Translations under genes and position numbers: made by a program
Source: Caryophanon sp.
GTDB lineage: Bacteria > Bacillota > Bacilli > Bacillales_A > Planococcaceae
Direction of reading: 5' to 3'
Assembly: GCA_018384745.1 (NCBI GenBank)
Contig: JAHAYH010000023.1
Location: forward strand, 1-36,812
DNA: 36,812 nt
The notes under the pieces: generated by a model
Database searches by the model: none
Told to the model about the DNA's origin: nothing
What the model saw: the letters and a program-made list of their open reading frames with translations, nothing else
Part shown: piece after piece, positions 1-36,812 of the stretch
Layout: every line of letters starts with the position of its first letter
Position numbering within the stretch: position 1 is the first letter of the stretch

Positions 1-192
<192 letters not shown>

Positions 193-269
193 TAATTGTT
201 TTGATCATGTTGAATCTGTAGTCTCAAACTGGTGCGTTTCATTCGATTTCCACTTATGTCTTAGAGCTT

Positions 270-1220
270 TTAATATTCCAATGCTACACGTGCCTCTAGC
301 CATGTCACAGCACGCCTTAAAATATCCGCACGAAGCTCGACCAAATTCCCATAGTGATAAAAGAACATCATTTTCTCATCAACAGGCCGCGTCGTCGTTG
401 GCTGTTCGGTCAATACGAAGTGCGCAAACGTTTCAGCAAAATCTTCAGAAATACTCGTCATCGCATATTCCGATACATAATAATCTACTGCATCAGGCTG
501 TGCTGTCGTATAAAAAGCATCATAATAATGCTTAATATACGAATCATCGCGAAAACATAAGTCGTCGATCCATAAGCTCGTGCAACTCTCTTTATCCGCA
601 TAATAATCAATTTCCTCATCACGCATCGATAATAAATGCGCAAATTCATGAATGTACGTCACCATCGTTTCCGACGCAAGCTCTATATTTTCTTCATTCA
701 CACCGAGCGTCCAGCGCCCTACTGCCTCTTCCGGATTATTCATATACACATGCGCAAGCGTCTCACCACTTTCAAACACTTCAAACGTATTTAAATCAAA
801 CCGTGCATATTCAGGAATGAGCCAAGCAAAATCAAACCATAACTCCGCGTGCAGATCCATCTCATGTTGTGATACGTCCTCTTCCGTTTCAATACGTTCG
901 TGCTGTAGATCAATCTGATACGAAGCGATGATGCGAAAAGCTTCATCTGTGGCGATGCTTTCTTCCTCCGTTAGCGAACCGTACACATGTTGCAGCTGTG
1001 CAATGATAGCATGACCAAACGCCGCACATTGCTGCCCTTCGCACGTAAGCGGCGGTGCACAAATCATCTCTTCAGCTAAATATTGCTGCTGTTCTGCGCA
1101 TACGTCCTCTACCGCACCTTCCGCAACATCACTAATATGTACATCGTCAAGCAATGCTTCATCACTACATGCGATCAACATGACGACGAGCAACAACCCA
1201 ACCCATTTCCGCACAATCAT
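270..1220 (-). CDS. Putative zinc metallopeptidase lipoprotein
   Basis: The 316-residue product starts with a short signal peptide ending in a lipobox, LIAC, with the lipidated cysteine at 18, so it should be anchored on the outer face of the membrane. An HEFAH zinc motif (HExxH) lies at 191-195. A downstream SEDFAETFAHFV segment at about 258-269 could supply the third, glutamate ligand, as in gluzincin-like enzymes. Six further cysteines (41, 54, 60, 65, 213, 222) may form disulfides. The ATG at 1220 is preceded by AAAAAGGGGGCG, a good ribosome binding site. I do not recognise a named family and the substrate is unknown. It stands alone, with a repeat-bearing gap upstream and the left-edge repeat downstream. 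Confidence 0.7.
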   Translation of the reverse strand: MIVRKWVGLLLVVMLIACSDEALLDDVHISDVAEGAVEDVCAEQQQYLAEEMICAPPLTCEGQQCAAFGHAIIAQLQHVYGSLTEEESIATDEAFRIIASYQIDLQHERIETEEDVSQHEMDLHAELWFDFAWLIPEYARFDLNTFEVFESGETLAHVYMNNPEEAVGRWTLGVNEENIELASETMVTYIHEFAHLLSMRDEEIDYYADKESCTSLWIDDLCFRDDSYIKHYYDAFYTTAQPDAVDYYVSEYAMTSISEDFAETFAHFVLTEQPTTTRPVDEKMMFFYHYGNLVELRADILRRAVTWLEARVALEY

Positions 1221-1250
1221 CGCCCCCTTTTTGGCTCTTCACCATAACAT

Positions 1251-1311
1251 GGGGTTGCTTTTCACGTCGAGGCAGGCTTTCCGCGGACTCCAGCTTTCGG
1301 TGATGAACCCC
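1251..1311. repeat. Hairpin-forming intergenic repeat
   Basis: The arms GGGGTT (1251-1256) and AACCCC (1306-1311) are perfect complements around a core with GTCGAGGCAGGCTTTCCGCGG. The core resembles the last bases of the window (TTCGAGCAGGCTTTTCTGGGG). It lies in the 236-base gap between two divergently transcribed genes. A run of T follows on the plus strand, but no plus-strand gene lies upstream to be terminated. Confidence 0.45.
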
Positions 1312-1456
1312 CTTTTTGTTATATTTGACTTTATATGTATCCGCATGAAATGTAAATATATTAGTGAACAGTAACAAATGTCCTTCCAATAGCGAGACGT
1401 GTTATTTCGCGTTTTTCATGGTATGCTGAAGGCATTGATGTAGGAGGTTTTAGATT

Positions 1457-2179
1457 ATGGCAACGATTCAGGAAATTAACGAGCAAGCACGCGGCTTAAA
1501 GCGTGAAGGAAAATATGATGAGGCGTTATCGCTGTATTCAGAAGCATTAAAGGCGCTGAATAATGCGCTTGATGAATTTGAAGCAACAGGAACAGCACCT
1601 GCTGTTGAAGATGGTGAAGAGCCTGCAACGAAGGATTTCATCTTATTCCAACTACAAGCAACGTATTACAACTTAGCAAAAATTGCGTACTTAAAAGAAG
1701 ACCCAAGCTATGCGATTCGCGCGTATTTAGCTGCGACGCATATCGAAGTGTCGAAAGTAGCAAGCGACATTCGTACAGGTGAACTAAGCGAAGAATATAA
1801 AAAAGCATTCCGTCAAATTCCAAAAGATGCGGTGGCACAGCTACCACACCCAGCAGCGGCATACATTTACTTCGAGCGCGATAAACCTCGCCACATTGCG
1901 CATGCATTTATGGATTACAACGAAGACTTTTTAACAAGCGCGGAAGCAAACCCGAAATATGTCGCAGCATATAAAGCAAATCTTCGCGGAGACGGCTCAT
2001 ATGAAGACGTATTACAACAGCAAGGCATTACGGAACAAGATGTTCAAGCAGCCGAACTGCAATTTTACTGGCCGTTTGGGGCACGCTTCTTCATGAAAAA
2101 TGGCATCGACTGGTCACGCATTGACGACACAAACGTATTTGAAATTTACTTCGAATCTGAGGAGCGTCAAACACGCTAA
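1457..2179 (+). CDS. TPR-like protein of unknown function
   Basis: A soluble 240-residue protein. Residues 1-40 (AxxLKREGKYDEALSLYSEALKAL) form a clear tetratricopeptide-type helix pair, and residues 65-95 (YYNLAKIAYLKEDPSYAIRAYLAA) form a second. The C-terminal half has no motif I know. A strong AGGAGG at 1442-1447 sets the ATG start. The TAA stop overlaps the ATG of the next gene by one base, so the two are translationally coupled. The role is unknown; TPR proteins usually hold partners, and the coupled phosphatase is the obvious candidate. Confidence 0.8.
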   Translation: MATIQEINEQARGLKREGKYDEALSLYSEALKALNNALDEFEATGTAPAVEDGEEPATKDFILFQLQATYYNLAKIAYLKEDPSYAIRAYLAATHIEVSKVASDIRTGELSEEYKKAFRQIPKDAVAQLPHPAAAYIYFERDKPRHIAHAFMDYNEDFLTSAEANPKYVAAYKANLRGDGSYEDVLQQQGITEQDVQAAELQFYWPFGARFFMKNGIDWSRIDDTNVFEIYFESEERQTR

Positions 2180-2967
2180 TGTTACTTGAACAAGTTGTAC
2201 ATGTCATTAAACAATGCGAGCCGTACATTACATCTCGTCAGTTCGATGTATCGAATAAAGTGAGTGCGTCGGATTATTTAACGTCAATGGATGTTGCAAT
2301 CGAAGCGTATTTAAAAGAGCATTTATTACCGCTTGTACCTGGAAGTGGCTTTGTCGGGGAAGAAAGCGATGCACACGCCGTTACGAGCGATTACGTGTGG
2401 GTTGTCGATCCGATTGATGGCACGTCTAACTTCGTGCGCGATTTAGGACTAAGCGTCATTTCAGTGGCGTTATTGTATAAGCAAGAACCGGTTCTCGCTG
2501 TTATTTACCACGCCACACGTCAAGAGCTGTTTACCGCTGAAAAAGGACGCGGTGCATATTGTAACGGTGTGCAGCTACATGTATCAGAGCGCGACTTTGC
2601 GCACGCCGTATACTGCACAGCCTTTTCGATGATCAAGCGAGAATTTGCGAAGCCATGCATGGACATTATGGAAGAAATTTATGCACAGTGCGATGATTTC
2701 CGTCGTCTTGGTGCAGCAGCACTTGAACTAGCACAACTAGCAGCTGGTCGCGTAGAACTTTACTTTGAAATGCGCCTGCATCCGTGGGATTATGCAGCAG
2801 GACAACTGTTAATTGAAGAAGCTGGCGGTTACGTTGGCACAATCGGTTACGCACGTCCTGTGTTCAACCGACCGATTCCATTTTTCGCGGCAAATTCAAA
2901 GGAAAGCTTCGACAAAATTCGCGCCATTATTGAGCGTCACGTACCAACTATTCCATACGAAGATTAA
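2179..2967 (+). CDS. Inositol monophosphatase family phosphatase
   Basis: The 262-residue protein has the complete metal-dependent phosphatase signature of the IMPase/SuhB/CysQ family: GEES at 60-63, DPIDGTSN at 77-84 and HPWDYAAG at 201-208, which supply the Mg2+ ligands. Its length is typical. Possible substrates include inositol phosphates, sugar phosphates, NADP and PAP, and the sequence does not decide between them. The ATG overlaps the preceding TAA, giving a coupled two-gene operon that ends in the hairpin just downstream. Confidence 0.88.
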   Translation: MLLEQVVHVIKQCEPYITSRQFDVSNKVSASDYLTSMDVAIEAYLKEHLLPLVPGSGFVGEESDAHAVTSDYVWVVDPIDGTSNFVRDLGLSVISVALLYKQEPVLAVIYHATRQELFTAEKGRGAYCNGVQLHVSERDFAHAVYCTAFSMIKREFAKPCMDIMEEIYAQCDDFRRLGAAALELAQLAAGRVELYFEMRLHPWDYAAGQLLIEEAGGYVGTIGYARPVFNRPIPFFAANSKESFDKIRAIIERHVPTIPYED

Positions 2968-2969
2968 CG

Positions 2970-3009
2970 AAAAAAACACGACAGAGACGATGCTCTGCCG
3001 TGTTTTTTT
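2970..3009. terminator. Convergent intrinsic terminator
   Basis: Arms of 17 bases (2970-2986 and 2993-3009) end in runs of seven A and seven T around the loop ACGATG. One position is an A-C mismatch on the plus strand but a G-U wobble on the minus strand. The hairpin sits between the phosphatase gene and the oppositely oriented acetyltransferase gene and can serve both. Confidence 0.85.
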
Positions 3010-3014
3010 GTCGT

Positions 3015-3515
3015 TTATGCCAACTGCTCAAAGCCGTACGTATAAAGGCGAATATGCTCGTCATCAATGACCGCATCTTGCACATCAATTGGCTGACCTC
3101 CAAGCTTATCAAAAAATGACAAGCTCGCTGCATCATCAATGACGCGCAAGTACACTTTATGCGCACCTTGGTCCTTCATGACGCTTAAAAAATGCTTTAA
3201 TAAATCGCGTCCATGCCCAAGTCCGTTATGCTCTGGCTTTACGTATAAGCTCAGTAGCTCTGCGTCATACCCTGGATAATTTTCCTTGCGTACCAGTCCC
3301 CCGCTCACAAAGCCAAGCACATGGCCGTCTTTTTCAACGACGAATGTGTGCATTTTTTCGTTGGCGACATTGTCCTCCCATAAGTACGTGCGCTTTTCAT
3401 GTGATAACGTTTGTAAAAATTGCTCGCTTACATGCTCCGTATATGTCGCTTGCCAGCATTGTATTTGTAACGTCGCAATCGCTGCTGCGTCGTTTGCTGT
3501 TGCCGATCGAATCAT
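3015..3515 (-). CDS. GNAT family N-acetyltransferase
   Basis: The 166-residue single-domain protein has the GNAT fold. The acetyl-CoA pyrophosphate loop (motif A) is visible as LSLYVKPEHNGLGHGRDLL at about 89-107, followed by the late VYLRVIDDAASLSFFDKLGG segment (motif B). It transfers an acetyl group to an amine; the substrate cannot be inferred. ATG at 3515 follows an AAGGGGG box. It appears monocistronic. Confidence 0.85.
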   Translation of the reverse strand: MIRSATANDAAAIATLQIQCWQATYTEHVSEQFLQTLSHEKRTYLWEDNVANEKMHTFVVEKDGHVLGFVSGGLVRKENYPGYDAELLSLYVKPEHNGLGHGRDLLKHFLSVMKDQGAHKVYLRVIDDAASLSFFDKLGGQPIDVQDAVIDDEHIRLYTYGFEQLA

Positions 3516-3593
3516 TGTTTCCAGCCCCCTTTATGTGTACTCTTTATTATTTCACGTTCTAAAAGGAGTTGAAAACAAAAAACTCAGAAAAAT

Positions 3594-4964
3594 TTATGAA
3601 ACATGTGTTGGTTGCTCGCTCGTCTTCACCGCTTTGCCATAAGAAAACGTTTGGCGCACCTCTTGCTGCCATACTGTTTTACCACGCACAATCGTTCGTT
3701 CAACGCGCACGGGGAACGTATGCCCTTCATAAATAGACTCTTTATGACGCGCTTCCATGTTCGCGACAGTCGCCGTTTGAGGATTGTAGCTCATGATCGT
3801 GATATCCGCGTCGTAGCCAACTGCTAGCTCGCCTTTTTGCGTTAATGAAAAGCGCTCTGCGACATTTTTCGTGAAGAAACGCGCCACAAATGGTAATGGT
3901 AAATGATGCTTAATCGCAAGCTCGAGTAACGCAACGTACGTAAACTGCCCACCGTTAATGCCACCCCATGCTTCAAAAATATGACGCTTCGTTAAATCTT
4001 TTAACGCATACGGCGCGGGCGAATGATCCGATGTTATAAAGTCAAACTTTCCCGCTGCAAATAGTCGCTGCAATGCGTGTTGCTCTTGTTCATTCCGCAA
4101 TGGTGGTGCACATTTTGCAACCGCACCGAACTCATGCAATGCGCCTTCATTGAACAGCAAATAATGTGGACATGTCTCAAGCGTCACATCAAGCCCTTCT
4201 TCCTTCGCTGCTTGAATCGCTTCCACCGCTTTTGCGCTGCTAATATGCACAAAGTGAAGCGCACATTTTGTTAAACGTGCATAATGTAGCGCGCGTGTCA
4301 CCGCTTCAACTTCCGCTTCAATCGGACGACTTGCACTGTACGCCTCAAACGTTATATGCCCTGCACCGATCGCTTCGTCCTTTAAATAGCGCGTCATCGT
4401 TTCACTTTCAGCGTGCAATGCTAAAATTTTCCCGAGACGCGCAATTTCATACATGCCTGCTAGAAGCGTCTCATCGTCGACACGTTCAAATTCATCGTTG
4501 CCTGAATCCGATAAAAACGCCTTAAATCCGACAACGCCTGCGTCAGCCATCGCTTGTAAATGTTCGATGTTGCCTGGCACTAAACCGCCCCACAACCCGA
4601 AGTCAACAAGTGACGACTCATGTGCTGCACGCTCTTTTTGTGCGTATGCACCTGCTGTGATCGTTGATGGACTGCCGTTTAATGGCATATCTAAAAACGT
4701 TGTGATCCCACCAGCTGCAAGCATCGTCGAGCCGGTTTTGAATCCTTCCCATTTCAGCGGGCTCGGCTCGTTCATATGCACATGCGCATCAATACCACCT
4801 GGTAATACGAGCTGATTTGTCGCATCGATTTCTTCCATACCACGCATAATGAGCTGTCGTTCAATGGCGACAATGACACCATGTTGAATCGCAACATCTG
4901 CTTCAATTACGCGGTCGCGTAATACTACTTGTCCATTCCGGATGATTGTATCAACGAACTGCAT
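3594..4964 (-). CDS. allB: Allantoinase
   Basis: Hydrolyses the ring of allantoin to allantoate in the cytosol. The 456-residue amidohydrolase shows the full binuclear-metal set: H61 and H63 in GGIDAHVHMNEP, probable carboxylated lysine K148 in GFKAF, H184 in LHAE, H240 in HFVHIS, and D313 in TSDHSPAP. The VHMNEP and SDHSPAP contexts favour allantoinase over dihydroorotase or hydantoinase, and the neighbours agree. It is the last gene of allC-pucG-allB. The start lies 40 bases inside pucG behind a strong GGAGGAG, so translation is coupled. Confidence 0.95.
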   Translation of the reverse strand: MQFVDTIIRNGQVVLRDRVIEADVAIQHGVIVAIERQLIMRGMEEIDATNQLVLPGGIDAHVHMNEPSPLKWEGFKTGSTMLAAGGITTFLDMPLNGSPSTITAGAYAQKERAAHESSLVDFGLWGGLVPGNIEHLQAMADAGVVGFKAFLSDSGNDEFERVDDETLLAGMYEIARLGKILALHAESETMTRYLKDEAIGAGHITFEAYSASRPIEAEVEAVTRALHYARLTKCALHFVHISSAKAVEAIQAAKEEGLDVTLETCPHYLLFNEGALHEFGAVAKCAPPLRNEQEQHALQRLFAAGKFDFITSDHSPAPYALKDLTKRHIFEAWGGINGGQFTYVALLELAIKHHLPLPFVARFFTKNVAERFSLTQKGELAVGYDADITIMSYNPQTATVANMEARHKESIYEGHTFPVRVERTIVRGKTVWQQEVRQTFSYGKAVKTSEQPTHVS

Positions 4965-6202
4965 CGCGTCTCCTCCTTCGTTGCCGCATAAAAGTGTAGC
5001 GCTGCTTGTAACGCTTCTCCGCGGTGAATCGTTGCGCCTGCATAAATGAGCGACGCCTCTAATGCGCTTAATACAGCGAGCACATTTTCTTTTCGACAGC
5101 TATAGCCCATCGTACCAATGCGCCAAATTTTGCCGTGTAGCGGACCAAATGATGACGCAATTTCAACGCCGAACTGCTCAAGCATAAAGGCACGCACTGC
5201 ATCACCATCAATGTTTTCTGGAATATGCACACATGTTACGCACGTTAACTTATGTGCACGCTCGCCAAACAATGAAAGCCCCATCGCCTGTAGCCCTTGT
5301 TCTAATGCTTCTGCATGATACGCATGACGACCGAAGCGCACCGGCAATGTTTCCTCAAGTGTTACTCGCACACCTTCTCGCAGTGCATAGAGCATCGTCG
5401 TCGCTTCTGTATGGTGATTTAAACGGCGCGGGCTCCAGTAATCCATGAGCATCGCTAAGTCAAAGTAGTTTGACGCAATTGCTACATTCCCTGCATACTG
5501 TGCGTCGTCTGCGGTTGCAATGCCGCGCTCTACTTTTTTGCGCTGCAATACAACTCGCTCAATGCGCTCATTAAACGTAATCGGCGCCATCCCTGCTGGA
5601 ATCGATAAACATTTTTGCGTGCCACCGATACAAGCATCAATGCACCAGTCATCCACGCGTACATCGACACCTCCGATCGACGCAACGGCATCGACAACGA
5701 GTAGCACATCATTGCCACGACAATAGCGCCCAATTTGCGCAAGTGGCTGCAAGCGTCCTGTTGATGTTTCACCGTGTACGAGCGCTACTATTTTTGGCTT
5801 GTGCGCCGCGATTGCATCGATGACCACTTGCTCATCAAACACCTCACCCCATTCACAGTCAATCGTCACGACGTTAGCGCCGTATCGCTCTGCAATTTCA
5901 ACAAGCAGATGCCCAAATCGTCCATATACGGGAACCAATACTGTATCGCCTCGCTCAATAATGCTAGCAAGCACCGCTTCGTTTCCTGAACGCGACGTGC
6001 CATCGATTGGGAAAGCCCATTGATTCGTCGTTTGGAAAAGCTCACGCAGCATATCCATCACTTCATTCATCATCGTCGTAAAACTCGGGTCAAACTGCCC
6101 AACAATATTCGTTGTCATTGCGCGCAATACGCGAGGATCTGCCTCAACAGGACCTGGTGTCATAATTGTTCGTTGTGGTACGTGTAACGGTTGCCATTTC
6201 AT
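4925..6202 (-). CDS. pucG: (S)-ureidoglycine--glyoxylate aminotransferase
   Basis: A PLP-dependent class V aminotransferase (AGXT type). The PLP lysine is in GGTQKCLSIPAG (about residue 197 from this start), and the GTSRSG phosphate loop and VVDAVASIGG are present. In Bacillus, PucG moves the amino group of ureidoglycine to glyoxylate, giving oxalurate (N-carbamoyl-2-oxoglycine) and glycine. I place the start at the ATG at 6202, because the AAGGAG formed by the upstream gene's stop (6211-6216) sits 8 bases before it. The GTG at 6211 lies inside that Shine-Dalgarno. The end overlaps allB by 40 bases. Confidence 0.93.
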   Translation of the reverse strand: MKWQPLHVPQRTIMTPGPVEADPRVLRAMTTNIVGQFDPSFTTMMNEVMDMLRELFQTTNQWAFPIDGTSRSGNEAVLASIIERGDTVLVPVYGRFGHLLVEIAERYGANVVTIDCEWGEVFDEQVVIDAIAAHKPKIVALVHGETSTGRLQPLAQIGRYCRGNDVLLVVDAVASIGGVDVRVDDWCIDACIGGTQKCLSIPAGMAPITFNERIERVVLQRKKVERGIATADDAQYAGNVAIASNYFDLAMLMDYWSPRRLNHHTEATTMLYALREGVRVTLEETLPVRFGRHAYHAEALEQGLQAMGLSLFGERAHKLTCVTCVHIPENIDGDAVRAFMLEQFGVEIASSFGPLHGKIWRIGTMGYSCRKENVLAVLSALEASLIYAGATIHRGEALQAALHFYAATKEETRCSSLIQSSGMDK

Positions 6203-6214
6203 CGCCTTCACTCC

Positions 6215-7423
6215 TTAATATGCTAGTTGATAAAGCACTGCTTTTAATACGTCAATACCTGTTTGCAGCTGCTCTGCTGCGGTGTATTCCTTCGGTGAAT
6301 GACTAATGCCATCTTTACTCGGCACAAACAATAACGTCGTCGGCACAACTTCACCGAACACTTGCGCATCATGCCCTGCACCACTCACCATTTCTTCATA
6401 TGAAATGTCGTGCTGCTGCAAATACGTCTTCACCCATTCGTTTACATGTGCATCCATCGCCACTGGTGCAACGTCGAGCCATTGTTCAATGCCATACGTC
6501 ACCCCATGCTGTGCAGCAATTTCAGCAAGTGCTGAAAAAATTTTTTCACAATACGCGATGATGGTAGCTTCATCGTAATGACGCACATCCAATGTAAACT
6601 TCACATCATTTGCAATGACATTTGGAACATTCGGGGAAATGTGCATTTGTCCTGTTGTCGCAACAAGTGTGTCATCAAATGCATTTGCCTCCTCGGTGAA
6701 GCGTGCAATACAGGTTGCGGCTGCTACAAGCGCATCTTGACGGTAAGGCATCGGCGTTGTGCCTGCGTGATTGCTCTCCCCACGAATCGTGATCGTATAG
6801 CGGCGCTGTCCGACAATATGTGTCACGACCCCAATATCCTTTTGCTTGCGCTCAAGCACTTGGCCTTGCTCAATATGTAGCTCGACAAAACGATTTACGC
6901 GACGCACGGTTGGTACACCATCAATGCCACATGCTGCGCGTGCAACGTGTAACGGAATGCCATGTTGATCGATGACGCCGTCCATATGCGCTAAATTGTA
7001 TTGTCCAACGACACTGCGAGACCCCCAAAACGTTAACGGGAAGCGACTGCCTTCCTCTTCACAAAGCGATACGACCTCCAATGTTTTTTTCGGTCGACCA
7101 TGTTCTTCAAGCAGCTCGGTTACCGCGACAATGCTTGCGATCACACCGTAAGCGCCGTCTAGTTTCCCACCGTTTACAACCGTATCAACATGCGATCCTG
7201 TTAAAATGATGTCGTCTGTTTGCGTGCCCTCGATGCGACCAAAGACGTTTCCAACCGCATCGATGTCTGTCGTTAGCCCACCTTGTTCCATACGTGTACG
7301 CAACGCTTGCTGCGCTTGTTGCCACTCCGCTGTATATAATAAACGCGTCACACCACCATCTTCGGTTAAGCCAAATTGCGCGAGCCAATCTACTTGTTGT
7401 TGCACCGTTGTTTTAATCATCAT
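6215..7423 (-). CDS. allC: Allantoate amidohydrolase
   Basis: An M20-type metal-dependent amidohydrolase of the allantoate/ureidopropionase/carbamoylase group (Bacillus PucF, E. coli AllC). It converts allantoate to ureidoglycine, CO2 and ammonia. Visible metal-site motifs are GSHVDTVVNGGKLDG (about 76-90), CEEEGSRF (121-128), VELHIEQG and GISHSPKEY. Length is normal. A GTG at 7432 is possible, but AGAGGTGAG overlaps it and fits the ATG at 7423 or 7420 better. First gene of allC-pucG-allB; its TAA forms part of the pucG ribosome binding site. Confidence 0.93.
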   Translation of the reverse strand: MMIKTTVQQQVDWLAQFGLTEDGGVTRLLYTAEWQQAQQALRTRMEQGGLTTDIDAVGNVFGRIEGTQTDDIILTGSHVDTVVNGGKLDGAYGVIASIVAVTELLEEHGRPKKTLEVVSLCEEEGSRFPLTFWGSRSVVGQYNLAHMDGVIDQHGIPLHVARAACGIDGVPTVRRVNRFVELHIEQGQVLERKQKDIGVVTHIVGQRRYTITIRGESNHAGTTPMPYRQDALVAAATCIARFTEEANAFDDTLVATTGQMHISPNVPNVIANDVKFTLDVRHYDEATIIAYCEKIFSALAEIAAQHGVTYGIEQWLDVAPVAMDAHVNEWVKTYLQQHDISYEEMVSGAGHDAQVFGEVVPTTLLFVPSKDGISHSPKEYTAAEQLQTGIDVLKAVLYQLAY

Positions 7424-7476
7424 TTTGCTCACCTCTGACTTTCTATGTAAGGTTTTCTATCTTGTTTATGTTATTA

Positions 7477-7482
7477 ATTATA
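7477..7482 (-). promoter_or_regulatory. Candidate -10 of the allC-pucG-allB operon
   Basis: TATAAT reads on the minus strand 54 bases before the allC start. No good -35 hexamer is found at 17 bases, which would suit an activator-dependent promoter served by PucR. Low certainty. Confidence 0.35.
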
Positions 7483-7513
7483 CGAATTTTCTGTCTTTCA
7501 TTCATTGACATGT

Positions 7514-7545
7514 TTGCACAAAATTTTTACAGTAGTTGTATACAA
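7514..7545. promoter_or_regulatory. Candidate PucR operator region
   Basis: Contains the 12-mer TTGCACAAAATT (7514-7525), repeated exactly at 10694-10705 upstream of the flavoprotein gene, and the perfect palindrome TTGTATACAA (7536-7545). TACAAT at 7541-7546 could be the pucR -10. It lies between the divergent allC and pucR genes. The B. subtilis PucR box as I recall it (WWWCNTTGGTTAA) is not seen here. Confidence 0.35.
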
Positions 7546-7573
7546 TCACTAAATTTTTGGAGGTGCTGCTTAG

Positions 7574-9172
7574 ATGAACGTTGTTGAATTAATGAACGTC
7601 CCACAATTTGAGACGATGAAGGTCATTGCAGGTGCACAAGGGGTCGAACGCGAAATTTCGACCGTAACGATGATGGATGCACCAGATATTATTCGCTTTT
7701 TAAAAGAAGGTGAATTGCTCGTCACAACCGCGTATCACGTCAAGGATGACGTCGATTCATTGTTGCACTTGATCAAAGAAATGAGCGCGCGCCATTGCAC
7801 TGCACTCGCCATTAAAACGAAGCGCTTCATGCACGAAATTCCGCCGCAAGCAATTGAGCTTGCCAATCGCCTACACTTTCCGCTTCTTGAACTACCATTA
7901 CATATGTCGTTAAATGAAATCGTCACGTATACGCTGCGCTCGATGCTAAACGAGCGAGAATCCGAATTAACGCTCGCCCTTGATACGCATAAACAGTTTA
8001 TGCAGCTTGTTATGAAAGGGCACGGCATTCACCAGCTATTAAAGCAGTTATCCACAATGGTCGACGTGCCCGTACGCTTTGTTGATCAACATTTGCACGT
8101 ATTCGCCAATTCGCATCCATCCTATCACTTCGACTCTTTACAACAAGACTTCTCACTCCAATACCGCCAAGTCGAAATGCAGCTTAGCTTTATCGCATCG
8201 AAAAAAACATACACGTACATTCCCGTTCATATTACCGAGCGAAAATGCGGCTTTTTAGTCATTGCCCGCGCGTTAGATCTCGATGATAAAGTCGCGCGCC
8301 TCGTATGTGAACAAGCAGCCAATGTACTGTCATTTTTCCTCATGAAAGAATATGCGCTGAATCAGCAACGCCGCCATATTCGCAATGAGTTTTTCGCGAA
8401 ATATTTGAACAGCTCGTATTCACCGAAGGAAACGACAAGCCGCTTAGAGGAATTTCAAATCGCTGTCAACGAGCCATATGTTTGCGTCGTTGCGCAGCTT
8501 GATGGTGTGAACAGCACGTATAGTCACTTGCGCTCGCAGCAACTTTTAACGGACGTATTTGACTTTGTCGAAAGCTACGTGTCACTGCATAAATTAAATA
8601 TTCATTTCTTTAGTAAAAACACAAATGGTATTTTACTGTTTCACGTACCGCCGACGTGCACGCGCGCAAGTGAAGTTGTCGAGCCGTTTTTGTTAGAGCT
8701 GCAACATGTCATTCAATCGCAGTTTAAAGAAACGATGTCGTTTGGCGTGTCGAATATGATGCAGTCATTTTTACAATGTAAAGCTGGTTTTAAAGAAGCA
8801 AGCGAAGCACTCGCAAAAGGCGAGCTTGCGCAAAAAACAAATTACATTCAGCTGTACGACGTAAAAGATATTACCGAGTTGCTGCACTTAATTCCGTATG
8901 AAAACTTGCATGCGTTTTATGACCATACGCTACACGCCCTCCATGCCATTAAAAATGTTGAAGAGCGTGAAGCGTTGTTTCAAACAGTCGCAGTCTTTTT
9001 AGAAACGCACTGTCAAATTGCTGAAACGGCAAAGCGCCTATTCATTCACCGAAACACGGTCGTTTATCGCCTTGAAAAATGCGAGGAGCTACTTGGACAG
9101 TCGCTGAAAAATGCCGAGTTTACGCTGCAGCTACGCCTAGCGTTTCGCGTGCGCCAACTGCTTGATTTATAA
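7574..9172 (+). CDS. pucR: PucR family purine catabolism regulator
   Basis: The 532-residue regulator has the PucR/CdaR layout: an N-terminal PucR ligand-sensing domain (about 10-125, beginning VPQFETMKVIAG), a central GGDEF-like region (about 290-415), and a C-terminal helix-turn-helix of the PucR type (about 475-528, AETAKRLFIHRNTVVYRLEK). In Bacillus, PucR controls the purine catabolic genes in response to pathway intermediates. GGAGGTG at 7559-7565 sets the start. It diverges from allC, as expected for a local regulator, and converges tail to tail with the flavoprotein gene, overlapping it by six bases. Confidence 0.93.
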   Translation: MNVVELMNVPQFETMKVIAGAQGVEREISTVTMMDAPDIIRFLKEGELLVTTAYHVKDDVDSLLHLIKEMSARHCTALAIKTKRFMHEIPPQAIELANRLHFPLLELPLHMSLNEIVTYTLRSMLNERESELTLALDTHKQFMQLVMKGHGIHQLLKQLSTMVDVPVRFVDQHLHVFANSHPSYHFDSLQQDFSLQYRQVEMQLSFIASKKTYTYIPVHITERKCGFLVIARALDLDDKVARLVCEQAANVLSFFLMKEYALNQQRRHIRNEFFAKYLNSSYSPKETTSRLEEFQIAVNEPYVCVVAQLDGVNSTYSHLRSQQLLTDVFDFVESYVSLHKLNIHFFSKNTNGILLFHVPPTCTRASEVVEPFLLELQHVIQSQFKETMSFGVSNMMQSFLQCKAGFKEASEALAKGELAQKTNYIQLYDVKDITELLHLIPYENLHAFYDHTLHALHAIKNVEEREALFQTVAVFLETHCQIAETAKRLFIHRNTVVYRLEKCEELLGQSLKNAEFTLQLRLAFRVRQLLDL

Positions 9173-10579
9173 TGTGACAAACTCTTGATCTGCCGTAAAT
9201 TCTTCCTCGTTATACGCAAGGAAGTTTTGCAGCACGCGCTTGCGGTCATCTAAAAACAACTGGTCGGCGATTGTGCTCACTAAGCGCGGAATGCCAAAGC
9301 GCATACCTGATAATGCAGAAGCAACTAAGCCACAGCTTGGCAACGCACCGTAGTTAAACGAAAACAAACCGTGAAGCTGTTGCTGTCCTTCTGACGTGCG
9401 CCCTATAAACTCAAATCCTTTTCCTAAATACGGATGTAGTTCAATAAGCGAGTGCTTCATCGTGCTCGGTGCTTTATAACAATCTGACCAACGCGCAATA
9501 TGCGGCTCAACTAGACGTAGCTCACGGCGAAGTGCTGGATTTGTTAGCAACCCTGTACTAATGACGATGAAGTCGTATGTGAACGTCCCTTTTGGTGTTG
9601 TTAACTGCACTTCATCATTTTCCGTCTGTACAATCGCTTCAATTGGTGAGCCTGTATGTAACGCAAAGCCATCAAAGCTTGCCGCGCGTCGAAATGTATC
9701 GTTTGTTGGCGGTTGATTGTAACTAAAGAAATGCGCAATCGCCATATACTTTTCATCATCACTTAACGCATGGAAGCGCTCAATTAACCCTGAATGTTCC
9801 ATTTGGCGAATTGGGTTAACGCGTGGCATTTGCGCGCGTCGAACGAAAACATGCGCTTGATCAACACCTTGCTGCAATGCGTAATACGCGTTATCAAATG
9901 CCGATGCCCCACCACCAATAATGGCAACGCGCTTTCCTTTTAACTGCGTAAAATCAATAAGCTCTGACGTATGCGCATACACATCGCGCGATAAATTTTC
10001 TTTAAATATATCCGGTACATGCCATTCACCACCACCTTGAATGCCGGTTGCAAGCACAACTTTACGCGCAAGCAATGGTTGCTCCCCTTCAATATGCACG
10101 CGGTGTAGTCCGTTTGCGAGCGGTTCAATAACATCGACCTTTTGATTGTTCTTTACAGGCAGCTGTAGTACGCCGCGATACCAGCGTAAATACTGCATCC
10201 ATAAGCTGCGTGGAATTTTATCGAGCGCTTCCCACGAATTTTCACCAAATTTCGCAACATGCCACGCTTGGTATGTTAATGAAGCATGTCCAAGATCCAC
10301 CGATGTGATCGTTTTAGGTGTACGTAACGTCACCATGCGCGCATATGTTTCCCATGGTCCTTCAAAGCCAGCTGGATTCTCATCAAGCACGACAATATTT
10401 GAAATGCGCTCCTTTTTTAACGCAAAGGCAGCTGCTAAACCGCTTTGTCCACCACCAATAATGATGACATCATATACGTGCTCCTCATGCTCTACTTTCG
10501 TTGTCCAATCGGCTGCTCCGTAGTTAATCCAAGCAAGCTCTTGTTGAATGCGTTCGTTTAGTTGTTGTAACATCGTCAT
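9167..10579 (-). CDS. FAD/NAD(P)-dependent oxidoreductase (CzcO-like flavoprotein)
   Basis: The 470-residue protein has two dinucleotide-binding Rossmann motifs: IIIGGGQSGLAAAF at about 39-52 for FAD and AIIGGGASAFDNAYY at about 219-233 for NAD(P)H. ATGI at 177-180 and STGLLTNP mark the linking strands. This is the architecture of group B flavin monooxygenases and CzcO-type proteins. It is not HpxO, the urate hydroxylase, which belongs to the single-Rossmann aromatic hydroxylase family. The substrate is unknown. AAGGAG precedes two possible ATGs (10579 and 10573); the second has the better spacing. It is separated from the upstream operon by a terminator. Confidence 0.85.
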   Translation of the reverse strand: MTMLQQLNERIQQELAWINYGAADWTTKVEHEEHVYDVIIIGGGQSGLAAAFALKKERISNIVVLDENPAGFEGPWETYARMVTLRTPKTITSVDLGHASLTYQAWHVAKFGENSWEALDKIPRSLWMQYLRWYRGVLQLPVKNNQKVDVIEPLANGLHRVHIEGEQPLLARKVVLATGIQGGGEWHVPDIFKENLSRDVYAHTSELIDFTQLKGKRVAIIGGGASAFDNAYYALQQGVDQAHVFVRRAQMPRVNPIRQMEHSGLIERFHALSDDEKYMAIAHFFSYNQPPTNDTFRRAASFDGFALHTGSPIEAIVQTENDEVQLTTPKGTFTYDFIVISTGLLTNPALRRELRLVEPHIARWSDCYKAPSTMKHSLIELHPYLGKGFEFIGRTSEGQQQLHGLFSFNYGALPSCGLVASALSGMRFGIPRLVSTIADQLFLDDRKRVLQNFLAYNEEEFTADQEFVTL

Positions 10580-10693
10580 CCGCTCCTTTATGTTAAGAAA
10601 ACTAACATTTCATTTGTTAACGTAAGTATAGCATGTCCAATTTTATTTTTAATTAGTGATATTGTGAAAAGAACACGGAATCAATTAGACATA

Positions 10694-10705
10694 TTGCACA
10701 AAATT
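10694..10705 (+). promoter_or_regulatory. Second copy of the shared 12-mer
   Basis: TTGCACAAAATT is identical to 7514-7525 and lies about 115 bases upstream of the flavoprotein start. The surrounding gap (10580-10751) is AT-rich and holds no gene. Confidence 0.35.
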
Positions 10706-10751
10706 GAAAATGACAATGTTATATATTCTCACACATTTTAGCTCAACACGA

Positions 10752-10794
10752 AAAAACGAGCGAACAACATGTCACATGTTGTTCACTCGTTTTT
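10752..10794 (-). terminator. Terminator of the amidase-to-CHR operon
   Basis: Twenty-base arms run from AAAAACGAG to CTCGTTTTT around the loop TCA. The single imperfect pair is a wobble on the minus strand and a C-A mismatch on the plus strand, so the structure is best formed by minus-strand transcripts leaving the CHR genes. Confidence 0.88.
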
Positions 10795-10801
10795 AAACAG
10801 C

Positions 10802-11329
10802 TTATAATAATAACGCACCGATCGCTAAGCCACCGACAATGACAAATGCTGGATGAAGCTTTACTTTCTCTAGCAAAATGTAGCTAACAACAGCAAACAC
10901 AGCCGTTAACCAAATGCCGATATTTCGCTCCGACTCTACGAAAAAGTCGATCGTTAACGCACCCATTAATACCGCAATGGCTGGTAGTACAAAGCTCGAT
11001 AAACGCTTGACGCGCGGTGAGTTGCGGTACATATGTAATACTTTTAATAGCGCAAGCATTAATATAACAGACGGCCCAACTGTCGCAAACAGCGCAATGA
11101 ACGAACCGAATACACCAGCTACTTCAAAGCCAATATATGCCGCCATTTTCGTCGCAATTGGTCCTGGCAGCGCGTTACCAAGCGCTAACACTTCGGAAAA
11201 CTCCGACTTTGTCATCCAGCCGTATTTCTCTACAACTTCATGCTCAATGAGTGGAATTGTCGCTGGACCACCACCATAACCGATTATGTTTGGAACGAAG
11301 AATGCTAAAAACAACTCGATATACGTCAT
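10802..11329 (-). CDS. Short-chain CHR (chromate transporter-like) protein, second of pair
   Basis: The 175-residue hydrophobic protein has about five membrane segments. It carries the CHR signatures PNIIGYGGGPATIPLIEHE (about 13-31) and LALGNALPGPIATKMAAYIGF (about 48-68). Short CHR proteins work as pairs, as with B. subtilis YwrA/YwrB. The first base of its ATG lies in a four-base overlap with the partner's TGA, which favours balanced production. Known long CHR proteins export chromate. Here the operon context is purine-derived acids, so another oxyanion or dicarboxylate is possible; this is inference. Confidence 0.88.
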   Translation of the reverse strand: MTYIELFLAFFVPNIIGYGGGPATIPLIEHEVVEKYGWMTKSEFSEVLALGNALPGPIATKMAAYIGFEVAGVFGSFIALFATVGPSVILMLALLKVLHMYRNSPRVKRLSSFVLPAIAVLMGALTIDFFVESERNIGIWLTAVFAVVSYILLEKVKLHPAFVIVGGLAIGALLL

Positions 11330-11895
11330 GATGTCGCCTCCTTCTTCACCGGCAACACGAATGCTGCAATGAGTAATACTGCAATGACAATACCAGGATG
11401 AATATGCAGCACTTCAATCGCGACTATGCTTGCTGCAATTAAACTAAGCGCCACTTTCATCGTTAGCTGCTTCTGTGCCTTTGTGAAAAACTCCCACGTC
11501 AACACTGCCATCATGACACCAACGATCGGCACGACACCTTTTGTCATGCCGTTTACCCAGCCGACCTCACGAAACTTTGATAGCGATGCTAACAATACAA
11601 TCATTAAAAGTGCAGATGGTAATACGGTCGCAAACAGCGCATTCAACATCCCGATCCAGCCGCCAATGCGGTAACCGATACTGCCAGCAAGCTTTGTCGC
11701 AATCGGTCCTGGTAACGTGTTGCCGACTGCAAGCTCCTTGCCAAATTCATCACTATCCATAAACTGAAACACATCGACCACTTCTTTTTTGACAAGCGGA
11801 ATGGTAGACGGTCCGCCGCCAAACCCTAAAATGCCGGAGCGGAAAAAGGCGACGAATATTTCATATTGCGTGCGTCCAAAAGACTTAGTAGCCAA
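11326..11895 (-). CDS. Short-chain CHR (chromate transporter-like) protein, first of pair
   Basis: Begins MATKSFGRTQYEIFVAFFRS if initiated at the TTG at 11895. It has CHR signatures LGFGGGPSTIPLVKKEVV and VGNTLPGPIATKLAGSIGY and about five to six membrane segments. I chose TTG 11895 because GGAG stands six bases upstream and CHR proteins normally start shortly before this amphipathic segment. An upstream TTG at 11955 would add 20 residues, but they lie wholly within the conserved C-terminal codons of the gene before it. It overlaps that gene by 11 bases and the next CHR gene by 4. Confidence 0.87.
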   Translation of the reverse strand: MATKSFGRTQYEIFVAFFRSGILGFGGGPSTIPLVKKEVVDVFQFMDSDEFGKELAVGNTLPGPIATKLAGSIGYRIGGWIGMLNALFATVLPSALLMIVLLASLSKFREVGWVNGMTKGVVPIVGVMMAVLTWEFFTKAQKQLTMKVALSLIAASIVAIEVLHIHPGIVIAVLLIAAFVLPVKKEATS

Positions 11896-13507
11896 CTGCT
11901 GCTCCGTCGCTTCGCGGATCTGTTCCGCCGAATTTAACTCCTGTTTGTTGATCAATCCAAATCGCCCCCGCGTGCCCCATTACATCCGTTAATGGTGGCA
12001 TAATTTCAAGCTCATGACCTGCGTCTATTAGCTGTTGCTGCACATGTGTTGGAATGCGGCTTTCTACTTTCAATGTGTTCGAAGATGCGCCCCACGTACG
12101 CCCGTATAACCAGCGCGGTGCTTCAATCGCCTCCTGCACGTTCATGCCGTAATCAATAATGCGCGTAACTAGTGCTGCCTGTGTTTGTGGCTGCCCTTCA
12201 CCGCCCATCGTTCCGTACACAAGCGCAGGCTTCCCGTCCTTTAGTAACATCGCTGGATTTAACGTATGGAACGTGCGCTTTCGCGGTTGCAAACAGTTCA
12301 TATGCGCTTCATCTAGCGAGAAAAAGCTGCCGCGATTTTGCAGCAATACGCCTGTTCCCTTTGGAATAAAACCAGACCCAAATTCATGATAAATGCTTTG
12401 AATAAACGATACCGCATTTCCTTCTCGATCGACAATGCCAAACCAGACCGTATCACCTTTTGGATCAAGTGGTTGCAGCTCCTTCATCTCTACTGCAATC
12501 GATGCCGCAAGCTCCTTCCCGCGCGCTTCACTTAACAGCTCATCCACCGGAATATCATAAAATTCTGGGTCTGTGACATATTTGTCGCGATCCGCAAACG
12601 CGCGTTTAATCGCCTCGACAACGACGTGGTAATACTGTGCAGACCCTTCTGGAATACTCGATACATCAATGTTTTGTAAAATGTTTAAAATCGATAATGA
12701 CGCAAGCCCTTGCGTATTTGGTGGTAAGTTGCATGCACGGTAGCCACGGTAATTTACACTTAACGGGTCAACCCACGTGCTCGTGTGCTGCGCAAAATCA
12801 TTTTCCGTTAATACACCACCGTGCTGTTGCAAGTCGCGCACGATGTCTTTTGCAAGCGTGTCATAAAAATAGGATGCACCGTGCTGCGCAATGTGCTGTA
12901 ACGTATTGGCTAAATCCGGCTGCGTAAAGATCGATCCTGCTTGTACTGGTTTACCCTGTTGTAAATAAATGCGGCTAAACTCTTCAAAGCGTTGCAGCGC
13001 GCGGAATTGTTCATCTTCTTCTAAGTTTACTTCCGTCCAGTGCTGCTGGCTTGGCGTTGTCGGGAACCCATCTTTCGCATAATGAATAGCGTCTTCTAAT
13101 AGCGTGCTCCACGCAAGTGAACCGTTCATTTGTTCAGCGCTATACGCATACGCATCGCTCCACCCTTTCACGGCACCTGGTACGGTATTTGCCGCTAATG
13201 CACCACGCGCTGGAATGGTGTTATAGCCTTTGCTCGTATAAAAATCAATCGTCGCATGTTCCCCTGCACGACCGCTTGCATTTAACCCTTTTAATTCCCC
13301 ATTTTCCGCATTGTATATGAGCCAAAAGTTATCGCCACCAATGCCGTTCATGTGCGGATACACAACCCCAATTGTTGAGGCAGCTGCAATCGCCGCTTCA
13401 ATCGCATTGCCACCTTGCTGCAATACTTTTAATGCCGCTTGTGATGCTAAATAATGCGGCGTTGTCACCATTCCATTGATCCCCATTGTCGTTGCACGAT
13501 ACTGCAT
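11885..13507 (-). CDS. Cytosolic gamma-glutamyltransferase-fold hydrolase, HpxW-like
   Basis: The 540-residue Ntn-hydrolase of the gamma-glutamyltransferase family should self-cleave before T353 (in DPKGDTVWFGIVD) to expose the catalytic threonine. GMVTTPHYLASQAALKVLQQ, YGTMGGEGQPQTQ and the C-terminal DPRSDGAAVGY are family hallmarks. There is no signal peptide, unlike secreted GGTs. Together with the purine setting, this suggests a role like Klebsiella HpxW, oxamate amidohydrolase (oxamate to oxalate plus ammonia). The start at 13507 is set by AAAGGGGATGGG; a longer reading would overlap the upstream gene. The specific activity is inferred. Confidence 0.82.
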   Translation of the reverse strand: MQYRATTMGINGMVTTPHYLASQAALKVLQQGGNAIEAAIAAASTIGVVYPHMNGIGGDNFWLIYNAENGELKGLNASGRAGEHATIDFYTSKGYNTIPARGALAANTVPGAVKGWSDAYAYSAEQMNGSLAWSTLLEDAIHYAKDGFPTTPSQQHWTEVNLEEDEQFRALQRFEEFSRIYLQQGKPVQAGSIFTQPDLANTLQHIAQHGASYFYDTLAKDIVRDLQQHGGVLTENDFAQHTSTWVDPLSVNYRGYRACNLPPNTQGLASLSILNILQNIDVSSIPEGSAQYYHVVVEAIKRAFADRDKYVTDPEFYDIPVDELLSEARGKELAASIAVEMKELQPLDPKGDTVWFGIVDREGNAVSFIQSIYHEFGSGFIPKGTGVLLQNRGSFFSLDEAHMNCLQPRKRTFHTLNPAMLLKDGKPALVYGTMGGEGQPQTQAALVTRIIDYGMNVQEAIEAPRWLYGRTWGASSNTLKVESRIPTHVQQQLIDAGHELEIMPPLTDVMGHAGAIWIDQQTGVKFGGTDPRSDGAAVGY

Positions 13508-13524
13508 ATTCCCATCCCCTTTTC

Positions 13525-14364
13525 TTAACAAACTGTATGTTGTAATGCGGTCATCTGTGTAATGACACATGCCGCTTCATCCCCTGCTTGAATGATGAAT
13601 GACCCCGGTGTCCCAGTCATAATAATGTCTCCTGCTTGTAGTTCCACAAACTGTGAAATGTACGACACAATATACGCGGGCGAATACATCATATGATCAA
13701 TCGTATTTTCATGAATGACACGACCGTTATGGACAGACTGCACGCGCAGTTGCTCTAAGTCTTCAATTTCATTGGCCGTTATGAGCACTGGTCCGAAGCT
13801 AAAAAATGTTGGAAACACTTTTGACATTTGCAGGAACCTCGGATTTTTCGCATGAATATCTTTCGCTGTTAAATCAAGCGACGTCGTGTACGCACTTACA
13901 TAAGATAGCGCCTCTTCCTCCGAAACATCGTGGCATCGTTTCCCAATGACAAGCGCTAATTCCCCTTCAGCTGATACCGTTGTCGAGACAGTTGGCAGCT
14001 GTAAGGCATGTTGCAGTGAAGCAATCGTTGAGGCCGGCTTCATAAAGACGACCGGTTCTTCGGCGCGCTCTGCTTGTAAATCCTCGAGCTTTTGTTGATA
14101 GTTCATACCAACACCGAAAATATGCGCTGGTGTATTGTACGGCGTTTCAAATTGCACATCATGAATGGCTACATGTTCAAGTGTCGCTAACTGCGGCACA
14201 GTCGCTCGTAATTGCTGCAACGTCTCGAACTGTACAAGCGCATGCACGTCATTTGGAAACTGCTGTGTAAGCGCAGTATTAATTGTGCGAATAAATACGA
14301 CGTTCTCCTCGATCACAACGGCGGCATGGCGCTCGTCGTTATACGTTACTGTGCAAAGCTTCAT
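13525..14364 (-). CDS. Fumarylacetoacetate hydrolase (FAH) family enzyme
   Basis: The 279-residue protein has the C-terminal FAH fold. Metal ligands are visible as E133/E135 in AEGELALVIGKR and D164 in TTSLDLTAKDIH. MTGTPGSFIIQAGD is the usual late loop. The family includes C-C hydrolases, decarboxylases and lyases acting on 2-oxo acids; some members are annotated as ureidoglycolate lyases, but I cannot assign that here. GAGGTG seven bases before the ATG is a good ribosome binding site. The start lies inside the amidase gene (overlap 26 bases) and the end is 17 bases before the GGT-fold gene, so it is in the operon. Confidence 0.83.
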   Translation of the reverse strand: MKLCTVTYNDERHAAVVIEENVVFIRTINTALTQQFPNDVHALVQFETLQQLRATVPQLATLEHVAIHDVQFETPYNTPAHIFGVGMNYQQKLEDLQAERAEEPVVFMKPASTIASLQHALQLPTVSTTVSAEGELALVIGKRCHDVSEEEALSYVSAYTTSLDLTAKDIHAKNPRFLQMSKVFPTFFSFGPVLITANEIEDLEQLRVQSVHNGRVIHENTIDHMMYSPAYIVSYISQFVELQAGDIIMTGTPGSFIIQAGDEAACVITQMTALQHTVC

Positions 14365-15508
14365 GTTGCATCACCTCTTCTACAAATTGTAATAATGCAC
14401 GGTCGGCTCCGCGTGCTGCGATGAATGATAACCCAATTGGCAACCCATCGACAACAATTGGCACTGTTACTTGTGGGCAACCGCTCAGTCCTGCAATGCA
14501 CGTTAACATCATCGTTTTTGTGCGCACATCTTCCACTTCCGAAGCTGTCGCTGCACGCTTTGGCGCGACGTCTGGAATCGTTGGAATGACGAGTAAACGA
14601 TCGTCGCGTAGCACATTTTGTAAGCTATCTGTAAACTGTTGCTGCTGTGCTTTTAAGTCGGCATATTGCGCAACATCCAGCGTTTTTGTCCACATAAAAC
14701 GCTCCTGAATAGCCGGTGCAAACGTCGGTTCATGTGCTTCAATCCACGCCCCGTGCTGCTGCCAAATTTCAATACCTTGAATGTGACGAAACAGTGCAGC
14801 GTAGTTACCGAGCCCCTCCTTCGCTAATGTAATCGAAGCTGTTGGCAACTGCAATGTAGCCAGCAGTTCAATCAGACGTCGACGATATTTCGGCGTCACG
14901 AGCTGCAAACTTTGCTGTTCAAGAAGCAACGTCGTAAACGTTTGTTGCCCATCGGTTGTTGGCAGTAACACATCCCCTACCGCTCTTAACGTTTTCGCAT
15001 CACGTGCAAACCAACCGACCGTATCGAAACTTTTTGCAAGCGGGATGACACCTTGTAATGACACAGCTTGATGCGTCGGTCGAATGCCGTACAAACCGCA
15101 ATACGCTGCTGGAATACGTACCGATCCACCCGTGTCAGTACCAATGGCAAACGTCGCTTCTTCACACGCAACTGCCGAAGCAGAGCCACTGGAAGAGCCG
15201 CCACAAATGCGCGTGTCGTCGTATGGATTTTTCGGCATGCCGTAATGGATGTTTTCGCCGTTTAAGCTATACATTAATTCATCGGTATGCGTCATCCCAT
15301 TCAGCGTTGCTCCTGCCGCAAGCAGTTGTTCAATTGTCGGTGCAGTCGCCTTGCTTTTGTCGTGTGTTGCAAGCCATGTCGGATTACCTGCGCTATTTAC
15401 ATGATCGCTTAGTGCAAACACATCTTTCACCGCAAACGTCATGTTTGATAAGCTACCGGTTCCAGCTGGTGGCACATTCATTGTTTGTATATACGCATTG
15501 GATGTCAT
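14339..15508 (-). CDS. Amidase signature family amidase
   Basis: The catalytic triad is intact: K28 in AVKDV, cis-serine S105 in GGSSSGSA, and nucleophile S129 in GTDTGGSVRIPA. At 389 residues it is a compact family member without an added domain. It hydrolyses a C-N amide or ureido bond. First gene of a five-gene minus-strand operon in the purine island, where oxalurate, made by PucG, is an attractive substrate (inference; Klebsiella HpxY is also an amidase of this family). AGAGGG abuts the ATG at 15514 and is properly spaced for the ATG at 15508, which I prefer. Confidence 0.85.
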   Translation of the reverse strand: MTSNAYIQTMNVPPAGTGSLSNMTFAVKDVFALSDHVNSAGNPTWLATHDKSKATAPTIEQLLAAGATLNGMTHTDELMYSLNGENIHYGMPKNPYDDTRICGGSSSGSASAVACEEATFAIGTDTGGSVRIPAAYCGLYGIRPTHQAVSLQGVIPLAKSFDTVGWFARDAKTLRAVGDVLLPTTDGQQTFTTLLLEQQSLQLVTPKYRRRLIELLATLQLPTASITLAKEGLGNYAALFRHIQGIEIWQQHGAWIEAHEPTFAPAIQERFMWTKTLDVAQYADLKAQQQQFTDSLQNVLRDDRLLVIPTIPDVAPKRAATASEVEDVRTKTMMLTCIAGLSGCPQVTVPIVVDGLPIGLSFIAARGADRALLQFVEEVMQHEALHSNV

Positions 15509-15542
15509 GTGCATCCCTCTTTCTTATGTCAGTTTTTCTTAC

Positions 15543-15586
15543 ATAACATTACTGTATCGAACGACGCACAAATCGTCATTGTGCAA
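15543..15586 (-). promoter_or_regulatory. Candidate promoter and operator of the amidase operon
   Basis: On the minus strand, TTGTGC (15566-15571) and TGTTAT (15543-15548) are 17 bases apart and could be -35 and -10. The -35 is one arm of an inverted repeat, GCACAA and TTGTGC (15566-15571 and 15579-15584). TTGCACAA read on the minus strand (15579-15586) matches the core of the 12-mer found at 7514 and 10694. Confidence 0.4.
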
Positions 15587-15659
15587 CTTCACTAGGAATT
15601 ACAAAACATCTTATATATATTCGCCAATTGTCGGATCCTTCCTTGTTTTTTGTACACAT

Positions 15660-15689
15660 AAAAAAAGCCACCGAGCGATGTCGGTGACT
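15660..15689 (-). terminator. Terminator of the MFS transporter gene
   Basis: On the minus strand an eight-pair stem, AGTCACCG with CGGTGGCT (one wobble), encloses an eight-base loop and is followed by six T. It separates the transporter gene from the amidase operon. Confidence 0.8.
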
Positions 15690-15694
15690 GTTCG

Positions 15695-16873
15695 TTATAC
15701 AGATTGTTGCGCTTCATATTGCGGCACTTTATGACGACTGCCGAGTGTGAACACGACGAAGACGCTGAACAATAATGCTGCAAATAAATATAAGAAGCTG
15801 CTCGTCGTTACGCTTAAATACGCACCGCCTAAAAACGGTCCTGTTAAACTGCCGACGCTAAACGCCATCCCGCAAATTAAATTGCCCGTTGGTAAATACG
15901 CTTTCGGTGTTAAATCCGCCATATACGTAATGCCAAGTGAAAACAGCGAGCCAGAGCACATGCCCGCAAATGCGACACAAGCAGCAACGACAAGCGGAGA
16001 ACTTTCAAAGAAGCTTGCCGCTAAAAAGCCTGCCGCCCCACCGAAAATGCCGATGCGAATCACGGCTTTACGCCCAATCTTATCGCCGAGTGCACCAAGT
16101 GGCAGCTGCGTTACAATCGCCCCAACAGCAAAGGCAGATAAAATAATCGTTACACTGTTTACCTCAAAGCCTATGCGGAGCGCATATACAGGAAACAGCG
16201 CGTTTAATGACGACTCAATAAAGCCGTACACAAATGGCGGTAAAAAGCCGAGCCAACCATATTTAAACGCCCATTTATAACGCTCTAGCCCGCCGCTTTG
16301 CTCCGATGTCATCATCGCTTCTGGCTTTTCATTTTTCACGAAGAAAATGAGTAGCCATGCAACACCACATAACGCTGATGAGATGATAAATGGCAACGTT
16401 TGTGATAGTTCGACAAGCCCTGCAAACAACGGGCCAACCGCAAAGCCGACACCAAACGACATGCCATAAATCGCCATTGCCTTCCCAAGCTTGTGCGAAG
16501 GCGTTGAGCTCGTAATCCATGTTTGCGTTGCAAAATGGAGCGCATGGTCACCAATACCGATAAACAGACGCAACACAAACCAAAACATGACGCTTTTCCA
16601 TAATGGAAACAGCAACAATGACGCGATGACTAGTGCACCACCTACGACAATAATCGGTTTATAGCCATATTGACGAAGGGGTCGCTCAATAAACGGTGAA
16701 ATAAGCAATGTACCGATATAAAGACCTGTCGCATTTAAGCCGTTCAATGTCGAGGATACGCCGTCTTGCTCAAAAATAATGGCAATGAGCGGCAACAACA
16801 TGCCTTGTGAAAAGCCTGAAATGGACACGATCATCACTAAAATAAAAAAACGCTTTCGTTCGTAGCTGTTCAT
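15695..16873 (-). CDS. MFS transporter
   Basis: The 392-residue protein has about twelve membrane segments in two halves joined by a charged loop (about 195-215). The second-half loop GALGDKIGRKAVIRIG is a classic major facilitator signature, and FIERPLRQYG is its first-half counterpart. Substrate unknown. The gene is monocistronic, with an upstream promoter, a roughly 240-base structured leader containing a terminator, and its own downstream terminator. This points to regulation by transcription attenuation. AGGAAGG lies ten bases before the ATG. Confidence 0.85.
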   Translation of the reverse strand: MNSYERKRFFILVMIVSISGFSQGMLLPLIAIIFEQDGVSSTLNGLNATGLYIGTLLISPFIERPLRQYGYKPIIVVGGALVIASLLLFPLWKSVMFWFVLRLFIGIGDHALHFATQTWITSSTPSHKLGKAMAIYGMSFGVGFAVGPLFAGLVELSQTLPFIISSALCGVAWLLIFFVKNEKPEAMMTSEQSGGLERYKWAFKYGWLGFLPPFVYGFIESSLNALFPVYALRIGFEVNSVTIILSAFAVGAIVTQLPLGALGDKIGRKAVIRIGIFGGAAGFLAASFFESSPLVVAACVAFAGMCSGSLFSLGITYMADLTPKAYLPTGNLICGMAFSVGSLTGPFLGGAYLSVTTSSFLYLFAALLFSVFVVFTLGSRHKVPQYEAQQSV

Positions 16874-16933
16874 ACATTCATTACCTTCCTCATACGTGGT
16901 ACAATCATTTCTTCATTATAATTGCACGCACAT

Positions 16934-16974
16934 AAAAAGCAAACTTATGTATAATATCCAATACATAAGCTTGC
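16934..16974 (-). terminator. Leader terminator upstream of the MFS gene
   Basis: Minus-strand arms GCAAGCTTATGTAT (16974-16961) and ATACATAAGTTTGC (16952-16939) form a 14-pair stem with one G-U, then five T. It lies about 60 bases before the start codon and downstream of the leader promoter. It would therefore stop transcription before the gene unless an alternative fold forms. Confidence 0.8.
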
Positions 16975-16984
16975 TATTGATAGG

Positions 16985-17110
16985 TAATGTTCATATAATG
17001 TACGCTTCTAGCAGACGTGATCAAGGTCTTGCTAACCGGGTTGCATTCAGCCTCCTCTTGCTGTGGATTTTCGCTAATGTAGTTTCACCTCGGCACCCTC
17101 TCCTTTAAAA
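16985..17110 (-). ncRNA. Structured leader, candidate riboswitch (thi-box-like)
   Basis: The minus-strand RNA carries, in order, GAGGGTGCCG, GGAGGCTGAATG, CAACCC, GACCTTGATCA and GAAGCGTA. The same order of GGGGUGCC, GGCUGAGA, ACCC, CUUGA/CUGAUC and GCGUA marks TPP riboswitches, with GGGU/ACCC as P2 and GCC/GGC as P3. The pyrimidine-recognising UGAGA is UGAAU here and the final GGGA is absent, so a normal TPP aptamer is doubtful. An alternative hairpin, TAGCAAGAC with GTCTGCTA, is also strong. Leader architecture is well supported; ligand class is not. Confidence 0.4.
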
Positions 17111-17122
17111 CTTTATAAAATT

Positions 17123-17151
17123 ACTTTAACACGACATCATCTTTTTGTAAA
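17123..17151 (-). promoter_or_regulatory. SigA-type promoter of the MFS leader
   Basis: Minus strand TTTACA (17151-17146), 17-base spacer, TAAAGT (17128-17123). The predicted start near 17116 gives a leader of about 240 bases before the transporter gene. Confidence 0.6.
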
Positions 17152-17213
17152 CTCAAAATATACAGAAAATTTAAAATAATAAATGTTTCCTAGAACAATT
17201 CAAAATTCATCCA

Positions 17214-17242
17214 TTGAAATATTCGGTCATTGCATATATGAT
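17214..17242 (+). promoter_or_regulatory. SigA promoter of the SE1561-family gene
   Basis: TTGAAA (17214-17219), exactly 17 bases, then TATGAT (17237-17242). The start codon is 32 bases further on. Confidence 0.7.
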
Positions 17243-17273
17243 GAAGGGGAATAAACTAAAGAGGTGCTTTTAT

Positions 17274-17459
17274 ATGAAACCAATTTCAGACAAAGATCAG
17301 CAAGTAAGCTATTTAAAGGAGCGTCTCCAAATCTTTTTAGAAGTGTTAGATGCCATTGACCCTGAAACAACAGAACTAGAAGACATCGACCGCTTAATTC
17401 AAATGATGGATGATTTAGAGCAAAAAATGGAGCAGTTTAACGGCCGCTCAGAAGCTTAA
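17274..17459 (+). CDS. SE1561 family small protein
   Basis: A 61-residue acidic, helical protein with QQVSYLKERLQIFLEVLDAI, then IDPETTELEDIDRLIQMMDDLEQKMEQF. It matches the small SE1561-family proteins conserved in Bacillales, function unknown. The pattern of leucine and isoleucine suggests a coiled coil or helical hairpin. GAGGTG at 17261-17266, eight bases before the ATG at 17274, fixes this start. An in-frame ATG at 17214 is inside the promoter -35 region and is rejected. It has its own promoter and terminator. Confidence 0.85.
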   Translation: MKPISDKDQQVSYLKERLQIFLEVLDAIDPETTELEDIDRLIQMMDDLEQKMEQFNGRSEA

Positions 17460-17471
17460 TGTATATAACAT

Positions 17472-17511
17472 AAAAAGTAGCAGCGAAGCACATTTCGCTG
17501 CTACTTTTTTT
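17472..17511 (+). terminator. Terminator of the SE1561-family gene
   Basis: Perfect arms AAAAGTAGCAGCGAA and TTCGCTGCTACTTTT around the loop GCACAT, ending in a T run. The A run on the other side may let it also serve the convergent DUF1963 gene in part. Confidence 0.9.
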
Positions 17512-17532
17512 AGGTCGTTGCGTTCGGCTCGC

Positions 17533-18306
17533 TCATCCACAGTCCCAGTTATAAAGCACGCGGCTAAAATCGCGCTTTGCTAAATCTTCGTTCGTAATGA
17601 AGAAATTCGCGATGCCGACATCTCCCCAAATTAAATCAAGATCCATTTGTGAATCAATTTGTAGCAGCATCGTCGTGTAGTGTTGATACTCATATTCACG
17701 CGGATCCGTTTGTGTAAAATAACTATAGCCACCAATTTGATGTAACGGTTGCGCATAATAAGCCTCAATGTAATCATCCCAACTATCGTAATCTTCCAAC
17801 ACATCCCCTACTAACGCAGGCGCGCGGAAATCAACTAAGCTAATTGGCTGCGTTTTTGGCGTAAACGTCATTTTTGCTTCCGTTGTCCCTGGCAAGATGA
17901 GCTCTTCTACGTCGTATGTTGGCAAGTCCTCTTCTGGCAACATCGGCTCGATTGTTTCATGGTAGATGACACGGAAGCCTGTTTGATTTGTACCATCGTC
18001 AAAATCCATGCCGTATAAATCGTCGTATGGATCGATAAAAAACTGCAAAATGCCCGTCGTTGGAAAATTCAAGTACGGTGGCATTTGTTCAAAATTTAAC
18101 TGCGCGAGTAATTTTAGCGGCTGCCCTTCTTCATTTGTCGGAAACGGCATATTTTCAGAAAAATATGGCACGCCAAATACTTTGCTATCGGTGCGTGAAA
18201 TCGCCTCACTTTTTTCGAGCGTAACGTGTATATACGGCTGTACACTTTGTTCAAAAACTGTTCGTGATGTCTCGAATGCTTGCGGTAATGTCAATTTTTC
18301 AGTCAT
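17533..18306 (-). CDS. DUF1963 (YwqG-like) protein
   Basis: A soluble 257-residue protein resembling the YwqG/DUF1963 family. It has GVPYFSENMPFPTNEEGQPL, LLAQLNFEQMP, GILQFFIDPYDDLYG, IGGYSYFTQTDPR and a terminal WGDVGIANFFI, in the usual order. The biochemical role of the family is unknown; members are common beside toxin and immunity genes, but no such partner is here. The start at 18306 follows AAAGGTGTGG. A further 25 upstream codons are open but lack a ribosome binding site. Confidence 0.85.
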   Translation of the reverse strand: MTEKLTLPQAFETSRTVFEQSVQPYIHVTLEKSEAISRTDSKVFGVPYFSENMPFPTNEEGQPLKLLAQLNFEQMPPYLNFPTTGILQFFIDPYDDLYGMDFDDGTNQTGFRVIYHETIEPMLPEEDLPTYDVEELILPGTTEAKMTFTPKTQPISLVDFRAPALVGDVLEDYDSWDDYIEAYYAQPLHQIGGYSYFTQTDPREYEYQHYTTMLLQIDSQMDLDLIWGDVGIANFFITNEDLAKRDFSRVLYNWDCG

Positions 18307-18434
18307 TTTTCGTCCACACCTTTCGATTGAAGTTACCCTCATTATAAAACACATGTTCGATTTTTTCAAACAAAAGTACAAAAGTTCTCACTAAAGCGCT
18401 TACTTTTCAGCTTTTATTCAACGCGGCAAAAGAG

Positions 18435-18440
18435 TATAAT
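18435..18440 (+). promoter_or_regulatory. -10 element of the fumarate hydratase promoter
   Basis: A perfect TATAAT 53 bases before the start codon. The -35 is not well conserved at 16-18 bases. Confidence 0.5.
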
Positions 18441-18492
18441 AAACGATGGAATTACCTAACACACTTTTTATTTTTCTGGGGGGAAAAATATA

Positions 18493-20031
18493 ATGGCATA
18501 CTTAGAAAACTTAGAGAAAAGTCTTTACAATTTAGTAACAGAAACATCAACAAACTTACCAAAAGACGTTCGTCGCGCAATTAAAGCAGCGAAGGAAGCA
18601 GAAAACGCTGGTACGCGTGCTGCAATGTCTTTAGACACAATTACAACAAACATCGTAATGGCTGAAGATAACGTATCTCCAATTTGCCAAGATACTGGTT
18701 TACCAACATTCAAAGTGTACACTCCAGTTGGCGTGAACCAAATCGAAATTAAAAAAGCGATCCAAACAGCTGTAGCAGCTGCAACAGGTGATGCAAAATT
18801 ACGTCCAAACTCTGTAGATTCATTAACAGGTAAAAACTCTGGTACAAACATCGGAGCTGGCTTACCAGTTATTAAATTCGAACAATGGGAAAACGACTAC
18901 ATCACAATTAAGTTAATTCTTAAAGGTGGCGGCTGTGAAAACAAAAACATCCAATACTCTTTACCAACTGAATTAGAAGGCTTAGGACGCGCTGGTCGTG
19001 ACTTAGACGGCATTCGTAAATGTATTTTACACTCAGTATGGCAAGCACAAGGTCAAGGCTGTTCTGCAGGCTTCATCGGCGTAGGTATTGGTGGCGACCG
19101 CTCTTCTGGTTACGATCTTGCAAAAGAGCAATTATTCCGTCACGTAGATGATGTAAACCCAATTGAAGACTTAGCGAAGTTAGAACAATACATCGTTGAG
19201 AAATCAAACACATTTGGTGTAGGTACAATGGGCTTCGGCGGTGAAGCAACATTACTTGGTTGTAAAATCGGCGTAATGGACCGCTTACCAGCATCATTCT
19301 TCGTATCTGTAGCGTACAACTGTTGGGCATACCGTCGCATGGCGATCGATATCAACCCTGAAACAGGCGAAATCATCAACTGGCACTACCAAGAAGGCGA
19401 AAAAATTACGTTCCGCGACGAAGAGCAACAAGAAGCTGGCGACAACAAAGTAGTAGAGTTAACAGCACCAATTTCTGAAGAGCAAATTCGTTCATTAAAA
19501 GTGGGCGACGTTGTAAAAATTACAGGTCGTATGTACACTGGCCGTGACGCAATCCACCACCACTTAATCGGTGAAGGCGTTGAAGCACCAGTTGATTTAG
19601 ATGGTCAAATCATCTACCACTGTGGTCCAGTAATGGCAAAAGACGAAAACGATAACTGGATCGTAAAAGCAGCTGGTCCAACAACATCAATTCGTGAGGA
19701 ACCATATCAAGGCGACATTATGAAAAAATTCGGTATCCGCGCAGTTATGGGTAAAGGCGGCATGGGACCAAAAACGTTAAAAGCATTAAACGAGCACGGT
19801 GGCGTATACTTAAACGCAATCGGTGGTGCTGCACAGTACTATGCAGACTGCATCAAGTCAGTTGATGGCGTAGACTTAATGGAATTCGGTATTCCAGAAG
19901 CAATGTGGCACTTATCTGTTGAAGGCTTCACAGCAGTTGTAACAATGGACTCTCACGGGAACTCATTACACGCTGATGTTGAAAAATCTTCATTAGAAAA
20001 ATTAGCAATGCACGCTGAACGCGTATTCTAA
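18493..20031 (+). CDS. Class I fumarate hydratase (4Fe-4S)
   Basis: Converts fumarate and malate in the TCA cycle with an oxygen-sensitive 4Fe-4S cluster. The 512-residue protein joins the alpha domain (about 1-290) and beta domain (about 330-512). C65 in ICQDTGLPTF, C190 in GQGCSAGF and C277 in YNCWAYR are at about the spacing of the three cluster cysteines of known class I enzymes. GPTTSIREEPYQ and VMGKGGMG mark the beta domain. Codon use is strongly biased to A/T-ending preferred codons compared with neighbours, suggesting high expression. It is single, with its own promoter and terminator. Confidence 0.93.
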   Translation: MAYLENLEKSLYNLVTETSTNLPKDVRRAIKAAKEAENAGTRAAMSLDTITTNIVMAEDNVSPICQDTGLPTFKVYTPVGVNQIEIKKAIQTAVAAATGDAKLRPNSVDSLTGKNSGTNIGAGLPVIKFEQWENDYITIKLILKGGGCENKNIQYSLPTELEGLGRAGRDLDGIRKCILHSVWQAQGQGCSAGFIGVGIGGDRSSGYDLAKEQLFRHVDDVNPIEDLAKLEQYIVEKSNTFGVGTMGFGGEATLLGCKIGVMDRLPASFFVSVAYNCWAYRRMAIDINPETGEIINWHYQEGEKITFRDEEQQEAGDNKVVELTAPISEEQIRSLKVGDVVKITGRMYTGRDAIHHHLIGEGVEAPVDLDGQIIYHCGPVMAKDENDNWIVKAAGPTTSIREEPYQGDIMKKFGIRAVMGKGGMGPKTLKALNEHGGVYLNAIGGAAQYYADCIKSVDGVDLMEFGIPEAMWHLSVEGFTAVVTMDSHGNSLHADVEKSSLEKLAMHAERVF

Positions 20032-20042
20032 TATGATTCACG

Positions 20043-20080
20043 AAACACTAAAGGAAGAGTTCTCTTTCCTTTAGTGTTTT
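20043..20080 (+). terminator. Terminator of fumarate hydratase
   Basis: Arms AAACACTAAAGGAAGAG and CTTTCCTTTAGTGTTT around TTCT, followed by more T. Confidence 0.88.
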
Positions 20081-20159
20081 TTTATTACGCCTTAAATAAC
20101 GGCGTTCGCAATTTGCCGATTAAACGCTCCACCACTCCCCTTTTCATTTGCTACTGTAC

Positions 20160-20165
20160 TATAAT
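20160..20165 (+). promoter_or_regulatory. -10 element of the first P-type ATPase gene
   Basis: TATAAT, 33 bases before the start codon, inside CTATA-N8-TATAG. No clear -35 and no good PerR or Fur box is seen here, unlike the paralogue downstream. Confidence 0.4.
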
Positions 20166-20197
20166 AATGGGTATAGAAGAACAATGGAGGGATGTGT

Positions 20198-22084
20198 ATG
20201 ACGGTCGAAGCGATGGAAAAGAAAGAACATATACTTGTAACGAATTTAAAAGCATACGGTGAGCTGCTGCTTGCAATCATCGTCGGCGTCCTTATTTTAT
20301 TTGCGTGGCGCATGGACATTGTCGGCTTAGAAACAGCCGCAATTTTAACGTATATTGCGGCGTTCTTTCTCGGTGGTTATACGAAAGCTAAAAGCGGCAT
20401 TTTAAAAGGGGTGCGTGAACGAAAGCTAAACGTTGAAATTTTAATGATTCTTGCTGCAGTTGGCGCATGCTTAACAGGCTACTGGACAGAAGGAGCGCTT
20501 TTAATTTTTATTTTCGCGGTCAGCGGTGCCTTTGAAACGCTCATTTTGCGCAAAAGTCAGAAGGATTTATCTGAACTCATTCAACTGCAGCCACAGCAAG
20601 CAGCCCTCGTACGCGGTGGGTTTGCGCCCATTCAAATTCCAATTGATGAGCTGACAATTGGCGATCACATTTTAGTAAAGCCTGGCGAACGCATTCCAGT
20701 TGATGGCGAAATTTTTAAAGGGAGCGCCACGATCGATGAATCCGCATTAAGCGGTGAATCGATTCCATTACATAAAGAAGTGGGCGATGCGGTATTTGCT
20801 GGTACGATGAATTTACATAACGCGATCACTGTCGTTGTGACAAAAAAAGCAACTGATACGGTATTTCAGCAAATATTAGCGTTAATGGAACGCGCCAAAA
20901 ATGATAAAGCGCCTGCACAAATGTTGCTAGAGCGCATTGAGCAGCGCTACGTACAAGTTGTGCTGCTCATCGTCGGCATCATGATGTTTGTGCCAATGCT
21001 CGTTTTTGATTGGTCATTTGAAACGTCCTTTTACCGTGCAATGGTACTGCTCGTGATTGCTTCACCAAGCGCGCTCGTTGCATCGATTATGCCAGCTACA
21101 CTCGCAGCCATTTCAACAAGTGCAAAACAAGGCATTTTATTTAAAGGCGGCAGTCATTTTGAAACGCTTAGTCGCGTACAGCAAGTTGTCTTTGATAAAA
21201 CAGGGACGCTTACAATGAGCATGCCAAAAGTCGTCGATTTAGTCGTCGCCAGTGATGTAGAACGCGATGATACGCTCCGTTTACTCGGCGCGATTGAAAG
21301 TAAGTCTAGTCATCCACTAGCAGAAGCGCTCGTGAAAGAACTATCGATTCGCTATACGCTCACATACGAAGCGTTAACCGTCGAAGAAATTGCCGGACAA
21401 GGGCTTATTGCGCATACGACGACGCGCTCGTTCCGCGTTGGTAATGAATCATTTGTTGGCACGCAAGCTGCGACTGCCTTTTTAGCGCAGCACAATATTG
21501 ATACACGCGGTAAAACATTCGTCTTTTTAGAGGAAGACGGTGTGCTACTCGCAGCGGCATCGCTGCAAGATCCGATTCGCCAAGAAGCAGCAGCAGCCAT
21601 TGCACAATTAAAAGCGCTGCACATCGAACCGGTGATGCTGACAGGTGATAACGAGCATGCCGCACAAAGCGTAGCCGAACTCGTTGGTATTACACACGTC
21701 GAGGCAAATAAACGTCCCGAGGAGAAAGCAGCGTATATTGAAGCGCAGCAGCACGTAGCGATGGTTGGCGATGGCATTAATGACGCCCCTGCCCTCGCGC
21801 TTGCAGATGTCGGCATTGCGATGGGCAAAGGGACAGCCGTCGCGCTTGAAACAGCGAGCGTTGCATTAATGGAAAATGATTTACGCAAGCTCGTTCAAGC
21901 AATTACATTAAGCCGGAAGCTACAGCGCATTATTACACAAAACATCGTCGTGTCGATTATTGTCATTGCGCTTCTTGTATGCACAAACTATTTACAAATT
22001 GTCAATTTACCGTTTGGCGTATTGCTGCACGAGCTAAGCGTCTTGTTCGTCATCGTCAACGGCTTACGCATGTTAAAACGTTAA
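20198..22084 (+). CDS. P1B-type ATPase paralogue with altered metal site
   Basis: A 628-residue heavy-metal-type P-type ATPase without an N-terminal metal-binding domain. The catalytic parts are intact: TGES-equivalent LSGES at about 184-188, DKTGTLT with D333, LTGDN, and GDGINDAPAL. The intramembrane SPC expected of P1B-4 pumps is SPS (289-291), and the HEGST of the last helix is HELSV (611-615), so both metal-ligand motifs are lost. The substrate has probably changed, or the pump is impaired. It is the upstream member of a tandem pair. GGAGG seven bases before ATG 20198 favours that start over ATG 20192. Confidence 0.9.
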   Translation: MTVEAMEKKEHILVTNLKAYGELLLAIIVGVLILFAWRMDIVGLETAAILTYIAAFFLGGYTKAKSGILKGVRERKLNVEILMILAAVGACLTGYWTEGALLIFIFAVSGAFETLILRKSQKDLSELIQLQPQQAALVRGGFAPIQIPIDELTIGDHILVKPGERIPVDGEIFKGSATIDESALSGESIPLHKEVGDAVFAGTMNLHNAITVVVTKKATDTVFQQILALMERAKNDKAPAQMLLERIEQRYVQVVLLIVGIMMFVPMLVFDWSFETSFYRAMVLLVIASPSALVASIMPATLAAISTSAKQGILFKGGSHFETLSRVQQVVFDKTGTLTMSMPKVVDLVVASDVERDDTLRLLGAIESKSSHPLAEALVKELSIRYTLTYEALTVEEIAGQGLIAHTTTRSFRVGNESFVGTQAATAFLAQHNIDTRGKTFVFLEEDGVLLAAASLQDPIRQEAAAAIAQLKALHIEPVMLTGDNEHAAQSVAELVGITHVEANKRPEEKAAYIEAQQHVAMVGDGINDAPALALADVGIAMGKGTAVALETASVALMENDLRKLVQAITLSRKLQRIITQNIVVSIIVIALLVCTNYLQIVNLPFGVLLHELSVLFVIVNGLRMLKR

Positions 22085-22090
22085 ACGACT

Positions 22091-22125
22091 AGCACGTATG
22101 GAGAGGTTTCCATGCGTGCTTTTTT
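22091..22125 (+). terminator. Terminator after the first ATPase gene
   Basis: A 12-pair stem, AGCACGTATGGA with TCCATGCGTGCT, loop GAGGTT, then T5. It separates the two ATPase genes into independent units. Confidence 0.88.
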
Positions 22126-22165
22126 GTTTCGTAAGCAAAATCCTTCCCTTCTACAACTACTTAGA

Positions 22166-22180
22166 TTATAATAATTATAA
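22166..22180. promoter_or_regulatory. PerR box, perfect
   Basis: TTATAATAATTATAA matches the PerR consensus TTATAATNATTATAA at all fixed positions. PerR is the Bacillus peroxide-sensing Fe/Mn repressor, and pfeT/zosA is one of its known targets. Confidence 0.85.
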
Positions 22181-22182
22181 AT

Positions 22183-22197
22183 TAATAATAATTATAA
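22183..22197. promoter_or_regulatory. Second PerR box, one mismatch
   Basis: TAATAATAATTATAA differs from the consensus at one position and begins two bases after the first box. A weaker third half-match lies around 22207-22221. Tandem sites suggest tight or cooperative repression. Confidence 0.65.
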
Positions 22198-22240
22198 ATA
22201 AAAAAATAATAATCATTTACAAGTAGAATGGAGGGCTTTT

Positions 22241-24121
22241 ATGTTAATTAGTAATCGAGAATCTTTATCAACAAATGAGAATGTTAAGGCATACGGTGAA
22301 TTAATTGCGGCCGCGCTTGCCGGTGTGCTCATCGTCATCGCGTGGCTCCTACATACGTACAACGCAGAACAATGGTCGGTCGTCATCTATATCGCAGCCT
22401 TTTTAATCGGTGGATATGCCAAAGCTAAAGAAGGGATTACCGAAACGATCCGCGAGAAAAAGTTGAACGTTGAAATGCTGATGATTTTTGCAGCGCTTGG
22501 GGCATGTATTACCGGTTACTGGGCAGAAGGTGCGCTGCTTATTTTCATTTTCGCAGTGAGCGGTGGCTTAGAATCATATGCGCTTAGTAAAAGCGAAAAA
22601 GAATTATCGGCATTAGTTGAACTACAACCTCAGCAAGCTACACGTGTCGAACAAAATACGCATGCCATTGTCGCTGTACGCGATTTACAGATTGGCGACA
22701 TCGTGATCGTAAAACCTGGGGAGCGTGTGCCCATTGATGGTGAAGTCGTAACGGGGCGTTCATCGATCGACGAAGCGGCTTTAAGCGGCGAAGCGGTACC
22801 TGTTGAAAAACATGTAGGTGATGATGTTTTTGCTGGTACACTGAATGGTAGCGGCGCGCTCACAATTTGCGTTACAGCAGAAGCGAAAAACACGGTGTTC
22901 CAACAAATTGTAACGCTTGTTGAACAAGCACAGCACGATAAAGCGCCTACGCAGCAATTCATTGAAAAATTTGAAGAGCGCTACGTACAAGCGGTGTTAA
23001 TCATTGTCGGCATCATGATGTTTTTACCGGTATTTGTGCTCGACTGGTCATTTGAAACAGCCTTTTACCGCGCGATGATACTGCTCGTTGTCGCTTCTCC
23101 TTGTGCGCTTGTCGCTGCTGTTATGCCCGCAACGCTTGCAGCCATTTCCGCTGGTGCAAAACAAGGGATTTTATTTAAAGGTGGACAGCACTTTGAGCAG
23201 CTCAGTCGCTTACAACGCATCGTGTTTGATAAAACAGGTACGCTGACGATTGGACAACCAACAGTTGTGGATGTTGCCGTGTCAGACGATGTAAATGAAC
23301 AGGATACGTTACAGCTACTTGCGACGATTGAACAACAGTCCCATCATCCCCTTGCACAAGCAATCGTGACATATGTCGAACAGCGCTATACACTGCATGC
23401 ACACGACGTAACAATTGAAGATTTGCCAGGCTTTGGTCTACGCGCCACATATGAAGGCAATGTGTATCACATCGGGAAAGCAGACTTTGTTGGCAAAGAC
23501 GCGGCACACGCATTTTTAGCAGCACATCACATAGATGCGGTTGGGAAAACACTCGTCTTCTTACAGCATGATGGGCATATTTTAGCGGCTGTTTCGCTGC
23601 AGGATACGGTCCGCGCTGAAGCAAAAGATGCAATTGCAGCATTGCAGCGTCACGGCATTACACCAGTCATGCTAACCGGAGATCATGAGCTTGCAGCTGA
23701 TGTTGTCGCAAAGCAGCTCGGCATAACGGAGGTGGTCGCTAACTGCTTACCTGCGACGAAAGCTAAATACATCCAACAACACGACCACATTGCGATGGTT
23801 GGCGACGGTATTAACGATGCCCCTGCCCTTGCGCTTGCAGATGTCGGCATTGCGATGGGCAAAGGGACAGCGGTTGCGTTACAAACAGCAGACGTTGCTT
23901 TGATGCAAAATGATTTACGTAAAATCGAACAAGCGATTCGCATGAGTAAAAAACTACAGCGCATTATTACACAAAACATCGTGTTCTCTGTCAGTGTAAT
24001 CGTGCTGCTTGTGTTATCAAACTTTTTACAGATCGTCAATTTACCGCTTGGCGTTATTGGACATGAGGGCAGTACGATTTTAGTCATTGTTAACGGCTTA
24101 CGCATGTTGCGCACAAATTAA
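22241..24121 (+). CDS. pfeT: PfeT/ZosA-type P1B-4 ATPase, ferrous iron efflux
   Basis: A 626-residue P1B-4 ATPase with no N-terminal HMA domain. The transport signature SPC is at 286-288 and HEGST at 608-612; D330 in DKTGTLT is phosphorylated; LTGDH and GDGINDAPAL form the ATP hinge. In B. subtilis the PerR-controlled member (PfeT, earlier ZosA) exports Fe2+ under peroxide stress, and two PerR boxes stand upstream here. The adjacent copy differs in both metal motifs. GGAGGG at 22230-22235 sets the start. A Zn or Co role is the alternative. Confidence 0.9.
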   Translation: MLISNRESLSTNENVKAYGELIAAALAGVLIVIAWLLHTYNAEQWSVVIYIAAFLIGGYAKAKEGITETIREKKLNVEMLMIFAALGACITGYWAEGALLIFIFAVSGGLESYALSKSEKELSALVELQPQQATRVEQNTHAIVAVRDLQIGDIVIVKPGERVPIDGEVVTGRSSIDEAALSGEAVPVEKHVGDDVFAGTLNGSGALTICVTAEAKNTVFQQIVTLVEQAQHDKAPTQQFIEKFEERYVQAVLIIVGIMMFLPVFVLDWSFETAFYRAMILLVVASPCALVAAVMPATLAAISAGAKQGILFKGGQHFEQLSRLQRIVFDKTGTLTIGQPTVVDVAVSDDVNEQDTLQLLATIEQQSHHPLAQAIVTYVEQRYTLHAHDVTIEDLPGFGLRATYEGNVYHIGKADFVGKDAAHAFLAAHHIDAVGKTLVFLQHDGHILAAVSLQDTVRAEAKDAIAALQRHGITPVMLTGDHELAADVVAKQLGITEVVANCLPATKAKYIQQHDHIAMVGDGINDAPALALADVGIAMGKGTAVALQTADVALMQNDLRKIEQAIRMSKKLQRIITQNIVFSVSVIVLLVLSNFLQIVNLPLGVIGHEGSTILVIVNGLRMLRTN

Positions 24122-24135
24122 TAAAGAAAGAAGGA

Positions 24136-24182
24136 ATCCCCCTTTGTGCAGTCGAATACATTGCATAAAGGGGGATGTTTTT
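24136..24182 (+). terminator. Terminator that also contains the next gene's ribosome binding site
   Basis: A 15-pair stem (24136-24150 with 24162-24176, one wobble) is followed by G and five T. The 3' arm contains AAAGGGGGAT, the only Shine-Dalgarno for the ATG at 24184. The hairpin can therefore both end the pfeT transcript and hide the downstream initiation site. Confidence 0.8.
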
Positions 24183-24183
24183 C

Positions 24184-24564
24184 ATGAATGAACGTTTTGA
24201 AAAAGGGATGGAAACGATGCGTCAATACGTGTCCGAAGAAGAGTTACAGCAAATGGTGCAACATGATGCACTCGCACATATCGCACCCGATTTACGCAAA
24301 TTAATCGTCGAGTATGCTTACGGGGATATTTACAGCCGCGACGGTTTAGATGCGAAGGAGCGCGCGTTAATCGTTATTTCAACGGTCGTAACACAAGGGG
24401 CGGCTCCGCAAACGAAAACGCATATTAAACGCGGCCTGCACGCTGGTTTAACGAAGCAGCAAATTGTCGAAGCGCTGCTGCAGCTCACGCCATACATTGG
24501 CTTTCCACGCGTACAAAATGCGCTCGTGCTCGCAGATGAAGTGTTTCAGCAAATGCATACATAA
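24184..24564 (+). CDS. Carboxymuconolactone decarboxylase family protein
   Basis: A 126-residue all-helical protein. Its core LDAKERALIVISTVVTQGAAP, then TKTHIKRGLHAGLTKQQIVEALLQL matches the CMD family. The CxxC of the AhpD peroxidases is absent, so a disulfide-based peroxidase function is unlikely despite the PerR-controlled gene upstream. The reaction is unknown. ATG 24184 is nine bases from GGGGG; the ATG at 24175 abuts it and is disfavoured. The ribosome binding site lies in the 3' arm of the preceding hairpin. Confidence 0.85.
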   Translation: MNERFEKGMETMRQYVSEEELQQMVQHDALAHIAPDLRKLIVEYAYGDIYSRDGLDAKERALIVISTVVTQGAAPQTKTHIKRGLHAGLTKQQIVEALLQLTPYIGFPRVQNALVLADEVFQQMHT

Positions 24565-24567
24565 CGA

Positions 24568-24605
24568 AAAAACTGACGGATGCGCACTGTATCTGTCAGT
24601 TTTTC
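24568..24605 (+). terminator. Terminator between CMD-family and YihY genes
   Basis: Fourteen-base arms AAAAACTGACGGAT and ATCTGTCAGTTTTT around a nine-base loop. The odd pair is a wobble on the plus strand, so it suits the CMD-family transcript best, but it can act on both converging genes. Confidence 0.85.
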
Positions 24606-24608
24606 ACG

Positions 24609-25541
24609 TTATAAAAATGTTGGTGACTTGCGATCTGCTTGTGCTTCTTTTACGTTTTTGCGCTTTTGCATCGTCGCATTAATAATGCCACCAATAATTA
24701 AAATCATACCTGTAAAGTATAGCCATAACATCAGTACGATGACACCACCGATGCTGCCGTACGTTGCTGTATAATTGCCGAAGTTGCTTACATAAATGGA
24801 GAAGCCGTACGTTAAGGCGAACCAACCAACCGTGGCAAATAAGGCCCCGATTACAACGCTCGTGACGCGAATGCGCGGATTTGTGTTTGGCACAATCCAA
24901 TACATTAAATTCATCACAACGAAAATTAATACGACCGGCAACACAAATCGTACAACGTTCCAAATGCTATTAAAGCCGTCTCCTAAGTTGAGCATCGATG
25001 TGATGACGTCACCAATTTGCTGACCGAATACCGGTAATACAAGCGCAATCAATAACATAATGACAAACGCAACCGTAAAGACGAGTGACCATACACGGTT
25101 CATAATGCCCGGCTTCGCCTCTACATCATACGCTTTATTTAATGCTTTCATCAGTGCATCTACACCTTTAGATGCCGACCAAATTGTCCCTAAAATACCG
25201 ATCGACAATAAGCTCCCACTTTGGTTCGTCAATACTTCTTGCAACACGCCTTCAATAAGTGAATACACTTCTGGCGGCATGACATCATCTAAAAATTCAT
25301 ACACCGTTTGTTCGTCTAAATTTAAAAACGGCAGTAATGTTACTAAAAAGATTAGAAGCGGGAAGAAGGATAATAGGAAAAAATAAGCAAGCTGCGCCCC
25401 GAGTGAGCCGATATCAACCGCTTTTACGCGCAAAATAAAGTCTTGTAACAACCCTTTATTCGTCGTAATATCAACCTTTGATTCGTCAGGTGCGGCAAAC
25501 TCCATCACCGTTTGCACGATGCCTTGTTTTTTCTCTGCCAT
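24609..25541 (-). CDS. yihY: YihY/BrkB family membrane protein
   Basis: The 310-residue protein has about six membrane segments. The family features DIGSLGAQLAYFFLLSFFPLL (about 43-63), a loop with WSASKGVDALMKALNKAYDV, and the late YGSIGGVIVLMLWLYFTGMIL are clear. Some members were once annotated as RNase BN, which is wrong for this family. The true role, perhaps envelope-related or transport, is unknown. It corresponds to B. subtilis YfkH, and the DUF1128 gene nearby agrees with that synteny. GGAGG precedes the ATG. Upstream is the YtxH-like gene 24 bases away, likely the same transcript. Confidence 0.88.
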   Translation of the reverse strand: MAEKKQGIVQTVMEFAAPDESKVDITTNKGLLQDFILRVKAVDIGSLGAQLAYFFLLSFFPLLIFLVTLLPFLNLDEQTVYEFLDDVMPPEVYSLIEGVLQEVLTNQSGSLLSIGILGTIWSASKGVDALMKALNKAYDVEAKPGIMNRVWSLVFTVAFVIMLLIALVLPVFGQQIGDVITSMLNLGDGFNSIWNVVRFVLPVVLIFVVMNLMYWIVPNTNPRIRVTSVVIGALFATVGWFALTYGFSIYVSNFGNYTATYGSIGGVIVLMLWLYFTGMILIIGGIINATMQKRKNVKEAQADRKSPTFL

Positions 25542-25565
25542 ACATCCTCCACCCTTCGCTATAAT

Positions 25566-25901
25566 TTATTGTTGTTCTTTGTCGTTTGAAAACGCTTGTT
25601 TTGTGTCGCCAACCATCGCTTGAATTGTTTCAGGTAAGCCTTTTAACTGATCTGCATTTTCAACTAGCTTTGTAATGTTCGTTTGTGCTGAATCATATAA
25701 AGATTGCGCTTGGGCAACTTTTCCTTCTACCATTTGCATTAATTCGTCACGGTTTTGCGCATAGTATTTCGCACGCTCCGCTGTCGTTTTAACCGTTGCT
25801 ACTGTCGTTTCACGCGTTACGCGATCGAACATACTTGCAATACCACCGATTACTGCACCTGCAATGACTGCTTTTAAAAGTTTACTTTGACCCATGTTCA
25901 T
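25566..25901 (-). CDS. YtxH-like small membrane protein
   Basis: A 111-residue protein: short N-terminal membrane segment LLKAVIAGAVIGGIASMF (about 8-25), then a long charged helix (about 35-105) that could form a coiled coil. The pattern is like YtxH-domain proteins, often stress-linked and of unknown biochemistry. GGAGGAG precedes two possible ATGs (25901, 25895). It probably forms an operon with the YihY gene. Confidence 0.75.
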   Translation of the reverse strand: MNMGQSKLLKAVIAGAVIGGIASMFDRVTRETTVATVKTTAERAKYYAQNRDELMQMVEGKVAQAQSLYDSAQTNITKLVENADQLKGLPETIQAMVGDTKQAFSNDKEQQ

Positions 25902-26014
25902 CTCTCCTCCTGCTTCTAGTAAAAGCTATTCCCTAAAATATGCGGCCATAACCGCCTACACTTCCATTTTAGCGAAAAACTTACAAACTGCAAAGCGTGG
26001 TCCATTCTTTCAAC

Positions 26015-26030
26015 AGTTGACTTTTCAACT
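26015..26030. promoter_or_regulatory. Inverted repeat in the divergent YtxH/DUF1128 promoter region
   Basis: AGTTGA-CTTT-TCAACT, perfect six-base arms, overlaps TTGACT, a possible -35. It may be an operator; no known consensus is matched. The rest of the 174-base gap holds no gene. Confidence 0.3.
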
Positions 26031-26075
26031 TGAAAATGAAAAGATGGAAGTATTCTAGTTCGACGGAGGGAAAGT

Positions 26076-26297
26076 ATGGATTTAACAACACCATCAAAAG
26101 AAAATGTTATTTATATGATCGACCAAATGAAGGATAAATTACGCATGGTGAACGTGGATGCGATGAAGTCAGAGAATTTCAGCGAAGAGCAATACGAAGA
26201 CTTACATTATTTATATAAAATGGTCATGAAGCGCGACTCATTCAGCCCAAGCGAAATGCAAGCAATCGTTGCAGAGCTTGGTTCATTACGTCAATAA
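26076..26297 (+). CDS. DUF1128 family protein (YfkK-like)
   Basis: A 73-residue, fully helical, charged protein with SKENVIYMIDQMKDKLRMVN and YEDLHYLYKMVMKRDSFSPSEMQAIVAELG. This matches DUF1128, the family of B. subtilis YfkK. No function is known. GGAGGG eight bases upstream sets the ATG. It diverges from the YtxH-like and YihY genes, echoing the B. subtilis yfkK-yfkH region. Confidence 0.85.
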   Translation: MDLTTPSKENVIYMIDQMKDKLRMVNVDAMKSENFSEEQYEDLHYLYKMVMKRDSFSPSEMQAIVAELGSLRQ

Positions 26298-26299
26298 TG

Positions 26300-26339
26300 A
26301 AAAAAACCGGTAACCACAATGTGTGGCTGCCGGTTTTTT
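26300..26339. terminator. Convergent terminator, DUF1128 gene and psuG
   Basis: Arms AAAAAACCGGTAACCAC and GTGGCTGCCGGTTTTTT around AATGT, with one wobble and one mismatch. A and T runs on both sides allow use in both directions. Confidence 0.8.
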
Positions 26340-26342
26340 CGT

Positions 26343-27251
26343 TTATTGATTTAACGCTACCGCAATGCCTGCGCCGATTTTCGCGTTATGTTTCACCAAT
26401 GCGATGTTTGCTTCTAAGCTTTTGCCTTCTGTTAACTCTTTTACTTTTCCAAGTAAGAACGGTGTTACGTTTTTACCAGCAATGCCTTGTGCATCCGCTT
26501 CTGCTAACGCTTCTTGAATAATGCCATTAATGAATGATGCATCCATTGCGTCTGCTTCTGGAATTGGGTTTGCGATTACCGCACCACCGCGTAAGCCTAA
26601 ATCCCACTTCGCACGCATCATGCCTGCTACTTCTTCTGCTGAATCCGCACGGAAGTTTACCGCAAAATCTGATTCACGTGTGTAGAACGCTGGTAATACG
26701 TCGGTACCGTAGCCAATTACCGGCACACCTTTTGTTTCTAAGTACTCTAACGTTAAACCGATATCTAAAATTGATTTTGCACCTGCACATACTACCGCAA
26801 CGTTTGTCATTGATAATTCTTCTAAGTCTGCAGAAATGTCCATCGTTGTTTCCGCGCCGCGGTGTACACCACCGATCCCGCCTGTTACGAATAACTCAAT
26901 GCCTGCAAGCTCTGCACAAATCATCGTTGCAGCTACTGTTGTTGCACCGATTTTTTTCGTTGCTAATAAGTAGCCAATATCACGACGAGATGCTTTTGCC
27001 ACGTTTGATGCGTTGCCGAACATTTCTAATTCTTCATCAGATAACCCAATTTTAATTTTACCGTCGATCAGTGCAATTGTTGCTGGTACCGCACCGTTTT
27101 CACGAATAATTTGTTCCACTTCACGCGCTGTTTGGACGTTTTGTGGATAGGGCATGCCGTGTGAAATGATTGTTGATTCAAGCGCTACGACTGGTAAGCC
27201 TTGTTCCTTTGCTTGTTGTACTTCCTCTGAATAAACGATGTATTGTTGCAT
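26343..27251 (-). CDS. psuG: Pseudouridine-5'-phosphate glycosidase
   Basis: Cleaves pseudouridine 5'-phosphate to uracil and ribose 5-phosphate, salvaging the C-nucleoside from RNA turnover. The 302-residue protein has the family hallmarks [20 protein letters not shown] (about 19-38), [26 protein letters not shown], and [12 protein letters not shown] with its catalytic lysine. The start at ATG 27251 follows GGAGGAG by eight bases; nine further upstream codons are open but would overlap psuK. It follows psuK by four bases. Confidence 0.95.
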
Positions 27252-27255
27252 ATTA

Positions 27256-28341
27256 TTACTCCTCCATTTGAAGTTCATTTTTTGTTAAATTTTTTCGTAC
27301 CGTGTACGGTGATTGAATCGTTTCACGCGCATTTTTTACCGCAAGTTGCATCGCGTATTCAAGCGTTTCGTTTGCAGCAAGCGCATAAATGAATGCCGCA
27401 ACGAATGAATCGCCTGCGCCTGTCACATCGACAACCGTTTCGACTGTCTCAACGTCATGTGTTAATACACGTCCAAGTGCATCGCGTAACCACACGCGCT
27501 CGCTGCCATTTGTAATGAGTACATTATGTGCACCGCGCTGTTGGATGTCTATAAGCGCTCGTTCAAATTGCGCATCGCTTTGTAACGCGTAGCCGACAAC
27601 CGTTTCTGCTTCATCGCGATTACATAACAGCCACTCCATACCGACAAAGCTTTCCGGCAAATGCGTCATTTTCGGCGATGATACCGGTACGACAATGAGC
27701 GGTACATGATGCGTAATCGCAACACGTTGTAAATAGGCGATTGTTTCTTTCGGACAGTTCAAATCGGCAATGATGTATTTGGCACGTGCGAGCTGCTGCT
27801 CATGCTTTTGTAAAACATTCGGCAACAGTTCATCATAAATATCCATATCTGCTGCTGCAAGCACCATGTCGCCTGCCTCACTTAATATAGCGGTATATGT
27901 GCCCGTTTGATGCGTCGGCAATTGCTCCACCGCAGCAACATTCATAAACGGTTTACTTTGTTCTTCAATTGTCGCCCATGCGGCATCTTGTCCAGCAACG
28001 GTTAAAAGCCTCACCGTTTCACCTAAGCGCCCTAAGTTTTCAGCGATATTGCGTGCTACGCCACCAACTGTTTCCTCAGTCGCCGCTGGGTTCGATGTTC
28101 CCATACACACATCCCCGCGTATATGAATTTTACGGTCTAAGTTTGCACCACCAATGCAGATCATTTCTTGCATTTCTGGAAACACATATGCACGCCCAAG
28201 TAGTACACGTTGTTTAATTAGCGATGAAATCATGTTCGCAACCGCAGGACGCGATATGTCGAGCTGCTGTGCCATTTCTTGCTGCGATAAAAATGGATTT
28301 TGACGCAGTAGCTCTAGTAAACGCTGCTCTTTTTCATTCAC
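27256..28341 (-). CDS. psuK: Pseudouridine kinase fused to a winged helix-turn-helix
   Basis: Residues 1-50 form a winged helix-turn-helix ([30 protein letters not shown]). Residues about 60-350 are a PfkB/ribokinase-fold kinase with [19 protein letters not shown] and the catalytic [13 protein letters not shown] (D311). It phosphorylates pseudouridine for PsuG, encoded four bases downstream. The HTH may make it a self-regulating kinase. I use the GTG at 28341, nine bases after AGAGGGG. An ATG 60 bases earlier lies in the promoter -35 and is rejected. Confidence 0.9.
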
Positions 28342-28365
28342 ACAAGTCAGCCCCTCTAAACATTT

Positions 28366-28401
28366 GTTTATAACTTTAAACTTTTGTATAAAGAAAGTCA
28401 A
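28366..28401 (-). promoter_or_regulatory. psuK-psuG promoter with overlapping inverted repeat
   Basis: Minus strand TTGACT (28401-28396), 17 bases, TAAAGT (28378-28373). GTTTA and TAAAC (28366-28370 and 28377-28381) form an inverted repeat across the -10, a plausible operator for the HTH domain of PsuK. The rest of 28402-28486 is AT-rich with another imperfect palindrome near 28409-28425 and no gene. Confidence 0.55.
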
Positions 28402-28486
28402 ATATTTTGGGATAAATTTTTACCCACAAACATCTATCAAATTAAAACCCAATTTAAAATTACATCGATCCCCATCACAAAAAGGA

Positions 28487-28521
28487 CAAAAAAAGAGAAA
28501 CTGCACGAGGCAATTTCTCTT
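28487..28521 (-). terminator. Terminator of motA-motB
   Basis: On the minus strand AAGAGAAATTGC pairs with GCAGTTTCTCTT (one wobble) around CTCGT, then a long T run. Confidence 0.85.
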
Positions 28522-28526
28522 GTTCA

Positions 28527-29339
28527 TTAGTTAGAGCTGTCGTTTCCTTCAGCTGGCACCGTTGTTTCATTTTCTACTTCGATTTCCGTCCCATCTTCTA
28601 ATACACGTTGCTGAATTAATACTTCAACACGACGGTTTTGTGCGCGTCCTTCAGCTGTGTCATTCGATGCAATCGGATGGTATTCTCCATATCCTTTTGC
28701 GCTGAAATGTAACGGATCAAGTTGTGGATTCGCGTCAATCAGTAACTTTAAGAAGTTCACCGAACGCATCACGCTCAGCTCCCAGTTTGACTCAAACGCT
28801 GACGAGCTAATTGGCACATCATCTGTATGACCTGTGATTACAATGTTACGTGCTGGGTCAAAGACGAGTAAACTCGATAATTCATTCGCAAGCGCACGAT
28901 TTTCTTGTGCGATTGTTGCAGAAGCTGGCGCAAATAGCACGCCGTCACGAATCGTCACAAGCAATCCTTCATCGGTCATTGTCGTTTCAAATGAATCCTC
29001 TAACTCATTGACCGCAATGAAGTTATCAACGCTCGCTTGAATTTCTTGTAACTCCTTCTGGTCCATATCATATGCTGATTGGGCACCAGTTGGATTTTTC
29101 GTTGTTATTTCACTATCAATTGGTTCAACAGGTGATGGATATTCCATAACCCCTTGTCCACCCATAAAGATGGAGTTAAAAACTGTCGACATTTCATTTA
29201 ATTTCTTTTGGTCGACTGTACTCGATGCAAATAATACGATAAAGAGCGCTAATAATAGCGTTAAAATATCCGCGTAAGGAACTAGCCAGGATTCATCGAC
29301 GTGATCCTCATGCTTGTGCTTTTTATGACGTTTAGCCAA
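28527..29339 (-). CDS. motB: Flagellar motor stator protein MotB
   Basis: Peptidoglycan-anchored half of the flagellar stator. The 270-residue protein has a basic N-terminus, one membrane helix with the ion-binding aspartate D24 in PYADILTLLLALFIVLFA, a plug/linker, and an OmpA-like domain (about 125-250) with TGHTDDVPI and NRRVEVLI. The YADILTLLLALFIVLFA helix is like proton-driven MotB, not Na+ MotS. It starts at a TTG (29339) five bases after GGGAGG and overlaps motA by eight bases. Confidence 0.95.
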   Translation of the reverse strand: MAKRHKKHKHEDHVDESWLVPYADILTLLLALFIVLFASSTVDQKKLNEMSTVFNSIFMGGQGVMEYPSPVEPIDSEITTKNPTGAQSAYDMDQKELQEIQASVDNFIAVNELEDSFETTMTDEGLLVTIRDGVLFAPASATIAQENRALANELSSLLVFDPARNIVITGHTDDVPISSSAFESNWELSVMRSVNFLKLLIDANPQLDPLHFSAKGYGEYHPIASNDTAEGRAQNRRVEVLIQQRVLEDGTEIEVENETTVPAEGNDSSN

Positions 29340-30129
29340 GGTCGCCTCCCTCGCTTCCCTTCTCTAAAATTTGCTTGCGTTCTTCCATCGGTAAATACGA
29401 TGCTAACTTTTGCTGGATGACTTTTGATGATTCACCTTCTAAAACAGATAAAATCCCTTCGATCACCATGCGTTTTTGTTTTGATTCAACTGCTGATTTA
29501 CGTTTTAATTTGTTCGCAAATGGATGCCATAATACGTAACCAGTGAAAATCCCTAATAATGTCGCAACGAATGCTGCTGAGATGGCATGTCCTAATTTAT
29601 CGATATCAGACATGTCTCCTAATGCGGCGATTAAGCCTACTACCGCTCCTAGTACCCCTAGTGTCGGTGCATATGTACCTGCTTGTGTGAAAATCGCTGC
29701 ACCTGATGCGTGACGATCTTCCATTGCTTCTACTTCTTCTGTTAATACATCGCGAATATAATCCGCATTTTGTCCGTCAATTGCTAATGTTAAACCATTT
29801 TTCAAGAATTGGTCTTCAATTTCAGCAGCTGGTGTTTCCAGCGCTAATAAACCTTCGCGACGAGCTAACTCGCCCCACTTCCCAAACATTTCAATGATTT
29901 CTGCATTCTCAGGCAACTTTGTTTCTGTAAATAATACTTTTAGAATCTTTGGAATTCGCTTTAATTCCTTCATCGGGAATGCAATGATGACTGTCGCTAA
30001 CGTACCACCAATAATGATTAATAATGCGGCTGGTACGAATAGGTTTACAATCGGTACACCTTTCAATACGATCCCTACGAGTAACGTAACGAAACCAAAG
30101 ACTACCCCAACAACTGATGATATGTCCAT
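29332..30129 (-). CDS. motA: Flagellar motor stator protein MotA
   Basis: Five-copy ring subunit of the stator; carries ion flow and contacts the FliG rotor. The 265-residue protein has four membrane segments. The first two are near 5-50. The cytoplasmic loop follows with AIDGQNADYIRDVLTEEVEAME, and the last two are around 150-205, with GTYAPTLGVLGAVVGLIAAL and FVATLLGIFTGYVLWHPFANKLK. GGAGGT sets the ATG. It is co-transcribed with motB from a probable SigA-like site, TCGAAA-17-TATACT, on the minus strand; no SigD consensus was seen. Confidence 0.95.
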   Translation of the reverse strand: MDISSVVGVVFGFVTLLVGIVLKGVPIVNLFVPAALLIIIGGTLATVIIAFPMKELKRIPKILKVLFTETKLPENAEIIEMFGKWGELARREGLLALETPAAEIEDQFLKNGLTLAIDGQNADYIRDVLTEEVEAMEDRHASGAAIFTQAGTYAPTLGVLGAVVGLIAALGDMSDIDKLGHAISAAFVATLLGIFTGYVLWHPFANKLKRKSAVESKQKRMVIEGILSVLEGESSKVIQQKLASYLPMEERKQILEKGSEGGDLG

Positions 30130-30259
30130 TTTTCTACCTCCAACAACTGACTCATTCCCTTTTATTTCGACACGTATTCCATATGCTTAAATACAGTATA
30201 TAAATATTCCCACATTTTTTCGATTTAAATACGAACAATTATTCACCTTCTCGTAACAT

Positions 30260-30289
30260 TTGATTATTTTGGATTATTATTGGTACTAT
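30260..30289 (+). promoter_or_regulatory. Candidate promoter of ampS
   Basis: TTGATT (30260-30265), 18 bases, TACTAT (30284-30289), 33 bases before the ampS start. It lies in the divergent motA/ampS gap, which holds no gene. Confidence 0.5.
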
Positions 30290-30321
30290 GAACAATGAAC
30301 ATATGGAGAGGAGTTATGAGA

Positions 30322-31557
30322 ATGGATACAACCTTTGAAAAAAATTTAGCGAACTATGCCGAACTTGCCGTAAAAGTAGGTGTAAATATCCAAAAAGACC
30401 AATTTCTATACATTTCTGCTTCCGTAGATAATGTGGAATTTGTTCGATTAGTAACGAAAGCAGCGTACGAGGCAGGTGCTCGCCAAGTATTCGTTGACTT
30501 AGTCGACGATGCGTTAACACGCCTTCGCTATGAACTTGCACCGTCAGATTCATTCGAGTTCTTCCCTGAATGGAAAAAACTAGAGCGTGAATGGCTTGCT
30601 GAACACAACTGTGCATTTATGAGCATCGTTTCACAAAGCCCAGATTTATTAGCCGGCATCGAATCTTCACGCATTGCCGCGTCACAAAAAGCGATAGCAC
30701 AAGCGTTAGCAAAATATCGTCAATATGCACAATCTGACAAAATTAGCTGGACGGTCATTGCCGCACCATCACCAGCTTGGGCAGCGAAAGTATTCCCTGA
30801 ATTACCTGCTGAACATCAAGTGCCTGCATTATGGGAAGCCATCTTCAAGGCGACACGTTCAGACGTAGATGCACCGATTGACGCTTGGGTGAAGCATAAT
30901 GATACACTGCATGAAAAAGTCGATTACTTAAATGCGAAAAAGTATGCGAAACTTCATTACACAGCACCTGGTACAGATTTAACGGTTGCTTTACCAACAG
31001 GCCATTTATGGTGTGGTGCAGGTAGCGTCAACGTCCAAGGTACGGAATTTATGGCAAACATGCCGACAGAAGAAGTATTTACAACGCCACATCGCGACGG
31101 TGTTGATGGTTATGTATCAAGCACGAAACCATTAAGCTATGGCGGCAACATTATCGACAACTTCAAGCTAACATTTGAACAAGGTCGCATCGTCAACGTT
31201 GAAGCGGCACAAGGTGAAGATATTTTAAAGACGTTAGTGGAAACAGATGAAGGTTCTCACTATTTAGGAGAAGTTGCACTTGTCCCACACGAGTCGCCAA
31301 TCTCAGCGTCAGGTTTATTATTTTACAATACGCTGTTTGATGAAAATGCTTCAAACCACTTCGCGATCGGGAGCGCCTATGCGTTTTGTTTAGAAGGCGG
31401 GAAAGAGATGTCTCAAGAGGAGCTTGCTGCACACGGACTAAACCGTTCATTGACACACGTAGACTTCATGGTTGGTTCAGCGGATATGAACATCGACGGC
31501 ATTACAGCAGATGGTCAACGCGAGCCAATTTTCCGAAACGGCAACTGGGCATTTTAA
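30322..31557 (+). CDS. ampS: M29 family aminopeptidase
   Basis: A 411-residue metal-dependent aminopeptidase of the thermophilic aminopeptidase (M29) family, close in length to B. subtilis AmpS. It begins MDTTFEKNLANYAELAVKVG. The C-terminal metal site shows DEGSHYLGEVALVPHESPIS, LFYNTLFDENASNHFAIGSAY and THVDFMVGSADMNIDG with the glutamate, histidine and aspartate ligands. It releases N-terminal residues from peptides in the cytosol. AGGAG lies eight bases before ATG 30322; earlier in-frame ATGs have poorer spacing. Confidence 0.92.
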   Translation: MDTTFEKNLANYAELAVKVGVNIQKDQFLYISASVDNVEFVRLVTKAAYEAGARQVFVDLVDDALTRLRYELAPSDSFEFFPEWKKLEREWLAEHNCAFMSIVSQSPDLLAGIESSRIAASQKAIAQALAKYRQYAQSDKISWTVIAAPSPAWAAKVFPELPAEHQVPALWEAIFKATRSDVDAPIDAWVKHNDTLHEKVDYLNAKKYAKLHYTAPGTDLTVALPTGHLWCGAGSVNVQGTEFMANMPTEEVFTTPHRDGVDGYVSSTKPLSYGGNIIDNFKLTFEQGRIVNVEAAQGEDILKTLVETDEGSHYLGEVALVPHESPISASGLLFYNTLFDENASNHFAIGSAYAFCLEGGKEMSQEELAAHGLNRSLTHVDFMVGSADMNIDGITADGQREPIFRNGNWAF

Positions 31558-31616
31558 AAAAGCGCAAAAACATGCGATTTCTCCACTTTTTTCTACAAAA
31601 ACGCACATCATTGTTA

Positions 31617-31622
31617 TATAAT
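31617..31622 (+). promoter_or_regulatory. -10 element before the 58-residue membrane protein gene
   Basis: TATAAT, 36 bases upstream of the start codon at 31658. The -35 is weak (TACAAA at 17 bases). It suggests separate transcription from ampS, whose own terminator is not evident. Confidence 0.45.
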
Positions 31623-31657
31623 GAACAGTAATATAGCGTTTGAAGGGGTGAAAAGTG

Positions 31658-31834
31658 ATGGATGTTGGCACATTTGCACAATTTTTAACGACCGTTTTAG
31701 GCTTTTCAGTACTCATTTTAGTCGCACTCGGATATTTTATTTATGTATTATTCCAAGGATTAAATACGCACGATGCCATCGTGATTGATCATAAGCCAGA
31801 GGTGATCGATGGCGATGTGCAAACGAGGCATTGA
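31658..31834 (+). CDS. Small single-pass membrane protein
   Basis: ATG at 31658 to TGA at 31834 encodes 58 residues: MDVGTFAQFLTTVLGF, then a membrane helix (about 13-33, ending GYFIYVLFQG), then a short acidic tail with DHKPEVIDGDVQ. GGGGTG seven bases upstream is a good ribosome binding site. A TATAAT lies 36 bases upstream and a strong terminator immediately downstream, so it looks like a complete gene. I do not recognise the family. The orientation would be tail-in if the positive-inside rule is weakly applied, but charge is not decisive. Confidence 0.7.
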   Translation: MDVGTFAQFLTTVLGFSVLILVALGYFIYVLFQGLNTHDAIVIDHKPEVIDGDVQTRH

Positions 31835-31835
31835 C

Positions 31836-31875
31836 AAAAAAAAGATTGAGCGCTTACCGCTTAATCTTTTTTTTT
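31836..31875 (+). terminator. Terminator of the small membrane protein gene
   Basis: Sixteen-base arms, AAAAAAAGATTGAGCG with CGCTTAATCTTTTTTT, loop CTTAC, one G-U on the plus strand. Confidence 0.9.
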
Positions 31876-31981
31876 GCATCCAGCTATAACTAAATTTTTA
31901 TATATCTATAAAGAAACGATACATGGATTTTTCGACAACATGTTTCATTCCCTCTATATTTATTCAAAAAATATTTGAAAA

Positions 31982-32010
31982 TTGTTAGTATTTCACTAAT
32001 TCTGTGTTAT
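31982..32010 (+). promoter_or_regulatory. Candidate promoter of the carbonic anhydrase gene
   Basis: TTGTTA (31982-31987), 17 bases, TGTTAT (32005-32010). The surrounding gap (31876-32046) is AT-rich with no gene. Confidence 0.4.
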
Positions 32011-32046
32011 ATCAAGTAAAATATAAAAAAAGGATGGTGCAAAGAA

Positions 32047-32649
32047 ATGTCAATGTTAAACGAAATTTTAAAATTCAACGACTCATTTGTTGAGTACAAA
32101 ATGTATGAGCCATATATTACAACAAAATATCCAGATAAGCGCATCGTAATTTTATCGTGCATGGATACACGCTTAGTTGAACTGTTACCAAAAGCAATGA
32201 ACTTACGTAATGGCGATGTCAAAATCGTCAAAAGTGCCGGCGCTTTAGTCGCACACCCATTCGGTTCAATTATGCGTAGTTTACTTGTAGCGGTATACGC
32301 CTTACAAGCAGATGAAGTGTATGTCATCGGTCACTACGACTGCGGTATGAGTTCGGTGGATCCAATTGCGTTAATTGATGAAATGAAAGCACGCGGTATT
32401 ACAGAAGAAACGTTAAACACAGTGAACTATTCAGGCGTTGACTTAAAAGGCTGGTTACGCGGTTTCGGCGACGTAGCAACAAGCGTTACAAAAAGCTGCG
32501 ACGTTATTCGCAATCACCCATTAATGGTTCCGTCGATTCCTGTCCACGGTTTAATTATCGATCCAAACTCAGGTAAACTAGATTTAATCGTCGACGGTAA
32601 TCAACCAAACGGTACATTAAATACATCGATTAAAGAGCAAGCTGAATAA
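32047..32649 (+). CDS. Beta-class carbonic anhydrase
   Basis: Interconverts CO2 and bicarbonate. The 200-residue protein has zinc ligands C38, H96 and C99 (in CMDTRL and GHYDCGM) and the D40-R42 dyad that gates the zinc. It has the short N-terminus of the compact beta-carbonic anhydrases of Bacillales such as YtiB. Cytosolic. AAGGATGG precedes the ATG. It is single, with its own terminator. Carbamoyl and bicarbonate metabolism nearby is not linked by position. Confidence 0.92.
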   Translation: MSMLNEILKFNDSFVEYKMYEPYITTKYPDKRIVILSCMDTRLVELLPKAMNLRNGDVKIVKSAGALVAHPFGSIMRSLLVAVYALQADEVYVIGHYDCGMSSVDPIALIDEMKARGITEETLNTVNYSGVDLKGWLRGFGDVATSVTKSCDVIRNHPLMVPSIPVHGLIIDPNSGKLDLIVDGNQPNGTLNTSIKEQAE

Positions 32650-32662
32650 ACGATTTGTATGC

Positions 32663-32697
32663 AAAAAAGGCATCGAAAAAATTTTCGATGCCTTTTT
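32663..32697 (+). terminator. Terminator of the carbonic anhydrase gene
   Basis: Perfect arms AAAAAGGCATCGAAAA and TTTTCGATGCCTTTTT meet around a very short AT centre. A and T runs on both sides may also serve the convergent GNAT gene. Confidence 0.9.
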
Positions 32698-32727
32698 GAT
32701 ATAGCCACTGCCCTTCAAAGCGATCAT

Positions 32728-33282
32728 TCACTTTCCCTCGTACTCTTCGATGAGCTGCGCATATAAATAATGGTCTTCCCACTTGCCGTTAATGTACAAC
32801 AACTTGCGCATTAACCCTTCACGAACAAAGCCATTTTTCTCTAACACGCGAATGGACCCAACGTTATTCGGGGAAACATACGCCTCGATGCGATGAAGCT
32901 TCGCCGTTTGAAAGGCAAATTGAACAGCAAGTGCAAGCGCTTCTGATGCAACCCCTTGCCCTATGCAGCGCTCATCAATCGAGTAGCCAACAAGCCCGCT
33001 TGAATAAGGGAGTCGCTTTAACGAAAACAATGAAATTTGCCCGATGAGTTGCTCGGTTTCCTTGTCAAAAATGCCAAACGAAAACTCACGATTTGACCGC
33101 ATTAAATTTAAACTTTCAACGATTTTTCGATATTGTGTATCATACGTATAAAAATGATCGTGGTGCAGCGGCTCAAATGTCGCCCAATAATGTTTATTGC
33201 GCACAACGAGTTCGGTCACTTGCTGTGCATCTTGCATCGTAAACGTCCGTAATATAACGTGCTCCCCTATAACGCTGGCCAT
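32728..33282 (-). CDS. RimJ/RimL-type N-acetyltransferase
   Basis: A 184-residue GNAT of the ribosomal-protein/N-terminal acetyltransferase type. It begins VIGEHVILRTFTMQDAQQVTEL and has the acetyl-CoA loop VGYSIDERCIGQGVASEAL and the late IEAYVSPNNVGSIRVLEKNGF, all family marks. The exact substrate is unknown. The start at ATG 33282 lies four bases after the pepF stop and uses AAAGG within the pepF end. A reading from 33324 would overlap pepF and lacks a site. Last gene of ppk2-pepF-GNAT. Confidence 0.87.
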   Translation of the reverse strand: MASVIGEHVILRTFTMQDAQQVTELVVRNKHYWATFEPLHHDHFYTYDTQYRKIVESLNLMRSNREFSFGIFDKETEQLIGQISLFSLKRLPYSSGLVGYSIDERCIGQGVASEALALAVQFAFQTAKLHRIEAYVSPNNVGSIRVLEKNGFVREGLMRKLLYINGKWEDHYLYAQLIEEYEGK

Positions 33283-33286
33283 GTTG

Positions 33287-35080
33287 TCAGCCTTTTTGAA
33301 TAAGTCGAGTAAACTCTTCCACATCGGCTACGCATAATGCGATTCCCTTTTCCCAGAAATCGACCGTTGTAATATCTTCTCCTAAGTGCTTAAGCGCCAG
33401 CTCTTCCACTGTCATCACAGCTGTGTCGCGCAGCAATGCCATATACTTTTGTTCAAAGCTTGTCCCTTGCTGCTGTGCGAGTGCATAAATACTTAATGAG
33501 AATAAATAGCCAAATGTGTACGGGAAGTTATAAAACGGTACGCCTGTAATGTAAAAGTGCATTTTGGATGCCCAGAAATGTGGATGTGCTTCACCAAGTG
33601 CACCGGCAAACGCTTCTTGCTGCGCTTCTGTCATCAGCTCGTTTAAACGGGCTGCAGATACAACGCCTTGTTTTCGTTCTTCATAAAAGCGCGTCTCAAA
33701 TAAGAAGCGTGCATGAATGTTCATAAAGAACGCTACCGAGCGCTGAATTTTATCTTCAAGTAAGCTTAATTTTTCCGCATCTGTTTTTGCTGCTTGCACC
33801 GCCGCATCTGCGACAATCATTTCCGCAAATGTCGATGCTGTTTCCGCAACGTTCATCGCGTAGCTGCGGTTTAATGGATGCACCGGACGTAACGCATATG
33901 AATGAAACGCATGCCCCAGTTCATGTGCAAGTGTCGATACGTTTGACATCGTGCCTGAATACGTCATGAAAATGCGCGATTGCTCCGACATCGGTAAACC
34001 TGTACAAAAACCACCAGGGCGTTTGTTGTCGCGGTTTTCCGCTTCGATCCAGCCATCTTCAAACGCCGTGCGTGTAAAGTTGGCTAGCTCCGGCCCGAAC
34101 TTCTCAAACTGCGTTAAAATAAACTGCGCGCCTTCTGAATAGGGCATCGTTGAAACCGTTTCAGTAATTGGTGCATCAAAATTGTACCAATCCATTTGCT
34201 CACGTCCAAACAGCTTTGCCTTCTTTTGCAGGAAGCTTGCAAACGGTGCCTTATGATTGCTAATTGCTTGCCACATTGCATCAAGTGTTTGTTGCTGCAT
34301 GCGATTAATGCGAAGCGGCTCATCTAATACGTTGTCCCAGCCACGCTTTTCATACGTCGCTAAGCGGAAGCCTCCTAAGTGGTTTAACACTTTTGCAAAA
34401 AACTCCTCGCGCTCGGTGAACACGTGCTCCAGTGCTTCAAACGCCGCTTTACGCACGCTCGCATCTGGATGTGAGCTTAAGTTATTTGCTTGCCCGACCG
34501 ATAGCGTTTGCATTTCTCCGTCTACTTCGACTTGCACTTTCAAGTCGCCAATCAATAAGTTGTAATATTGTCCCCATGCTTCGTAGCCATCGACCGCTAG
34601 TGCCGAAATGAGCTCCTCTTCCTTTTGTGACAATTCAAGCTTCGCCGCATCGCGCATTTCCGTTAAAATAAACGTAAATTCCGCCAGTGGCTCCTGCGCA
34701 AGCAGTTGTGTAAATACGTCGTCATTTAACGCATGTAGCAGTTGCTGCAATGTTAAATGAACCGGTGCAAACTTCGCGCGTAACGTCGATAATTCCCCTT
34801 GGCGCAGCAACGCTTCCTTATCTTGCGTATTTTGTGCCGTTAAACATGAGATGAAGCCTCCTGCTTGGCGCAACTGCATCGATACGCTCGCAATGTTTTC
34901 TAATACGTCACGTAAATGCGTCGCATCGCTCGCCGATGTTAGCTGTAACTGTTGTAATGTTTGAGTTAGTCTGTCAATTTGTGCGGGAATGGCATCCATA
35001 TGCGCACGAAACGCAGGTGATGTGCTGCCCCCTTCAAAAAATACATCTAAATCCCAAACTTCTGGATAATGCGTTGTCAT
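33287..35080 (-). CDS. pepF: Oligoendopeptidase F (M3 family)
   Basis: A 597-residue zinc endopeptidase cutting short peptides in the cytosol. The zinc motif HELGH is at 386-390 and the third ligand E413 in MNVAETASTFAE. GGFCTGLPMSEQSRIFMTYSG and the C-terminal YNFPYTFGYLFSLSIY are conserved in the PepF group. Length is normal. AAAGGAG eight bases before the ATG. It follows ppk2 by 13 bases and precedes the acetyltransferase by 4, so the three probably share a transcript. Confidence 0.94.
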   Translation of the reverse strand: MTTHYPEVWDLDVFFEGGSTSPAFRAHMDAIPAQIDRLTQTLQQLQLTSASDATHLRDVLENIASVSMQLRQAGGFISCLTAQNTQDKEALLRQGELSTLRAKFAPVHLTLQQLLHALNDDVFTQLLAQEPLAEFTFILTEMRDAAKLELSQKEEELISALAVDGYEAWGQYYNLLIGDLKVQVEVDGEMQTLSVGQANNLSSHPDASVRKAAFEALEHVFTEREEFFAKVLNHLGGFRLATYEKRGWDNVLDEPLRINRMQQQTLDAMWQAISNHKAPFASFLQKKAKLFGREQMDWYNFDAPITETVSTMPYSEGAQFILTQFEKFGPELANFTRTAFEDGWIEAENRDNKRPGGFCTGLPMSEQSRIFMTYSGTMSNVSTLAHELGHAFHSYALRPVHPLNRSYAMNVAETASTFAEMIVADAAVQAAKTDAEKLSLLEDKIQRSVAFFMNIHARFLFETRFYEERKQGVVSAARLNELMTEAQQEAFAGALGEAHPHFWASKMHFYITGVPFYNFPYTFGYLFSLSIYALAQQQGTSFEQKYMALLRDTAVMTVEELALKHLGEDITTVDFWEKGIALCVADVEEFTRLIQKG

Positions 35081-35093
35081 AGTAGACGCTCCT

Positions 35094-35867
35094 TTATTGT
35101 TCCGTTTCGTTTTCTAAAATATTCGTTAGTTGTAAGCCGCGTTTTTTCGCTTCTTTTTCAATATGCTTTAGCGCTTCTTTTAATACTTTTACGCGTGCAT
35201 AATGTTTATTATTGCCTTCTACTAAAATCCACGGTGCATTTTTCTTATCCGTTTTTTCGAACATGTCATCTGCTGCTTCGCGGTATTTCGGGAATTTCTC
35301 ACGATTGCGCCAATCCTCATCTGTCAGCTTCCACGATTTATATGGATCGTTTTTACGCTCCTCAAAGCGCTTTAGTTGCTCTTCTTCTGAGACGTGTAGC
35401 CAAAACTTCACGACGATGTAGTTTTCATCCGTTAATTGGCGCTCAAACTCATTGATTTCATCATACGCACGTTTCCATTGCTCCGTGCGTGCAAAGCCTT
35501 CAATGCGCTCCACTAAAACACGACCGTACCAAGAGCGGTCAAAGATGGCGATTTGCCCGTATTGTGGCAAGCGCGTCCAAAAGCGATGTAAATAATGGAA
35601 CTCCTTTTCATGTGGACGAGGTGCAGCGATTGGATGCACGACGTAACCACGTGGATCTAAGCGCTCTGTTAAACGCTTAATGGCGCCACCTTTTCCTGCT
35701 GCGTCCATTCCTTCAAATACGAGTACTAATCCTAAATTGTTGTGACGTAAAAATTGCTGCGCATTTAACATTTCATACTGCAGTGCTTTAATTTCTTTTT
35801 TGTATTTGTCTTTTGACAATGATTTATCAAGCTCTAAATCCGCTAACTGTTGAACCAATGCAATCAT
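35094..35867 (-). CDS. Polyphosphate kinase 2 family protein
   Basis: A 257-residue single-domain PPK2. Walker A is EGMDAAGKGG (52-61), the Walker B-like FDRSWYGRVLVERIEGF is at 109-125, and KDPYKSWKLT-type and WRNREKFPKY segments follow in the lid. It transfers phosphate between polyphosphate and nucleotides. The WYGRVLVER form recalls AMP-phosphorylating members, but nucleotide choice is inference. AAAAGGAG directly touches the ATG at 35867; a TTG three codons later would have normal spacing. Confidence 0.9.
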   Translation of the reverse strand: MIALVQQLADLELDKSLSKDKYKKEIKALQYEMLNAQQFLRHNNLGLVLVFEGMDAAGKGGAIKRLTERLDPRGYVVHPIAAPRPHEKEFHYLHRFWTRLPQYGQIAIFDRSWYGRVLVERIEGFARTEQWKRAYDEINEFERQLTDENYIVVKFWLHVSEEEQLKRFEERKNDPYKSWKLTDEDWRNREKFPKYREAADDMFEKTDKKNAPWILVEGNNKHYARVKVLKEALKHIEKEAKKRGLQLTNILENETEQ

Positions 35868-35885
35868 CTCCTTTTATGTCATTAT

Positions 35886-35940
35886 GTTCATTGTACTTGA
35901 ACACGCTAGAAAATGGTATTTGGAATATTGTACAATGAAC
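35886..35940. promoter_or_regulatory. Inverted repeat spanning the divergent ppk2/membrane protein promoters
   Basis: GTTCATTGTAC (35886-35896) and GTACAATGAAC (35930-35940) are perfect 11-base complements 33 bases apart. Each arm includes TACAAT reading outward, a possible -10 for its own gene. Good -35 hexamers are lacking. It may be a shared operator or paired start sites. Confidence 0.5.
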
Positions 35941-35961
35941 AAGACGAAAGGAGTTGGACGT

Positions 35962-36678
35962 ATGCGCTTATTCATGATGACCATTACTTTTTTGTTTGCT
36001 GTCATCGCTTGTTTCATGGTTAATGTAGCTGCACCGAATGGACAAACCGCTTTTGCGATTGTTTCACGCTTTCCTGTGCCGATTTCGCCTTCGCCAATCG
36101 TGCTCTTTTTTTGGCTTGTTGTATACGGTGCAATCGCTTATTGGCTGTTAACCCATGCGCAAAAACGCACATCCATTCCGACACTGTATGCGATTTTGTT
36201 TAACTTAGCGATGCTTTCACATGCGCTGACGTTTTTTAGCTGGCAACAGCAGTTTTTTTCCATCTCGGTTTTATTTGCGCTCGTTGCGACACTTCTTCTA
36301 TTTTATATGTACACTACCTTTTATAAACACTCAGCGTATGAGACGATTTCGCGCATCCCGATTTCGCTGGCAATCAGCTTTTTTAGCTGTTTACTTTTAT
36401 GGGAAGCCGCTTTTACGATTACGTATATTGAGTGGGATGGATTTGGCTTAAGCGAGCAGTTATGGGGGATGTTGTTGCTGACGATTGCACTTACGATTGG
36501 TATTGCTATTCGCTATTTGTATGATGATTCTTATTTTTTAATTGCGTATGCTTGGCTATATGTGTGCATCGTCATTGCACACCACTTCAACAATTTATTC
36601 ATTTCATCCGTTGCACTGTTTTTATTGTTCGCCGTCATCATCGCGATGAAATATGGCCAAAAAAGCAGCCGCTTATAA
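35962..36678 (+). CDS. Multi-pass membrane protein, TspO/MBR-like
   Basis: A 238-residue protein with about seven membrane segments. The N-terminal VNVAAPNGQTAFAIVSRFPV and PSPIVLFFWLVVYGAIAYWLL resemble the start of Bacillales tryptophan-rich sensory (TspO-related) proteins, NGQTxxxISNRxPVLFTPAGYVFSIWGLIY in outline. It has few of the tryptophans usual in that family, so the call is tentative. Function is unknown. AAAGGAG before ATG 35962 sets the start; 26 codons upstream are open but lack a site and cross the promoter repeat. Confidence 0.6.
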   Translation: MRLFMMTITFLFAVIACFMVNVAAPNGQTAFAIVSRFPVPISPSPIVLFFWLVVYGAIAYWLLTHAQKRTSIPTLYAILFNLAMLSHALTFFSWQQQFFSISVLFALVATLLLFYMYTTFYKHSAYETISRIPISLAISFFSCLLLWEAAFTITYIEWDGFGLSEQLWGMLLLTIALTIGIAIRYLYDDSYFLIAYAWLYVCIVIAHHFNNLFISSVALFLLFAVIIAMKYGQKSSRL

Positions 36679-36721
36679 ATGCCGCTTTGCGCTCAAAATA
36701 AAAATAAATTCGAGACAAAAC

Positions 36722-36762
36722 AAGTGCAATCAGGAAATATCGCATTTTCTGATTGCACTTTT
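36722..36762 (+). terminator. Terminator after the TspO-like gene
   Basis: Arms AAGTGCAATCAG and CTGATTGCACTT, extended by GAAA/TTTT, enclose a short loop and end in T4. Confidence 0.8.
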
Positions 36763-36812
36763 CTGCTTTTTCGATCACTTTGCTTCGAGCAGGCTTTTCT
36801 GGGGGCATGGCT
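36758..36812. repeat. Intergenic repeat element, truncated by the right edge
   Basis: TTTTCTGCTTTTTC, spacer, GAGCAGG matches the left-edge element (TTTTTCTGCTTTTTTC, spacer, GAGCAGG, 158-192). The following CAGGCTTTTCTGGGG resembles the core of the hairpin repeat at 1251-1311. No gene is visible here. Confidence 0.5.

Follow-up and report, generated by a model that had tools for sequence, protein, structure and literature searches.

The window analysed here is a stretch of 36,812 nucleotides from Caryophanon sp., in which gene calls and profile searches identified a five-gene operon on the minus strand (15508-10802) with the order AMD-FAH-GGT-CHR1-CHR2. The first gene encodes an amidase-signature enzyme (AMD; 14339..15508, minus strand), a proposed oxalurate amidohydrolase on the evidence of family model NF006169, an invariant catalytic triad, and confinement to genomes with pucG. 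It is followed by an optional member, a FAH-fold protein (13525..14364, minus strand) recognized by its family model (PF01557) and retained metal ligands, and by an Ntn hydrolase with the GGT fold (11885..13507, minus strand; nucleophile T353), a proposed oxamate amidohydrolase that is assigned to the HpxW clade by its position in a phylogenetic tree, its closest structure (5hft), and its loss of gamma-glutamyl-binding residues. The last two genes encode short membrane proteins, CHR1 (11326..11895, minus strand), a proposed part of an oxalate exporter, and CHR2 (10802..11329, minus strand), which are the first and second members of an adjacent pair of one-domain PF02417 proteins, i.e. the paired short CHR form. 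AMD starts at the ATG at 15508, preceded by AGAGGG, and the GGT-fold gene at the ATG at 13507, preceded by AAAAGGGG, while CHR1 probably starts at the TTG at 11895 behind GGAG, within a reading frame that is open up to 11955. The genes are joined by overlaps of 26 bp (AMD/FAH), 11 bp (GGT/CHR1), and 4 bp (CHR1/CHR2) and by a single 17-bp gap (FAH/GGT). The MFS gene upstream ends in an intrinsic terminator (15666..15689, minus strand), which separates it from the operon, and a second intrinsic terminator, listed on the plus strand by the terminator search, was read in the sequence 3' of CHR2 (about 10751..10790, minus strand). With terminators at both ends, the five genes are apparently transcribed as a unit, and since the set is conserved in other genomes it is not a product of chance; the nearest named relative with the complete set is Caryophanon tenue (L130, NZ_MASJ01000007.1). 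An earlier sequence-only reading of this DNA had described a five-gene minus-strand operon with nearly all joints formed by short overlaps, containing an intact amidase (K28-S105-S129), a GGT-fold hydrolase with nucleophile T353 and no signal peptide, and two CHR membrane proteins, and each of these features was recovered.

The neighbouring genes belong to purine and allantoin breakdown. They comprise allantoinase AllB (3594..4964, minus strand; TIGR03178, 522.7 bits, cut-off 357.85), the ureidoglycine-glyoxylate aminotransferase PucG as the source of oxalurate (4925..6211, minus strand), a PucF/AllC-type allantoate deiminase (6215..7432, minus strand; profile match), a PucR-type regulator (7574..9172, plus strand; PF07905 and PF13556), and a flavoprotein (FMO; 9167..10579, minus strand). 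The flavoprotein is a candidate urate hydroxylase from its context in relatives, where the corresponding genes lie beside those for hydroxyisourate hydrolase and OHCU decarboxylase. The earlier assignment of the gene beside the operon to PucG, the maker of oxalurate, agrees with a 608-bit match to B. subtilis PucG (3isl).

AMD is a member of the amidase signature family (PF01425), and its Lys-Ser-Ser triad (K28, S105, and S129) is invariant among 28 relatives. The protein passes NF006169 (462 bits, cut-off 391) and falls below the AtzE/HpxY models NF006631 (201.8, cut-off 461) and TIGR02715 (194.4, cut-off 425.75); these sub-cut-off scores exclude it from the HpxY/AtzE family, NF006169 being another amidase family. 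Furthermore, no ORF of HpxX or HpxZ size was found between the five operon genes. The predicted model (pLDDT 90.5) has the amidase-signature fold, and the nearest structures include the 1-carboxybiuret hydrolase AtzE and malonamidase E2 (Z 44-45, 25-27% identity), whose substrates are small carboxylated amides or ureides. This likeness is evidence of fold and not of function, and AMD differs from AtzE in its low identity, in missing the family cut-off, and in having no AtzG/GatC partner. AMD is proposed to be an oxalurate amidohydrolase, which would convert oxalurate into oxamate and carbamate/NH3. An AMD-like match (39-41%) near pucG in two other genomes (G252 and G255) was, on inspection, a generic amidase of 500 residues. 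In several relatives an NMT1-type ABC transporter lies 5' of AMD, and the 806-residue protein encoded next to AMD in Niallia and others, a leucyl-tRNA synthetase, is uninformative.

The closest solved relative of the GGT-fold protein is HpxW of Klebsiella (PDB 5hft; 47.5% identity), which with its two chains summed gave 446 bits, compared with 364 for 2nlz. In the alignment with HpxW, the first residue of the small chain falls on the nucleophile T353, which is T374 if the longer ORF is counted. Phylogeny against HpxW and true GGTs had been named beforehand as a refuting test, and it clustered the protein with HpxW. Specifically, in a maximum-likelihood tree of 52 rows the protein fell within a 20-row clade containing HpxW (support 99/98). 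This clade left out E. coli GGT, the YwrD/2nlz-type proteins, and a pair of true GGTs from the host's family, although 2i3o and E. coli GGT, as the longest branches, are placed with little certainty. In the alignment, the residues R114, N411, Q430, D433, S462, and S463 of E. coli GGT were all replaced, and these gamma-glutamyl-binding positions carry HpxW letters with the exception of the D433 column. The active-site letters typical of HpxW (T, S, Y, QNRG, HT, and MGG), compared by alignment, are all present, and since the 2nlz-type group shares nearly the same letters, they are by themselves no proof of oxamate specificity. The protein has no signal peptide and no hydrophobic N-terminal stretch (N-terminus MQYRATTMGINGMVTTPHY). 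Judged from sequence, it is proposed to be an oxamate amidohydrolase of the HpxW type.

To relate the amidase to oxalurate formation, its distribution was compared with that of pucG, AllG, and urease. PucG was found in 22 of 261 genomes of the host's bacterial family and AMD, counted at ≥48% identity (next best match 38%), in 11, all 11 of which also carry pucG; the co-occurrence survey called for by the sequence-only reading thus found the amidase confined to pucG genomes. AMD and pucG are far apart in two genomes (G050 and G063) that carry both, and the link therefore exceeds neighbourhood. The PucGs of the AMD-positive genomes form one clade (94/89), so that the AMD-pucG association (Fisher 9e-14), the contrast in AllG (none of the 11 AMD-positive genomes of the family and 8 of the 11 with pucG and no AMD), and the contrast in urease (1/11 vs 10/11, respectively) represent few independent events, with Fisher values inflated. 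A scan of named genomes across Bacillales yielded 80 AMD loci, with purine-breakdown genes within 10 kb at 46 and pucG within 10 kb at 33. AMD often lies inside pucF-pucG-allB operons. Metabacillus, Priestia, and Domibacillus, for example, show the order pucF-pucG-permease-AMD-FAH, in many cases together with allB, and Halalkalibacter shows pucF-pucG-AMD.

A GlnR/TnrA-like box (TGTAAGAAAAACTGACA; 15527..15543, minus strand) with one mismatch is located just upstream of the AMD start, and C. tenue has a perfect box just upstream of its AMD. Boxes with 0-1 mismatch were present at 18 of 84 AMD operons, some of them near-duplicate loci, compared with 13 of 372 control stretches. Two such boxes in the window alone are weakly above chance (10/100 shuffles). 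GlnR/TnrA-type nitrogen control of the operon is likely from these motifs. The search for a PucR box gave one weak match, fewer than chance. In B. subtilis, both ywrD and pucR are activated by TnrA (PMC4475385, PMC3412718).

Taken together, the operon probably constitutes the branch for oxalurate within a purine/allantoin pathway that scavenges nitrogen; in this branch AMD acts first, the HpxW-like enzyme second, and the CHR proteins in export. PucG, a known enzyme, would supply the branch by making oxalurate, along with glycine, from ureidoglycine and glyoxylate. AMD would then cut oxalurate at the carbamoyl end to yield oxamate and carbamate (NH3 and CO2), the HpxW-like GGT-fold enzyme would hydrolyze oxamate into oxalate and NH3, and the carbon would leave the cell as oxalate, most likely via the CHR pair. 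The cell would thus regain the nitrogen of oxalurate with neither urease nor carbamoyl phosphate involved. The gene set, the clade, the active-site pattern, and the phyletic and positional association are directly supported, and from them we infer every catalytic step and the export. An oxalurate/oxamate branch fed by PucG had been suggested previously, and this central idea is upheld by the HpxW clade, the confinement to pucG genomes, and the nitrogen-regulator box, while the earlier reading as a whole is supported in part.

AMD might instead cut at the oxalyl carbonyl, converting oxalurate into oxalate and urea, with the GGT-fold enzyme scavenging external oxamate and the two genes being co-transcribed as both yield oxalate. 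Amidase-signature enzymes are able to cut either amide, and a GGT-fold gene is absent from the neighbourhood of AMD at 46 of the 80 Bacillales loci (near it at 34), as release of urea would allow. However, 10 of 11 AMD-positive genomes have no urease, while 10 of 11 genomes with pucG and no AMD have it. Urea nitrogen would therefore be wasted in most AMD-positive genomes, despite the nitrogen-regulator box of the operon, and the urease contrast speaks for an AMD that liberates ammonia and carbamate, leaving a urea-forming reaction unlikely. It is decidedly unlikely that the operon handles some other external small ureide or oxalamide and that it sits near the puc genes for no other reason than a common control by nitrogen starvation: such a role would fit the 34 of 80 AMD loci without purine genes within 10 kb and the NMT1-type transporter that precedes AMD in several relatives, but no AMD occurs without pucG in the 261 family genomes, even when the two are unlinked.

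The FAH-fold protein matches PF01557 and retains the metal ligands ExE...D, while the His-Glu lid dyad of FAHD1-type acylpyruvate hydrolases is Lys and Asp here. Relatives beside AMD likewise keep the metal ligands and mostly have the lid His changed. In this dyad the protein departs from the FAHD1 type. The predicted structure was poor (pLDDT 45, from four sequences). On a chemical argument alone, oxalurate (H2N-CO-NH-CO-COO-) is an acylpyruvate isostere with NH replacing CH2, and because of this shape the FAH-fold protein could bind it; as an optional helper it could assist or replace AMD. There is little chance, in our judgement, that the FAH-fold protein is itself the enzyme that splits oxalurate, bound by Mg2+ at its oxalyl group, into carbamate and oxamate, with AMD hydrolyzing oxamate or another amide. 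Such a role would accord with the retained metal ligands and with the FAH gene beside AMD at 35 of the 80 Bacillales loci. Yet no FAH gene adjoins AMD in 6 of the 11 AMD operons of the host's family and at more than half of all loci, the lid His is altered here and in most relatives, and the HpxW-like enzyme would become redundant. Finally, it is hardly credible that the operon serves gamma-glutamyl or glutathione compounds, with its GGT-fold protein acting as a genuine gamma-glutamyl hydrolase or transferase: it does pass TIGR00066 (NCBIfam; 460.9 bits, cut-off 357.85), but a related HpxW-like protein also passes and the cut-off therefore does not separate the two, while the loss of all gamma-glutamyl-binding residues together with the HpxW grouping led to the rejection of gamma-glutamyltransferase function, and the lack of a signal peptide and the purine-gene context speak against it as well.

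For the proposed branch from oxalurate to oxalate, the genes surrounding GGT-fold relatives are informative. CHR genes lie within 6 kb of all 14 close relatives (group A) of the operon's GGT-fold gene, and a GGT-fold gene lies beside 64 of 100 CHR loci, with none nearby at 36. CHR1 and CHR2 are below the NCBIfam ChrA/ChrB equivalog cut-offs (250 bits), reaching 206.2 and 167.6 at best. In two genomes (G017 and G115), an HpxW-like gene (42%) is flanked on one side by a uracil/xanthine-type permease and on the other by an oxalate decarboxylase (565 bits, cut-off 254), overlapping or adjoining the latter; both genomes have an AllG gene, and no CHR2 homologue was found in either. A gene of the lactate-permease family (LctP-type) is directly 3' of a 47% relative of the GGT-fold gene in five other genomes, and on a Rubrobacter plasmid such a gene precedes a GGT-fold relative. 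Oxamate is an analogue of lactate and pyruvate. The oxalate decarboxylase and lactate-permease neighbours are two independent contexts that point to oxalate. Oxalate decarboxylase was missing in 9 of the 11 AMD-positive genomes, and oxalyl-CoA decarboxylase was rejected as an oxalate sink, with no match over the cut-off in 27 genomes; the matches, far below it, are probably acetolactate-synthase-like proteins. Since most AMD-positive genomes lack a known oxalate-degrading enzyme, oxalate export is proposed, most likely by the CHR pair.

The operon resembles the Klebsiella hpxWXYZ/HPX system in having a cytosolic GGT-fold hydrolase that shares its clade and almost all of its active-site letters and whose gene adjoins an amidase gene in a setting of purine/allantoin breakdown (PMC5270733, PMC3560190). 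In contrast to Klebsiella, the Caryophanon amidase belongs to NF006169 and not to AtzE/HpxY, HpxX and HpxZ are absent, a FAH-fold gene and a CHR pair are added, and oxalurate is derived from PucG. The parallel drawn in the earlier reading thus holds for the GGT-fold protein of the HpxW clade but not for the amidase (201.8 vs 461). In E. coli, the oxamate carbamoyltransferase AllFGH and the carbamate kinase AllK convert oxalurate into oxamate with carbamoyl phosphate conserved, and oxamate is left as an end product (17.7 mM from 19.5 mM allantoin) (PMC11326118). AllFGH and the proposed AMD reaction are alike in consuming oxalurate and forming oxamate; AllFGH differs in conserving carbamoyl phosphate, and AllG is absent from AMD genomes.

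A further comparison is provided by B. subtilis YwrD and its short CHR pair YwrB/YwrA. Like the GGT-fold protein of the operon, YwrD is intracellular, and its gene is TnrA-activated. YwrBA is a known chromate efflux pair, and among the family genomes with YwrD-like genes about half carry them next to CHR pairs. YwrD was represented in the tree by a 37-41% group taken as YwrD-like, which clusters with 2nlz in a clade of its own and, unlike the Caryophanon GGT-fold gene, is not accompanied by AMD or puc genes. YwrD was previously proposed to be an HpxW-like oxamate hydrolase (Danchin 2017, PMC5270733), so that the prior art concerns YwrD-type proteins, and it is reported to be dispensable for glutathione use (PMC8062742, citing Minami 2004). 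The literature search found no paper naming the enzyme that removes PucG-made oxalurate in Bacilli, nor the AMD family, the AllG/urease exclusion, or a link between CHR proteins and oxalate.

Tentatively, the operon may represent a third Gram-positive route for oxalurate, in which the AMD family (NF006169), as a new family of oxalurate amidohydrolases, replaces both HpxXY and AllFGH, an HpxW-like enzyme is its partner, and the CHR pair is the oxalate exporter; the case for this broader reading is the more doubtful one. If true, it gives the CHR-family chromate-resistance transporters a natural substrate, and with oxalate as another small dianion the natural role of the paired form would become testable. 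The operon would offer a complete, testable answer to how oxalurate is removed in Gram-positives with its nitrogen recovered without urease, would assign a function to a family known just as amidase, and would call for new names for many genes annotated today as gamma-glutamyltransferase. Group-A GGT-fold genes are also present in five genomes that lack pucG, AMD, and AllG alike, where oxamate would therefore come from elsewhere.

The flavoprotein gene at 9167-10579 (-), between the PucR-type regulator gene and the five-gene operon, is a candidate urate hydroxylase gene, since its copies in many relatives adjoin hydroxyisourate hydrolase and OHCU decarboxylase genes (loci L032, L034, L038, L090, and L096). 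The latter two genes were not adjacent to the flavoprotein gene in the window or in Caryophanon tenue. Upstream of the flavoprotein gene lies a predicted, perfect GlnR/TnrA-like box (10717-10733, TGTTATATATTCTCACA). The window also contains an allantoinase gene (3594-4964), and none was present at the corresponding place in C. tenue (L130 and L031 compared).

In Lysinibacillus and Ureibacillus relatives, the amidase-signature gene AMD is directly preceded by NMT1-type ABC transporter genes (L032:4131-6892, L034, L035, L038, and L039), for which the substrate is perhaps allantoin, urate, or oxamate. Consecutive genes encoding a permease, an HpxW-like (GGT-fold) hydrolase, and an oxalate decarboxylase (L049:7399-11691 and L050:7553-11826) resemble a self-contained oxamate-to-formate cluster. 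In L044, L045, L046, L047, and L070 an HpxW-like gene is directly followed by a lactate-permease family gene, a candidate oxamate transporter.

Elsewhere in the window, two tandem genes encode heavy-metal P-type ATPases of ~630 residues each (20192-24121, +).
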